Shown here: positions 1-39,042 of the stretch, one piece after another
Layout of the letters: every line of letters starts with the position of its first letter
Position numbering within the stretch: position 1 is the stretch's first letter
Assembly (NCBI GenBank): GCA_036490175.1
Contig: DASXEJ010000116.1
Span: 1-39,042 of the forward strand
Source of the DNA: Pirellulales bacterium
GTDB taxonomy: Bacteria > Planctomycetota > Planctomycetia > Pirellulales > JACPPG01
Direction: 5' to 3'
DNA length: 39,042 nt
Notes under the pieces: generated by a model
Databases searched by the model: none
Told to the model about the DNA's origin: nothing
What the model saw: only the letters and a program-made list of their open reading frames with translations
Program-made: the position numbers and the translations under genes

Positions 1-1026
1 TCCTCGGACCTTGATCCGGCCAGCACCCAGGTCCGCGGTGCCGTGCGAGCCGTGGGCATGTTCGCTGACGCTATCCCAGCAGTTGGGGATGTGTCGGCAG
101 TAGCTAGAAAGCCGCGACCCGTCGGCATACTCGAACTCGACCGCATGGTGATCGAAAATCTCGCCATATTCCTTGCCGGTGCGAACCTGACGTCCGCCCA
201 TCCCTTCGGCCTTTACCGGGTAGCCTCGCTTCAGCCAGTTGATCACATCCAGGTTGTGAATGTGCTGCTCGACGATGTGATCTCCGCACAGCCAATTGAA
301 GTAGTACCAGTTGCGCATCTGATACTCCATCTCGCTCTGACCTTCGGTCTTCGGATGGACCCACACGCCGGCGCCGTTCCAATAGGCGCGGGTCGCGATA
401 ATATCGCCGATGGCGCCGTCTTGCAGTCGCTTGATCGTCTCGATGTACGAGGCTTCGTGATGTCGTTGCAGCCCGACGCCCACAGCCAGGTTCTTTTGCC
501 GCGCTACCTGCGCGGCGGTGAGCACGGCACGCACCCCCACCGCGTCGACGGCCACCGGCTTCTCCATGAAAATATGCTTGCCCGCCTCGACGGCAGCCGC
601 AAAGTGTACGGGCCGGAAGCCAGGTGGCGTAGCCAGGATCACCAAGTCGACCCCCGCGCCCAGCACTTGCTTATAGGCGTCGAAGCCGACGAAGCGACGT
701 TCCTCGGGGACGTCAATCCGATTGGCGATACCACCTTCTTTTTGCAGGCTCTGCAGGCTGCTTTCCAAGCGATCTTTAAAGGCGTCGCCGACTGCCACCA
801 GCTTGACGTTTCCCTTGGTGTTCAATGCCTGACTGGCCGCTCCGGTGCCACGGCCGCCGCAACCGATCAGGCCGATCTTGATCGTATCGTCACTCGCCGC
901 ATGTGCCATGCGTGCCGGGCCGAGAGTCGCCGCCAGGCTCCCGCCTACTACGGCAACAGTCGACGACTTGAGAAACGTACGGCGCGAAGCGCTGGAGGGA
1001 TCGTTGCTCGGGGCGTGCTCGGACAT
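1..1026 (-). CDS. Gfo/Idh/MocA family oxidoreductase, Tat-exported (3' end outside window)
   Basis: The reverse frame is open from an ATG at 1026 to the window edge, giving 342 residues without a stop. An AGGAGA Shine-Dalgarno lies about 8 nt upstream of the ATG. The N-terminus holds a twin-arginine signal (SRRTFLKSS, about residues 14-22) and a hydrophobic Ala-rich stretch, so export is likely. A Rossmann motif follows (IGLIGCGGRGTG), then the family's EKP motif (FMEKPVAVD), the signature of Gfo/Idh/MocA NAD(P)-dependent sugar dehydrogenases. Such Tat-exported members are abundant in planctomycetes, usually with unknown substrates; some families act on sugars or inositol. The C-terminal part is missing, so the substrate cannot be narrowed. 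The next gene on the same strand is a SUMF1-like protein 172 nt upstream. Confidence 0.93.
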   Translation of the reverse strand, partial: MSEHAPSNDPSSASRRTFLKSSTVAVVGGSLAATLGPARMAHAASDDTIKIGLIGCGGRGTGAASQALNTKGNVKLVAVGDAFKDRLESSLQSLQKEGGIANRIDVPEERRFVGFDAYKQVLGAGVDLVILATPPGFRPVHFAAAVEAGKHIFMEKPVAVDAVGVRAVLTAAQVARQKNLAVGVGLQRHHEASYIETIKRLQDGAIGDIIATRAYWNGAGVWVHPKTEGQSEMEYQMRNWYYFNWLCGDHIVEQHIHNLDVINWLKRGYPVKAEGMGGRQVRTGKEYGEIFDHHAVEFEYADGSRLSSYCRHIPNCWDSVSEHAHGSHGTADLGAGRIKVRG

Positions 1027-1198
1027 GTCCTGCTCTCCTTGAAAGTAATGGACGGTAGGCGGTCGGCATTCCGCAGCCAGGGTTGTTCGCAGTGCCTGAC
1101 GGCACAGCCTATTGGCTACGATTTTGTTCGATTGTTAGGTGATTAATCCGTCGGGCTTCGACTCGTTGGCGTTCGATCGCGCTCTTCTGGCGGGGCAT

Positions 1199-2284
1199 TT
1201 ATTTCTGGGAAGCGTCTGGGGCGTATTTGACTTTCTCGGCTGCCGGCGGCTCGACCAGCGGACGCACGACGCGGAATCCCAGGAACAAGGCGTCAGTATA
1301 ATACCAAATGCTCTGCGGAATCTGCGGATCTTGCTGCTTCCATTCCTTGGTCGACGCGCGTCGCGTGGCGCTACGCAGTGCCGTTGGGTCGTCATCCCAC
1401 GATCCGCCGCGGACGCTGCGCGGTTCCACACGCGATGCCACGGCCAGCGGATTAGCTGCCAAGGTCCCCGCAGACTTGGCGTAGAAATCCGGCACGTATT
1501 GGTCGACGCACCACTCGGCCACGTTGCCGTGCATGTCGTGCAGACCCCAGGGATTGGGTTTCTTCTTGCCAACCGGGTGATAGGCTTCGTTGGCGTTGTC
1601 GTAGTACCAGGCGTAATCTCCCAGCTGATCGGCGTCATCACCGAACGAATAAACGGTTGTCGTGCCGGCTCGGCAGGCATATTCCCATTCTGCCTCGGTC
1701 GGCAGGCGGTAGTAATGCCCCGTCTTAGCGGACAGCCATTCGCAATAGGTCTTGGCGGCCAATTGCGTCATGCAGATCGCCGGAAAACCTTCTTTGCCCA
1801 TGCCAAAGGTCATATCGGTATAGGGCTTCGTGGGGCGGGTGACCGCATCAGCCAGCTTATCGAATTCCGTAGCGGTGCCGCTTTCAACCTTGCGCCGTTG
1901 GATATCGAGGCTGAACATGAAGATCTCGTACTCGCCCCAGGTCACCTCGCACTTACCCATCCAAAATGGCGCGATCTCGACCTCGTGCTGCGGACCTTCG
2001 TCCTCCTTGCGGCCGGCCTCGCCGACGGGGCTTCCCATCAGAAACTTGCCCCCTTTGATCGGCACCAGGTCGAACTTGACGGGCGTGCCCGAAACGACCT
2101 GGGTGTACGGCTTCATACTGGCTTCGTCGTGGGCCACGGCCGCGGGATCCGTCGTGGCAGTCGCTGTCGAATCCTCGGCCAAGAGTATCGTTCGCGCGCC
2201 GCCCATGGCTACCAGACATACACAACCGGCCAGACAAAACACGAAATGTCGCCGAGCGAGGACTTGCCAAAGCATCTTCATCAT
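1199..2284 (-). CDS. Formylglycine-generating-enzyme-like (SUMF1 domain) protein, exported, active-site cysteines absent
   Basis: The 361-residue protein has an N-terminal hydrophobic segment (about 12-36) consistent with a signal peptide or anchor, then an FGE-sulfatase (SUMF1) domain at about 70-348. Hallmarks are FLMGS (81-85), RLPTEAEWEYACRAG (193-207), GNVAEW (253-258), RGGSW (292-296) and a GFR motif near the C-terminus. True formylglycine-generating enzymes oxidise a sulfatase cysteine with a copper-binding Cys pair shortly after the RGGSW motif. Here that segment reads WDDDPTALRSATR and has no cysteine. I therefore infer a non-canonical SUMF1 protein, probably binding or structural, rather than a sulfatase activator; no sulfatase gene is in the window. 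No clear Shine-Dalgarno precedes the start. Confidence 0.9.
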   Translation of the reverse strand: MMKMLWQVLARRHFVFCLAGCVCLVAMGGARTILLAEDSTATATTDPAAVAHDEASMKPYTQVVSGTPVKFDLVPIKGGKFLMGSPVGEAGRKEDEGPQHEVEIAPFWMGKCEVTWGEYEIFMFSLDIQRRKVESGTATEFDKLADAVTRPTKPYTDMTFGMGKEGFPAICMTQLAAKTYCEWLSAKTGHYYRLPTEAEWEYACRAGTTTVYSFGDDADQLGDYAWYYDNANEAYHPVGKKKPNPWGLHDMHGNVAEWCVDQYVPDFYAKSAGTLAANPLAVASRVEPRSVRGGSWDDDPTALRSATRRASTKEWKQQDPQIPQSIWYYTDALFLGFRVVRPLVEPPAAEKVKYAPDASQK

Positions 2285-2385
2285 GAGGAGGATAATCTGC
2301 GGGGTTCTTAAGAGGTAGTATTTAACGGCAGCCGTACTTCGTTCGTCGGCCGGCCGCGGACTTAATTGGTTAGGGCGTCCCTGGA

Positions 2386-3519
2386 ATGCAAGCCGTGCGG
2401 CGGGTCAAAATGGTAGGTCGTCTCTCAATCGGCAGCAAGCGCTCGCCGACGCTACATCTTGCCGGCCGAACGACGACGACCGTCGGCGCCACTTTCGTCG
2501 GCGCCCTCATCGGAAGCGCCCTCCTTGTGGGTGCTGCGCCGCACCGGCTCATCGCCGCCGACAATTCTCGACTTGCGCGCTACGAATTCACCCAGGTCGA
2601 GATGGGCATGCAATTCAAGGTGCTATTGTATTCCGACGGGGACAAGGCCGCAAATCAGGCTGCGGCGGCCGCATTTCAGCGGATTCACGAGCTCAATGGC
2701 ATCATGAGCGATTACGACCCGGCGAGCGAGTTATCGCGCCTCAGCGATACCGCTGGCAGCGGCCAGTCCGTGAAGGTCGGGCCCGATTTATGGAAGGTGC
2801 TATCCCGCGCCCAGGCCCTGGCCGAACAATCGGCCGGCGCCTTCGACATCACGGTAGGTGCCTATGTAAAGCTGTGGCGGCGCGCCCGCCGTGCCAAAGA
2901 GATGCCGGCGGCGGATCGCCTGGCCGAAGCGCGCACGACCGTCGGCTACAAATTTCTGCGGCTGGACGCAGAGGCACAGACCGTTGAACTGCTGCGTCCC
3001 GGCATGCGGCTCGACCTGGGCGGGATCGCCGTCGGCTATGCCATCGATGAAGCTTTGATCGTGCTCGCCCGGCAAGGTATTACCCGGGCATTGATCGACG
3101 GCAGCGGCGACATCGTCGTGGGCGATCCGCCACCAGGAGAAGCAGGCTGGCGCATCGGCGTTGCTCCGCTGGAAGCCAAGGATGGCCCACCCACCCGCTT
3201 TCTCACGTTGCACAACTGCGCGGTGACGACTTCCGGTGATGCCTGGCAATTTGTCGAGCTCGACGGCAAACGCTATTCGCACATCCTCGATCCACACACC
3301 GGGTTGGGGCTGACTGACCGTAGCCTCGTGATCGTCGTCGCGCACGATGGAATCTCGGCAGACAGCCTGACCAAAGCAGTGGCCGTCTTGGGACCAGGGC
3401 GCGGCCTGACGTTTCTCGACAAATACCCAAACGCCGCGGCACTCGTCGTGCGTCAGGTCGACGGCCAAACCAAAGTCGAAGAGACGCCCAACTTCAAAGA
3501 TTTCGAAGCGAAGCCCTAG
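2386..3519 (+). CDS. apbE: FAD:protein FMN transferase (ApbE family)
   Basis: The 377-residue protein carries an N-terminal hydrophobic segment (about 32-52) and then a full ApbE domain. ApbE enzymes transfer FMN from FAD to a Ser/Thr of target proteins such as NqrB/NqrC or RnfG and act on the outer face of the membrane. Visible motifs are DLGGIAVGYAID (210-221, flavin-binding), SHILDPHTG (298-306) and ADSLTKA (325-331, with metal-binding Asp and Thr). An alternative start at 2410 (MVGRLSIG) would shorten the N-terminus and keep the signal segment. The gene is divergent from the SUMF1-like gene. No Nqr, Rnf or FMN-binding-domain partner is in the window, so the target is unknown. Confidence 0.93.
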   Translation: MQAVRRVKMVGRLSIGSKRSPTLHLAGRTTTTVGATFVGALIGSALLVGAAPHRLIAADNSRLARYEFTQVEMGMQFKVLLYSDGDKAANQAAAAAFQRIHELNGIMSDYDPASELSRLSDTAGSGQSVKVGPDLWKVLSRAQALAEQSAGAFDITVGAYVKLWRRARRAKEMPAADRLAEARTTVGYKFLRLDAEAQTVELLRPGMRLDLGGIAVGYAIDEALIVLARQGITRALIDGSGDIVVGDPPPGEAGWRIGVAPLEAKDGPPTRFLTLHNCAVTTSGDAWQFVELDGKRYSHILDPHTGLGLTDRSLVIVVAHDGISADSLTKAVAVLGPGRGLTFLDKYPNAAALVVRQVDGQTKVEETPNFKDFEAKP

Positions 3520-3695
3520 CGGCTAAATATCGCCGCCACGACCGCGCGGCTGTCGAATCACTCGTCCACGGACACGCGTTCCCTTTTCTGAGGCGGCTGT
3601 TGATGAAGGCCAATTGGCGCGCACCGCGTCGCATCGCTTGTTAGAATTGCCGGCCTGGGACTTCTCCGGCACGCCCTTTCGCAAGGATCATACTA

Positions 3696-4589
3696 ATGCG
3701 ATCGACGTATACGCGTCTCTTTGTAACCGCGTTTTCATTAGTCACTACTTCCTTGGTTTCCACGACCGCTCGCGCGGCCGAGCCGAGCCTTGTCGCAGCC
3801 GGTGGCGAGACCAAGAAGCTCGCTGGCGGCTTCCTCTTTACTGAGGGGCCTGCTTCGGACCGTGAAGGAAATGTCTTTTTCTCCGACATACCCAGAAGCC
3901 GCATCATGTGCTGGTCGACCGATGGAGTGCTTTCGACGTTTCGCGAGAACTCCGGCGGCTCGAACGGCCTGTGCTTCGACAAGCAGGGGAATCTGCTGGC
4001 CTGTGAAGGGGGCGCCCGACGCCTTACCTCGACCGCTCCCGATGGCAAGGTGACGGTGCTCGTCGACAACTATGAGGGCAAGAAATTCAACAGCCCGAAC
4101 GATCTGTGGATCGATCCGCAAGGGGGCGTTTACTTCAGCGATCCGCGCTATGGAGGCATGGACGGCCTGGAGCTGCCCGGCTTCTACGTCTTTTATCTGG
4201 CGCCGGATCACAAGCAGCTGACGCGCGTCATCGACGATATGGTAAAGCCCAACGGCCTGGTCGGCAGCGCCGACGGCAAGCATCTCTACGTGACTGACGC
4301 CGGAGGGGGCAAGACCTACGTCTATGCGATCAAGCCTGACGGCTCGCTCGCCGATAAAAGGCTATTCGCCGAACAAGGCTCGGACGGCATGGCACGTGAC
4401 GAACAGGGCAACATCTATCTCACCGATCGCGGCATCACGGTCTACAACGCCGCAGGGAAAAAGATCGAAACCATTGCAATCCCCGAAGGACCGGCCAATC
4501 TAAAATTCGGGGGCCCGGACAAGAAAACCCTCTTCGTCACGGCGCGCACCTCGCTGTATGCCGTGCCGATGAACGTGAAGGGGCAGTGA
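3696..4589 (+). CDS. SMP-30/gluconolactonase/LRE family protein, secreted
   Basis: The 297-residue protein starts at an ATG preceded by AAGGA 8 nt upstream and has a signal peptide ending near TARA-AEP (about residue 28). The rest is a six-bladed beta-propeller of the SGL family. The divalent-metal ligands expected for this family are visible: Glu50 in TEGP, Asn135 in SPND, Asn186 in KPNGL and Asp230 in SDG. Family members hydrolyse sugar lactones such as gluconolactone; the natural substrate of exported planctomycete versions is generally unknown. It converges with the AMP-ligase gene, with only 31 nt between stops, and I see no terminator hairpin there. Confidence 0.93.
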   Translation: MRSTYTRLFVTAFSLVTTSLVSTTARAAEPSLVAAGGETKKLAGGFLFTEGPASDREGNVFFSDIPRSRIMCWSTDGVLSTFRENSGGSNGLCFDKQGNLLACEGGARRLTSTAPDGKVTVLVDNYEGKKFNSPNDLWIDPQGGVYFSDPRYGGMDGLELPGFYVFYLAPDHKQLTRVIDDMVKPNGLVGSADGKHLYVTDAGGGKTYVYAIKPDGSLADKRLFAEQGSDGMARDEQGNIYLTDRGITVYNAAGKKIETIAIPEGPANLKFGGPDKKTLFVTARTSLYAVPMNVKGQ

Positions 4590-4620
4590 GCCCTGCCAAC
4601 CGATTTGGATCCGCGACCGC

Positions 4621-6258
4621 TTACGATCGTGCCCCGGCTGCTTCGCCGCGCTCCCCGAAGCGTTCCAAAGCCAACTCCTTTAAGCCACGCAAATCGAGCT
4701 TGCCTGTGCCCAAAACGGGAATCGCGTCGACGTGACAAAAGCTGGCCGGCGACGGGATCCAGATATTCGGTAATCCCGCGGCTGCCAATCCCCGGCAGAC
4801 TTCCTCGGGCGACATTGGCAGATCGGTATAAAGCACTACCAACCGTTCGCCGCGAGATGGATCAGGCACGCCCGTGACCGCGAATTTAACCTCGTCGGGA
4901 TCGGCCGCGGTGACGGCTTGCAGCGTCTCTTCGACTTTGATGTGCGGTACCATCTCGCCGCCAATCTTCGAGAAACGGCTTTGCCGCCCGGTGATCTGAA
5001 TGCATCCTTCGGGCGTCACCCGTCCGACATCGCCCGAATTGTACCAACCATCCTTGATCACCTTGGCCGTCAGGTCGGGCCGGTTCAGGTAGCCCTTCAT
5101 CACGTTCGGGCCCTTGAACCACAGCACTCCCTCTTGCCCTGGGTTGAGTTCCTTTCCGGATTCCGGATCGACCACCTTTACGTGGACATCGGGGATCGGC
5201 ATGCCGACGGTCCCTTCGGGCCAGCCGCGCTGTTCGGGCTTCGTGGCGCGTGACTTCGGTACGTGAAAGGCCACGATCGGCGACAATTCCGTAGTGCCGT
5301 ACCCTTCGCCTGGCCGCACGCCGAACTTCTTTTCGAACGCTTCGGAAAGCTCGATCGGCAACTTCTCGGCGCCGGTCAGCACCATCTCGACCGAGGCAAA
5401 ATCTTCGGGTTGGCAGCGTCTCAGATAATTGCGCAAGAACGTGGGAGCGGAAACAAGAATCGTGACGTGATTCTTGCGGCACATCTCGCCCACCTGCCGT
5501 GCTTCCAACGGGCTAGTGTGATAGGCACCCTTGGGATCGAGCGCCAGCGCCGTCCAGAGCGTGGTGGTGAAGCCGGTGGAATGAAAGAAGGGTAGAATCC
5601 CGGCAACACAATCTTCCGGCCGCAGCTGTAACAAATAATCGACGCACTCAACGTTCGACGCCACGTTACGCTGCGTGAGCATCACGCCCTTTGGTTCGCC
5701 GGTCGAACCCGACGTGAAAATAACGGTCAGCAGGTCGTCGTCTTTGATTTTGTCGAGGCCCAAGGTCTTTTCGAGCAAACCCAGCGGACAGGCGAAGGCC
5801 TGGAAGGCTGCTACCACCTTATCGGTCGTGGTCACCATCTGGCGGAAGTCTTCCAGGTACACCAATTCGGAGTCGATCTGCAAGTTGAAGCGTTCGAGCA
5901 CTTTGCGGCTGGTCAACACGTGCTTGATGTTCGCCTGGCGAATGCACGAGTTCATCACTTCGGAGGACACCGTGTAATTTAGATTCACCGGCACGCGCCC
6001 GCACAGCGGTACAGCGATGTTGGCCAACACGGCGCCGGCCGACGGTGGGACAAGCAAGCCGACGAACTGTTCGTCAGGTCCGAGCACTTCCCGCAGCAAC
6101 AGCCGGCGGAAAATCAACGTCCGCATCAGCAGGCTGCCGCCGTTCATGTCGACGCCGGTCGTATCGGCAATTTTCGGACGACGCATGTTGCGCCGGCACA
6201 TGCGAACGAATTCGCGCGGCAAGATCATCGGCTCGGGCATGGGCTTTGGCTTATACAC
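4621..6258 (-). CDS. AMP-binding acyl-activating enzyme (acyl-CoA/acyl-ACP synthetase, Aas-C-terminal-like)
   Basis: This is a complete ANL-superfamily adenylate-forming enzyme of 545 residues. Core motifs are the phosphate loop TSGSTGEPKG (182-191), YGTTEL (320-325), the ATP-ribose Asp in WYNSGD (about 410), the hinge region GRQSRFSKIGGE and the catalytic Lys in GTGKLDLRG (about 520). The order and the GGEMVPH segment resemble the acyl-ACP synthetase half of Aas proteins, so a fatty-acid substrate is the best inference; the acyltransferase half is absent. The frame extends upstream to an ATG at 6381, but those 41 residues look non-coding. I prefer the GTG at 6258, which has AAGGATA just upstream; an ATG at 6240 is a third option. 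Confidence 0.92.
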   Translation of the reverse strand: MYKPKPMPEPMILPREFVRMCRRNMRRPKIADTTGVDMNGGSLLMRTLIFRRLLLREVLGPDEQFVGLLVPPSAGAVLANIAVPLCGRVPVNLNYTVSSEVMNSCIRQANIKHVLTSRKVLERFNLQIDSELVYLEDFRQMVTTTDKVVAAFQAFACPLGLLEKTLGLDKIKDDDLLTVIFTSGSTGEPKGVMLTQRNVASNVECVDYLLQLRPEDCVAGILPFFHSTGFTTTLWTALALDPKGAYHTSPLEARQVGEMCRKNHVTILVSAPTFLRNYLRRCQPEDFASVEMVLTGAEKLPIELSEAFEKKFGVRPGEGYGTTELSPIVAFHVPKSRATKPEQRGWPEGTVGMPIPDVHVKVVDPESGKELNPGQEGVLWFKGPNVMKGYLNRPDLTAKVIKDGWYNSGDVGRVTPEGCIQITGRQSRFSKIGGEMVPHIKVEETLQAVTAADPDEVKFAVTGVPDPSRGERLVVLYTDLPMSPEEVCRGLAAAGLPNIWIPSPASFCHVDAIPVLGTGKLDLRGLKELALERFGERGEAAGARS

Positions 6259-6680
6259 GGTCGAATATCCTTCGTGGTTCTGCGCCGTGCGAGCAACAGC
6301 CGCCGATGCGCTTGCCTGTACGAATTGGTTTGCCACACGACCAGGTGCGGGCCGATGCGCTTGGATTTGGTCTCTTGCCAAGTATCACAGCGCGAATTTG
6401 CTGGTGCCGTAGATCGATCGGAAAACACCCGGGAAACGTTGCAAAGCCGGCCGAGGCTTGGCGACGCACCCGACGCCCTGGCATGCCCTTTTGACACCTC
6501 CGCACCAAGAAGCGTCACATGGCTCCCAGACAAAGGCAATTGAAACACCGCCTCGGTCTGCTCACCCCCCGGCTATGAGGATACCTATTTCTGACTCGGC
6601 AAGGTAGGCGGACCGGTCGCTGCGGCGGGCGAAATCTGCAGCGAGCTTGCCAACGCCGCCCCGCTGGTTTTGAGCGACCG
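6259..6680. other. 422-nt stretch without a convincing gene
   Basis: This lies between the starts and ends of two minus-strand genes: upstream of the AMP ligase and downstream of the CPBP protease. Open frames on both strands (for example the in-frame extension 6259-6381 and frames around 6274-6543) lack family motifs, plausible ribosome sites or hydrophobic patterning. It probably holds the ligase promoter, but I cannot point to a convincing -35/-10 pair. Confidence 0.5.
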
Positions 6681-7370
6681 TCAAAAATACCCCAGCCAAA
6701 ACAAGCCCCACGTGAGCAGGCCGGCATCGGTCAAGGCGTGCGACAGCCAGGCGGCATGGATTCCGCCCGGCCGCCGCGCCAACAAGCTCCACACGACCGC
6801 GATTAGCGCTAGAGCCACAAACAGCAGTCCGTATGCCAACCCGGCGACGCCCGGCATGGCGGCAAAGATGAACAGGTGCATGGCGGCAAACGCCGCCGCG
6901 CTGACGACAATGCCCGCGACGTTGCCGAGACGTTTCGACAGTTCGCGGTCGAGCCAGACCCGAAAGTGAAGCTCCTCAAGTCCGGAGTTGATCGCCGTCA
7001 GGAACACCACGACGGCCACCGCACGCCAGGGTGTTATGTGAAATCGCGCGTCGATATCTTGCCGCAGCCTGGTCACGTCCAGATTCAACTGTGCCGCGAG
7101 CCAAGGAATGCAAAACGCCGCCGCACCCACCGATAGCGCCGCAAGGCAAACCGCCAGCCCCCAGGTCATGGGTCGGGGCCACGGTTCGTCGATCGGCCAC
7201 AACGACGCCAGCCCACGTCGACCTTCGACCGAACGTCGCCACCAGACAGGTCCGCCGACCTGGAAAATCTTGTAGCTCGACTGCGCCACGTAGTTGTGCG
7301 CAAACCAGGCGAGCCCTATGACCTTGGCGGCAAAGGGAGATGCCGCCAGCAGTATCAACAACCAGATCAT
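6681..7370 (-). CDS. CPBP family intramembrane glutamic endopeptidase (CAAX-protease-like)
   Basis: The 229-residue protein starting MIWLLILL contains several membrane segments and the three conserved CPBP/Abi motifs: EELHFR (E132-E133...R137), FAAMH (F161...H165) and HALTD (H211...D215). These residues form the active site of Rce1-type membrane proteases. Bacterial members act in prenyl-protein processing, bacteriocin immunity or unknown proteolysis; no peptide precursor gene is adjacent, so the substrate is unknown. The frame could start earlier at 7412, but the 14 extra residues are hydrophilic and unsupported. GAGGA lies upstream of the chosen start, at a rather long spacing. Confidence 0.9.
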   Translation of the reverse strand: MIWLLILLAASPFAAKVIGLAWFAHNYVAQSSYKIFQVGGPVWWRRSVEGRRGLASLWPIDEPWPRPMTWGLAVCLAALSVGAAAFCIPWLAAQLNLDVTRLRQDIDARFHITPWRAVAVVVFLTAINSGLEELHFRVWLDRELSKRLGNVAGIVVSAAAFAAMHLFIFAAMPGVAGLAYGLLFVALALIAVVWSLLARRPGGIHAAWLSHALTDAGLLTWGLFWLGYF

Positions 7371-7582
7371 TTTTCGCTGCTGTCCTCTGCACACACCGGC
7401 TGAGCACGCCACCGGCGGGCATTGCCGTGCATTTGGTTATGCGGATCGCGACGATTTATACGGCTAGGCGAGCCCCTTGCCGCGCCCAAGACGACCTAAA
7501 ATTGGATGACTTGAGGGCGCGGACCACAGAGAGCATTCGTCTGCCGTGGGTTGCCCGATGTATCGCATGCGGAGGCCGGATT

Positions 7583-7891
7583 ATGCGGCAAATCAGTTCG
7601 TTCCTATTCGGCGTGATGGCGGGCGGGGCGTTGGTCTTTTTCGCCCAGCGCTACCACGTCGTACGCACCGACCACGGATTCGAGACCATTCCCAAACTTT
7701 CGTCGGGCTTCGACGAAACCTATGTCGACGTGCGCGACTTCCAGGCTCCTGATTGGGATAAACATCGGGCCTTAGCCGCCGCCATCGTGCAAGCCAAGAA
7801 AGAACACATTCTGAACGATTCGGCCAGCGAACAAACGCGCCAGGGCGTCGGCTATTTCGTCGATCAGCTGAAACACTTGCGCGACGGTTAA
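7583..7891 (+). CDS. Small conserved-type hypothetical protein with N-terminal membrane anchor
   Basis: The 102-residue protein begins at an ATG 8 nt after a GGAGG ribosome site, which decides this start over the longer in-frame extension back to 7340. Residues 4-22 (ISSFLFGVMAGGALVFFAQ) form a hydrophobic anchor. The remainder is soluble and rich in charged residues, ending in a predicted helix (QGVGYFVDQLKHLRDG). I do not recognise a family. It is divergent from the CPBP gene (212 nt apart) and followed by a terminator-like hairpin at 7921-7954, so it may be a single-gene unit. Confidence 0.75.
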   Translation: MRQISSFLFGVMAGGALVFFAQRYHVVRTDHGFETIPKLSSGFDETYVDVRDFQAPDWDKHRALAAAIVQAKKEHILNDSASEQTRQGVGYFVDQLKHLRDG

Positions 7892-8252
7892 CCGCAGGTC
7901 ATTCCCAACGGCCACGGCACGGATGGGCCTTCTGACCGTACATTCGGCCCGTCCCTCAGATTCGGACCACGCCGGTTCATACCGCCCTGGGCTCCAGGCC
8001 GCAAGTGAGCCGCGGTTCGTCGTACCTATCGACGGTGCAACTTAGAGCGATCGTGCGCCTGTGGTCGCCGGGTGCCGTCCGTTCCATCCGTACGGTCCCT
8101 TTGCACGGCGCGCACGCTAGGAGCCGCACAAATCCGTCGCCGCGGGCCAGGGCTGAATTCTTGTCCTGGTCTGGCACGATGTACTCTGGGATGCGCGCGA
8201 TTGCGACGGTCGCGACTCGACTCGTGTTCCCGGGACGGAGAAATGCAGGGTC
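7892..8252. other. 361-nt intergenic region
   Basis: No supported gene lies here. It holds the hairpin at 7921-7954 just after the preceding stop. A long minus-strand frame (7977-8684) crosses this region, but it runs antisense through the 95-residue membrane protein gene and has a Cys/Arg/Pro-rich shadow composition, so I do not call it. Confidence 0.5.
7921..7954 (+). terminator. Terminator-like hairpin without a clear T-tract
   Basis: GGATGGGCC at 7921-7929 pairs with GGCCCGTCC at 7946-7954, a 9-bp stem with one G-T wobble and a 16-nt loop, 30 nt after the stop at 7891. The following bases (CTCAGATTC) are not a T-run, so factor-independent termination is uncertain. Confidence 0.35.
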
Positions 8253-8540
8253 ATGGAATTCAACCGCAACCACTATTTTTTGGCCGGGTTGGTGATCCTG
8301 TTCTTGGGCATTCAGATGCGGATGGTCGACTCGTTCATTCTGTCGAGTGAGAGCACACGGTTTCTGGCCAGCCGCTTTCCGAATGCCAAGGGAGCCACGA
8401 TCGCCAACATGGCTCCGGCCGGCAGTTCGTCCGGACCACGGAAGACATTTCGCCCGCCCGAGTGGATTGGCTGGGCCTTGATCTCGGCAGGTTCGGTGTT
8501 GGTGCTGCACAGTTTGGCTATGCCTCGTCCGGCCGGATGA
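8253..8540 (+). CDS. Small hypothetical membrane protein (two predicted TM segments)
   Basis: The 95-residue protein has hydrophobic segments at about 8-22 (YFLAGLVILFLGIQM) and about 71-89 (WIGWALISAGSVLVLHSLAM), with a polar loop between them. The ATG at 8253 follows an AGGG at close spacing. The frame has clean membrane patterning and a plausible start, unlike the antisense frame. I do not recognise a family. It lies about 330 nt upstream of the STAS/HATPase operon on the same strand. Confidence 0.72.
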   Translation: MEFNRNHYFLAGLVILFLGIQMRMVDSFILSSESTRFLASRFPNAKGATIANMAPAGSSSGPRKTFRPPEWIGWALISAGSVLVLHSLAMPRPAG

Positions 8541-8871
8541 CGTAGCTGGCAGCAGATCGACGACCATTCCGTCGGGCGATGGGCTGCAGGCTGCGCACCC
8601 GAAGTCGCCCGGCGGCAAATCGACGCGCCTCCGCACCTGGCCCGGTCTGGCGCCAATGCGCTTGACACCCCCCGACTGCGGCATAACATAGATGTTGGAC
8701 GACGTGTAACATCGCTAGTTTTCCGTCGCGGAATTCGCGGTTTCGTCACCAGGACCGATTCCGGAATGTGTCCTGCGCTTGCCCCTGATGGGATGTTTGT
8801 GTTATTGCTTTACCCTTCGTGACAGTCGCTCGGAGACCGTCCGCTTCGCGATACAGGGGAGAATACGTTCG
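8541..8871. other. 331-nt intergenic region holding a candidate promoter
   Basis: No gene is supported. The extended frame from 8779 in phase with the STAS gene lacks a ribosome site and the extra residues do not fit the STAS fold. A candidate sigma-70-type promoter is at 8662-8689, which would give a leader of roughly 170 nt. Confidence 0.5.
8662..8689 (+). promoter_or_regulatory. Candidate sigma-70-type promoter of the STAS/anti-sigma operon
   Basis: TTGACA at 8662-8667 matches the -35 consensus. A 16-nt spacer is followed by TAACAT at 8684-8689, four of six matches to the -10 consensus. No start-site data exist here, so this is inference from motif and position. Confidence 0.4.
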
Positions 8872-9228
8872 ATGGCCACACTCCGCCACCTAGAGCTCAC
8901 GGACGTCGGCGATGTCACAGTCGTTCGATTGACCGATAGAAAAGTTGTCGACGAAACCAATATCCAGGAATTGGGGCGGGAACTGTTTGCGCTGGTTGAA
9001 GAAGATCAGCGCAAGAACCTGCTACTCAATTTTTCCGCTGTCGGCTTTTTGTCCAGCTCGGCCTTGGGCAAGTTGATTACGCTTGATAAGAAGGTCAAGG
9101 CGCACGGCGGCAAACTAAAGCTCAGTAACATTCGTCCTGAAATCTACGAAGTGTTCGCGATTACGAAATTGAACAAGTTGTTCGAAATCAAGGATGACGA
9201 GGCAGAGGCCCTGGCCGCATTCGCGTAA
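8872..9228 (+). CDS. STAS-domain anti-sigma factor antagonist (SpoIIAA/RsbV-like)
   Basis: The 118-residue single-domain STAS protein starts at the ATG (MATLRHLEL) with AGGGGAG about 10 nt upstream. The conserved loop before the second helix reads FLSSSALGKLI (59-69), where SpoIIAA-type antagonists carry the phosphorylatable Ser in a DSSG-like motif. Here the first position is Ser rather than Asp, and Ser62 or Ser63 is the likely phosphosite. In the known mechanism the unphosphorylated antagonist binds the anti-sigma kinase and frees the sigma factor. The kinase-like partner is the next gene, 104 nt downstream, so the two probably form one operon. No sigma factor or PP2C phosphatase lies nearby. 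Confidence 0.92.
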   Translation: MATLRHLELTDVGDVTVVRLTDRKVVDETNIQELGRELFALVEEDQRKNLLLNFSAVGFLSSSALGKLITLDKKVKAHGGKLKLSNIRPEIYEVFAITKLNKLFEIKDDEAEALAAFA

Positions 9229-9332
9229 TTGGCCCCTGTCGCGCGGACGCATGTTTTAAGAGGTCGCCAACTGCCCGTCTCCTGGTTCGCAGGGCGAGCG
9301 GATTAGCCACGCACCCCCGCAGGCTCCCAAGC

Positions 9333-9767
9333 ATGTCAGCAATGAGCTCGACTTGGAGGACGGAACAAGTCATTCCAAGCGAAAACCTGGCCGGCAAGCG
9401 CGTTCTGGACGAAGTTCTTGAGCAGCTTGCTTCGCACGACTGGGAACAGCGCGACATCTTCGGCGTGCACCTGGCCCTGGAGGAAGCGATCGTCAATGCC
9501 ATCAAGCATGGCAACCGCTGTGACAGCTCGAAGACTGTTCACGTCGTTTGCGAGCTGACCCACGATCGGCTTTTCATCTTGATCAAGGACGAAGGACCGG
9601 GCTTCAACCCCGACGCGATTCCCGACTGCACCGACCGTGACAATATCGAGCGTCCCTGTGGTCGCGGGGTGCTATTGATGCGCAGCTTCATGTCGAGCGT
9701 CGAATTTCGCGACAAGGGAAACTGCGTCGTCATGACGAAAGAGCGCCAGCCAGGCGACGCGGCATAG
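9333..9767 (+). CDS. Anti-sigma regulatory factor, HATPase_c_2 Ser/Thr kinase (RsbW/SpoIIAB-like)
   Basis: The 144-residue protein is a GHKL ATPase of the anti-sigma type. The N-box is EEAIVNAIKHGN (50-61), the G1 box is DEGPGFNP (86-93) and the G2 box is GRGVLLM (110-116). RsbW/SpoIIAB proteins bind a sigma factor and phosphorylate their STAS antagonist; the antagonist gene sits immediately upstream. An in-frame ATG at 9342 is an alternative start, since the Shine-Dalgarno for either is weak. Because no sigma gene is adjacent, the target could be a sigma factor encoded elsewhere or another response partner, as in planctomycete partner-switch systems. Confidence 0.92.
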   Translation: MSAMSSTWRTEQVIPSENLAGKRVLDEVLEQLASHDWEQRDIFGVHLALEEAIVNAIKHGNRCDSSKTVHVVCELTHDRLFILIKDEGPGFNPDAIPDCTDRDNIERPCGRGVLLMRSFMSSVEFRDKGNCVVMTKERQPGDAA

Positions 9768-9877
9768 CCGCCCCCCCGGCACAGCGTCTGCCAGGATGCC
9801 CGCCCACGCTAGTTCGGGCAGGTAAGATCGCCGCTCAGGGGCATTACTCTCTTCCCGCACCTTGGCAGTTGGCCCCG

Positions 9878-9905
9878 TTGCATTCGCGCTACGGTTTGCT
9901 ATCGT
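9878..9905 (+). promoter_or_regulatory. Candidate promoter of fae
   Basis: TTGCAT at 9878-9883, a 16-nt spacer and TATCGT at 9900-9905 give a weak sigma-70-like pair about 65 nt before the fae start. A 6-bp inverted repeat (TGCCCG...CGGGCA) lies further upstream at about 9799-9822. Both observations are motif-only. Confidence 0.3.
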
Positions 9906-9971
9906 GGCGCGTTCGTCGCATCACGGGCGTCATTGGGGGTGCGAGTCACGGAAATTAACGGAGACTAATCC

Positions 9972-10469
9972 ATGTCGATGTATGTTGGAGAGGCCCTGGT
10001 AGGCGAGGGGAACGAAATCGCCCATATCGATCTGTTGATCGGCAGCAAGGACGGCCCCGTCGGCGCGGCATTCGCCAACGCTCTGGCGACGCAAAGCGAA
10101 GGTCACTCGAATCTGCTGGCCGTGCTGACGCCGAATCTGGCCGTGAAGCCGGCGACCGTGCTGATCACCAAGGTCACGATCAAAGGAATGAAGCAGGCCG
10201 TGCAGATGTTTGGACCCGCGCAAGCGGCCGTCGCGAAAGCCGTTGCCGACCAGGTCGCGGCCAACGTCATTCCCAAGAATCAGGCCGAGCAGTTGGTCAT
10301 CGTTTGTGGAGTGTTCATTCACCCTCAAGCCGAAGACGACAAGAAGATCTACGAGTTCAACTACGAGGCCACCAAGCTGGCCATCGCCAACGCTTTGGGC
10401 AACAAGCCCAGCGTCGACGAAGTCGTGGCTGGCAAGGACTCGGCAAAGCACCCGTTCCGCGGCTTCTAG
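9972..10469 (+). CDS. fae: Formaldehyde-activating enzyme (Fae)
   Basis: The 165-residue protein has the length and sequence pattern of Fae along its whole length: the N-terminal VGEALVGEGNEIAHIDLLIG with the family's conserved His (His18), the KDGPVGAAF segment and the central NLLAVLTPNL block. Fae condenses formaldehyde with tetrahydromethanopterin to give methylene-H4MPT in the cytosol, the entry step of the archaeal-type C1 pathway also found in methylotrophs and planctomycetes. A GGAG ribosome site precedes the ATG by 9 nt. The next gene encodes the following enzyme of the pathway, 196 nt downstream, which strongly supports the assignment. The remaining steps (Mch, formyltransferase/hydrolase) are not in this window. 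Confidence 0.96.
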   Translation: MSMYVGEALVGEGNEIAHIDLLIGSKDGPVGAAFANALATQSEGHSNLLAVLTPNLAVKPATVLITKVTIKGMKQAVQMFGPAQAAVAKAVADQVAANVIPKNQAEQLVIVCGVFIHPQAEDDKKIYEFNYEATKLAIANALGNKPSVDEVVAGKDSAKHPFRGF

Positions 10470-10556
10470 GCATTCGTCGCCGCGCGTTGTCATGCGTTGG
10501 CCTGTGGCCATCCGCGCGGCTGCGTGCCGTTGTATCGTTGGCGCCGATCCAAGCAC

Positions 10557-10580
10557 CTCTCTCCCCGCAGGGGGAGAGGG
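10557..10580 (+). repeat. GC-rich perfect hairpin between fae and the dehydrogenase gene
   Basis: CTCTCCCC at 10559-10566 pairs perfectly with GGGGAGAG at 10571-10578 around a GCAG loop; a T-G wobble and one more C-G pair extend the stem to 10 bp. It is followed by GCTGGGCG rather than a T-run. Hairpins of this CTCTCCC/GGGAGAG type recur as dispersed intergenic repeats in several high-GC genomes. Here it could be such an element, or could modulate read-through or mRNA stability between the two C1 genes. Confidence 0.55.
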
Positions 10581-10665
10581 CTGGGCGACGTCGCCGCGCG
10601 CAAGTTGGCATGCCGCCCGCGTACTCCTCTCGCCAGCGCGCCAACTTTCGCAAGGGAAAGTTGCC

Positions 10666-11529
10666 ATGAGCAAACCGAATATCCTCATCCAGCTCGATAC
10701 CGACGATCAGCCAAGCGTCTTCGATAGCGTCGTGGCAGTGGATGCCGGCGTGGAGCACTTGTTCCGGCATCACGCCATTACATCGGAGAATGTCCGTGAG
10801 CGCGTGCATGGCGCCATTTTCACGCGCGGTCCCGACGATCTGCGCAACACGGCCCTGTTTGTTGGCGGTTCAGATGTGGCCCGCGGCGAGCAGGTGCTCT
10901 CGGCCATCGTGGCGTCGTTTATTGGTCCGCTCCGCACGTCGGTGATGATGGACTCAGGAGGCGCCAATACAACCGCCGCGGCCGCGGTGCTGGCAGCTGC
11001 CAAGCATCTCGACCTGGCCGGCACGACGGCGCTCGTTTTGGCGGCGACCGGACCCGTGGGACAGCGCGTGGCCTGGCTGCTGGCGCGAGAAGGGGCCAGC
11101 GTGCGAGTCGCGTCGCGGCGTCTGGCACGCGCCACTGACGTGGCCGCCACGATCTCGCAAAAAACGCAGTCCGCCCGCATCAGCGCTTGCACTGTGGGCA
11201 AGCCGGCCGAATTGGCCGCGGCCCTGGAAGGCGTAACATTAATAGTGGCCGCCGGTGCCGCCGGCGTTGTACTGTTGCCCGAGGAAACCTTGGCCCATGC
11301 CGGCGAGTTGCGCGTGGCCGTCGATCTCAATGCGGTGCCTCCGCTGGGAATCGCCGGAATCAAGGTCACGGACAAAGCAGTCGAGCGCCAGGGCGTCATC
11401 TACTACGGCGCCATCGGCGTCGGGGGCACCAAGATGAAAATCCACAAAGCGGCGATCAAAGCGTTATTTGAATCGAACGACCGCGTCTTGGACGCGCCCG
11501 AAATCTTTCAAATCGGCCGCGAGCTTTAA
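10666..11529 (+). CDS. NAD(P)-dependent methylene-tetrahydromethanopterin dehydrogenase (MtdA/MtdB/MtdC family)
   Basis: The 287-residue protein starts at the ATG with AAGGGAAAG just upstream; the longer in-frame extension to 10210 is antisense-like noise over fae. The N-terminal half matches the Mtd family (ILIQLDTDDQPSVFDSVVAVDAGV). The nucleotide fold follows with VLAATGPVGQRVAWLLAREGA, and ASRR at the end of strand 2 suggests acceptance of NADP. The enzyme oxidises methylene-H4MPT to methenyl-H4MPT after Fae. Planctomycetes are reported to carry a distinct MtdC class, so MtdC is the likely subtype, but I cannot separate it from MtdB by eye and give no symbol. Confidence 0.93.
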   Translation: MSKPNILIQLDTDDQPSVFDSVVAVDAGVEHLFRHHAITSENVRERVHGAIFTRGPDDLRNTALFVGGSDVARGEQVLSAIVASFIGPLRTSVMMDSGGANTTAAAAVLAAAKHLDLAGTTALVLAATGPVGQRVAWLLAREGASVRVASRRLARATDVAATISQKTQSARISACTVGKPAELAAALEGVTLIVAAGAAGVVLLPEETLAHAGELRVAVDLNAVPPLGIAGIKVTDKAVERQGVIYYGAIGVGGTKMKIHKAAIKALFESNDRVLDAPEIFQIGREL

Positions 11530-11857
11530 GAGCCGTGCCGATCCGGCTGCTACATGGATCAGGAAGCGTTTCCTGAACAAGTCGATGCGGCCGTTTGAAG
11601 GATTCTATCCGCAGATTTCGCAGAAAAGACGATCTCCTAGAGACGAACTCACAGCGCGATGTTTGTTCCTCCACTTGCCGGCCGTCACAGAGTAAAGCCC
11701 GTTAGTATCCTTCCGCGGATCGGCCCAATCTTCGGATCAATTCCCACGGCCTGATACGCGGACGGCGCCAACGAGTGAAGCGATCTCGCCGCTCAAGCGG
11801 CCGCGCTTGACACGCGCCTTGGAATGGCCGTGGTCGATAGTCCGAAAGCTGTTGCGG
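11530..11857. other. 328-nt intergenic region between convergent genes
   Basis: The region separates the dehydrogenase from the convergent zinc-ribbon gene. It contains the 7-bp hairpin at 11559-11576 and no supported frame; the short frames at 11456-11695 on both strands have no ribosome site or recognisable pattern. Confidence 0.5.
11559..11576 (+). terminator. Possible terminator hairpin after the dehydrogenase gene
   Basis: TCAGGAA and TTCCTGA form a perfect 7-bp stem with a GCGT loop, 30 nt downstream of the stop codon at 11529. There is no T-run after it (ACAAGTCG), so the call is tentative. Confidence 0.3.
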
Positions 11858-12421
11858 CTAGCGTTTACCGGTCAAATACATCAGGCCAGCTAGTGCCGCG
11901 AACAGCACGATCATCGAACCGATCAGCATGATGGCATTGGAAACCGTCCGCCGCCGCTGACGTTCTTCCCGGGCTACCTTGCTTGCTCGCCGTTGGTACG
12001 AAACGCCGCCGAGCGGCCCCTGGTCATCCGGCGACGACACGCTCGACAAATCCACGACAAGGTTTTCTTGCGGCACTGGCGCCGCCAGCGGATGAATTTG
12101 TCCTTGAGGCTCAGGGGCCGTCAATGGTTGCGGCAATTCGGACGACCGTAGCGATTCGGTGTCGGACGCGGCATCAGGCCGCGGCGCTGCTTGCCATAAC
12201 TTCGGCTTGCCAGACCGAGGCCGAGCTTTCTTCGTGGGTGCGGGGGCCGGCGTCGGTGGCTCGAATGGCGAAACGCCCAGCATGTCGGTCACAACCGGTT
12301 CCGCATGCGGAACGATGAGCACGCTCGCGCAAGCGGGGCAACTGGTCTCCTGACCTGCCCAGCCGGCCTCGACCTCGGAAACCGCGCCACAGAATGGACA
12401 GCCGAACTGAATCACCGACAC
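11858..12421 (-). CDS. Hypothetical zinc-ribbon protein with C-terminal membrane anchor
   Basis: The 187-residue protein has an N-terminal zinc ribbon with two CxxC knuckles (C8-P-F-C11 and C28-P-A-C31). A long low-complexity Pro/Ala-rich linker follows (about 40-140), then a basic stretch (REERQRRR) and one membrane segment (about 163-183, IMLIGSMIVLFAALAGLMYL). This architecture, a ribbon tethered to the membrane by a disordered linker, is common among planctomycete proteins of unknown function. The positive charge before the anchor predicts that the ribbon and linker are cytoplasmic. No function is assigned. Confidence 0.82.
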   Translation of the reverse strand: MSVIQFGCPFCGAVSEVEAGWAGQETSCPACASVLIVPHAEPVVTDMLGVSPFEPPTPAPAPTKKARPRSGKPKLWQAAPRPDAASDTESLRSSELPQPLTAPEPQGQIHPLAAPVPQENLVVDLSSVSSPDDQGPLGGVSYQRRASKVAREERQRRRTVSNAIMLIGSMIVLFAALAGLMYLTGKR

Positions 12422-12485
12422 GCTCGTTCTCCGTCTAGCGAACGTCGCTGCTTGTAATGGCCTGGCGACCGCCCGTGAGTCCGCC

Positions 12486-12515
12486 GGTTGGTGCGCAGCA
12501 GCGGTTGCACCAACC
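12486..12515. repeat. 9-bp inverted repeat upstream of the zinc-ribbon gene
   Basis: GGTTGGTGC at 12486-12494 pairs perfectly with GCACCAACC at 12507-12515 across a 12-nt loop. It lies 65 nt upstream of the minus-strand start at 12421 and 116 nt upstream of the plus-strand start at 12632, without a T-run in either direction. It could be an mRNA-leader hairpin or an operator; nothing else supports either. Confidence 0.5.
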
Positions 12516-12631
12516 CTGGTAGTAACCGGTCGCGCCGTGTTCGATTTTACGCATCGCGCAGCTCCACCGCTCAGTCATTTTAGCAACTATAATTTCATGA
12601 CGTAGACCACGCCTGAGGCGCGCGACAAGAG

Positions 12632-13684
12632 ATGGATAATTCAAACTCCTCCCCACTCCCGCCACGTCAGCAGCTTGCCGCCCCTGGTAAATGGCCGGCT
12701 GTGGGAGAGTGCGCCGCATTGCCCACCGACGGTCCGTGGCAAATCACAGTCTGCGGCGCGGTAGCGCAATCGCTGGACCTGTCCTTAGCCGAGTTACAGG
12801 TCTTCCCGCATATTCACTGCCAGATCGACATTCATTGCGTCACGCGCTGGTCGAAGCTCGGCGTGCATTTTCACGGCGTGTCGTTGGCCGAGATCCTAGC
12901 CGTGGCAGCACCGACCCCGGCGGCCCGATTTGTTTCCTTCGTTGCCCACACGGCCCGCAAGCACAGCACATCGCTAGCGCTGGCCGACGCCCTCGCGCTC
13001 GATACGCTGATCGCCTGGCAATGCGACGGACAACCGCTCGAACCGTCGCACGGCGGACCGGTGCGCGTGATTGTGCCCGGCCGTTACTTTTACAAAAGCC
13101 TGAAGTGGCTACGGACGATCGAACTTTTGGCGGACGACGCGCTCGGTTACTGGGAACGCGAGGCCGGCTATCACAATATTGGCGATCCGTGGCGTGAAGA
13201 GCGCTACATTGCGTGCAACCTCACGCGGCAGCAACTTCAAATCGCCTTGTCGCGCCGCGACTTCGCCGGGCTCAACCTGCTCGGACTCGATGCCCGCCTG
13301 CACGACCTGTCAGGCCTGAACGCCCACGGCGCCCTATTGCGCAACGCCGATTTCCGTGGCAGCCACCTGATGGATGCCAATTTCACGGAAGCCAATCTCA
13401 GCAACGCCCACCTCGGCGGGGCGATTCTCTGTGGCGCGCGGTTTATGCATGCCGACGTCGAGGGAGCCGATTTCTCGGGCGCCGATTTGCGCGGCGCCGA
13501 CTTCACTGCTGCTTCGCTACTGGGCACGACGTTCTTCACGCAAGAATCCAGCGCCGCCAATCCAATCTCGGCGATCATCGACGCCTCGACCACGCTGCCA
13601 TCCGCCGCTGTTGAGAACCTAACCCCGCCACAAGCCGAGTTCGTCCGCGCATCACTCACCCGCCCCGCCACGCCGGGACGATAA
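12632..13684 (+). CDS. Molybdopterin-dependent oxidoreductase domain fused to pentapeptide repeats
   Basis: Residues about 30-195 match the oxidoreductase molybdopterin-binding domain (SUOX/YedY fold). The likely Mo-ligand Cys69 sits in DIHCVTRW, followed by FHGVSLAEIL, GGPVRVIVPGRYFYKSLKW (142-160) and GYWEREAGYHNIGDPW (172-187). Residues about 208-300 are roughly eighteen consecutive pentapeptide repeats of A(D/N)Lxx/AxFxx type, for example NADFRGSH, ANFTEANLSNAH and GADFSGADLRGADF, which should form a right-handed quadrilateral beta-helix. There is no signal peptide, so a cytosolic enzyme is inferred. The SUOX dimerisation domain is absent. Substrate and helix partner are unknown. AAGAG precedes the ATG. 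It is divergent from the zinc-ribbon gene. Confidence 0.92.
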   Translation: MDNSNSSPLPPRQQLAAPGKWPAVGECAALPTDGPWQITVCGAVAQSLDLSLAELQVFPHIHCQIDIHCVTRWSKLGVHFHGVSLAEILAVAAPTPAARFVSFVAHTARKHSTSLALADALALDTLIAWQCDGQPLEPSHGGPVRVIVPGRYFYKSLKWLRTIELLADDALGYWEREAGYHNIGDPWREERYIACNLTRQQLQIALSRRDFAGLNLLGLDARLHDLSGLNAHGALLRNADFRGSHLMDANFTEANLSNAHLGGAILCGARFMHADVEGADFSGADLRGADFTAASLLGTTFFTQESSAANPISAIIDASTTLPSAAVENLTPPQAEFVRASLTRPATPGR

Positions 13685-13893
13685 ACTCATGCGCGGCCCG
13701 CGCCAGCGCGCCTATCGCGCTCCAATCACATCGACCGTATATCTTCGAATTGACGCCCGTTACTCCGTATTCTTTCCCATGCGTGCGATCCGTGGTTCCG
13801 AAGCATTTTTCCCTGTCGCGACCGCATTGCGATCTATTGGTCTGCTGCGGACGAACCCGTTAACGTCCGATCTCCTGCCGGTGTCGCGACGTC

Positions 13894-16800
13894 CTACTTG
13901 CCAGCAGGCTCTTTGGCCACTTCAGCCAGCTTCTCGGCCACCACGTCCAGCGAGTGGTCATGCACCATCACACGTCCCTGCGGGTCGATCAGCACATACG
14001 TCGGTAGACTCGACACTGCGAACCTCTTGGGAATTTCGGTCGTCGACCAGTCGCCCAGCAGGGCGTGCCGCCAGGGCAGCTTGCGCCCGCTCAGGAATTC
14101 CGTGGCACGCCCGCGGTCCTGATCCAAGTTGGCACCGATGACGATCATCCCCAGCCCCTCGGCATAGCGCTGCCGTAGCTGCTCGACATCGCCGAGTTTC
14201 GCCACGCAGGGACCACACCACGAAGCCCAAAAGTCGACCAAAATGTATTTACCGCGCAGTTCCGATAGCTTCGCGCTGTGCCCCGCCGAATCAACGAAAT
14301 CAAAATCCGGGGCTGCGTCTCCCACGTGCAGTGCCGGACTGGTCGGTACGGTGATCGAACCCAGATCGACCGTCGCCTCGCCAGGCTTTACCGTAAAGCG
14401 AACAACGCGCATTCCCACGGGGTGCACCAGGCAACCCTCGGTCGATCCGTACAGTCGAAAGGCCAGATCGTATTCCCCCGGCTCGACCCCGGAAATCTGA
14501 AATCGTCCATCGGGATCGGGCTTCACGTAATAGTGATGTAGCGTCAGCAGATAGACGCTTCCCTCCGACGTGCTGGTCCACGAGTCGCTCCACCCCTGGC
14601 GCCAGTCGAAGCCTTTGTCCGCCACCACGGACGGCGGCGTGACGCCGGGTCGGCGTGCCAGCAGATAGTTCAGTCCAAAGTGATAGTCAAAGCCCGCCTC
14701 CGGAGGGTCGAGCTGCAAGCGACCTGTCACCTCGGCGCCGCCCCCTCCCAGATCGACCGTCAGATCGTCCCCCGGCGCCGGATCGATGGGGACCGAACGA
14801 CTCGATTTCAACGGCCCGTCGACCGACCAATGGATGCTGGCCTGCACGCGACAGGGAATTGGCGGCACGCGGTCGAAATGGTACTCGCCGTCTTGGTTCG
14901 TCGTCGCATACAAGCCGACATGGCCGCGCGGAGCGTCCCCACCCTGATCGCGTATCGGATCCAGCCTCACCGTATGCGGCGCTACTGCCTTGCCATGTTG
15001 CAGTAATCGCCCGTGGACCTTGGCCCAGCGGCGAATGCGCAACTCGCCAGGCAGCCCGCCGGCTTGCCGATCGGCTTCGCCATACCCGTCGGGCGATACC
15101 ACGACGAGGCAATAGCGTTCCAGCTGGTGGGCGATCTCGAATTCTCCCTTTTCGTTTGTGCTGACCCAATAGTTGTCAGAGCGTCCGCCGTCTTTTCGTT
15201 CCAAATCACTCAAGTACAAATGCTCGGAATAGCTTCCCACGAAGACCTTGGCTCCGGCCACGGACTTGTCTGCTTGGTCGACGACGCGACCTACAAATCG
15301 GCTCGCAGGCTGCATTCGCAATTGCAACTCGGGCACGGTCTCGCCGATCTTGTAGGGGCCCACGCGCAAGGTGACATAGCCAGGCGCTTCGATCTGCAAT
15401 CCATGCTGTATGTCGGTGCGGTCGAATTGCACCTCGAACTTGCCGTTCGTTTGCGGCGCAAGTTGGTCATGCTCGACCGATGGGAAGTCCGGCCGGAAAT
15501 GAATGATCGGCGTCGTGGCGAATTGCTCGATGGGCTGGCCCGTATTCGCATCCTTCACCGTGCCGGCAATGCGCAATTGCGGGTACATCGTGAGAACTTG
15601 CACTTCGTCGCTGGCCGTAAAGTCGACTTCGCTCGAAACGTAATCGCCCGGCGTCGAAACCCGAAACTTCACCGCATCGTCTGGTGCCCAGGTCCATTCG
15701 TAGATGCCGTTATCACCTGGATGCCGTGGAATCTGCGAATCGAGGACGTTGGGGTGATCCTCGTTATAGAGCGACTCTGCGCCGCGCCAACTTGCTACCC
15801 CGAAATATCCCTTCTTGATCGGCGCGCCAGCGACATCCACCAGCTGGACCCGCAATGTCTTGCCCGGCTTCAATTGGAAATCCTGCGGCGCGTTCTGTTG
15901 TGTGATTTCAACCATGCGCATTTCCGGCATCCAATTCTTGGCCACGATCGTGACGCGAACTTTCCCCACCGGCAGTTGTGGGAACCGATACTCTCCCCGT
16001 TCGTCGGTGCGAACTTCTTGGTGCGGCCGATGCTCCCAATACGGACGGTCGCCCCAGATCGCCAGCGCACCGACAACGGGCCTTCCTTCGGAATCGGTAA
16101 TCGTTCCGCCCAGCGAAAGACCACGATGCATCACGATCTCGGCCGACTGGGCGCGCAGGGCCTTGGTGGTGATGAACTGCTCGCGCTGCAGCTGCCCCCA
16201 TTCGCGGTCATTAATGTAATCGGGATGGCTAAGCTTGATTTGCACTGCGACGTCGTCTCCTGGCGGCGCGTTCCGCAATGTCCACCGCCCTTCGGCATCG
16301 GTACGAATTGAGATCGGCCCCGACGAGAGCCATGCATCGAAGACGGCCCGCTGCTCGGGATGTTCGGCAATGCCGCCTCGATCGTAGCGAACTTCGACCT
16401 CGGCCCCCACAATCGGTTGACCATCATCGTTCTTCACGACGCCACCCAGCAGCGTGCCCGGCTGCATTTGAAACGTGAACTCGTCGGGAATCAGATTTCC
16501 GTCCGCTTCCTTATCTGGCCACCACTGTACGAATAGCGGTGCGAAGCCTGCTTTGCGCGACCAGATGCGGAGAATCGTCAAGGTCTTCGGCAGCACGATC
16601 TCGACCTTTCCTTCCTCGTCGCACGTGTAGTTCCGCGTGGCTTTGAAGTCCTTCTCGTCGGTCCAAATCGACGCCAAGATGTTCGCGCGCGGCAATGGCT
16701 GGCCTTCGGACCCGACGACACGGATCAGCATGCTCCCCTTGGTGCTGACCACTTTGCCGTCAGAGCGATGTGGCACTGCCGCTGGTGCCGGTGCTGCCGC

Positions 16801-18219
16801 CGAAGCCTTGGCAGTGGACTTCGTTTCCTCGTCGGCCGCCCTCGATTTGTCCGTTGTGGCCGACGCGGGCTCTGGGGCCGCATCGGGCACTTTGCTCTCG
16901 TTGACAGCAGGCTCCGCGGCGCCCCCAGGGAGAGGGCTGAATGGGCGTAGCACGCCTAGTGTCAGCACGACGATCGTTGTCGAGAGCAACAATCCGCGAC
17001 GAAACCGTGCCGACGCCGGATGGCGCGGCGACGCACGATCAAGAATCGCACGGACGCGGTCTTCCAGCTCGCAATGCTCAGCCATTCCAATGCCGCCGAC
17101 CAGCCGCGCCGGCCGCCCGCCCAGTGCCGCGGCGACTTCCACTAGCCCCTTCGCGTAATCGAGCGCCTCGACGCCCACGGACAGGACCCTATCATCGCAA
17201 GCCCGTTCTCGTTCTTCGCGCATCCGCCGCACGGCAAGCCACACGAGCGGATGAAACCAATACAACGAGGCGGCCATTCGCGCAGCCAGCTGCCACAGCA
17301 CATCGCGCCGCTCGACGTGGGCCAACTCGTGCGACAAGACAATGCGGATCTTCTCGGCCGACCATGCGACACAGTCCATCGGCAGCAGAATCCGCGGCTG
17401 CCGCACGCCGACGACGACTGGCACCCGGGCTCGCGACGATCGTAACAAAATCACTCGCCTCGCGGCCGGCAATCGCCCAGAAATCTCGCTGCGAACTTTT
17501 TCAAATCTTGCATCGTCGAGCTGTTTAGCCGCGCGAACCATGCGAGAAACATATCTCACGCACCACAGCAACCGCAGGCCGAGAAGCACAACGCCGCCCG
17601 CCCACAATCCTACCAGCAGCCGCATGCCAAACCGCACCGGCGCCGCGGGAACAGCGATTCCGAGCCGCGGCCATGCTGCGCCGGTATTTGACGACGCACG
17701 TCCTTCTGATTCAGTAATTACTGCAGTTGAAATGGCGGCAACCGGCGTCTGCGTATCTGGCCCTGACACCTCGCTTGCGCCCTCGATGCCATCGTCGTGC
17801 GTCTGCTGTCGATCGCCCGGCCGCTGCCCCTGGGCCGGACGCGTCGAAACGTCGAATGCCCCTCGATTTTGCGCCATTGAAATGTCCGCATCTACCGCCG
17901 GATGCCTTGGCAACATCTGCCGATTAATCGCGTTCGACTGGAATCTGTTTTCGTCTGCCCCTGTCGCAGCCACCCATTCCGGTGTCAGCAACAATCCCAA
18001 GGGAATACCGGGCACAAAAGCAAATAAGGTGGGCAGGACCAACAGTCCCACCAAGGCGAATTGCCAGACACAATAGCGCACGGCCGACGAGGCGCGCGGC
18101 AACGACCTCACCAGCAACCAAGCAAAGCTCAGCAGGCACGTGCCCCAAAAGACAAGCAACGCCAAAGCGTGCGGAGCTTGTCCATCCAGCGAAGTGGCGA
18201 ATGAACTGATATGTGCCAT
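13894..18219 (-). CDS. BlaR1-like M56 peptidase with carboxypeptidase-regulatory-like repeats and C-terminal thioredoxin domain
   Basis: This 1441-residue protein has N-terminal membrane segments (about 18-38, 47-78, 200-222). The M56 zinc-peptidase motif is HELAH (297-301), with EERERACDD (about 335-343) and a further membrane segment at about 408-424. BlaR1/MecR1 proteins cleave or inactivate a BlaI repressor; the repressor gene is 49 nt upstream. The C-terminal part is not a penicillin sensor. About 430-1290 contains successive beta-sandwich segments of CarboxypepD_reg type (for example GTLLGGVVKNDDGQPIVGAEVEV), and 1297-1441 is a TlpA-like thioredoxin with WCGPC (Cys1335, Cys1338) and a cis-Pro segment (SSLPTYVLID). 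By membrane topology both should be periplasmic. Fusion of sensor repeats and a redox domain suggests redox or ligand sensing; this is inference. Confidence 0.93.
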   Translation of the reverse strand: MAHISSFATSLDGQAPHALALLVFWGTCLLSFAWLLVRSLPRASSAVRYCVWQFALVGLLVLPTLFAFVPGIPLGLLLTPEWVAATGADENRFQSNAINRQMLPRHPAVDADISMAQNRGAFDVSTRPAQGQRPGDRQQTHDDGIEGASEVSGPDTQTPVAAISTAVITESEGRASSNTGAAWPRLGIAVPAAPVRFGMRLLVGLWAGGVVLLGLRLLWCVRYVSRMVRAAKQLDDARFEKVRSEISGRLPAARRVILLRSSRARVPVVVGVRQPRILLPMDCVAWSAEKIRIVLSHELAHVERRDVLWQLAARMAASLYWFHPLVWLAVRRMREERERACDDRVLSVGVEALDYAKGLVEVAAALGGRPARLVGGIGMAEHCELEDRVRAILDRASPRHPASARFRRGLLLSTTIVVLTLGVLRPFSPLPGGAAEPAVNESKVPDAAPEPASATTDKSRAADEETKSTAKASAAAPAPAAVPHRSDGKVVSTKGSMLIRVVGSEGQPLPRANILASIWTDEKDFKATRNYTCDEEGKVEIVLPKTLTILRIWSRKAGFAPLFVQWWPDKEADGNLIPDEFTFQMQPGTLLGGVVKNDDGQPIVGAEVEVRYDRGGIAEHPEQRAVFDAWLSSGPISIRTDAEGRWTLRNAPPGDDVAVQIKLSHPDYINDREWGQLQREQFITTKALRAQSAEIVMHRGLSLGGTITDSEGRPVVGALAIWGDRPYWEHRPHQEVRTDERGEYRFPQLPVGKVRVTIVAKNWMPEMRMVEITQQNAPQDFQLKPGKTLRVQLVDVAGAPIKKGYFGVASWRGAESLYNEDHPNVLDSQIPRHPGDNGIYEWTWAPDDAVKFRVSTPGDYVSSEVDFTASDEVQVLTMYPQLRIAGTVKDANTGQPIEQFATTPIIHFRPDFPSVEHDQLAPQTNGKFEVQFDRTDIQHGLQIEAPGYVTLRVGPYKIGETVPELQLRMQPASRFVGRVVDQADKSVAGAKVFVGSYSEHLYLSDLERKDGGRSDNYWVSTNEKGEFEIAHQLERYCLVVVSPDGYGEADRQAGGLPGELRIRRWAKVHGRLLQHGKAVAPHTVRLDPIRDQGGDAPRGHVGLYATTNQDGEYHFDRVPPIPCRVQASIHWSVDGPLKSSRSVPIDPAPGDDLTVDLGGGGAEVTGRLQLDPPEAGFDYHFGLNYLLARRPGVTPPSVVADKGFDWRQGWSDSWTSTSEGSVYLLTLHHYYVKPDPDGRFQISGVEPGEYDLAFRLYGSTEGCLVHPVGMRVVRFTVKPGEATVDLGSITVPTSPALHVGDAAPDFDFVDSAGHSAKLSELRGKYILVDFWASWCGPCVAKLGDVEQLRQRYAEGLGMIVIGANLDQDRGRATEFLSGRKLPWRHALLGDWSTTEIPKRFAVSSLPTYVLIDPQGRVMVHDHSLDVVAEKLAEVAKEPAGK

Positions 18220-18268
18220 GGTTTCGCGCCCCGATCAAGATACAGGATAGATATTGTCTTGGCTCGCA

Positions 18269-18673
18269 CTACGATCCCGATTCCCGCTTGTTGTCCTGCC
18301 GCGCTTTCTCAATCATTTGCGTCAAGCGGTTCCACTGCTCATTACTCAAATCGGCCGCAGAAAGATCCAGTAGTGCGGCCACGGCGTCGTCGGCCGAGCC
18401 GCCGAAGAAGGTTCCCAACAGGCGGCGCAGTGCAGTGCGCTGCGAACGCTCGCGCGAGACCGCCGAGCGATACAGATACCGCTTGCCTTCGCGGCGAAAC
18501 TTCAGCCACCCCTTGTCAACCAGCAACCCCAGCATGGTCCGCACGGCGGAGTAGCTGGGCGCGTCGGCCAGATTGGCGCGTACTTGGGCCACGCTGGCTT
18601 CGCTCAGACGTTGCACTGTCTCGATGATCTGCCGCTCGCGTTTGCCTAGCTCCAACGGCGTTTTATCTGCCAT
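18269..18673 (-). CDS. BlaI/MecI/CopY-family transcriptional repressor
   Basis: The 134-residue protein starts MADKTPLELGKRE at the ATG with AGGG 6 nt upstream; an in-frame TTG at 18697 is less likely. The N-terminal winged helix (about residues 10-75) shows the family's ERQIIETVQRL, VRANL and SAVRTMLGLLVDKGWL pattern, and the C-terminal dimerisation helices include TFFGGSADDAVAALL. BlaI-type repressors bind palindromic operators as dimers and are inactivated through a cognate M56 peptidase, here the next gene. The promoter upstream carries a palindrome over its -10 element, consistent with autorepression of the two-gene operon. The alpha/beta hydrolase gene lies upstream on the same strand but is separated by this promoter. 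Confidence 0.94.
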   Translation of the reverse strand: MADKTPLELGKRERQIIETVQRLSEASVAQVRANLADAPSYSAVRTMLGLLVDKGWLKFRREGKRYLYRSAVSRERSQRTALRRLLGTFFGGSADDAVAALLDLSAADLSNEQWNRLTQMIEKARQDNKRESGS

Positions 18674-18708
18674 TTGCCCTGCTTTCTCAAGTGTCAATCA
18701 ACTAGCAC

Positions 18709-18742
18709 GTGTCAATATATTGGCACATCACATGAATGTCAA
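18709..18742 (-). promoter_or_regulatory. Promoter with overlapping palindromic operator for the BlaI/M56 operon
   Basis: On the minus strand TTGACA (18737-18742) and TATATT (18714-18719) are separated by exactly 17 nt, a near-consensus sigma-70 promoter. The 18-bp near-palindrome GTGTCAATATATTGGCAC (18709-18726, one mismatched pair) covers the -10. The half-site GTGTCAAT recurs at 18691-18698, 18 bp from the copy at 18709-18716, between the expected start site and the repressor ATG at 18673. This arrangement fits BlaI-type autorepression. The element is read directly from sequence; the binding protein is inferred. Confidence 0.7.
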
Positions 18743-18906
18743 ATACCTTTTTAGAAATCGTCCGTACCCTTTAGCCAGACGGCACGAGAGAGCGCCTCCA
18801 ACCACAAATGACCGCAACGCCCCTAAGGGCAGCCCAGCACTGAACAGAAAACGCGACCGATGTGCCGATTGCGTTTCGATCGTCATTCGTCGTTCATTAT
18901 TTCCAT

Positions 18907-19755
18907 TCACGCCTTCGTATCGTGCGCATCGATGAACGCCACGAGCGAATCGATATATTGCGGCGGAATGTAGCCGGCCATGATGGCCGTCAGGTGCGAT
19001 TTGCCGGGCAACACCACGTTTTGGAAATCTTTCAACTCGCGCTGCATGCGCGCAGTCTTGGCGTGGGGTCCGTCGAACTCGCCATTGATCGCTAACACTG
19101 GCACGGTCACCTTGGTCAGGTCGATCTTGCCGCGCTCTTCCGGTTTCCACGGATAGGCCCGCACCGCGGCCAGTGCCGCTTCGTCGCGCTCGGGATGATG
19201 CGCTAACTTTTCGCGGGCTTCGGCCTCTTGTGGATCAGGGCCTGGCTTGTCAGCCGGCACCTTGGCTTTCCACTCGGCATCTACCTCGGGGACACCCGAT
19301 CCTCCGAACGACGCCGTGATGAAGCGCTCTGGGTGGCTGGCCAACAGTTGTCCGGTTATGAAACCCCCCATCGAGTAGCCGTGAATGTGGGCCTTGGGAA
19401 TCTTCAAATGGTCCATCAGTTCGACCACGTCGCGCGCCATGGCAGGCCCATATTTCTGCGCATCGTGCGGCTTGTCGCTTTGGCCATGCCCGCGGCAATC
19501 GATCGCGACCACCCAATGTTTCTTGGCCAGCGCTTCGGCCACGCCGTTGCTAAACCAATTGCCGCGGGCGGTGCCCGTGTAGCCATGAATTAATATCACC
19601 GGTGCGCCGGTGGCCGTTTGCTTGCCGTCTTCGATGTAATGAATCTTGACGCCGTCCGAGGCCTGAAAGAATCCCTCGGTCGGCTCGGCCGCCAGCAACG
19701 ATCGAAACAATCCCAGGGTAATCGCCAGAGATAGAATCGCGCGCGTTCGACACAT
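18907..19755 (-). CDS. Alpha/beta hydrolase, exported
   Basis: The 282-residue protein starts at an ATG with a strong GGAGGA ribosome site 7 nt upstream, which rules out the longer frame to 19914. Residues 1-23 look like a signal peptide (AILSLAITLGLFRSLLAAEP). The hydrolase fold shows the oxyanion motif HGYTGT (57-62), the nucleophile elbow GYSMGG (Ser128), the acid Asp228 in NGEFDG and His254 in GKSHLTA, a complete triad. GHGQSDKP (89-96) is typical of the epoxide-hydrolase/haloperoxidase-like branch. The substrate cannot be told from sequence. It reads toward the BlaI gene but is separated from it by 233 nt containing the BlaI promoter. Confidence 0.93.
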   Translation of the reverse strand: MCRTRAILSLAITLGLFRSLLAAEPTEGFFQASDGVKIHYIEDGKQTATGAPVILIHGYTGTARGNWFSNGVAEALAKKHWVVAIDCRGHGQSDKPHDAQKYGPAMARDVVELMDHLKIPKAHIHGYSMGGFITGQLLASHPERFITASFGGSGVPEVDAEWKAKVPADKPGPDPQEAEAREKLAHHPERDEAALAAVRAYPWKPEERGKIDLTKVTVPVLAINGEFDGPHAKTARMQRELKDFQNVVLPGKSHLTAIMAGYIPPQYIDSLVAFIDAHDTKA

Positions 19756-19943
19756 GGCCAGTTCCTCCAGAAGAAAGGGGCATGCAACCAAACCAGAAAC
19801 TAGCAAGTCGGTAATCGGATGGCGAGCATTTTTGCGAATATCTGGGGTACCTGCCGTTGGCTCATTCACGACACAATTCGGCCTGAAACCGCCACGGAAA
19901 AAGAACGTCGGCACATAGAACTTGACGAGCCCCTTTGGTTATA

Positions 19944-19980
19944 TACTCTTATTTGAAGAGTAATCGTATCAGAAGAGTAA
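19944..19980 (+). promoter_or_regulatory. Operator-like inverted and direct repeats upstream of the membrane protein/winged-helix pair
   Basis: TACTCTT at 19944-19950 and AAGAGTA at 19956-19962 form a perfect 7-bp inverted repeat with a 5-nt centre. A further AAGAGTAA at 19973-19980 repeats the right half-site (19956-19963) at 17-bp spacing. The cluster ends 26 nt before the ATG at 20007 and overlaps a TATACT box (19942-19947). The winged-helix regulator encoded downstream is the natural candidate binder; this is inference. Confidence 0.5.
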
Positions 19981-20006
19981 CTGTCTCTCGAAGCCGGAGG
20001 CCCATC

Positions 20007-20648
20007 ATGAGTGATGCCAAGCTCGACCGCGTACGCGAAGACCTGGCGGTGATGAAACAAGTCGTTGGTCTGCGCCAACCCTGTGAGCGCGACCAACTTT
20101 GGACGAACCTGGCCCTCGCGGGCCTAGGAGTCATCATTGCAGTAGTCACCGCCTGTACCCAAGGCTCTACTACACCTCCGGTGCGTGGCTCACTCCAGCA
20201 TCTTGCCAGCGTCGCAGCCATCGTAGTGCCCGGCCTAATTGCCGTGGCGACTTTGACAGCCGTGAGTTATCGCCGCAGAGAGCAGGCGCCGGTGTCGTGG
20301 CGCGAAAATCGGCAGTCAGGAATCGTGGTTGCAGTCATTACTCCCCTTTATGTCGGCTTTGTTGTGTGGGCGGCGCGTCAAGGCGTGTCTGCCAGTGCAA
20401 TTTCCATCGCAACCTTATTCCTTTTTGGTCTATTTATGCTCGTCAGCGCAATGACTGATCGGAACCGACGATTCTCGCTCGGCTGGGCTGTAGCCACGAT
20501 GCTCGCCGGCGCCTTCGCGCCGTTGACACCACACGCCGCCACTGGATATCTGATTGGGGGATGGATACTTCTGGGCGGCCTGTTGACCGCCGCGCTCGTC
20601 GCCTGGGAGCTTCGCCGGGGAGGAGCGCCCGATGGCCATCAATTTTAA
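20007..20648 (+). CDS. Hypothetical six-TM membrane protein
   Basis: The 213-residue protein starts at the ATG 6 nt after GGAGG; the longer frame to 19935 runs over the operator-like repeats and is rejected. After a charged N-terminus (about 1-30) there are about six hydrophobic segments, near 33-51, 66-87, 105-122, 130-149, 158-172 and 178-198. No enzymatic motif is visible. Its end overlaps the start of the winged-helix gene by 17 bp, implying translational coupling. Membrane proteins of this size paired with small MarR/ArsR-like regulators are widespread, but their role is mostly unknown. Confidence 0.82.
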   Translation: MSDAKLDRVREDLAVMKQVVGLRQPCERDQLWTNLALAGLGVIIAVVTACTQGSTTPPVRGSLQHLASVAAIVVPGLIAVATLTAVSYRRREQAPVSWRENRQSGIVVAVITPLYVGFVVWAARQGVSASAISIATLFLFGLFMLVSAMTDRNRRFSLGWAVATMLAGAFAPLTPHAATGYLIGGWILLGGLLTAALVAWELRRGGAPDGHQF

Positions 20649-20943
20649 TGGACTCGATACCACCGTCCACGGTCCGGTGCGCCTGGGCGTGCTGACCGCG
20701 TTGCAAGTTGACGGCCGCCTCGATTTCACGACCTTGAAGAAGCGGCTCGCCGTGACCGACGGCGCGCTGGGCCTGCACCTCGAAAAGCTGGAGCAGGCTG
20801 GCTATATCAGCTGCCAAAAAGCGTTCGTCGGCGTGCGGCCGAAGTCGACATATCGCATCACGGCCGCCGGCCAAAAATCTCTGAAAAACTATCTTGAAGC
20901 GATGCAGACGCTGATTGACTCAGTCAATGCAAAACCAAAGTAG
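20632..20943 (+). CDS. Winged-helix transcriptional regulator (HTH_34/ArsR-MarR-like)
   Basis: The 103-residue protein is a compact winged helix: LGVLTALQVDGRLDFTTLKKRLAVTDGALGLHLEKLEQAGYI (about residues 18-59) gives the recognition helix, and KSTYRITAAGQKSLKNYL (about 71-88) the wing and dimerisation helix. This matches the small stand-alone transcriptional regulators with a winged-helix DNA-binding domain. GGGGAGGAGC overlaps the end of the upstream gene as ribosome site. Co-translation with the membrane protein suggests that the two proteins form one module. The repeated AAGAGTA sites at 19944-19980 are the likely operator. Confidence 0.9.
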   Translation: MAINFNGLDTTVHGPVRLGVLTALQVDGRLDFTTLKKRLAVTDGALGLHLEKLEQAGYISCQKAFVGVRPKSTYRITAAGQKSLKNYLEAMQTLIDSVNAKPK

Positions 20944-20993
20944 CAGCGTGGCCGTTTCTTCCAAAATCCGCAGTGGTGACCCGTGGGTTGATG

Positions 20994-21752
20994 CTAGCTG
21001 CGGGCCTTGATCGTACGTGCCGCGTAGGCCTGCACACTTGCCAAAACCTCCGGCGAGCACCAGCGGTCGATCACTGACGAGGCCTCGGCCAATGTCTGCC
21101 GCTGGGCTGCCTCGACCAGGGGTCGACGCACCGCCGCTTTGGTCGCCGCGTACGTGCCGGCGGGAAGTGCGGCCAATTCGCCGGCAACTTCGCAGGCACG
21201 GTCGAGCAGTTGCTCGGCGTCCACCAGTTCGTCAACCAATCCTCGTGCGTGCGCGTCGACGGGCTGCCAGGTTCGACCTGTCAGAATCAACTCCTGGAAA
21301 TGTTGCGGCGGTGTGACAAACCGCGCGATCTCGAGGGCCCAGGCCGGAAACTGCACGCCGACCAACACCTCGGTGAGACCGATCCGCGCCGTGCCGCGCG
21401 CCAGCAGCTTCACATCGCAGGCCATCATTACAATGGCCCCGCCGGCGATAGCATGGCCGTTGACCGCCGCCACCAGCGGTTTGGGAAATTTCACCAGCCG
21501 CTCGAAGCCGTTGATCATAGCGGGGATGAACTCGCGAACATATTCTGGCCCCCCGGCCGCAAGCGCCGGTAAGTCGACGCCCGCACCGAAAACGCGCCCC
21601 TGCCCCGTGATCACCACAGCCCCACTGTCGCTGCGTTCGATTTGCTCAAGCGCATCGGACAGCGCCGTGAGAAACGCGATATCGAGCGCATTCCCTCGGC
21701 CACGCACCATGTGCAGAATTGTCACCGGACCGCGATGTTCGAGTTCGATCAT
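20994..21752 (-). CDS. Enoyl-CoA hydratase/isomerase (crotonase) family protein
   Basis: The 252-residue protein starts at MIELEHRG with AGGGAG upstream; the frame extends to 21989 but that part has no crotonase homology pattern. The oxyanion-hole segments are RVFGAGVDLPAL and NGHAIAGGAIVMMACD, both typical of the crotonase fold that stabilises acyl-CoA enolates. The first catalytic Glu is plausible in GLTEVLVGV. The usual second Glu position (GGTQRL-like) is replaced by PAWALEIARF, so a hydratase role is less sure than isomerase, hydrolase or another crotonase activity. No beta-oxidation partner is adjacent, although an acyl-activating ligase lies elsewhere in the window. Confidence 0.9.
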   Translation of the reverse strand: MIELEHRGPVTILHMVRGRGNALDIAFLTALSDALEQIERSDSGAVVITGQGRVFGAGVDLPALAAGGPEYVREFIPAMINGFERLVKFPKPLVAAVNGHAIAGGAIVMMACDVKLLARGTARIGLTEVLVGVQFPAWALEIARFVTPPQHFQELILTGRTWQPVDAHARGLVDELVDAEQLLDRACEVAGELAALPAGTYAATKAAVRRPLVEAAQRQTLAEASSVIDRWCSPEVLASVQAYAARTIKARS

Positions 21753-22019
21753 GGCGAGAGCTCCCTGAGGGGCAAGTGAAGTCGCACAGGGGTCAATGTA
21801 CTCCGCGTAATCACGCCTGGGAAAACGATCCGCTGAGGGTACGCGTGTCTTGCGCATCTTGCCACGCTGCCCGCGTTGTCCATCTCGCGCGAATCGACCT
21901 AGACCTGTTTCCTGATCTGGTCTAAGTTTTGGCCCGCTAAGGCTATCCATTGCCAGGGGCTCCTGCCGTTCTAGCGCCTGTGGCACCACTCCCGATTCCG
22001 CCTTTCTGGAGTTATTTCA

Positions 22020-23087
22020 ATGAACGCGCGACACTCCATCCTCGCCGTGGCCCTGATTACTGCATTCGGTTCCGTCCCCACGGAATCCCGCGGGCAGGCC
22101 GGAGAGGCCCAAACCGTGAACGCCGCCATCGAAGTATTCCAAGGCTTCACAGCCTTCCGCGCGCAATCGATTCCGCAGTCGATGTTGGCCGACGCTCAGG
22201 CCGTGGCCATCATCCCCAATGTCGTCAAAGGAGGCTTTGTGATCGCCGGACGATTTGGTCGCGGCGTCTTATTGGTGCGCGAGCCGAACGGCGTTTGGCG
22301 TGCGCCGGTTTTCGTAACCTTCACCGGCGGCAGTGTCGGCTGGCAGGTGGGCCTGCAATCGTCCGACGTCGTGTTGGTATTCAAAAACCGCAAAGGTGTC
22401 GAATCGATGCTCTCGGGCAGTGAGTTCACGCTAGGAGCCGACGCCTCGATCGCCGCCGGCCCAGTCGGTAGGCAAGCCTCGGCCGGCACCGACGTAAAGC
22501 TCAACGCCGAGATCTATTCCTACTCGCGCAGTCGCGGCCTATTCGCAGGCGTATCGCTCGATGGTTCGGTGCTGAAGGTCGACAATAACGCGGCCGCTCT
22601 TTTCTATGGTCCCAGCGGCGTCGTGCCGCCGCAGGCGGCGCAATTGGTGGAACTGGTGGCCAAGACTACCGTAGGCGGACCGGAAAATCCCGCGATGGTC
22701 GACGCCGCCGCAGCCGGCGCCCCGGTCGGAGGTGCAACACCCGAGCAAGTGCGCGCGGCGCTAGTCGCCTCGTCGCGGCAACTCGATCCGCTGCTCGACG
22801 AGAATTGGAAAAAGTATCTGGCACTGCCGCCGCAAGTGCTGGCCGGGCAGCCGCCGGTTCGCTCCGACCTGGTGGCCACGGTGGCCCGCTACGACCAGAT
22901 CGTGCAAGATGCGCAGTACAAGGCGCTCACCGATCGGCCAGAATTTCGTAACACACGTGATCTGCTGCATCGCTTTCTGACAGCGAGCGATGCGGCCGAG
23001 GCCGCGGCCACCGCCAGCAATGGGCTCGGCGCGCTCCCGCCTCCGCCAGGAACCGTCCCGGCCCCCGTATTGCCCAGCCCGCAATAA
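22020..23087 (+). CDS. SYLF/YSC84-domain lipid-binding protein, secreted
   Basis: The 355-residue protein has a signal peptide ending near SRGQA (about residue 26), then the SYLF (Ysc84) domain at about 30-200. Visible pieces are MLADAQAVAIIPNVVKGGFVIAGRFGRG, WRAPVFVTFTGGSVGWQVG, ADASIAAGPVGR and YSRSRGLFAGVSLDG, the canonical order for the family. SYLF domains bind phosphoinositides or other lipids in eukaryotes; bacterial exported versions have unknown roles, probably envelope lipid binding. The C-terminal 150 residues, ending in Pro-rich sequence, are not recognised. GGAG precedes the ATG by about 8 nt. Confidence 0.92.
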   Translation: MNARHSILAVALITAFGSVPTESRGQAGEAQTVNAAIEVFQGFTAFRAQSIPQSMLADAQAVAIIPNVVKGGFVIAGRFGRGVLLVREPNGVWRAPVFVTFTGGSVGWQVGLQSSDVVLVFKNRKGVESMLSGSEFTLGADASIAAGPVGRQASAGTDVKLNAEIYSYSRSRGLFAGVSLDGSVLKVDNNAAALFYGPSGVVPPQAAQLVELVAKTTVGGPENPAMVDAAAAGAPVGGATPEQVRAALVASSRQLDPLLDENWKKYLALPPQVLAGQPPVRSDLVATVARYDQIVQDAQYKALTDRPEFRNTRDLLHRFLTASDAAEAAATASNGLGALPPPPGTVPAPVLPSPQ

Positions 23088-23288
23088 CTCTGCATAGCAT
23101 GGCAGTATCACGGCGAACGTATTCCGTCGCCGCGGCTGCGAAGCCGGCAAGCACGTGAATCCGCATTGGCGTCGGCCAATGCAGCGCAAACGTGTTGGTG
23201 GTTTTCTTGCACCCTGGCGACAAGCCAGTTAACCTGAGGCGACGCGTCCAACCCCGCCTGCCTCAGCGTCCGTTCGAGTTGCCCAGCC

Positions 23289-24773
23289 GTGAAATCCCCC
23301 CAATCGCCCCTCAGGCGTTCACAATTCCAACTGTCACGACGTACCGCCATTCAGGCTGGTGCGATCGGCCTGTTGAATTTGGGAATGAATCACGTGGCCG
23401 GCCTGCGGGCACTGGCCGATCAGGCGACGATCGCGCGTGCAGCGCTCCCAAAGGCCAAGTCGGTCATTTACATCTTCCTGTCTGGGGGTTTGGCGCAGCA
23501 GGACAGCTTCGACATGAAGCCCGACGCGCCTGACGCAATCCGCGGCGAGTTCAAACCGATCGCCACGCGCACTCCCGGTATCCAGATATGCGAGCACTTG
23601 CCGCGTCTGGCCGAGCGCAGCGAGATGTGGTCGCTAGTGCGGTCAATGGCTCATACCCATCCCGACCATTCGGCCGGCCACCTGCTGATGCTCAGCGGCC
23701 GCTCGGAGCTATCTCTCGGTTTCGATGGCACCAAGCCCAAGAATAGCGACTGGCCCTCGATGGCGGCCGTGGCCAACACCGTCTGCACGGGGCGGAACAA
23801 TCTGCCGCCGAGCATTGTGCTGCCGGAGGTACTGATTCATCGCGAGGGGCGAGTTATTCCCGGGCAATTCGCCGGCGAAATGGGCGCACATCGCAATCCC
23901 ATGTTTGTCAATTATTCGCCTTTCAACGCTCAATCGTACGGGGCATGGCCCGAGTATGGCTTTAGTCACGCCCGCGCGGGCGAAAACCCTGCCGGCTTTG
24001 TCTTTCAAGCGCCCAATCTATCACTGCCTGTCGAGATGGACGCACGGCGATTGAACGAACGGTTGGGACTGCTCGATACGATCGACGCGCAGCGGACGAT
24101 GCTAGAACGTGCCGCCGACAACAAGCCTTTCGATCGTTACCGTCAGCAAGCGATTTCACTGTTGGCCGACCCGCAAACGCAACGGGCATTCAGCGTGACC
24201 GATGCCGATCCCAAGGTGTTGGATCGTTATGGCCGCAACACGTTTGGCTGGTCGCTTCTAATCGCGCGGCAACTGATCGAGGCTGGCGTCAACATGGTGC
24301 AGGTCAACTTGGGAAATGACGAAACCTGGGACACGCACGTCAACGCCTTCCCGATTCTGAAGGATTTTCTTTTTCCGCCGACCGATCGCGCGGTCTCGGC
24401 ATTGCTCGACGACCTCGCCGAGCGCGGCTTACTCGAGTCGACGCTGATTGTGATGGCTGGCGAGATGGGACGCACGCCCAAGATCTCGACGCTTCCGCAA
24501 TTCAAAGGCAAGCCGGGACGCGACCATTGGGGAACCCAAACGGTTTTCTTCGCCGGCGGCGGAGTGCGCGGCGGCACTGTCATTGGGTCGACGGACAAAA
24601 TTGGCGCCTTCCCGGCCGCCAATCCGCAAAAGCCCGAAAACATGGCCGCCACTATTTACCAGGCACTGGGCATTCCTCGCGAGCTCGCCTGGCACGACGT
24701 TAACGATCGCCCCCACTTCATTTACCACGGCGACCCCATCCCAGGTTTAAGGGCGGAAGAGTCGCAAACCTAG
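23289..24773 (+). CDS. DUF1501 protein, Tat-exported
   Basis: The 494-residue protein begins at a GTG (the frame is closed by TGA at 23235 and offers no better start). It has a twin-arginine signal, LSRRTAIQAG, followed by a hydrophobic stretch. DUF1501 hallmarks are FLSGGLAQQDSFDMKPDAP near the N-terminus, PGIQICEHLPRLA, HPDHSAGHLL, the late GEMGRTPK and the GRDHWG motif. These proteins have an alkaline-phosphatase/sulfatase-like fold and in planctomycetes usually sit next to a DUF1549/DUF1553 cytochrome-like gene. No such partner is present here, which is unusual. Function is unknown. Confidence 0.93.
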   Translation: MKSPQSPLRRSQFQLSRRTAIQAGAIGLLNLGMNHVAGLRALADQATIARAALPKAKSVIYIFLSGGLAQQDSFDMKPDAPDAIRGEFKPIATRTPGIQICEHLPRLAERSEMWSLVRSMAHTHPDHSAGHLLMLSGRSELSLGFDGTKPKNSDWPSMAAVANTVCTGRNNLPPSIVLPEVLIHREGRVIPGQFAGEMGAHRNPMFVNYSPFNAQSYGAWPEYGFSHARAGENPAGFVFQAPNLSLPVEMDARRLNERLGLLDTIDAQRTMLERAADNKPFDRYRQQAISLLADPQTQRAFSVTDADPKVLDRYGRNTFGWSLLIARQLIEAGVNMVQVNLGNDETWDTHVNAFPILKDFLFPPTDRAVSALLDDLAERGLLESTLIVMAGEMGRTPKISTLPQFKGKPGRDHWGTQTVFFAGGGVRGGTVIGSTDKIGAFPAANPQKPENMAATIYQALGIPRELAWHDVNDRPHFIYHGDPIPGLRAEESQT

Positions 24774-24933
24774 GAACGCGTCCGTGCGGAAGTTGTGCTC
24801 CCGCGCGATCGCCGGTTTGCGACCCAGGCAACCCTTTCTCCGTTTTAGATCGTCGCCCCACTTTGGTTGAATTGGCTTCTGCCGCGCCGGGCACTTGCCG
24901 TCAGCGCCCGTCGACCAGAAGGCCGAACATGCC

Positions 24934-25500
24934 TCAGCGAGTCGCGCTCACGGCGTCCAATGGCAATGTGTAGCCGAGGGCACCAATCACTTTTTGGTCT
25001 CGATAGTTGCTGTGACACATCGTACATTTGTCCATTACGATCGGGAGCGGCGTCGCGGCACGCAGAAATCGCTTGCCGTCCTTGGCAGCCTGCTCTTCGT
25101 AATAGGGCTTGCCCGCCAGAAGTGCCGTGATTGCGTTTTTTTCAAACGTGTCTTGGGGGGAGTTCTCCGCGTTCAGGGGCTCGCCCGTGGCATCGAGAAG
25201 ACGCACTTCGTGCCAGCCTTTCTCCTTCATTCCTGCGAACAGAACCTTGAAGGCTTCCCCCGCCGGTAGGTCGGAATCCTCTTCGACATAATGCTTGGTG
25301 ATTAACACGATGGCCGTTTTATAGATATCGTCGAGCAGCTTTACTTCACGGCGAGCCCGATTGAGCTCGCGGTTTTCCTCGACTGCCTTGGCATCGTCGG
25401 CGCCAGACGCCACCGACCGCGCTGTCATTGCGGCCCCCAGCGTCAGTATTGTCAGACAAAGACCTAGGGAAAAACGGCGATGTTTATGCATTGTGGACAT
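24934..25500 (-). CDS. DUF3365 (Tll0287-like) protein with one c-type haem site
   Basis: The 188-residue protein has a signal peptide (about 9-33), then a DUF3365/Tll0287-like PAS-type domain (about 40-185) with the long N-terminal helix, KGWHEVRLLDATGEPLNAEN, EQAAKDGKRFLRAATPLPI and one haem-c motif, CTMCH (about 158-162), near the C-terminus. Covalent haem in the periplasm is expected. Family members occur alone or as sensor domains of kinases, and are proposed to sense redox or gas ligands. Transcription is divergent from an Rrf2 regulator with only 120 nt between starts and a shared inverted repeat. That context suggests the haem protein is a regulon member of the Rrf2 factor. Confidence 0.88.
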   Translation of the reverse strand: MSTMHKHRRFSLGLCLTILTLGAAMTARSVASGADDAKAVEENRELNRARREVKLLDDIYKTAIVLITKHYVEEDSDLPAGEAFKVLFAGMKEKGWHEVRLLDATGEPLNAENSPQDTFEKNAITALLAGKPYYEEQAAKDGKRFLRAATPLPIVMDKCTMCHSNYRDQKVIGALGYTLPLDAVSATR

Positions 25501-25554
25501 GAGAACTCCTGAAAGGTTGCGACGACTTGTGCGTGGCTAATACTAGACACATAT

Positions 25555-25593
25555 ATCCAGTATTCGGCCAGTCTATGATTTGCTATACTGGAT
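25555..25593. promoter_or_regulatory. Divergent promoter region with 9-bp inverted repeat, candidate Rrf2 operator
   Basis: ATCCAGTAT at 25555-25563 and ATACTGGAT at 25585-25593 are perfect inverted copies with centres 30 bp apart, close to three helical turns. The right copy overlaps TATACT (25584-25589), the likely -10 of the Rrf2 gene; its -35 is poor (TATTCG at 25561-25566), consistent with a regulated promoter. AGGAGAG at 25610-25616 then precedes the GTG at 25621. The repeat lies between divergent genes and could control both. Confidence 0.55.
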
Positions 25594-25620
25594 GTCAACA
25601 TCCTGATTCAGGAGAGTTTC

Positions 25621-26061
25621 GTGCTGACACAAACTGTCGAATACGCATTGCGGGCTTTAGTGGCACTCGCTGCGCGGCCGGACCACCCGCAGACTAATCG
25701 CCAATTAGCCGAGGTCACCAAAGTATCCGGTCCCTACCTGTCGAAGGTGTTGCAGCTGCTCACCAAGGAGGGGTTGGTCGTGGCGCATCGCGGCGTGCGC
25801 GGTGGCTTTAGCCTCGGGCGGCCCGCCCGGCAAATCACAATCCTTGCAGCAGTCAATGCTGTCGACCCCATTCATCGCATCACGGTCTGCCCCTTGGGGC
25901 TCAAGGCGCACGGCAAGCGATTGTGCCCATTGCACAAAAAGATGGACGCGGCGCTTGCGCAGATGGAGAAGGCATTCGGCTCTACAACGCTGGCCGACGT
26001 GCTGGCCGAGCCGAGCCAAAGCGTGCCACTGTGCAACTTCCCGCGGCCGGCTTGTCCGTGA
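25621..26061 (+). CDS. Rrf2-family transcriptional regulator
   Basis: The 146-residue protein starts with GTG after AGGAGAG. The winged helix is typical of Rrf2: VEYALRALVALA, TNRQLAEVTKVSGPYLSKVLQLL, GLVVAHRGVRGGFSLGRP. Cysteines lie at 90 (VCPLGL), 102 (LCPLHKK), 138 and 145 (LCNFPRPAC). Rrf2 proteins such as IscR and NsrR use three Cys for an Fe-S cluster, whereas here the spacing is Cys-x11-Cys with two more near the C-terminus, so cluster ligation or thiol sensing differs from the textbook pattern. The divergent neighbour encodes a c-haem protein, giving a redox or NO-type signal context. Autoregulation through the inverted repeat is likely. Confidence 0.92.
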   Translation: MLTQTVEYALRALVALAARPDHPQTNRQLAEVTKVSGPYLSKVLQLLTKEGLVVAHRGVRGGFSLGRPARQITILAAVNAVDPIHRITVCPLGLKAHGKRLCPLHKKMDAALAQMEKAFGSTTLADVLAEPSQSVPLCNFPRPACP

Positions 26062-26603
26062 GTGCGGCAGGCAGGTGCCTAAGAATTCTTCAGCCGTGTC
26101 AGCAACGATTTATTATCGCGGCAAGATATAGCAGTCCTACGCCGCGCTGGCCTGGCGACGTGCAAAAATGCTTGACTCCAACGCAGTAACTCTAGAGACT
26201 GCGTTCCAGGGTGAGGACGATAGGAGAGCGGCGTCGGCGTCGCTCATTTCATTTCGCGCATGCATTTCCGCGTAGCGTGCCCCTTAATCCCGATCACTGC
26301 GCCGGCTAACCGCACGTCTGTTGGCTGTGGCTCTGGGAGATCTGCGCGATCCATCGCGCTATCGGTCATTCTCCGCCGATTAGACGCCCGCGAGAAACGC
26401 CGGTTGGGGCACGGCGACACCAAAGGGGAGCACATGCCGCAAGGTACATACCGTCGCGCCCAGGTTTGCGCGACGTTGCGGCAATATCACCCTGTTTCGT
26501 CTCCAATCTTCCACGGCTTTTTTAGTGCGAATCGGCTAGCACGAAGAGGTCATTCGCTTTCGCTTTATTTCGTGGCCGGTAGGGGCTCGTGATTAGTTAA
26601 TGG
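26062..26603. other. 542-nt region without a supported gene
   Basis: Frames at 26244-26592 on both strands have no ribosome site and no pattern. A hairpin, AACGCAGT (26180-26187) with ACTGCGTT (26198-26205), forms an 8-bp perfect stem around a 10-nt centre that itself contains CTCTAGAG. It is not followed by a T-run. The rest presumably holds the promoter and leader of the secreted dockerin protein. Confidence 0.5.
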
Positions 26604-28814
26604 ATGACGGGAGACCACACTACCATGTCACATTTGCGTCGGATCTTTGCCGTACCGCGAGCAAGCGTCAAATCCATCCTCGGCTGCCTCATTGAGGCGC
26701 CGGGTGAGGCACCACCAAACGAGCTATTAGCGACGTCCTTCGGCCGGCGATTGTGGCGCATTGTACTGCGTGCCGTGGCCGTGCCCTCGCGAGGTGTAAT
26801 TGGCCGGCTGGCAGATTTAGATTTGCGATGTCAGGGCGCGGTTGCCGCGATCTTGCGTAAATCAATTTTAGCGATTCTCGGCATGCGGAAACTCGACCAT
26901 CGACATGTTCGGCGCGCGGCAGGGTTTCGCGGTCGCGTGCCGCGGTGCACCACGTTGGCCGTCGAAGGATTGGAAGATCGCCGGTTGCTGACGCTGCTGG
27001 GGCAGCAAATCTATCCCGCCGACAACCCCTGGAATCAGAATATCGCGAATGCGCCAGTGGCAGCGAACTCGGCAGCCATCATCACTAAGATCGGCACTTC
27101 CGTCCGTCTCCATCCCGATTGGGGCGCTGATAGTGCTGCCAACGGAAATGACCCTCTGTACGGAATTCCGGTGAATATCGTACACGGCAACAGCACGGCC
27201 AAAGTGAACGTGAGCATCGACAATTATCCCGACGAAAGCGACATCGTGCCGGTGCCGATTCCCGCGAACGCCGTCCTGGAAGGGGATTTCCAAAACGGAC
27301 CGAATCTAAACGGCGGGGGTTATGGTGAAAATGGCAACCCAAACCAGCGGGGCGATTCGCATCTCATCATCTGGGACGAAGATAATAACATCGCCTATGA
27401 GCTGTATGGCGTGTCTCGACCGAATGACCCCACGCTTTTTCCCAATAACGATGACGTCGAGGTAACCAAGACGGATAACGCCTGGCATGCGGCACAGGAA
27501 ACGGTCTGGAACATGAATACCGACACGTTTCGCACGTTGGGGGCCACTTCGGCGGATGCCGCCGGACTATCGATCCTGGCGGGGCTGGCCCGGCCTGACG
27601 AGGGATTACCGGTCTCAGAAGGAGGCCAGGGGGCCATCAACCACGCGCTACGCGTGACCTTGCCCGGCAGCGACGTAAATCCTCAATACACGTATCCCGC
27701 CTCACACGAGGTCAGCGAATCTCAGGGTTCGAACAAGTTGCCGCTCGGGGGTCGGTTGCGGCTAGAGAATACACCCGCCATCAACTCGCTCATCGCGAAC
27801 ATGCCCCCCGAATCGCAGATCGTTGCCCGGGCCATGCAGCAGTATGGCCTGATCGTTGCGGACATCGGCAGCGCCATGTATGTCACCGGCACATCGGCTA
27901 GTGAGAACGCTAACGGCCAGATCAGTCAGACTTGGAACTTGGACGATATTTTCGCTAGCAACGGGCTCGAAGTTCTGACCGCCGGCGACTTCCAAGTGGT
28001 CGACCTGACACCGCGCGTCACCAGCCTGAGCGCCTCGAGCGGCGCGGCGGGCAGTGCGATTACGATAACGGGGCAAAACTTCTCCGGCGCGGCGGGCCAC
28101 CTGTCCGTGTTATTCGGAACGACGCCGGCCAGTTCGATAACGATCGTCAGCGACTCGCAAATCACGGCCGTTGTTCCGCAAGGTTCAGGGACGGTGCCTG
28201 TCACCGTGCAATCTGGCGTCAACGAAACCGATCATATCAGCGACAATCCCAACGCCAATGTGAATGCCCCCATTTTTGGCTATGGCGTCTCGGCCAGCAC
28301 TTCCGCCGATCAGTTCACATTTACGACATCTTCCCTCCCTGGCGACGCCAATCACGACGGCGTGGTGAACGGTCTCGACATTCAAACCGTGGCGTCGCAC
28401 TGGCTCACAAATGGTCCTACGGGGGATGTGAATAGCGATGGCTTGGTCAATGGTCTGGACATCCAGGTCATTGCGTCGCGTTGGCTGGCCACCGCGGGCG
28501 GAGCAGCCGGCACGATGTTTACTGCTGACGGCGAGACAACCGCCACGACGCTAAGTGCCTCGCTCGTGACAAGCCTCAATGTGCCGGCGCGCGGCGTCAA
28601 TTTGCCGCCAGACGGGAACGCCCATGAACAGTCTGCGGATTGGGGTCCAATGGCGTCGAGCGAACGGTTTGTCCCCACGCGCGGCACCGAGCTCCGTATC
28701 AAGGACGATTCTGACCGTGCGACGCTGGCGAGCGAGTTCGCGACGTTTGTATCCCCTGGCGAGGACGAGTCGCCGCGATCGCGGGCAGCGGTCCCACGGA
28801 TCCGCCCGCTCTAA
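26604..28814 (+). CDS. Secreted multidomain protein with IPT/TIG domain and type I dockerin pair
   Basis: The 736-residue protein has a long basic N-terminus, then VEGLEDRRLL (about 119-128), the N-terminal motif typical of planctomycete exported surface proteins. Residues about 130-465 form an unassigned domain, with GDSHLIIWDEDNN, INHALRVTLP and QQYGLIVADIGSAMYVTG, a pattern seen in uncharacterised bacterial secreted proteins. An IPT/TIG beta-sandwich follows (about 470-545, ITGQNFSG). Two Ca-binding dockerin loops are at about 580-632 (GDANHDGVVNGLDI and GDVNSDGLVNGLDI). An in-frame ATG at 26625 with GGGAG upstream is an alternative start. Cohesins are absent, so dockerin pairing is unclear. 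A role in extracellular polysaccharide binding or turnover is possible but not shown. Confidence 0.9.
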   Translation: MTGDHTTMSHLRRIFAVPRASVKSILGCLIEAPGEAPPNELLATSFGRRLWRIVLRAVAVPSRGVIGRLADLDLRCQGAVAAILRKSILAILGMRKLDHRHVRRAAGFRGRVPRCTTLAVEGLEDRRLLTLLGQQIYPADNPWNQNIANAPVAANSAAIITKIGTSVRLHPDWGADSAANGNDPLYGIPVNIVHGNSTAKVNVSIDNYPDESDIVPVPIPANAVLEGDFQNGPNLNGGGYGENGNPNQRGDSHLIIWDEDNNIAYELYGVSRPNDPTLFPNNDDVEVTKTDNAWHAAQETVWNMNTDTFRTLGATSADAAGLSILAGLARPDEGLPVSEGGQGAINHALRVTLPGSDVNPQYTYPASHEVSESQGSNKLPLGGRLRLENTPAINSLIANMPPESQIVARAMQQYGLIVADIGSAMYVTGTSASENANGQISQTWNLDDIFASNGLEVLTAGDFQVVDLTPRVTSLSASSGAAGSAITITGQNFSGAAGHLSVLFGTTPASSITIVSDSQITAVVPQGSGTVPVTVQSGVNETDHISDNPNANVNAPIFGYGVSASTSADQFTFTTSSLPGDANHDGVVNGLDIQTVASHWLTNGPTGDVNSDGLVNGLDIQVIASRWLATAGGAAGTMFTADGETTATTLSASLVTSLNVPARGVNLPPDGNAHEQSADWGPMASSERFVPTRGTELRIKDDSDRATLASEFATFVSPGEDESPRSRAAVPRIRPL

Positions 28815-29274
28815 AAGGAGTTGCCATCGGTGCAATTCTTGGCGTTGCGATGCGTTTTATCTTTTTGGGCTGGCTTACCTGCGGGCGAATTTGGACAGGC
28901 CTGCGTCAAGTCATTGCCGGAAAAAAATTGCCGCCTTTGGGTCGCTCCTGGCGAAGCGGCCGCGGGCCGTCTGTGAGGATTTCACCGGCGGCTTGCTCTA
29001 TTTCGGCTCCACTCTGCGGTTTCTGGGCAAGGTTTGCAGATTAATTGGTCCTCGCTCGCCGATCGGCATACTCGGACCGTTGACGGCGGCGTAGTTGGCT
29101 GCAATCCTAGACGCATCACCTCCGTCGCGCCCGACATTTCCGCGAACTAAGATTGACCAATCGGCAGCGGCCCACGAGGGCTTTTCTCTCCGACGCACGA
29201 AGCGTTCGGTTGCCGATATTGTCAGCACGGTAAACGCGGTTTCGATCCAATCCGCATTTCGAGAATTCGCTGCA
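28815..29274. other. 460-nt region without a convincing gene
   Basis: AAAAGGAG directly follows the preceding stop and is followed by a GTG at 28830 that opens only 48 codons to a TGA at 28976. A 64-codon frame starts at 28850. Neither shows a recognised pattern. The in-phase extension of the acyltransferase frame begins with TTG at 29095 and is not membrane-like, so it is treated as leader. Confidence 0.45.
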
Positions 29275-30435
29275 ATGAGTCTACCTGTGTCGACTGCGCT
29301 CATATCAGGAAAGTTGACCGTGGGTGCCGCGCCGTTGCCGATCGTGCATCTACTGCGCGCCGTCGGGTCGCATCTAATCGTGTGGCATCACCTGGCCTTT
29401 TATGGCCCGATCTCGGATACGGCCTACACGATTTCGCCGGCGTTGTTCGATTGGCTGGTGAATTACGCGCGGATGGCGGTGCAGGTTTTCTTTGTGTTGG
29501 GGGGATTTGTCGCGGCGCGCAAGCTGAACCGTCCGCAACGTTGGACAGCCAAGATTCTTGGCAGCGAGATATTGGCACGCTACCGGCGAGTTGGCATCCC
29601 GTATTTAGCGGCCCTCGTCGTGGCCGTGCTGGCCAACGAAGTGGCCCGGCGGACACTGGATCATGAGTCGATTTCGGCCCCGCCTTCGATCGTACAACTA
29701 GCGGCCCATGCCTTCTTCTTGCAGGACTTGCTCGATTACGAGCCGCTGACCGCTGGCATCTGGTACTTGGCGGTCGACTTTCAGTTGGGCCTGCTAGTGC
29801 TGTTGATCCTGGCGGCCTGCCAACGCTTGCGCGGCGCCAACCAGCGCGATCCCGAGGCTGGCTTCCGTCTGGCCCAGTGGATCTTTTGGCCTATGGCCAC
29901 GGCTTCGCTGTGGTGGTTGAACCGGCAAGAGCAGTTCGATTCGTTCGCCGTCTACTTCTTTGGCAGCTACTTTGGCGGGATGGTGGCGGCCTGGGCGCTG
30001 GATGGCCGGCTGCCGAAAAAGGCGCTGTGGGCTTATGGCGGATTGGTAGCGGGCGCGCTGGTTTTGGACTGGCGGCCGCGGCTGCTCGTGGCCTTGATGA
30101 CGGTGCTAGCCATTTCCTTGGCCGAGCTGACGCGGGAAACTCGTAGCGAGTGGTCCAGCCGTGTGTGGGGCGTGGCGCGTTACTGGGGCGAGCGCTCGTA
30201 CAGCCTGTTCCTGGTCCACTTTCCTGTCTGCCTGGTCGTAACAGCCTTCTTTGCAGAGTACGTTGTTGACCGGCCGCACGCGGCGCTGGGCGTGCTCGTG
30301 CTCGAATATTCCTTGAGCCTGATCGCCGCCGTGGCCTTTTATCAGCTCATCGAACGGCAAATCTTGCGGGCGCTTTCTCAGCGCCGCGCACGAACGGCGG
30401 CAGCCCCGATGAATAGCGCCGGACAGGCCGTCTAA
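29275..30435 (+). CDS. Acyltransferase 3 family integral membrane protein
   Basis: The 386-residue protein starts at the ATG (MSLPVSTAL); the frame extends to a TTG at 29095 but the added residues do not fit. It has about ten hydrophobic segments, typical of membrane O-acyltransferases of family 3. The first helix carries the conserved RxxG/H pattern (LLRAVGSHLIVWHHL), and FFVLGGFV matches the family's second segment. FLVHFPV (late in the sequence) is the usual C-terminal helix signature. Such enzymes acetylate or acylate envelope polysaccharides or exported small molecules. The gene is convergent with DUF1501 (33 nt apart), and no glycan cluster is adjacent, so the acceptor is unknown. Confidence 0.92.
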   Translation: MSLPVSTALISGKLTVGAAPLPIVHLLRAVGSHLIVWHHLAFYGPISDTAYTISPALFDWLVNYARMAVQVFFVLGGFVAARKLNRPQRWTAKILGSEILARYRRVGIPYLAALVVAVLANEVARRTLDHESISAPPSIVQLAAHAFFLQDLLDYEPLTAGIWYLAVDFQLGLLVLLILAACQRLRGANQRDPEAGFRLAQWIFWPMATASLWWLNRQEQFDSFAVYFFGSYFGGMVAAWALDGRLPKKALWAYGGLVAGALVLDWRPRLLVALMTVLAISLAELTRETRSEWSSRVWGVARYWGERSYSLFLVHFPVCLVVTAFFAEYVVDRPHAALGVLVLEYSLSLIAAVAFYQLIERQILRALSQRRARTAAAPMNSAGQAV

Positions 30436-30468
30436 GACGCCGGGATCTGTCACCGGTCCCGCAGCTGG

Positions 30469-31812
30469 TTAGACCAGCTCGCCGATGACGCTTCCCTCGA
30501 CCAGCGGTTGCGGCCGCCCGACCGGATCGGCGATGGTCTTGGTCATGGGGTCGATGCCGATATTGTGATACAGCGTGGCCAGCACGTCCTGGAATTCCAC
30601 CGGCCGCTGCTCGGCGAACTCGCCCAGTCGGTTTGTCGCACCGATCACCTGACCGGTTCGCATTCCGCCGCCGGCCAGAATCGCGCCGCTGACTTTGGGC
30701 CAATGGTCGCGGCCGGCCCCCTTATTGATTCGCGGGGTGCGGCCGAATTCGCCCCAGGCGATGACAGTCACGTCGTCCAGCATGCCCCGGCTGTCGAGAT
30801 CTTCGATCAGGGCACTCAGACATTGGTCGAGCTTGGCGCCGTGATCGCGTACCAGGCCAAAGTTATCGCCGTGGCTGTCCCAGCGACCGTAGCTGAGTGT
30901 GACGCACCGCACTCCCACTTCGACCAACCGGCGGGCTAGCAGTAGTTGCTCGTTGGCCGTCGGCGCGCCGTCGTATTGGAACTTATAGGGCTTGCCATCG
31001 CCGTACCGCTCGCGCACCTGAGGGTCTTCTTTCGACAGGTCGAGGGCCTCCAGCAGTCGGCTGCTAGTCAACACATTGAAGGCCTGCTGTGTGAAGCTAT
31101 CGGCCGCGTTCATTGCGCCGCTGCGGTCGGCGTCGCGTCGCAGTCGATCGAAGCTCGCCAGCAGCGCTTTGCGATTATCGAGCCGGTCCAGGCTAATGTC
31201 GGTCAATTGCATGTCGGCCAGGCCCGTCCCCTCGGGCTTGAAGCAGCGGTAGGCCGGACCAAGGAAGCCTGCGGTGCCCGGATCTGACCAGGGAAGATGC
31301 TTGGTCCGCTCGGCCAGCCCCACGAACACCGGCACCGAGGGATCGACCGGGCCGAGCACCTTGGCCGCCACGGCGCCAAGGCTGGGATGCCCTCCCAAAA
31401 CTTGCAAATCGCGGGGACGCCAGCCGGTCATGCACTGCCAGGCGTCGTGTCCGCCGCTGGCTCCCACGATCGACCGTAGGATTGCACAGCGATCCATCAT
31501 CGCCGCCAGCCGCGGGAACGTTTCGCCAATCTGGATGCCGGGGACATTGGTGTTGATCGGCTGGAACTCGCCACGGATTTCCGACGGCGCGTCGGGCTTC
31601 AGATCCCACATATCTTGATGGGGGGGACCGCCTGCCAGGAAGATATTGATTACGGCCTTGTGCCGCTTGGCGGGCAGCAGCGTATCGGCTCGCAGCACCT
31701 CCGACAGGTCGAGCGTGCTGGCAAAGGCGCTCAGGGCGCCAATCTGTAGAAAGCCGCGGCGCGAGAGCCGCTTACCCAAACCTCGCGCTGGTCGCTGGAA
31801 GATCGTCAACAT
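30469..31812 (-). CDS. DUF1501 protein, Tat-exported
   Basis: The 447-residue protein starts at the ATG (MLTIFQRPARG) with GGAG 9 nt upstream; an in-frame ATG at 31833 lacks a ribosome site. It has a Tat motif, LSRRGFLQIG. Family motifs are NIFLAGGPPHQDMWDLKPDAP, PGIQIGETFPRLA, GGHDAW, GEFGRTPRI and GRDHWPK. It is a second DUF1501 paralogue in this window and again lacks a DUF1549/DUF1553 neighbour; the convergent downstream gene is an acyltransferase. DUF1501 has a predicted alkaline-phosphatase-like fold with unknown substrate. Confidence 0.93.
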   Translation of the reverse strand: MLTIFQRPARGLGKRLSRRGFLQIGALSAFASTLDLSEVLRADTLLPAKRHKAVINIFLAGGPPHQDMWDLKPDAPSEIRGEFQPINTNVPGIQIGETFPRLAAMMDRCAILRSIVGASGGHDAWQCMTGWRPRDLQVLGGHPSLGAVAAKVLGPVDPSVPVFVGLAERTKHLPWSDPGTAGFLGPAYRCFKPEGTGLADMQLTDISLDRLDNRKALLASFDRLRRDADRSGAMNAADSFTQQAFNVLTSSRLLEALDLSKEDPQVRERYGDGKPYKFQYDGAPTANEQLLLARRLVEVGVRCVTLSYGRWDSHGDNFGLVRDHGAKLDQCLSALIEDLDSRGMLDDVTVIAWGEFGRTPRINKGAGRDHWPKVSGAILAGGGMRTGQVIGATNRLGEFAEQRPVEFQDVLATLYHNIGIDPMTKTIADPVGRPQPLVEGSVIGELV

Positions 31813-32305
31813 CGGTCGTGACTCCACAGGCATGTCGGACCGGAGGTCAGATGTGCTGACCGGGCGATCCGCGGACTTGGCACGGCAACGATTCTTTTTT
31901 TCAGGCAGGACCGGACATCCGGCGACGATGGCTAGTCGTGGCGGTCGGCTAGTAGCGGTGGCCCGCGACGGGTAATCTGCGGGCCGCAGTTGGGTCGGCC
32001 GTCAGTATACCATGTGTGCCGCACGCTCCAAATCCCGCTGAGTCCCGTTCTTCCGCTGGGGGGTTCCCCTGAAGGTTTATTCGGCTGCGTTCCACCGTGG
32101 GCTTTTCCCAGGATTGGAACCGCCGAAAGTCATTCGACCTGCTCATCAGGCGGCCCGGATATCTGGCGGAGGCCGGCAGCAGGCGGGCCCATGCGGGCTG
32201 GAAAGTGGCGCGTTTGGCAGGCGTTGCGGCGGGCGACTGGCGACGCGTCAATCTTGGCCCCTCGGGCGAGATCCGAAGAGTTTGTCGGGAAAGGAAGTTT
32301 TGTTC
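31813..32305. other. 493-nt divergent intergenic region
   Basis: It separates the minus-strand DUF1501 gene and the plus-strand flavoprotein. Frames reading into the flavoprotein gene from 31990 or 32114 lack ribosome sites and family similarity. A candidate minus-strand promoter is noted at 32004-32031. Nothing else is recognisable. Confidence 0.5.
32004..32031 (-). promoter_or_regulatory. Candidate promoter of the second DUF1501 gene
   Basis: On the minus strand TTGGAG (32026-32031), a 16-nt spacer and TATACT (32004-32009, five of six consensus) are about 190 nt upstream of the start at 31812. The -35 is weak. Confidence 0.3.
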
Positions 32306-33553
32306 TTGAACGAGTCCAGCATCAGGTGGGACGTGATCGTGGTGGGGGCCGGCGCGGCAGGGCTGGTGGCCGCCGAGCGAGCCGCGTCGCGCGGTCTACG
32401 CACATTGCTGCTAGAAAAGAATCGCAAGCCGGGGGTCAAGATCCTCATCTCGGGCGGCACGCGCTGCAACCTGACTCATGCCACAGACGCCCGCGGCATT
32501 GTCACGGCCTATGGCCTGCCGGGTCGGTTCTTGCACTCGGCACTGGCAGCGCTCGGGCCTTCGGATGTCGTGGCGCTGGTCGAGTCCGAAGGCGTAGCCA
32601 CCAAGGTCGAAGAGACCGGCAAGATATTTCCCGTCAGCGATCGAGCCTATGACGTGCTCGGCGCCTTCCTGTCGCGTCTGCATCGCAGCGGCTGCGAACT
32701 GGCGCTCGGCGAACCGCTATCGGAATTCACTCGCGACGCGGCTGGCTTTCGCCTGGTCACGCCCGCGCGAACGCTACTGGCCGAGCGGGTGATTCTGACC
32801 ACGGGCGGACAATCGTATCCCGGTTGCGGAACCACCGGCGATGGCTATCTCTTCGCCACACAATTGGGACATGGCCTGGTGCCGCCGCGGCCGGCGCTGA
32901 CGCCCGTGACGATTTCCACACCCTGGGTGCAAGAACTGTCAGGCGTGACGATACCGGATGTCGTCCTGCGAGTTGTCGAGCCGGGCGAGAAGCTGCGTAC
33001 GCTCGACACGCGCCGTGGCTCGCTGTTGTTTGCCCATTTTGGTCTGACAGGCCCGGTGGCGCTCGATATCAGTCGCGTGGTCAGCGGCCACGTCAAACCG
33101 CAATCGTTGCGGATGGAATGCGACTTCCTGCCAAATGTGCCGGCCGCCAAACTGGATGACAGTCTGCGCGCCGAAGCCGTGGCGGCGGGCAAAAAGCAAA
33201 TCCTGTCGCTCGTTCCCGCCGAAGTGCCGCGCCGACTGGCCGAGGCCGTACTGAGCGCAGTCGGCATTGCCGGCGACAAAAAGGCGGCGGAACTCGGCAA
33301 GGTCGAGCGGGCCGCGCTCGTCCGCGCAATCAAGCAATCCACGATCGCGATCAACGGCACCCGCGGCTACGCCAAGGCCGAAGTCACAGCCGGCGGGATC
33401 CCTCTGGCGGAAGTCGATTCTCGCACCATGCAGAGCAAACTCGTGCCGGGACTGTACCTCGCTGGCGAAGTGCTCGACCTCGACGGCCCCATCGGCGGCT
33501 ACAACTTCCAAGCCGCCTTCAGCACGGGCTGGTTGGCCGGCGAGAGCGTTTGA
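32306..33553 (+). CDS. BaiN/HI0933-family flavoprotein (NAD(P)/FAD-dependent oxidoreductase)
   Basis: The 415-residue protein starts with TTG (LNESSIRWDVIVVG) 8 nt after AGGAAG; a 64-residue in-frame extension is rejected. The FAD-binding dinucleotide motif is VVGAGAAGLVAAERAA (about residues 11-26), with LLLEKNRKPGVKILISGGTRCNLTH typical of HI0933/YhiN proteins. The C-terminal FAD contact is GLYLAGEVLDLDGPIGGYNFQAAF. Related BaiN enzymes reduce double bonds in bile-acid metabolism, but most members have no assigned substrate. An unspecified flavin-dependent reductase is the safe call. It ends just before the AT-richer restriction island. Confidence 0.94.
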   Translation: MNESSIRWDVIVVGAGAAGLVAAERAASRGLRTLLLEKNRKPGVKILISGGTRCNLTHATDARGIVTAYGLPGRFLHSALAALGPSDVVALVESEGVATKVEETGKIFPVSDRAYDVLGAFLSRLHRSGCELALGEPLSEFTRDAAGFRLVTPARTLLAERVILTTGGQSYPGCGTTGDGYLFATQLGHGLVPPRPALTPVTISTPWVQELSGVTIPDVVLRVVEPGEKLRTLDTRRGSLLFAHFGLTGPVALDISRVVSGHVKPQSLRMECDFLPNVPAAKLDDSLRAEAVAAGKKQILSLVPAEVPRRLAEAVLSAVGIAGDKKAAELGKVERAALVRAIKQSTIAINGTRGYAKAEVTAGGIPLAEVDSRTMQSKLVPGLYLAGEVLDLDGPIGGYNFQAAFSTGWLAGESV

Positions 33554-34215
33554 TCGGTCGACGGCGTCTCAATGATCGCAAGGCGCGAAATGGCCATTGG
33601 CCAAATCCTGACTTGACGGCGCGACGACCTGATTTTTTCAATTAATGGAATTATTCACCACTCCAATAATTGACGACCTTGACCATGGATGTCGTCAGTC
33701 AGGCAAAGTTGCCATTTCCACAGTCACTTAAGCAATCTCTTTCAATAGCTTGCTTAAGTCCTTGCGCGCCTCTCCACGCATTGGGGCGTGGTAGCAGGTG
33801 ACGGTGATAAAAGATCGCGATCGCGCAACTTGATGCCACGTGCCCCCCGACCGACTCTTGCAAAAGATCGGTTATCGCTCGTCGCGCGTGCATTGCCCGC
33901 CACGCCCGCTAAGCGCGAGTTGGACGAAGACGCGTAAGCAAGCAGATCGCAAGAAGAGGGTTCGTGCACGCGTGCGAATCGCGTCCCTCATTGGCGCGCA
34001 TCTTACCGGCATATCTGGCGAGATTGCGAGACTGTCGTGGAAGAATGCTTTTTTAAGCAAGTCGCCTACGTTTCTGTCCCATACTCGCGACGCGAAGATC
34101 GATCTGCTCGGATCAGAGGCAGCGGTTTTGATTTCAAGGTTTCGTTCCACTGCATTACTTGTCAGGCACCATTTCGTTTGCCATCACGACGCAGGCTTTG
34201 ATACACTGTCGGCTT
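33554..34215. other. 662-nt gene-free border of the restriction-modification island
   Basis: No gene is supported; frames on both strands here have no ribosome site or family pattern, and the frames reading into the vsr gene are shadows. The base composition becomes mixed. It contains two hairpins: AATTATT (33649-33655) with AATAATT (33665-33671), and a perfect 10-bp pair at 33726-33759. No tRNA, integrase or transposase remnant was recognised. Confidence 0.5.
33726..33759. repeat. Perfect 10-bp inverted repeat near the island border
   Basis: ACTTAAGCAA at 33726-33735 and TTGCTTAAGT at 33750-33759 are exact inverted copies around a 14-nt loop. TTAAGCAAGTC recurs at about 34053. No T-run follows on either strand. 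It could be a bidirectional hairpin, a mobile-element end remnant or an operator; nothing decides between these. Confidence 0.55.
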
Positions 34216-34629
34216 ATGGACACGTTGACGTCGACTCAGCGAAGCGAACTAATGTCGCTCGTTCGGTCCAAGGACACGAAACCCGAAATAGCAGTTCGCC
34301 GCTTGGTTCATTCGATGGGCTACCGCTATCGCCTGCATGGACGCGGCTTGCCGGGGCGTCCCGATTTAGTCCTTGCTGGCAAGCGAACCGTCATTTTCGT
34401 TCATGGTTGTTTTTGGCATCGGCATCGAGGCTGTGTGAAGGCCACGACACCGAAAACAAATGCCGAGTTTTGGCGCGCGAAATTTCAGGCAAATCGTCGA
34501 CGTGATAGAGCGATTGAACGCCGTTTGGCTAACGATGACTGGCGCGTTATTGTTGTTTGGGAATGCGAGTCGAGGAATGTGCCCAAGTTAGCGATTCGCC
34601 TCAGCCGAGAATTGGAAAGCGTTGAATGA
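34216..34629 (+). CDS. vsr: Very short patch repair endonuclease Vsr
   Basis: The 137-residue protein starts at MDTLTSTQRS. It has the Vsr core: Glu24 (TKPEIAVRR), Asp50 (GRPDLVL), His63 and His68 in HGCFWHRHRGC, and the zinc ligands Cys65, His70, Cys73 and Cys117 (WECE). Vsr nicks 5' of the mismatched T in T:G mispairs that arise by deamination of 5-methylcytosine, protecting methylated sites. The next gene is a C5-cytosine methyltransferase and overlaps by 4 bp (ATGA), so they are translationally coupled, exactly the expected pairing. Confidence 0.96.
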   Translation: MDTLTSTQRSELMSLVRSKDTKPEIAVRRLVHSMGYRYRLHGRGLPGRPDLVLAGKRTVIFVHGCFWHRHRGCVKATTPKTNAEFWRAKFQANRRRDRAIERRLANDDWRVIVVWECESRNVPKLAIRLSRELESVE

Positions 34630-35777
34630 AAACCGTTGAACTTTTTGCGGGAATTGGCGGTTTTCGGATCGCTGCCGACCGCTTGGGATTTGAAACGGTT
34701 TGGGTCAACGATGTCTGCCCAAAGGCTTGCAAGGTTTACCAGACCAATTTCGGAGCTAATTCGATTCAAGAAGGCGATATTACGACGTTACTTGAAAGCA
34801 TTTGCTCACATGACGTCCTTACTGCAGGGTTTCCATGCCAGCCATTTAGTAGCGCGGGTAAGAAGCAGGGTATAAAGGACCCCCGCGGCACTCTGTTCAG
34901 CGTAGTCGTCGAAGCGCTACGGCGTTTCCAACCGGACATTTTCGTCTTGGAGAACGTCCGGCGTCTTCTGACGATGGAAAAGGGCGTCCATTTTGCCACG
35001 ATCTTGTCATCCCTCGCTGAACTGAATTACGGGATCGAGTGGAGATTGCTGAACGCTGCGGATTTCGGATTACCGCAAAACAGGCAGAGGGTCTTCATCG
35101 TCGGGGTGAAGCTTAAGAAGCGGCTCACTCGTATTGATCGAGTCAGACTCGCATCAACACATGATCTAGGCGGGCGCAGATCCCGTGCCGGGGTAATTCA
35201 TTCACCAGACGAGTGGCCCGAGATAAGTACGCATGGCAACAAATTTCCGAATTGGGGACTCGCCATCGCGGGCCGATTTTGCGGTGCAGATTTAGAATCC
35301 TTTTCCGAGAGCCAGCCTTGCGGCACTCTTTCGTCGATATTGCAGCACAAGACTTCAAGCGAATTCGACTTTACGGAATCGACTATTGAGCGGCTTTCTG
35401 CGAGCAAACATGTAAAGCGCTTTGTCGACGGAGTTGAAATCCTCTCAAACCAAGGTGGCGGTGCCCGGATGGGTTATACCGTCTTTGGAATAAAGGGACT
35501 CGCTCCGACGCTCACATCCTCTGCAAGCCGCCACTATGAACGGTACAAGATTGGCACGTCATATCGACGATTGACGAACATCGAGTACGCACGTCTGCAA
35601 GGATTCCGAGATGATCACTGTTCGACGATTTCCGTATACGATCAATACTCCCTATACGGAAACGCCGTACCGCCGCCTATGGCCACCTGGGTCATGAAAC
35701 GAGCGACGTCGCATGGTATTTCCATCGATCGAATCGCACGTAGCAAGCATCAAACGAGGTTGTTCGCTGATGCCTAG
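34626..35777 (+). CDS. dcm: DNA (cytosine-5)-methyltransferase, type II
   Basis: The 383-residue enzyme has the ordered C5-methyltransferase motifs: I FAGIGGFR (7-14), IV GFPCQPFS with catalytic Cys71, VI ENV (109-111), VIII QNRQRVFIVG (151-160), a target-recognition region (about 180-290) and X LYGNAVPPPM (about 335-345). It methylates a cytosine in a recognition site that I cannot read from the sequence. It is flanked by vsr (4-bp overlap) and a probable restriction endonuclease gene (8-bp overlap), forming a compact type II restriction-modification operon. Base composition is visibly more AT-rich than the chromosome around it. Confidence 0.95.
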   Translation: MKTVELFAGIGGFRIAADRLGFETVWVNDVCPKACKVYQTNFGANSIQEGDITTLLESICSHDVLTAGFPCQPFSSAGKKQGIKDPRGTLFSVVVEALRRFQPDIFVLENVRRLLTMEKGVHFATILSSLAELNYGIEWRLLNAADFGLPQNRQRVFIVGVKLKKRLTRIDRVRLASTHDLGGRRSRAGVIHSPDEWPEISTHGNKFPNWGLAIAGRFCGADLESFSESQPCGTLSSILQHKTSSEFDFTESTIERLSASKHVKRFVDGVEILSNQGGGARMGYTVFGIKGLAPTLTSSASRHYERYKIGTSYRRLTNIEYARLQGFRDDHCSTISVYDQYSLYGNAVPPPMATWVMKRATSHGISIDRIARSKHQTRLFADA

Positions 35778-36786
35778 CAAGGAGGAGTTGCGAGAAATCA
35801 TCCGAACAAACCAGGATGTGATCGCGAAACGTATCAATATTGCCTTAAAGGGTAAGAGTCTCGGGCCGATGAAGGCCGTGATGACCCGAGTTGGTCGGGG
35901 TGGTGTTCTACCACATTGGTATTCCAACCTGAGGAAAAACGGAGCCCTTCCGAACCTTGACGGAAAGACTATTGGCAGCATCGTTGAAATGCTGTTGGTC
36001 GGGGTACTGGAGACGTCTGTTTTTGCGGGATTGGGCGTCTCGCCGCTTCGCATAAATCCTGCACGCGGTGTTGACCTGCCGGACATCGACCTTGGCGTCA
36101 AATCGCCGTCAGAGAACTTCTGCACCAGCGAGCCGTTTTTCTCGGCATACGAAAGGCTGCTTGGTGGAGAATGCGACGTTCTCGTCTTGTTGACGGACTA
36201 TCAGTCCAAAAAAGACGATCCGCCACTACGGCTCCAAATCATTAAATGGCGGTATTTGGCCAAGACGCAAGTCGCAGACAGTGCTCTATGCGCCCTGGCA
36301 AGAAAGCATCGGGACTGGCTAATCGCGGATAATGAGGCCGGAGCTAAACGATTGTTTCGATTCCTCGCCTATGTCAATCAAAGTGACTGGCGCGCGCGAT
36401 TCATTGTTCGCATGATTAACGTAATGCAATCGAAAGAGACCGTGGAAAACTTGATATTGGAAGCCGAACGCGATTTTGTTGCAAAGAATGCAAGAGCGTT
36501 GAAAAGGGATAAAGCGCTGATTCCCAACGAAGACCTAGACGCGATCAAAAGGATTGGGACCATTACCCCGCATCATGTCGGCGTGATCGACGCTGCAGAG
36601 AATCGGGTCGTGGATGTCTTGAAAGATGCTGCTCGCGCGCCGAGCGCAGATGAATGGAACCGTTTAAAGGCTGGGCCGCTCGATGGATTGATTGGTATGA
36701 GCTTCGCTCTGCAATGGAGGTTTAATTTCGGTCACCTCTTCGGTGTCGAGGGCTGCGATGTCGAACCGGAATTGCCATCTAGATGA
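35770..36786 (+). CDS. Probable type II restriction endonuclease, family not recognised
   Basis: The 338-residue protein starts at MPSKEELREI, 8 bp inside the end of the methyltransferase, with GAGG upstream; an in-frame ATG at 35713 lies deeper in dcm and is less likely. Position in a vsr-dcm operon makes a cognate endonuclease the best inference. A PD-(D/E)xK-like core is visible as VDLPDIDLGVK (101-111, with Asp105, Asp107 and Lys111) and Glu73/Glu81 in the preceding helix, followed by VLVLLTDYQ as a core strand. The exact catalytic assignment is uncertain because the classic E/DxK doublet is GVK here. I do not match it to a named endonuclease family. Confidence 0.78.
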   Translation: MPSKEELREIIRTNQDVIAKRINIALKGKSLGPMKAVMTRVGRGGVLPHWYSNLRKNGALPNLDGKTIGSIVEMLLVGVLETSVFAGLGVSPLRINPARGVDLPDIDLGVKSPSENFCTSEPFFSAYERLLGGECDVLVLLTDYQSKKDDPPLRLQIIKWRYLAKTQVADSALCALARKHRDWLIADNEAGAKRLFRFLAYVNQSDWRARFIVRMINVMQSKETVENLILEAERDFVAKNARALKRDKALIPNEDLDAIKRIGTITPHHVGVIDAAENRVVDVLKDAARAPSADEWNRLKAGPLDGLIGMSFALQWRFNFGHLFGVEGCDVEPELPSR

Positions 36787-36852
36787 TTTGGCGAAGCGGC
36801 TCTTTTAAAACTAGCCAAACGGTTCGGACCCTTATCAAGCACCTTTCTAGGC

Positions 36853-36883
36853 TGCGGAGGTGAACGTCTGCGGTTCCTCCGCA
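36853..36883. repeat. 8-bp inverted repeat after the restriction operon
   Basis: TGCGGAGG (36853-36860) and CCTCCGCA (36876-36883) are perfect inverted copies around a 15-nt loop, 66 nt after the endonuclease stop. No T-run follows. It may be a weak terminator or a boundary element between the island and the GC-rich chromosome. Confidence 0.4.
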
Positions 36884-36937
36884 CGACGCCCTGTTGCGAG
36901 CTAGACTCCAATATCTAGTTCCTTCGAGGGCGCAGCG

Positions 36938-37735
36938 ATGCAACTGGTGACGCCGGAAGCCGAATCTGAACCGACAGTCGATACGGACTTGGCGGCAGAG
37001 GTGTTTTTCTATGCCGTCGAGCGGCATACCTGGACCCGCGACGCGTTGTATCGCGTCTATCTAAAAGACCGTCACGTGGCGGGGGCGTGGGTTGCGGGGC
37101 CGGTGCGCGATGCGGCCTCTTGCCAGCTCCAGTACGGGGGCCACTGGACGTTCAACTGGCTGCTGCGCCGCATTCTGAAAAAAGCCCTCGCGCAGCGAAT
37201 CGAGCGCGAGCGATTCTACAACGAAATCAATCCGTTTGCGGACGGGTTCCTGGAATTGGACCGCCGCAACTTTCAATTCTCGGGCAGCGACATCCGGCGC
37301 ATCCGGGTGAAATACGAACGCGTCAACGATGTACCGGGCAGCGCCGGCACGGTCGAGATTGATACGCTGTGCGGTGCCCGCCACAAGCTGATCGTGCTGG
37401 GTGGTTGGCTGCCGGACGAGCTGGTCAATCGCTTACGGCTGCTTGATCGTGGGATCGAAGTTGAAGGGGCCGACGCGTTTCGCACGCCTGCCGAACACAA
37501 CGCGTTTTATCAGCGCCATAGTCTGACGAATCAAGCCGTAGCCTGCTTCGGCCTGGCGGCCGGGGCCGCGTTGCTGTGGTGGACCCGATGGCTTGTCAAC
37601 CCGCGTTTGCCGCTGCTGGCAACGTTCTGCGCCGGCTGGGCCTGCTGGTCGCTCTATCAGGCGCGCCAAGTGCGCAACGAAGCGACCGCAAAGTCCACGG
37701 AGGATGAGAGTCAGTCACTTCCTGACGATCGGTGA
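36938..37735 (+). CDS. Hypothetical protein with two C-terminal membrane segments
   Basis: The 265-residue protein shows a soluble N-terminal part (about 1-195), with FFYAVERHTW, RFYNEINPF and IRRIRVKYERV. Two hydrophobic segments follow at about 199-217 and 223-240, with a short charged tail. The base composition is back to GC-rich chromosomal type. No enzymatic motif is visible and I do not recognise a family. The soluble part may be cytoplasmic and attached to the membrane. It is convergent with the M42 gene (85 nt between stops). Confidence 0.8.
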   Translation: MQLVTPEAESEPTVDTDLAAEVFFYAVERHTWTRDALYRVYLKDRHVAGAWVAGPVRDAASCQLQYGGHWTFNWLLRRILKKALAQRIERERFYNEINPFADGFLELDRRNFQFSGSDIRRIRVKYERVNDVPGSAGTVEIDTLCGARHKLIVLGGWLPDELVNRLRLLDRGIEVEGADAFRTPAEHNAFYQRHSLTNQAVACFGLAAGAALLWWTRWLVNPRLPLLATFCAGWACWSLYQARQVRNEATAKSTEDESQSLPDDR

Positions 37736-37820
37736 TTGTTGCTGCGACGCGTGGCCCAACCCATCCCTGGCAGGGATGCGAATTCGCGGGAGTGTTGCAC
37801 GTGGCTGCGGTATCGAGCGC

Positions 37821-38879
37821 TTATGGCGTGAAATCGTCGGTGGATTTCACGCTGAACGCGAAGCCGGCTAGCAGGTTTGCCGAGTGGTCGATGTCTAGTA
37901 GCGAGATCATTTCGACCGGGCTGTGCATGTAGCGGTTCGGGATGCTTACCAAGCCGGTGGCAATGCCGCCGCGGCTAACCTGGATGGCGTTGGCGTCGGT
38001 GCCCGTGGCTCGGCCGCTGGCCGCCATTTGAAAAGGCACGCCCCCCTTCTCGGCCACTTGCACCAGGCGATCGACAACGCGCGGGTTCATATTCGGCCCG
38101 CGATAGATCACCGGGCCGCCGCCCAACCGCACGTCCCCCTCCTGCTTTTTGTCGATCGTTGGACAGTCGGTGGCGTGCGTAACGTCGACGGCGATGCCAA
38201 CCTGCGGGTCGACGCCGTAGCTGCTGGTCTGGGCGCCGCGGAGGCCGATCTCTTCTTGCACGGTCGAGACGCAGTACAAACCGATGTCGAGCTTGCGCAT
38301 AGTGGCGCGACGGAAGGCTTCGACCACGACCCACAATCCGGATTTGTCGTCCATGGCCGTGGCAAATGCACAATCGTTGCGCATGGGGCGCAATCCGAGT
38401 TGCATCGTCACCGGATCGCCGACGCGGACAACCTGCGAAGCTTCTTCCTTATCTTTGGCGCCGATATCGATCCACAAATCCTTGAGCTTGACGACTTGCT
38501 TGCGCTCTTCGTCGGTGAGCAGATGGATCGGTTTGCGGGCGATGATCGCGGGAATGGGACCGGTCGCGGTCCAGACCGTCATCGGCTGACCGATGAGCAC
38601 CTGCGGATCCCAGCCGCCGATAGTCTGGGCGTAGATAAAACCTTCGGCGTCGATGTACTGCACCAGCATGCCGATCTGGTCGCAGTGTCCGGCCAGCATG
38701 ACGCGCAACTTGGCGTCGGGATTCTTCACCGCGATAACGTTACCGTGCAGGTCGGTCGTGATCTTGTCGGCCGAGTCTTTCAGGTAGCTGCGTACGATCT
38801 CTTGAACCGGCTGCTCGAAGCCCGACGGGCTGGGGGTTTCGAGAATTTTCTTGAAGAATTCGAGTGGCGCAGCATCCAT
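37821..38879 (-). CDS. M42 family metallopeptidase (glutamyl aminopeptidase/endoglucanase M type)
   Basis: The 352-residue protein starts at MDAAPLEFF; the frame extends 19 residues upstream without support. Metal and catalytic residues of M42 are complete: His65 and Asp67 (GHCDQIG), Asp177/Asp178 (MDDKSG), the Glu209-Glu210 pair (QEEIGLRGA), Asp232 (DVTH) and His319 (MHSPVE). M42 enzymes are cytosolic, dodecameric, dinuclear metal aminopeptidases that trim peptides. The substrate preference cannot be read here. The next base pairs upstream (38880-39042) contain no recognisable gene. Confidence 0.95.
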   Translation of the reverse strand: MDAAPLEFFKKILETPSPSGFEQPVQEIVRSYLKDSADKITTDLHGNVIAVKNPDAKLRVMLAGHCDQIGMLVQYIDAEGFIYAQTIGGWDPQVLIGQPMTVWTATGPIPAIIARKPIHLLTDEERKQVVKLKDLWIDIGAKDKEEASQVVRVGDPVTMQLGLRPMRNDCAFATAMDDKSGLWVVVEAFRRATMRKLDIGLYCVSTVQEEIGLRGAQTSSYGVDPQVGIAVDVTHATDCPTIDKKQEGDVRLGGGPVIYRGPNMNPRVVDRLVQVAEKGGVPFQMAASGRATGTDANAIQVSRGGIATGLVSIPNRYMHSPVEMISLLDIDHSANLLAGFAFSVKSTDDFTP

Positions 38880-39042
38880 GGCGATTTGTTTTCCTGAAAT
38901 AGATTCTGTGCTGGGGGCAGCTCGCGCGGGCCGCAAAGGTTGGCCGGATTATCGCTTGTTGCGGGAATCCTGAAAAGGTGCCGTGGCGGTCGGCTGCGCT
39001 TCTTGCGAAATGCGGCTGTGGGGGAAGTGCCCTAGGACGATG

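Follow-up and report, generated by a model that had tools for sequence, protein, structure and literature searches.

Many bacteria sense penicillin through BlaR1 and MecR1, the switches of antibiotic resistance. In the S. aureus systems, these proteins are paired with the repressors BlaI and MecI, and the catalytic residues of BlaR1 have been named as HEXXH, D210, E242xxxD246, Y261 and R294 (PMC9834060). We analyzed a 39,042-nucleotide stretch of DNA from a Pirellulales bacterium (hereafter the window), in which a BlaI gene likewise adjoins a gene for an M56 protein that shares the gluzincin residues, helix order and fold of BlaR1/MecR1. Compared with BlaR1/MecR1, the window protein has a tail of about 1,000 residues and no penicillin-binding sensor, it contains a long disordered linker and loop, and its operon is without a blaZ/mecA-type target.

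Three further groups of proteins resemble parts of this tail. The thioredoxin fold, WCGPC motif and cis-Pro are those of ResA/TlpA/DsbE thiol-disulfide oxidoreductases, whereas the window thioredoxin ends a protease-anchored stack of beta-sandwiches and has an apparently covarying third cysteine. The repeats belong to the same family as those of PF13620 carboxypeptidase regulatory-like proteins but are ordered in one conserved 800-residue block, common to secreted homologs. In another class, the outer part of anti-sigma factors from ECF sigma/zf-HC2 anti-sigma pairs is the same kind of ectodomain; the window protein, by contrast, has no anti-sigma domain, and its output partner is BlaI. New here is a kind of BlaI–M56 system with a sandwich–thioredoxin arm, a tandem operator, module shuffling and the cysteine Cys1263. 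We favor its reading as an autoregulated payload and sensor, redox sensing being a minority reading. In the literature searched, we found no description of M56 combined with thioredoxin or of a BlaI–M56 expansion in planctomycetes.

A conserved two-gene operon

The operon comprises only the two genes, with BlaI upstream and 49 nt between its end and the M56 start codon (Table 1). The repressor matches Penicillinase_R (PF03965, E 3.8e-24), which places it in the BlaI/MecI/CopY family. ATG 18673 is its likely start, because TTG 18697 falls within the promoter and operator. The coordinates, the BlaI spacing, HELAH at residues 297–301 and the pair Cys1335 and Cys1338 given in a preliminary description of this locus were all confirmed on the ORFs. 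Across the 16 orthologous loci compared, no conserved third operon gene was found, and a beta-lactamase or PBP2a target gene was present neither in the operon nor as a conserved neighbor.

Table 1 Features of the BlaI–M56–thioredoxin operon in window coordinates
Feature	Position	Strand	Basis
Sigma-70-type promoter, TTGACA-N17-TATATT	18714..18742	-	11/12 consensus matches; sole site in 18600-18900
Putative operator dyad 1, GTGCCAATATATTGACAC (minus strand), over the -10 element	18709..18726	.	18-bp near-perfect dyad, kept in orthologs
Putative operator dyad 2, GTGCTAGTTGATTGACAC (minus strand), abutting dyad 1	18691..18708	.	18-bp dyad; tandem pattern
BlaI-family repressor (PF03965)	18269..18673	-	ATG 18673 as likely start; ORF opens at TTG 18697
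M56 protease ORF, 1,441 aa, with beta-sandwich ectodomain and C-terminal thioredoxin	13894..18219	-	ORF translation and Pfam
M56 domain, residues 186–392	17044..17664	-	Pfam Peptidase_M56; alignment; fold matches BlaR1 cryo-EM chains
HELAH zinc-protease motif, residues 297–301	17317..17331	-	Sequence
Ala/Pro/Lys-rich linker past TM4, residues 426–490, predicted disordered	16750..16944	-	pLDDT about 25–31
CarboxypepD_reg-like beta-sandwich stack, residues 491–1290	14350..16749	-	Pfam PF13620; AF2 strands throughout
Cys1263 codon (GCLV motif), third conserved cysteine	14431..14433	-	28/29 CXXC members, 0/28 others
ResA/TlpA-type thioredoxin domain, residues 1291–1441	13897..14349	-	Pfam; VIA Z 18.8 to 3gl3
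CGPC active site, Cys1335 and Cys1338 (WCGPC 1334–1338)	14206..14217	-	Sequence

Full-length, collinear orthologs with 57–60% identity were found in two of four congeners, and more distant ones (about 27–45% identity) both elsewhere in the order, in several families, and in a second order of the same class. Because of this collinear conservation in congeners, other families and another order, the arrangement is not due to chance; it is real, conserved and functionally coherent. A scan of named genomes recovered mostly M56-only relatives without the thioredoxin fusion. Conserved BlaI linkage, which the preliminary description had named as support for a repressor circuit, was borne out when tabulated, with BlaI adjacent in every copy with an intact M56 half. 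The exceptions, L101 and L116, are N-truncated, with the first transmembrane part of M56 gone; BlaI was looked for near both and not found, and G017, the genome containing L101, also lacks the tandem operator. Judging from these cases, loss of BlaI seems to have gone hand in hand with loss of the N-terminal half of M56.

Two related loci have additional neighbors. At L094:9622-11915, a second, divergent BlaI–M56 pair with a different operator adjoins the ortholog of the window operon, and beside a BlaI–M56 operon, an ECF-like sigma gene precedes a large protein kinase gene at L115:1177-5305 (+).

The protease half resembles BlaR1

Equivalents of all named BlaR1 catalytic residues are present in the window protein: H297/E298/H301, D306 (for D210) and E338xxxD342 (for E242xxxD246), with Y355 aligning near Y261 and R388 near R294. 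In an alignment of 16 members (the window protein and 15 relatives), H297, E298, H301, D306, Y355 and R388 are invariant, and E338 and D342 are at least 90% conserved. The window M56 domain thus has the HEXXH, EXXXD and supporting Asp/Tyr/Arg residues of a zinc gluzincin, by comparison with the published BlaR1 residues (PMC9834060). An AF2 model of residues 1–489 (mean pLDDT 71) showed the BlaR1-like fold and transmembrane order, and its six top PDB matches were BlaR1 cryo-EM chains (TMt up to 0.65, in the TM/protease part). From the conserved catalytic residues and the fold of the model, we expect the protease half to be active.

NCBIfam blaR1_generic matches residues 187–348 only, that is, the protease part, and far under cut-off. 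Neither Pfam nor NCBIfam gave a transpeptidase or penicillin-binding domain in the 1,441-aa protein, in agreement with the earlier view that the penicillin sensor is absent. The accompanying claim that this sensor had been replaced is too narrow, because the other BlaI–M56 pairs of the genome bear diverse tails (see below) and the beta-lactam sensor is just one ectodomain among many.

The sandwich–thioredoxin arm and its cysteines

Structure prediction of residues 430–1441, suggested in the preliminary description, yielded beta strands to about residue 1293 and a thioredoxin fold thereafter (AF2, mean pLDDT 82, pTM 0.63), with a disordered linker of about 60–65 residues between TM4 and the arm. 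Pfam recognized five CarboxypepD_reg stretches in the tail and Redoxin/AhpC-TSA at about residues 1299–1418. The thioredoxin part matched DsbE/ResA-type structures (VIA Z 18.8, rmsd 1.8 over 136 residues, 3gl3). With its thioredoxin fold, WCxxC and cis-Pro, it belongs with ResA/TlpA proteins, and thiol-disulfide exchange is its predicted role. No solved structure resembling the sandwich stack as a whole was among the Foldseek matches listed, and the VIA match list for the ectodomain model was filled by thioredoxins and is therefore uninformative on the stack.

Cys1263 lies in the final sandwich domain, within a loop. Reading its alignment column with a 5-residue tolerance across 57 ectodomains, we found 28 with both Cys1263 and CXXC, 28 with neither and one exception; members that keep the thioredoxin fold without the cysteine pair also lack Cys1263. 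The association has a Fisher p of 2e-15 with relatedness ignored, and with relatedness considered, four of five independent tree pairs agree and none disagrees (p 0.125). Covariation of Cys1263 with CXXC is, at the level of sequence, suggestive. The pair itself was found in 18 of 37 M56-bearing ectodomains and 11 of 17 without M56 (Fisher p 0.38) and so is independent of M56, which would assign the redox unit to the ectodomain and not specifically to BlaI signaling. CXXC is missing, or the thioredoxin fold lacks the cysteine pair, in the BlaI-linked M56 relatives L117, L128 and L286. The prominence originally given to the thioredoxin pair is thus justified for the window's subclass, in which CXXC is conserved and the third cysteine appears to covary with it, but not for the half of M56-linked relatives without CXXC. 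Three DsbD_TM proteins are encoded in the window's genome and could act as reductants of the cysteine unit.

A fourth conserved cysteine (VPC/VEC) stands just ahead of the thioredoxin in the subclade of L098, L099, L100, L101, L103, L104, L107, L108, L110 and L111 and is absent from the window protein.

BlaI–M56 pairs and operator specificity

The window's genome (G000; L020–L036) contains 17 BlaI genes, every one beside an M56 gene. Given that M56 counts per genome range from 0 to 19 in the class, it stands at the high end. Tails of its M56 proteins include HlyD-like, POTRA, Poly_export, DUF1559, LRR, Big_5, pilus-N and CarboxypepD_reg domains. Upstream dyad words differ among the 17 pairs, the words before BlaI in the other pairs being different from those in the window, and the BlaI paralogs of these pairs differ at the aligned PSYSAVRTML stretch.

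As is typical of the BlaI family, conserved tandem dyads lie over the -10 element of the operon's own promoter and form a putative operator. Genome scans for this tandem arrangement in 11 genomes, with up to 3 mismatches allowed, located it in 10, each time at the BlaI–M56–thioredoxin promoter. It is single-copy in nine of these ten carriers, and G098 has one extra, weak site with 3 mismatches. Exact single dyads occur solely at the BlaI–M56–thioredoxin operon, and these tandem dyads also precede BlaI in L277 and L278 from another order. Two additional single-dyad sites with 1 mismatch in the window's genome both fall within coding genes, one at the start of an lspA-like ORF (L156) and one in a cytochrome oxidase subunit I gene (L170); a wider regulon through these sites was considered and, as they are coding sequence, they were judged chance occurrences.

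A second operator class, CATCTAA-N4-TTAGATG, has one site each in G000 and G070, at their own pairs, and two in G102, one of them at its own pair; it likewise appears to mark essentially only its own BlaI–M56 pair. Because the operator is unique per genome and a conserved third gene is absent, these patterns suggest that the single known target of BlaI here is the BlaI–M56 operon itself. Further targets may exist through diverged operators elsewhere or as extra M56 substrates.

The ectodomain as a shuffled module

The ectodomain is a shuffled module that occurs as part of M56 proteins, as a secreted protein by itself and, in another class, joined to ECF anti-sigma factors. M56 gain and loss were followed on a quick tree built from 57 ectodomains, which shows 14 changes of the M56 label, 12 or more of them on well-supported branches; L073, L111, L118 and L122 are cut by contig ends, so the absence of M56 or BlaI is unsure for some of them (L111 was counted as 'no M56'). 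Most copies without M56 start with a signal peptide or with one anchor, and these copies lack an accompanying BlaI. The idea that they bear a sigma factor or some other enzyme was rejected given these starts, and an anti-sigma-like N terminus was seen in three distant copies only. One secreted or anchored ectodomain–thioredoxin protein without BlaI (L103:4189-7332) retains 51 residues from the C-terminal end of an M56 domain, with 65% identity to L108, and is, because of this remnant, a natural M56-deletion derivative. The ectodomain therefore persists after loss of the protease, as in L103 and the signal-peptide copies, and where M56 is truncated and BlaI lost (L101, L116).

In another class, at two loci (L285:3068-7290 and L293:3673-7943), a zf-HC2 domain precedes the ectodomain and the gene overlaps an ECF sigma gene, the features of ECF anti-sigma factors that the window protein lacks; a third (L294:4152-8233) resembles them without a zf-HC2 match. 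All three have a thioredoxin-like end in which the cysteine pair is missing. The M56-free copies suggest that the ectodomain has a function of its own, as payload, and the anti-sigma fusions suggest an input role and, at least in some lineages, a sensor that governs a real regulon. The two roles are compatible with each other.

Proposed circuit and alternative readings

In the reading that we favor, and to which we give about an even chance, the locus is a self-contained autoregulatory BlaI–M56 cassette that adjusts how much of its envelope module is made; this module may also be the sensor. Such a cassette would act chiefly on its own expression rather than on resistance genes. Judging from the operator and the family, BlaI dimers would bind the two tandem dyads that cover the -10 element and thereby repress both genes. 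An envelope signal would cause the M56 gluzincin to cleave BlaI, as the fully conserved BlaR1 active-site residues suggest, and what is induced would be the operon itself, raising the amounts of BlaI and of the membrane-anchored sandwich/thioredoxin arm. This arm would be a payload of controlled dose and probably also the input, through which the state of its periplasmic ligand or substrate is reported; in the window's subclass, it would bear a three-cysteine redox unit (Cys1263 with Cys1335/Cys1338).

The preliminary description instead proposed a circuit that reads redox state. In such a redox receptor, oxidation or reduction of CXXC, perhaps via a disulfide with Cys1263, would switch M56 and derepress a response. 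Retention of CXXC and cis-Pro, the presence of Cys1263 in 28 of 29 CXXC members and its absence from all 28 without CXXC, and the three DsbD_TM proteins, which could donate electrons, are consistent with this proposal, which we nevertheless consider unlikely. Its premise that redox state is read instead of beta-lactam does not hold as stated, since CXXC is as common without the protease (11/17) as with it (18/37; Fisher p 0.38), and many BlaI-linked M56 relatives are without CXXC or have a thioredoxin fold from which the cysteine pair is missing. The cysteine link is countable in just four of five independent tree pairs (p 0.125), about 65 disordered residues separate the arm from TM4, and the operator, which no gene beyond the operon carries, speaks against a repressor circuit driving a redox response.

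That same uniqueness of the operator per genome, together with secreted M56-free copies without BlaI, argues against a ligand sensor in which a polymer, a glycan or a misfolded envelope protein would be bound by the sandwich stack and M56 would relay the signal, with the thioredoxin as an accessory and more BlaI targets at diverged sites. We rate this reading as rather improbable, even with the swapping of the ectodomain onto anti-sigma factors and the many other ectodomains on sister M56 proteins in its favor. A true beta-lactam receptor with an unrecognized sensor is hardly credible: the BlaI–M56 gene order and active site resemble blaI–blaR1, but neither Pfam nor the Foldseek matches listed for the ectodomain model include a transpeptidase domain, and no lactamase gene occurs in the operon or as a conserved neighbor.

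The autoregulatory cassette reading can be extended, more tentatively, to the whole genome as plug-in autoregulation, with each BlaI–M56 pair sensing through and controlling only its own fused envelope domain. The genome would then hold 17 private dose-control circuits, one of them with an internal three-cysteine redox switch, and the BlaR1-type protease–repressor core would be a general device bearing many envelope domains under private operators. The window system widens the known purpose of M56 proteins and allows a test of a receptor as its own sole target, and the pairing of Cys1263 with CXXC is a clear prediction for an internal redox unit.

Elsewhere in the window, positions 12632-13684 (+) encode a molybdopterin-binding oxidoreductase domain (PF00174) fused to pentapeptide repeats. 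At 34626-36786 (+), a C5-cytosine DNA methylase gene overlaps that of a 357-aa protein without a Pfam match at E 1e-4, possibly the restriction partner of the methylase.
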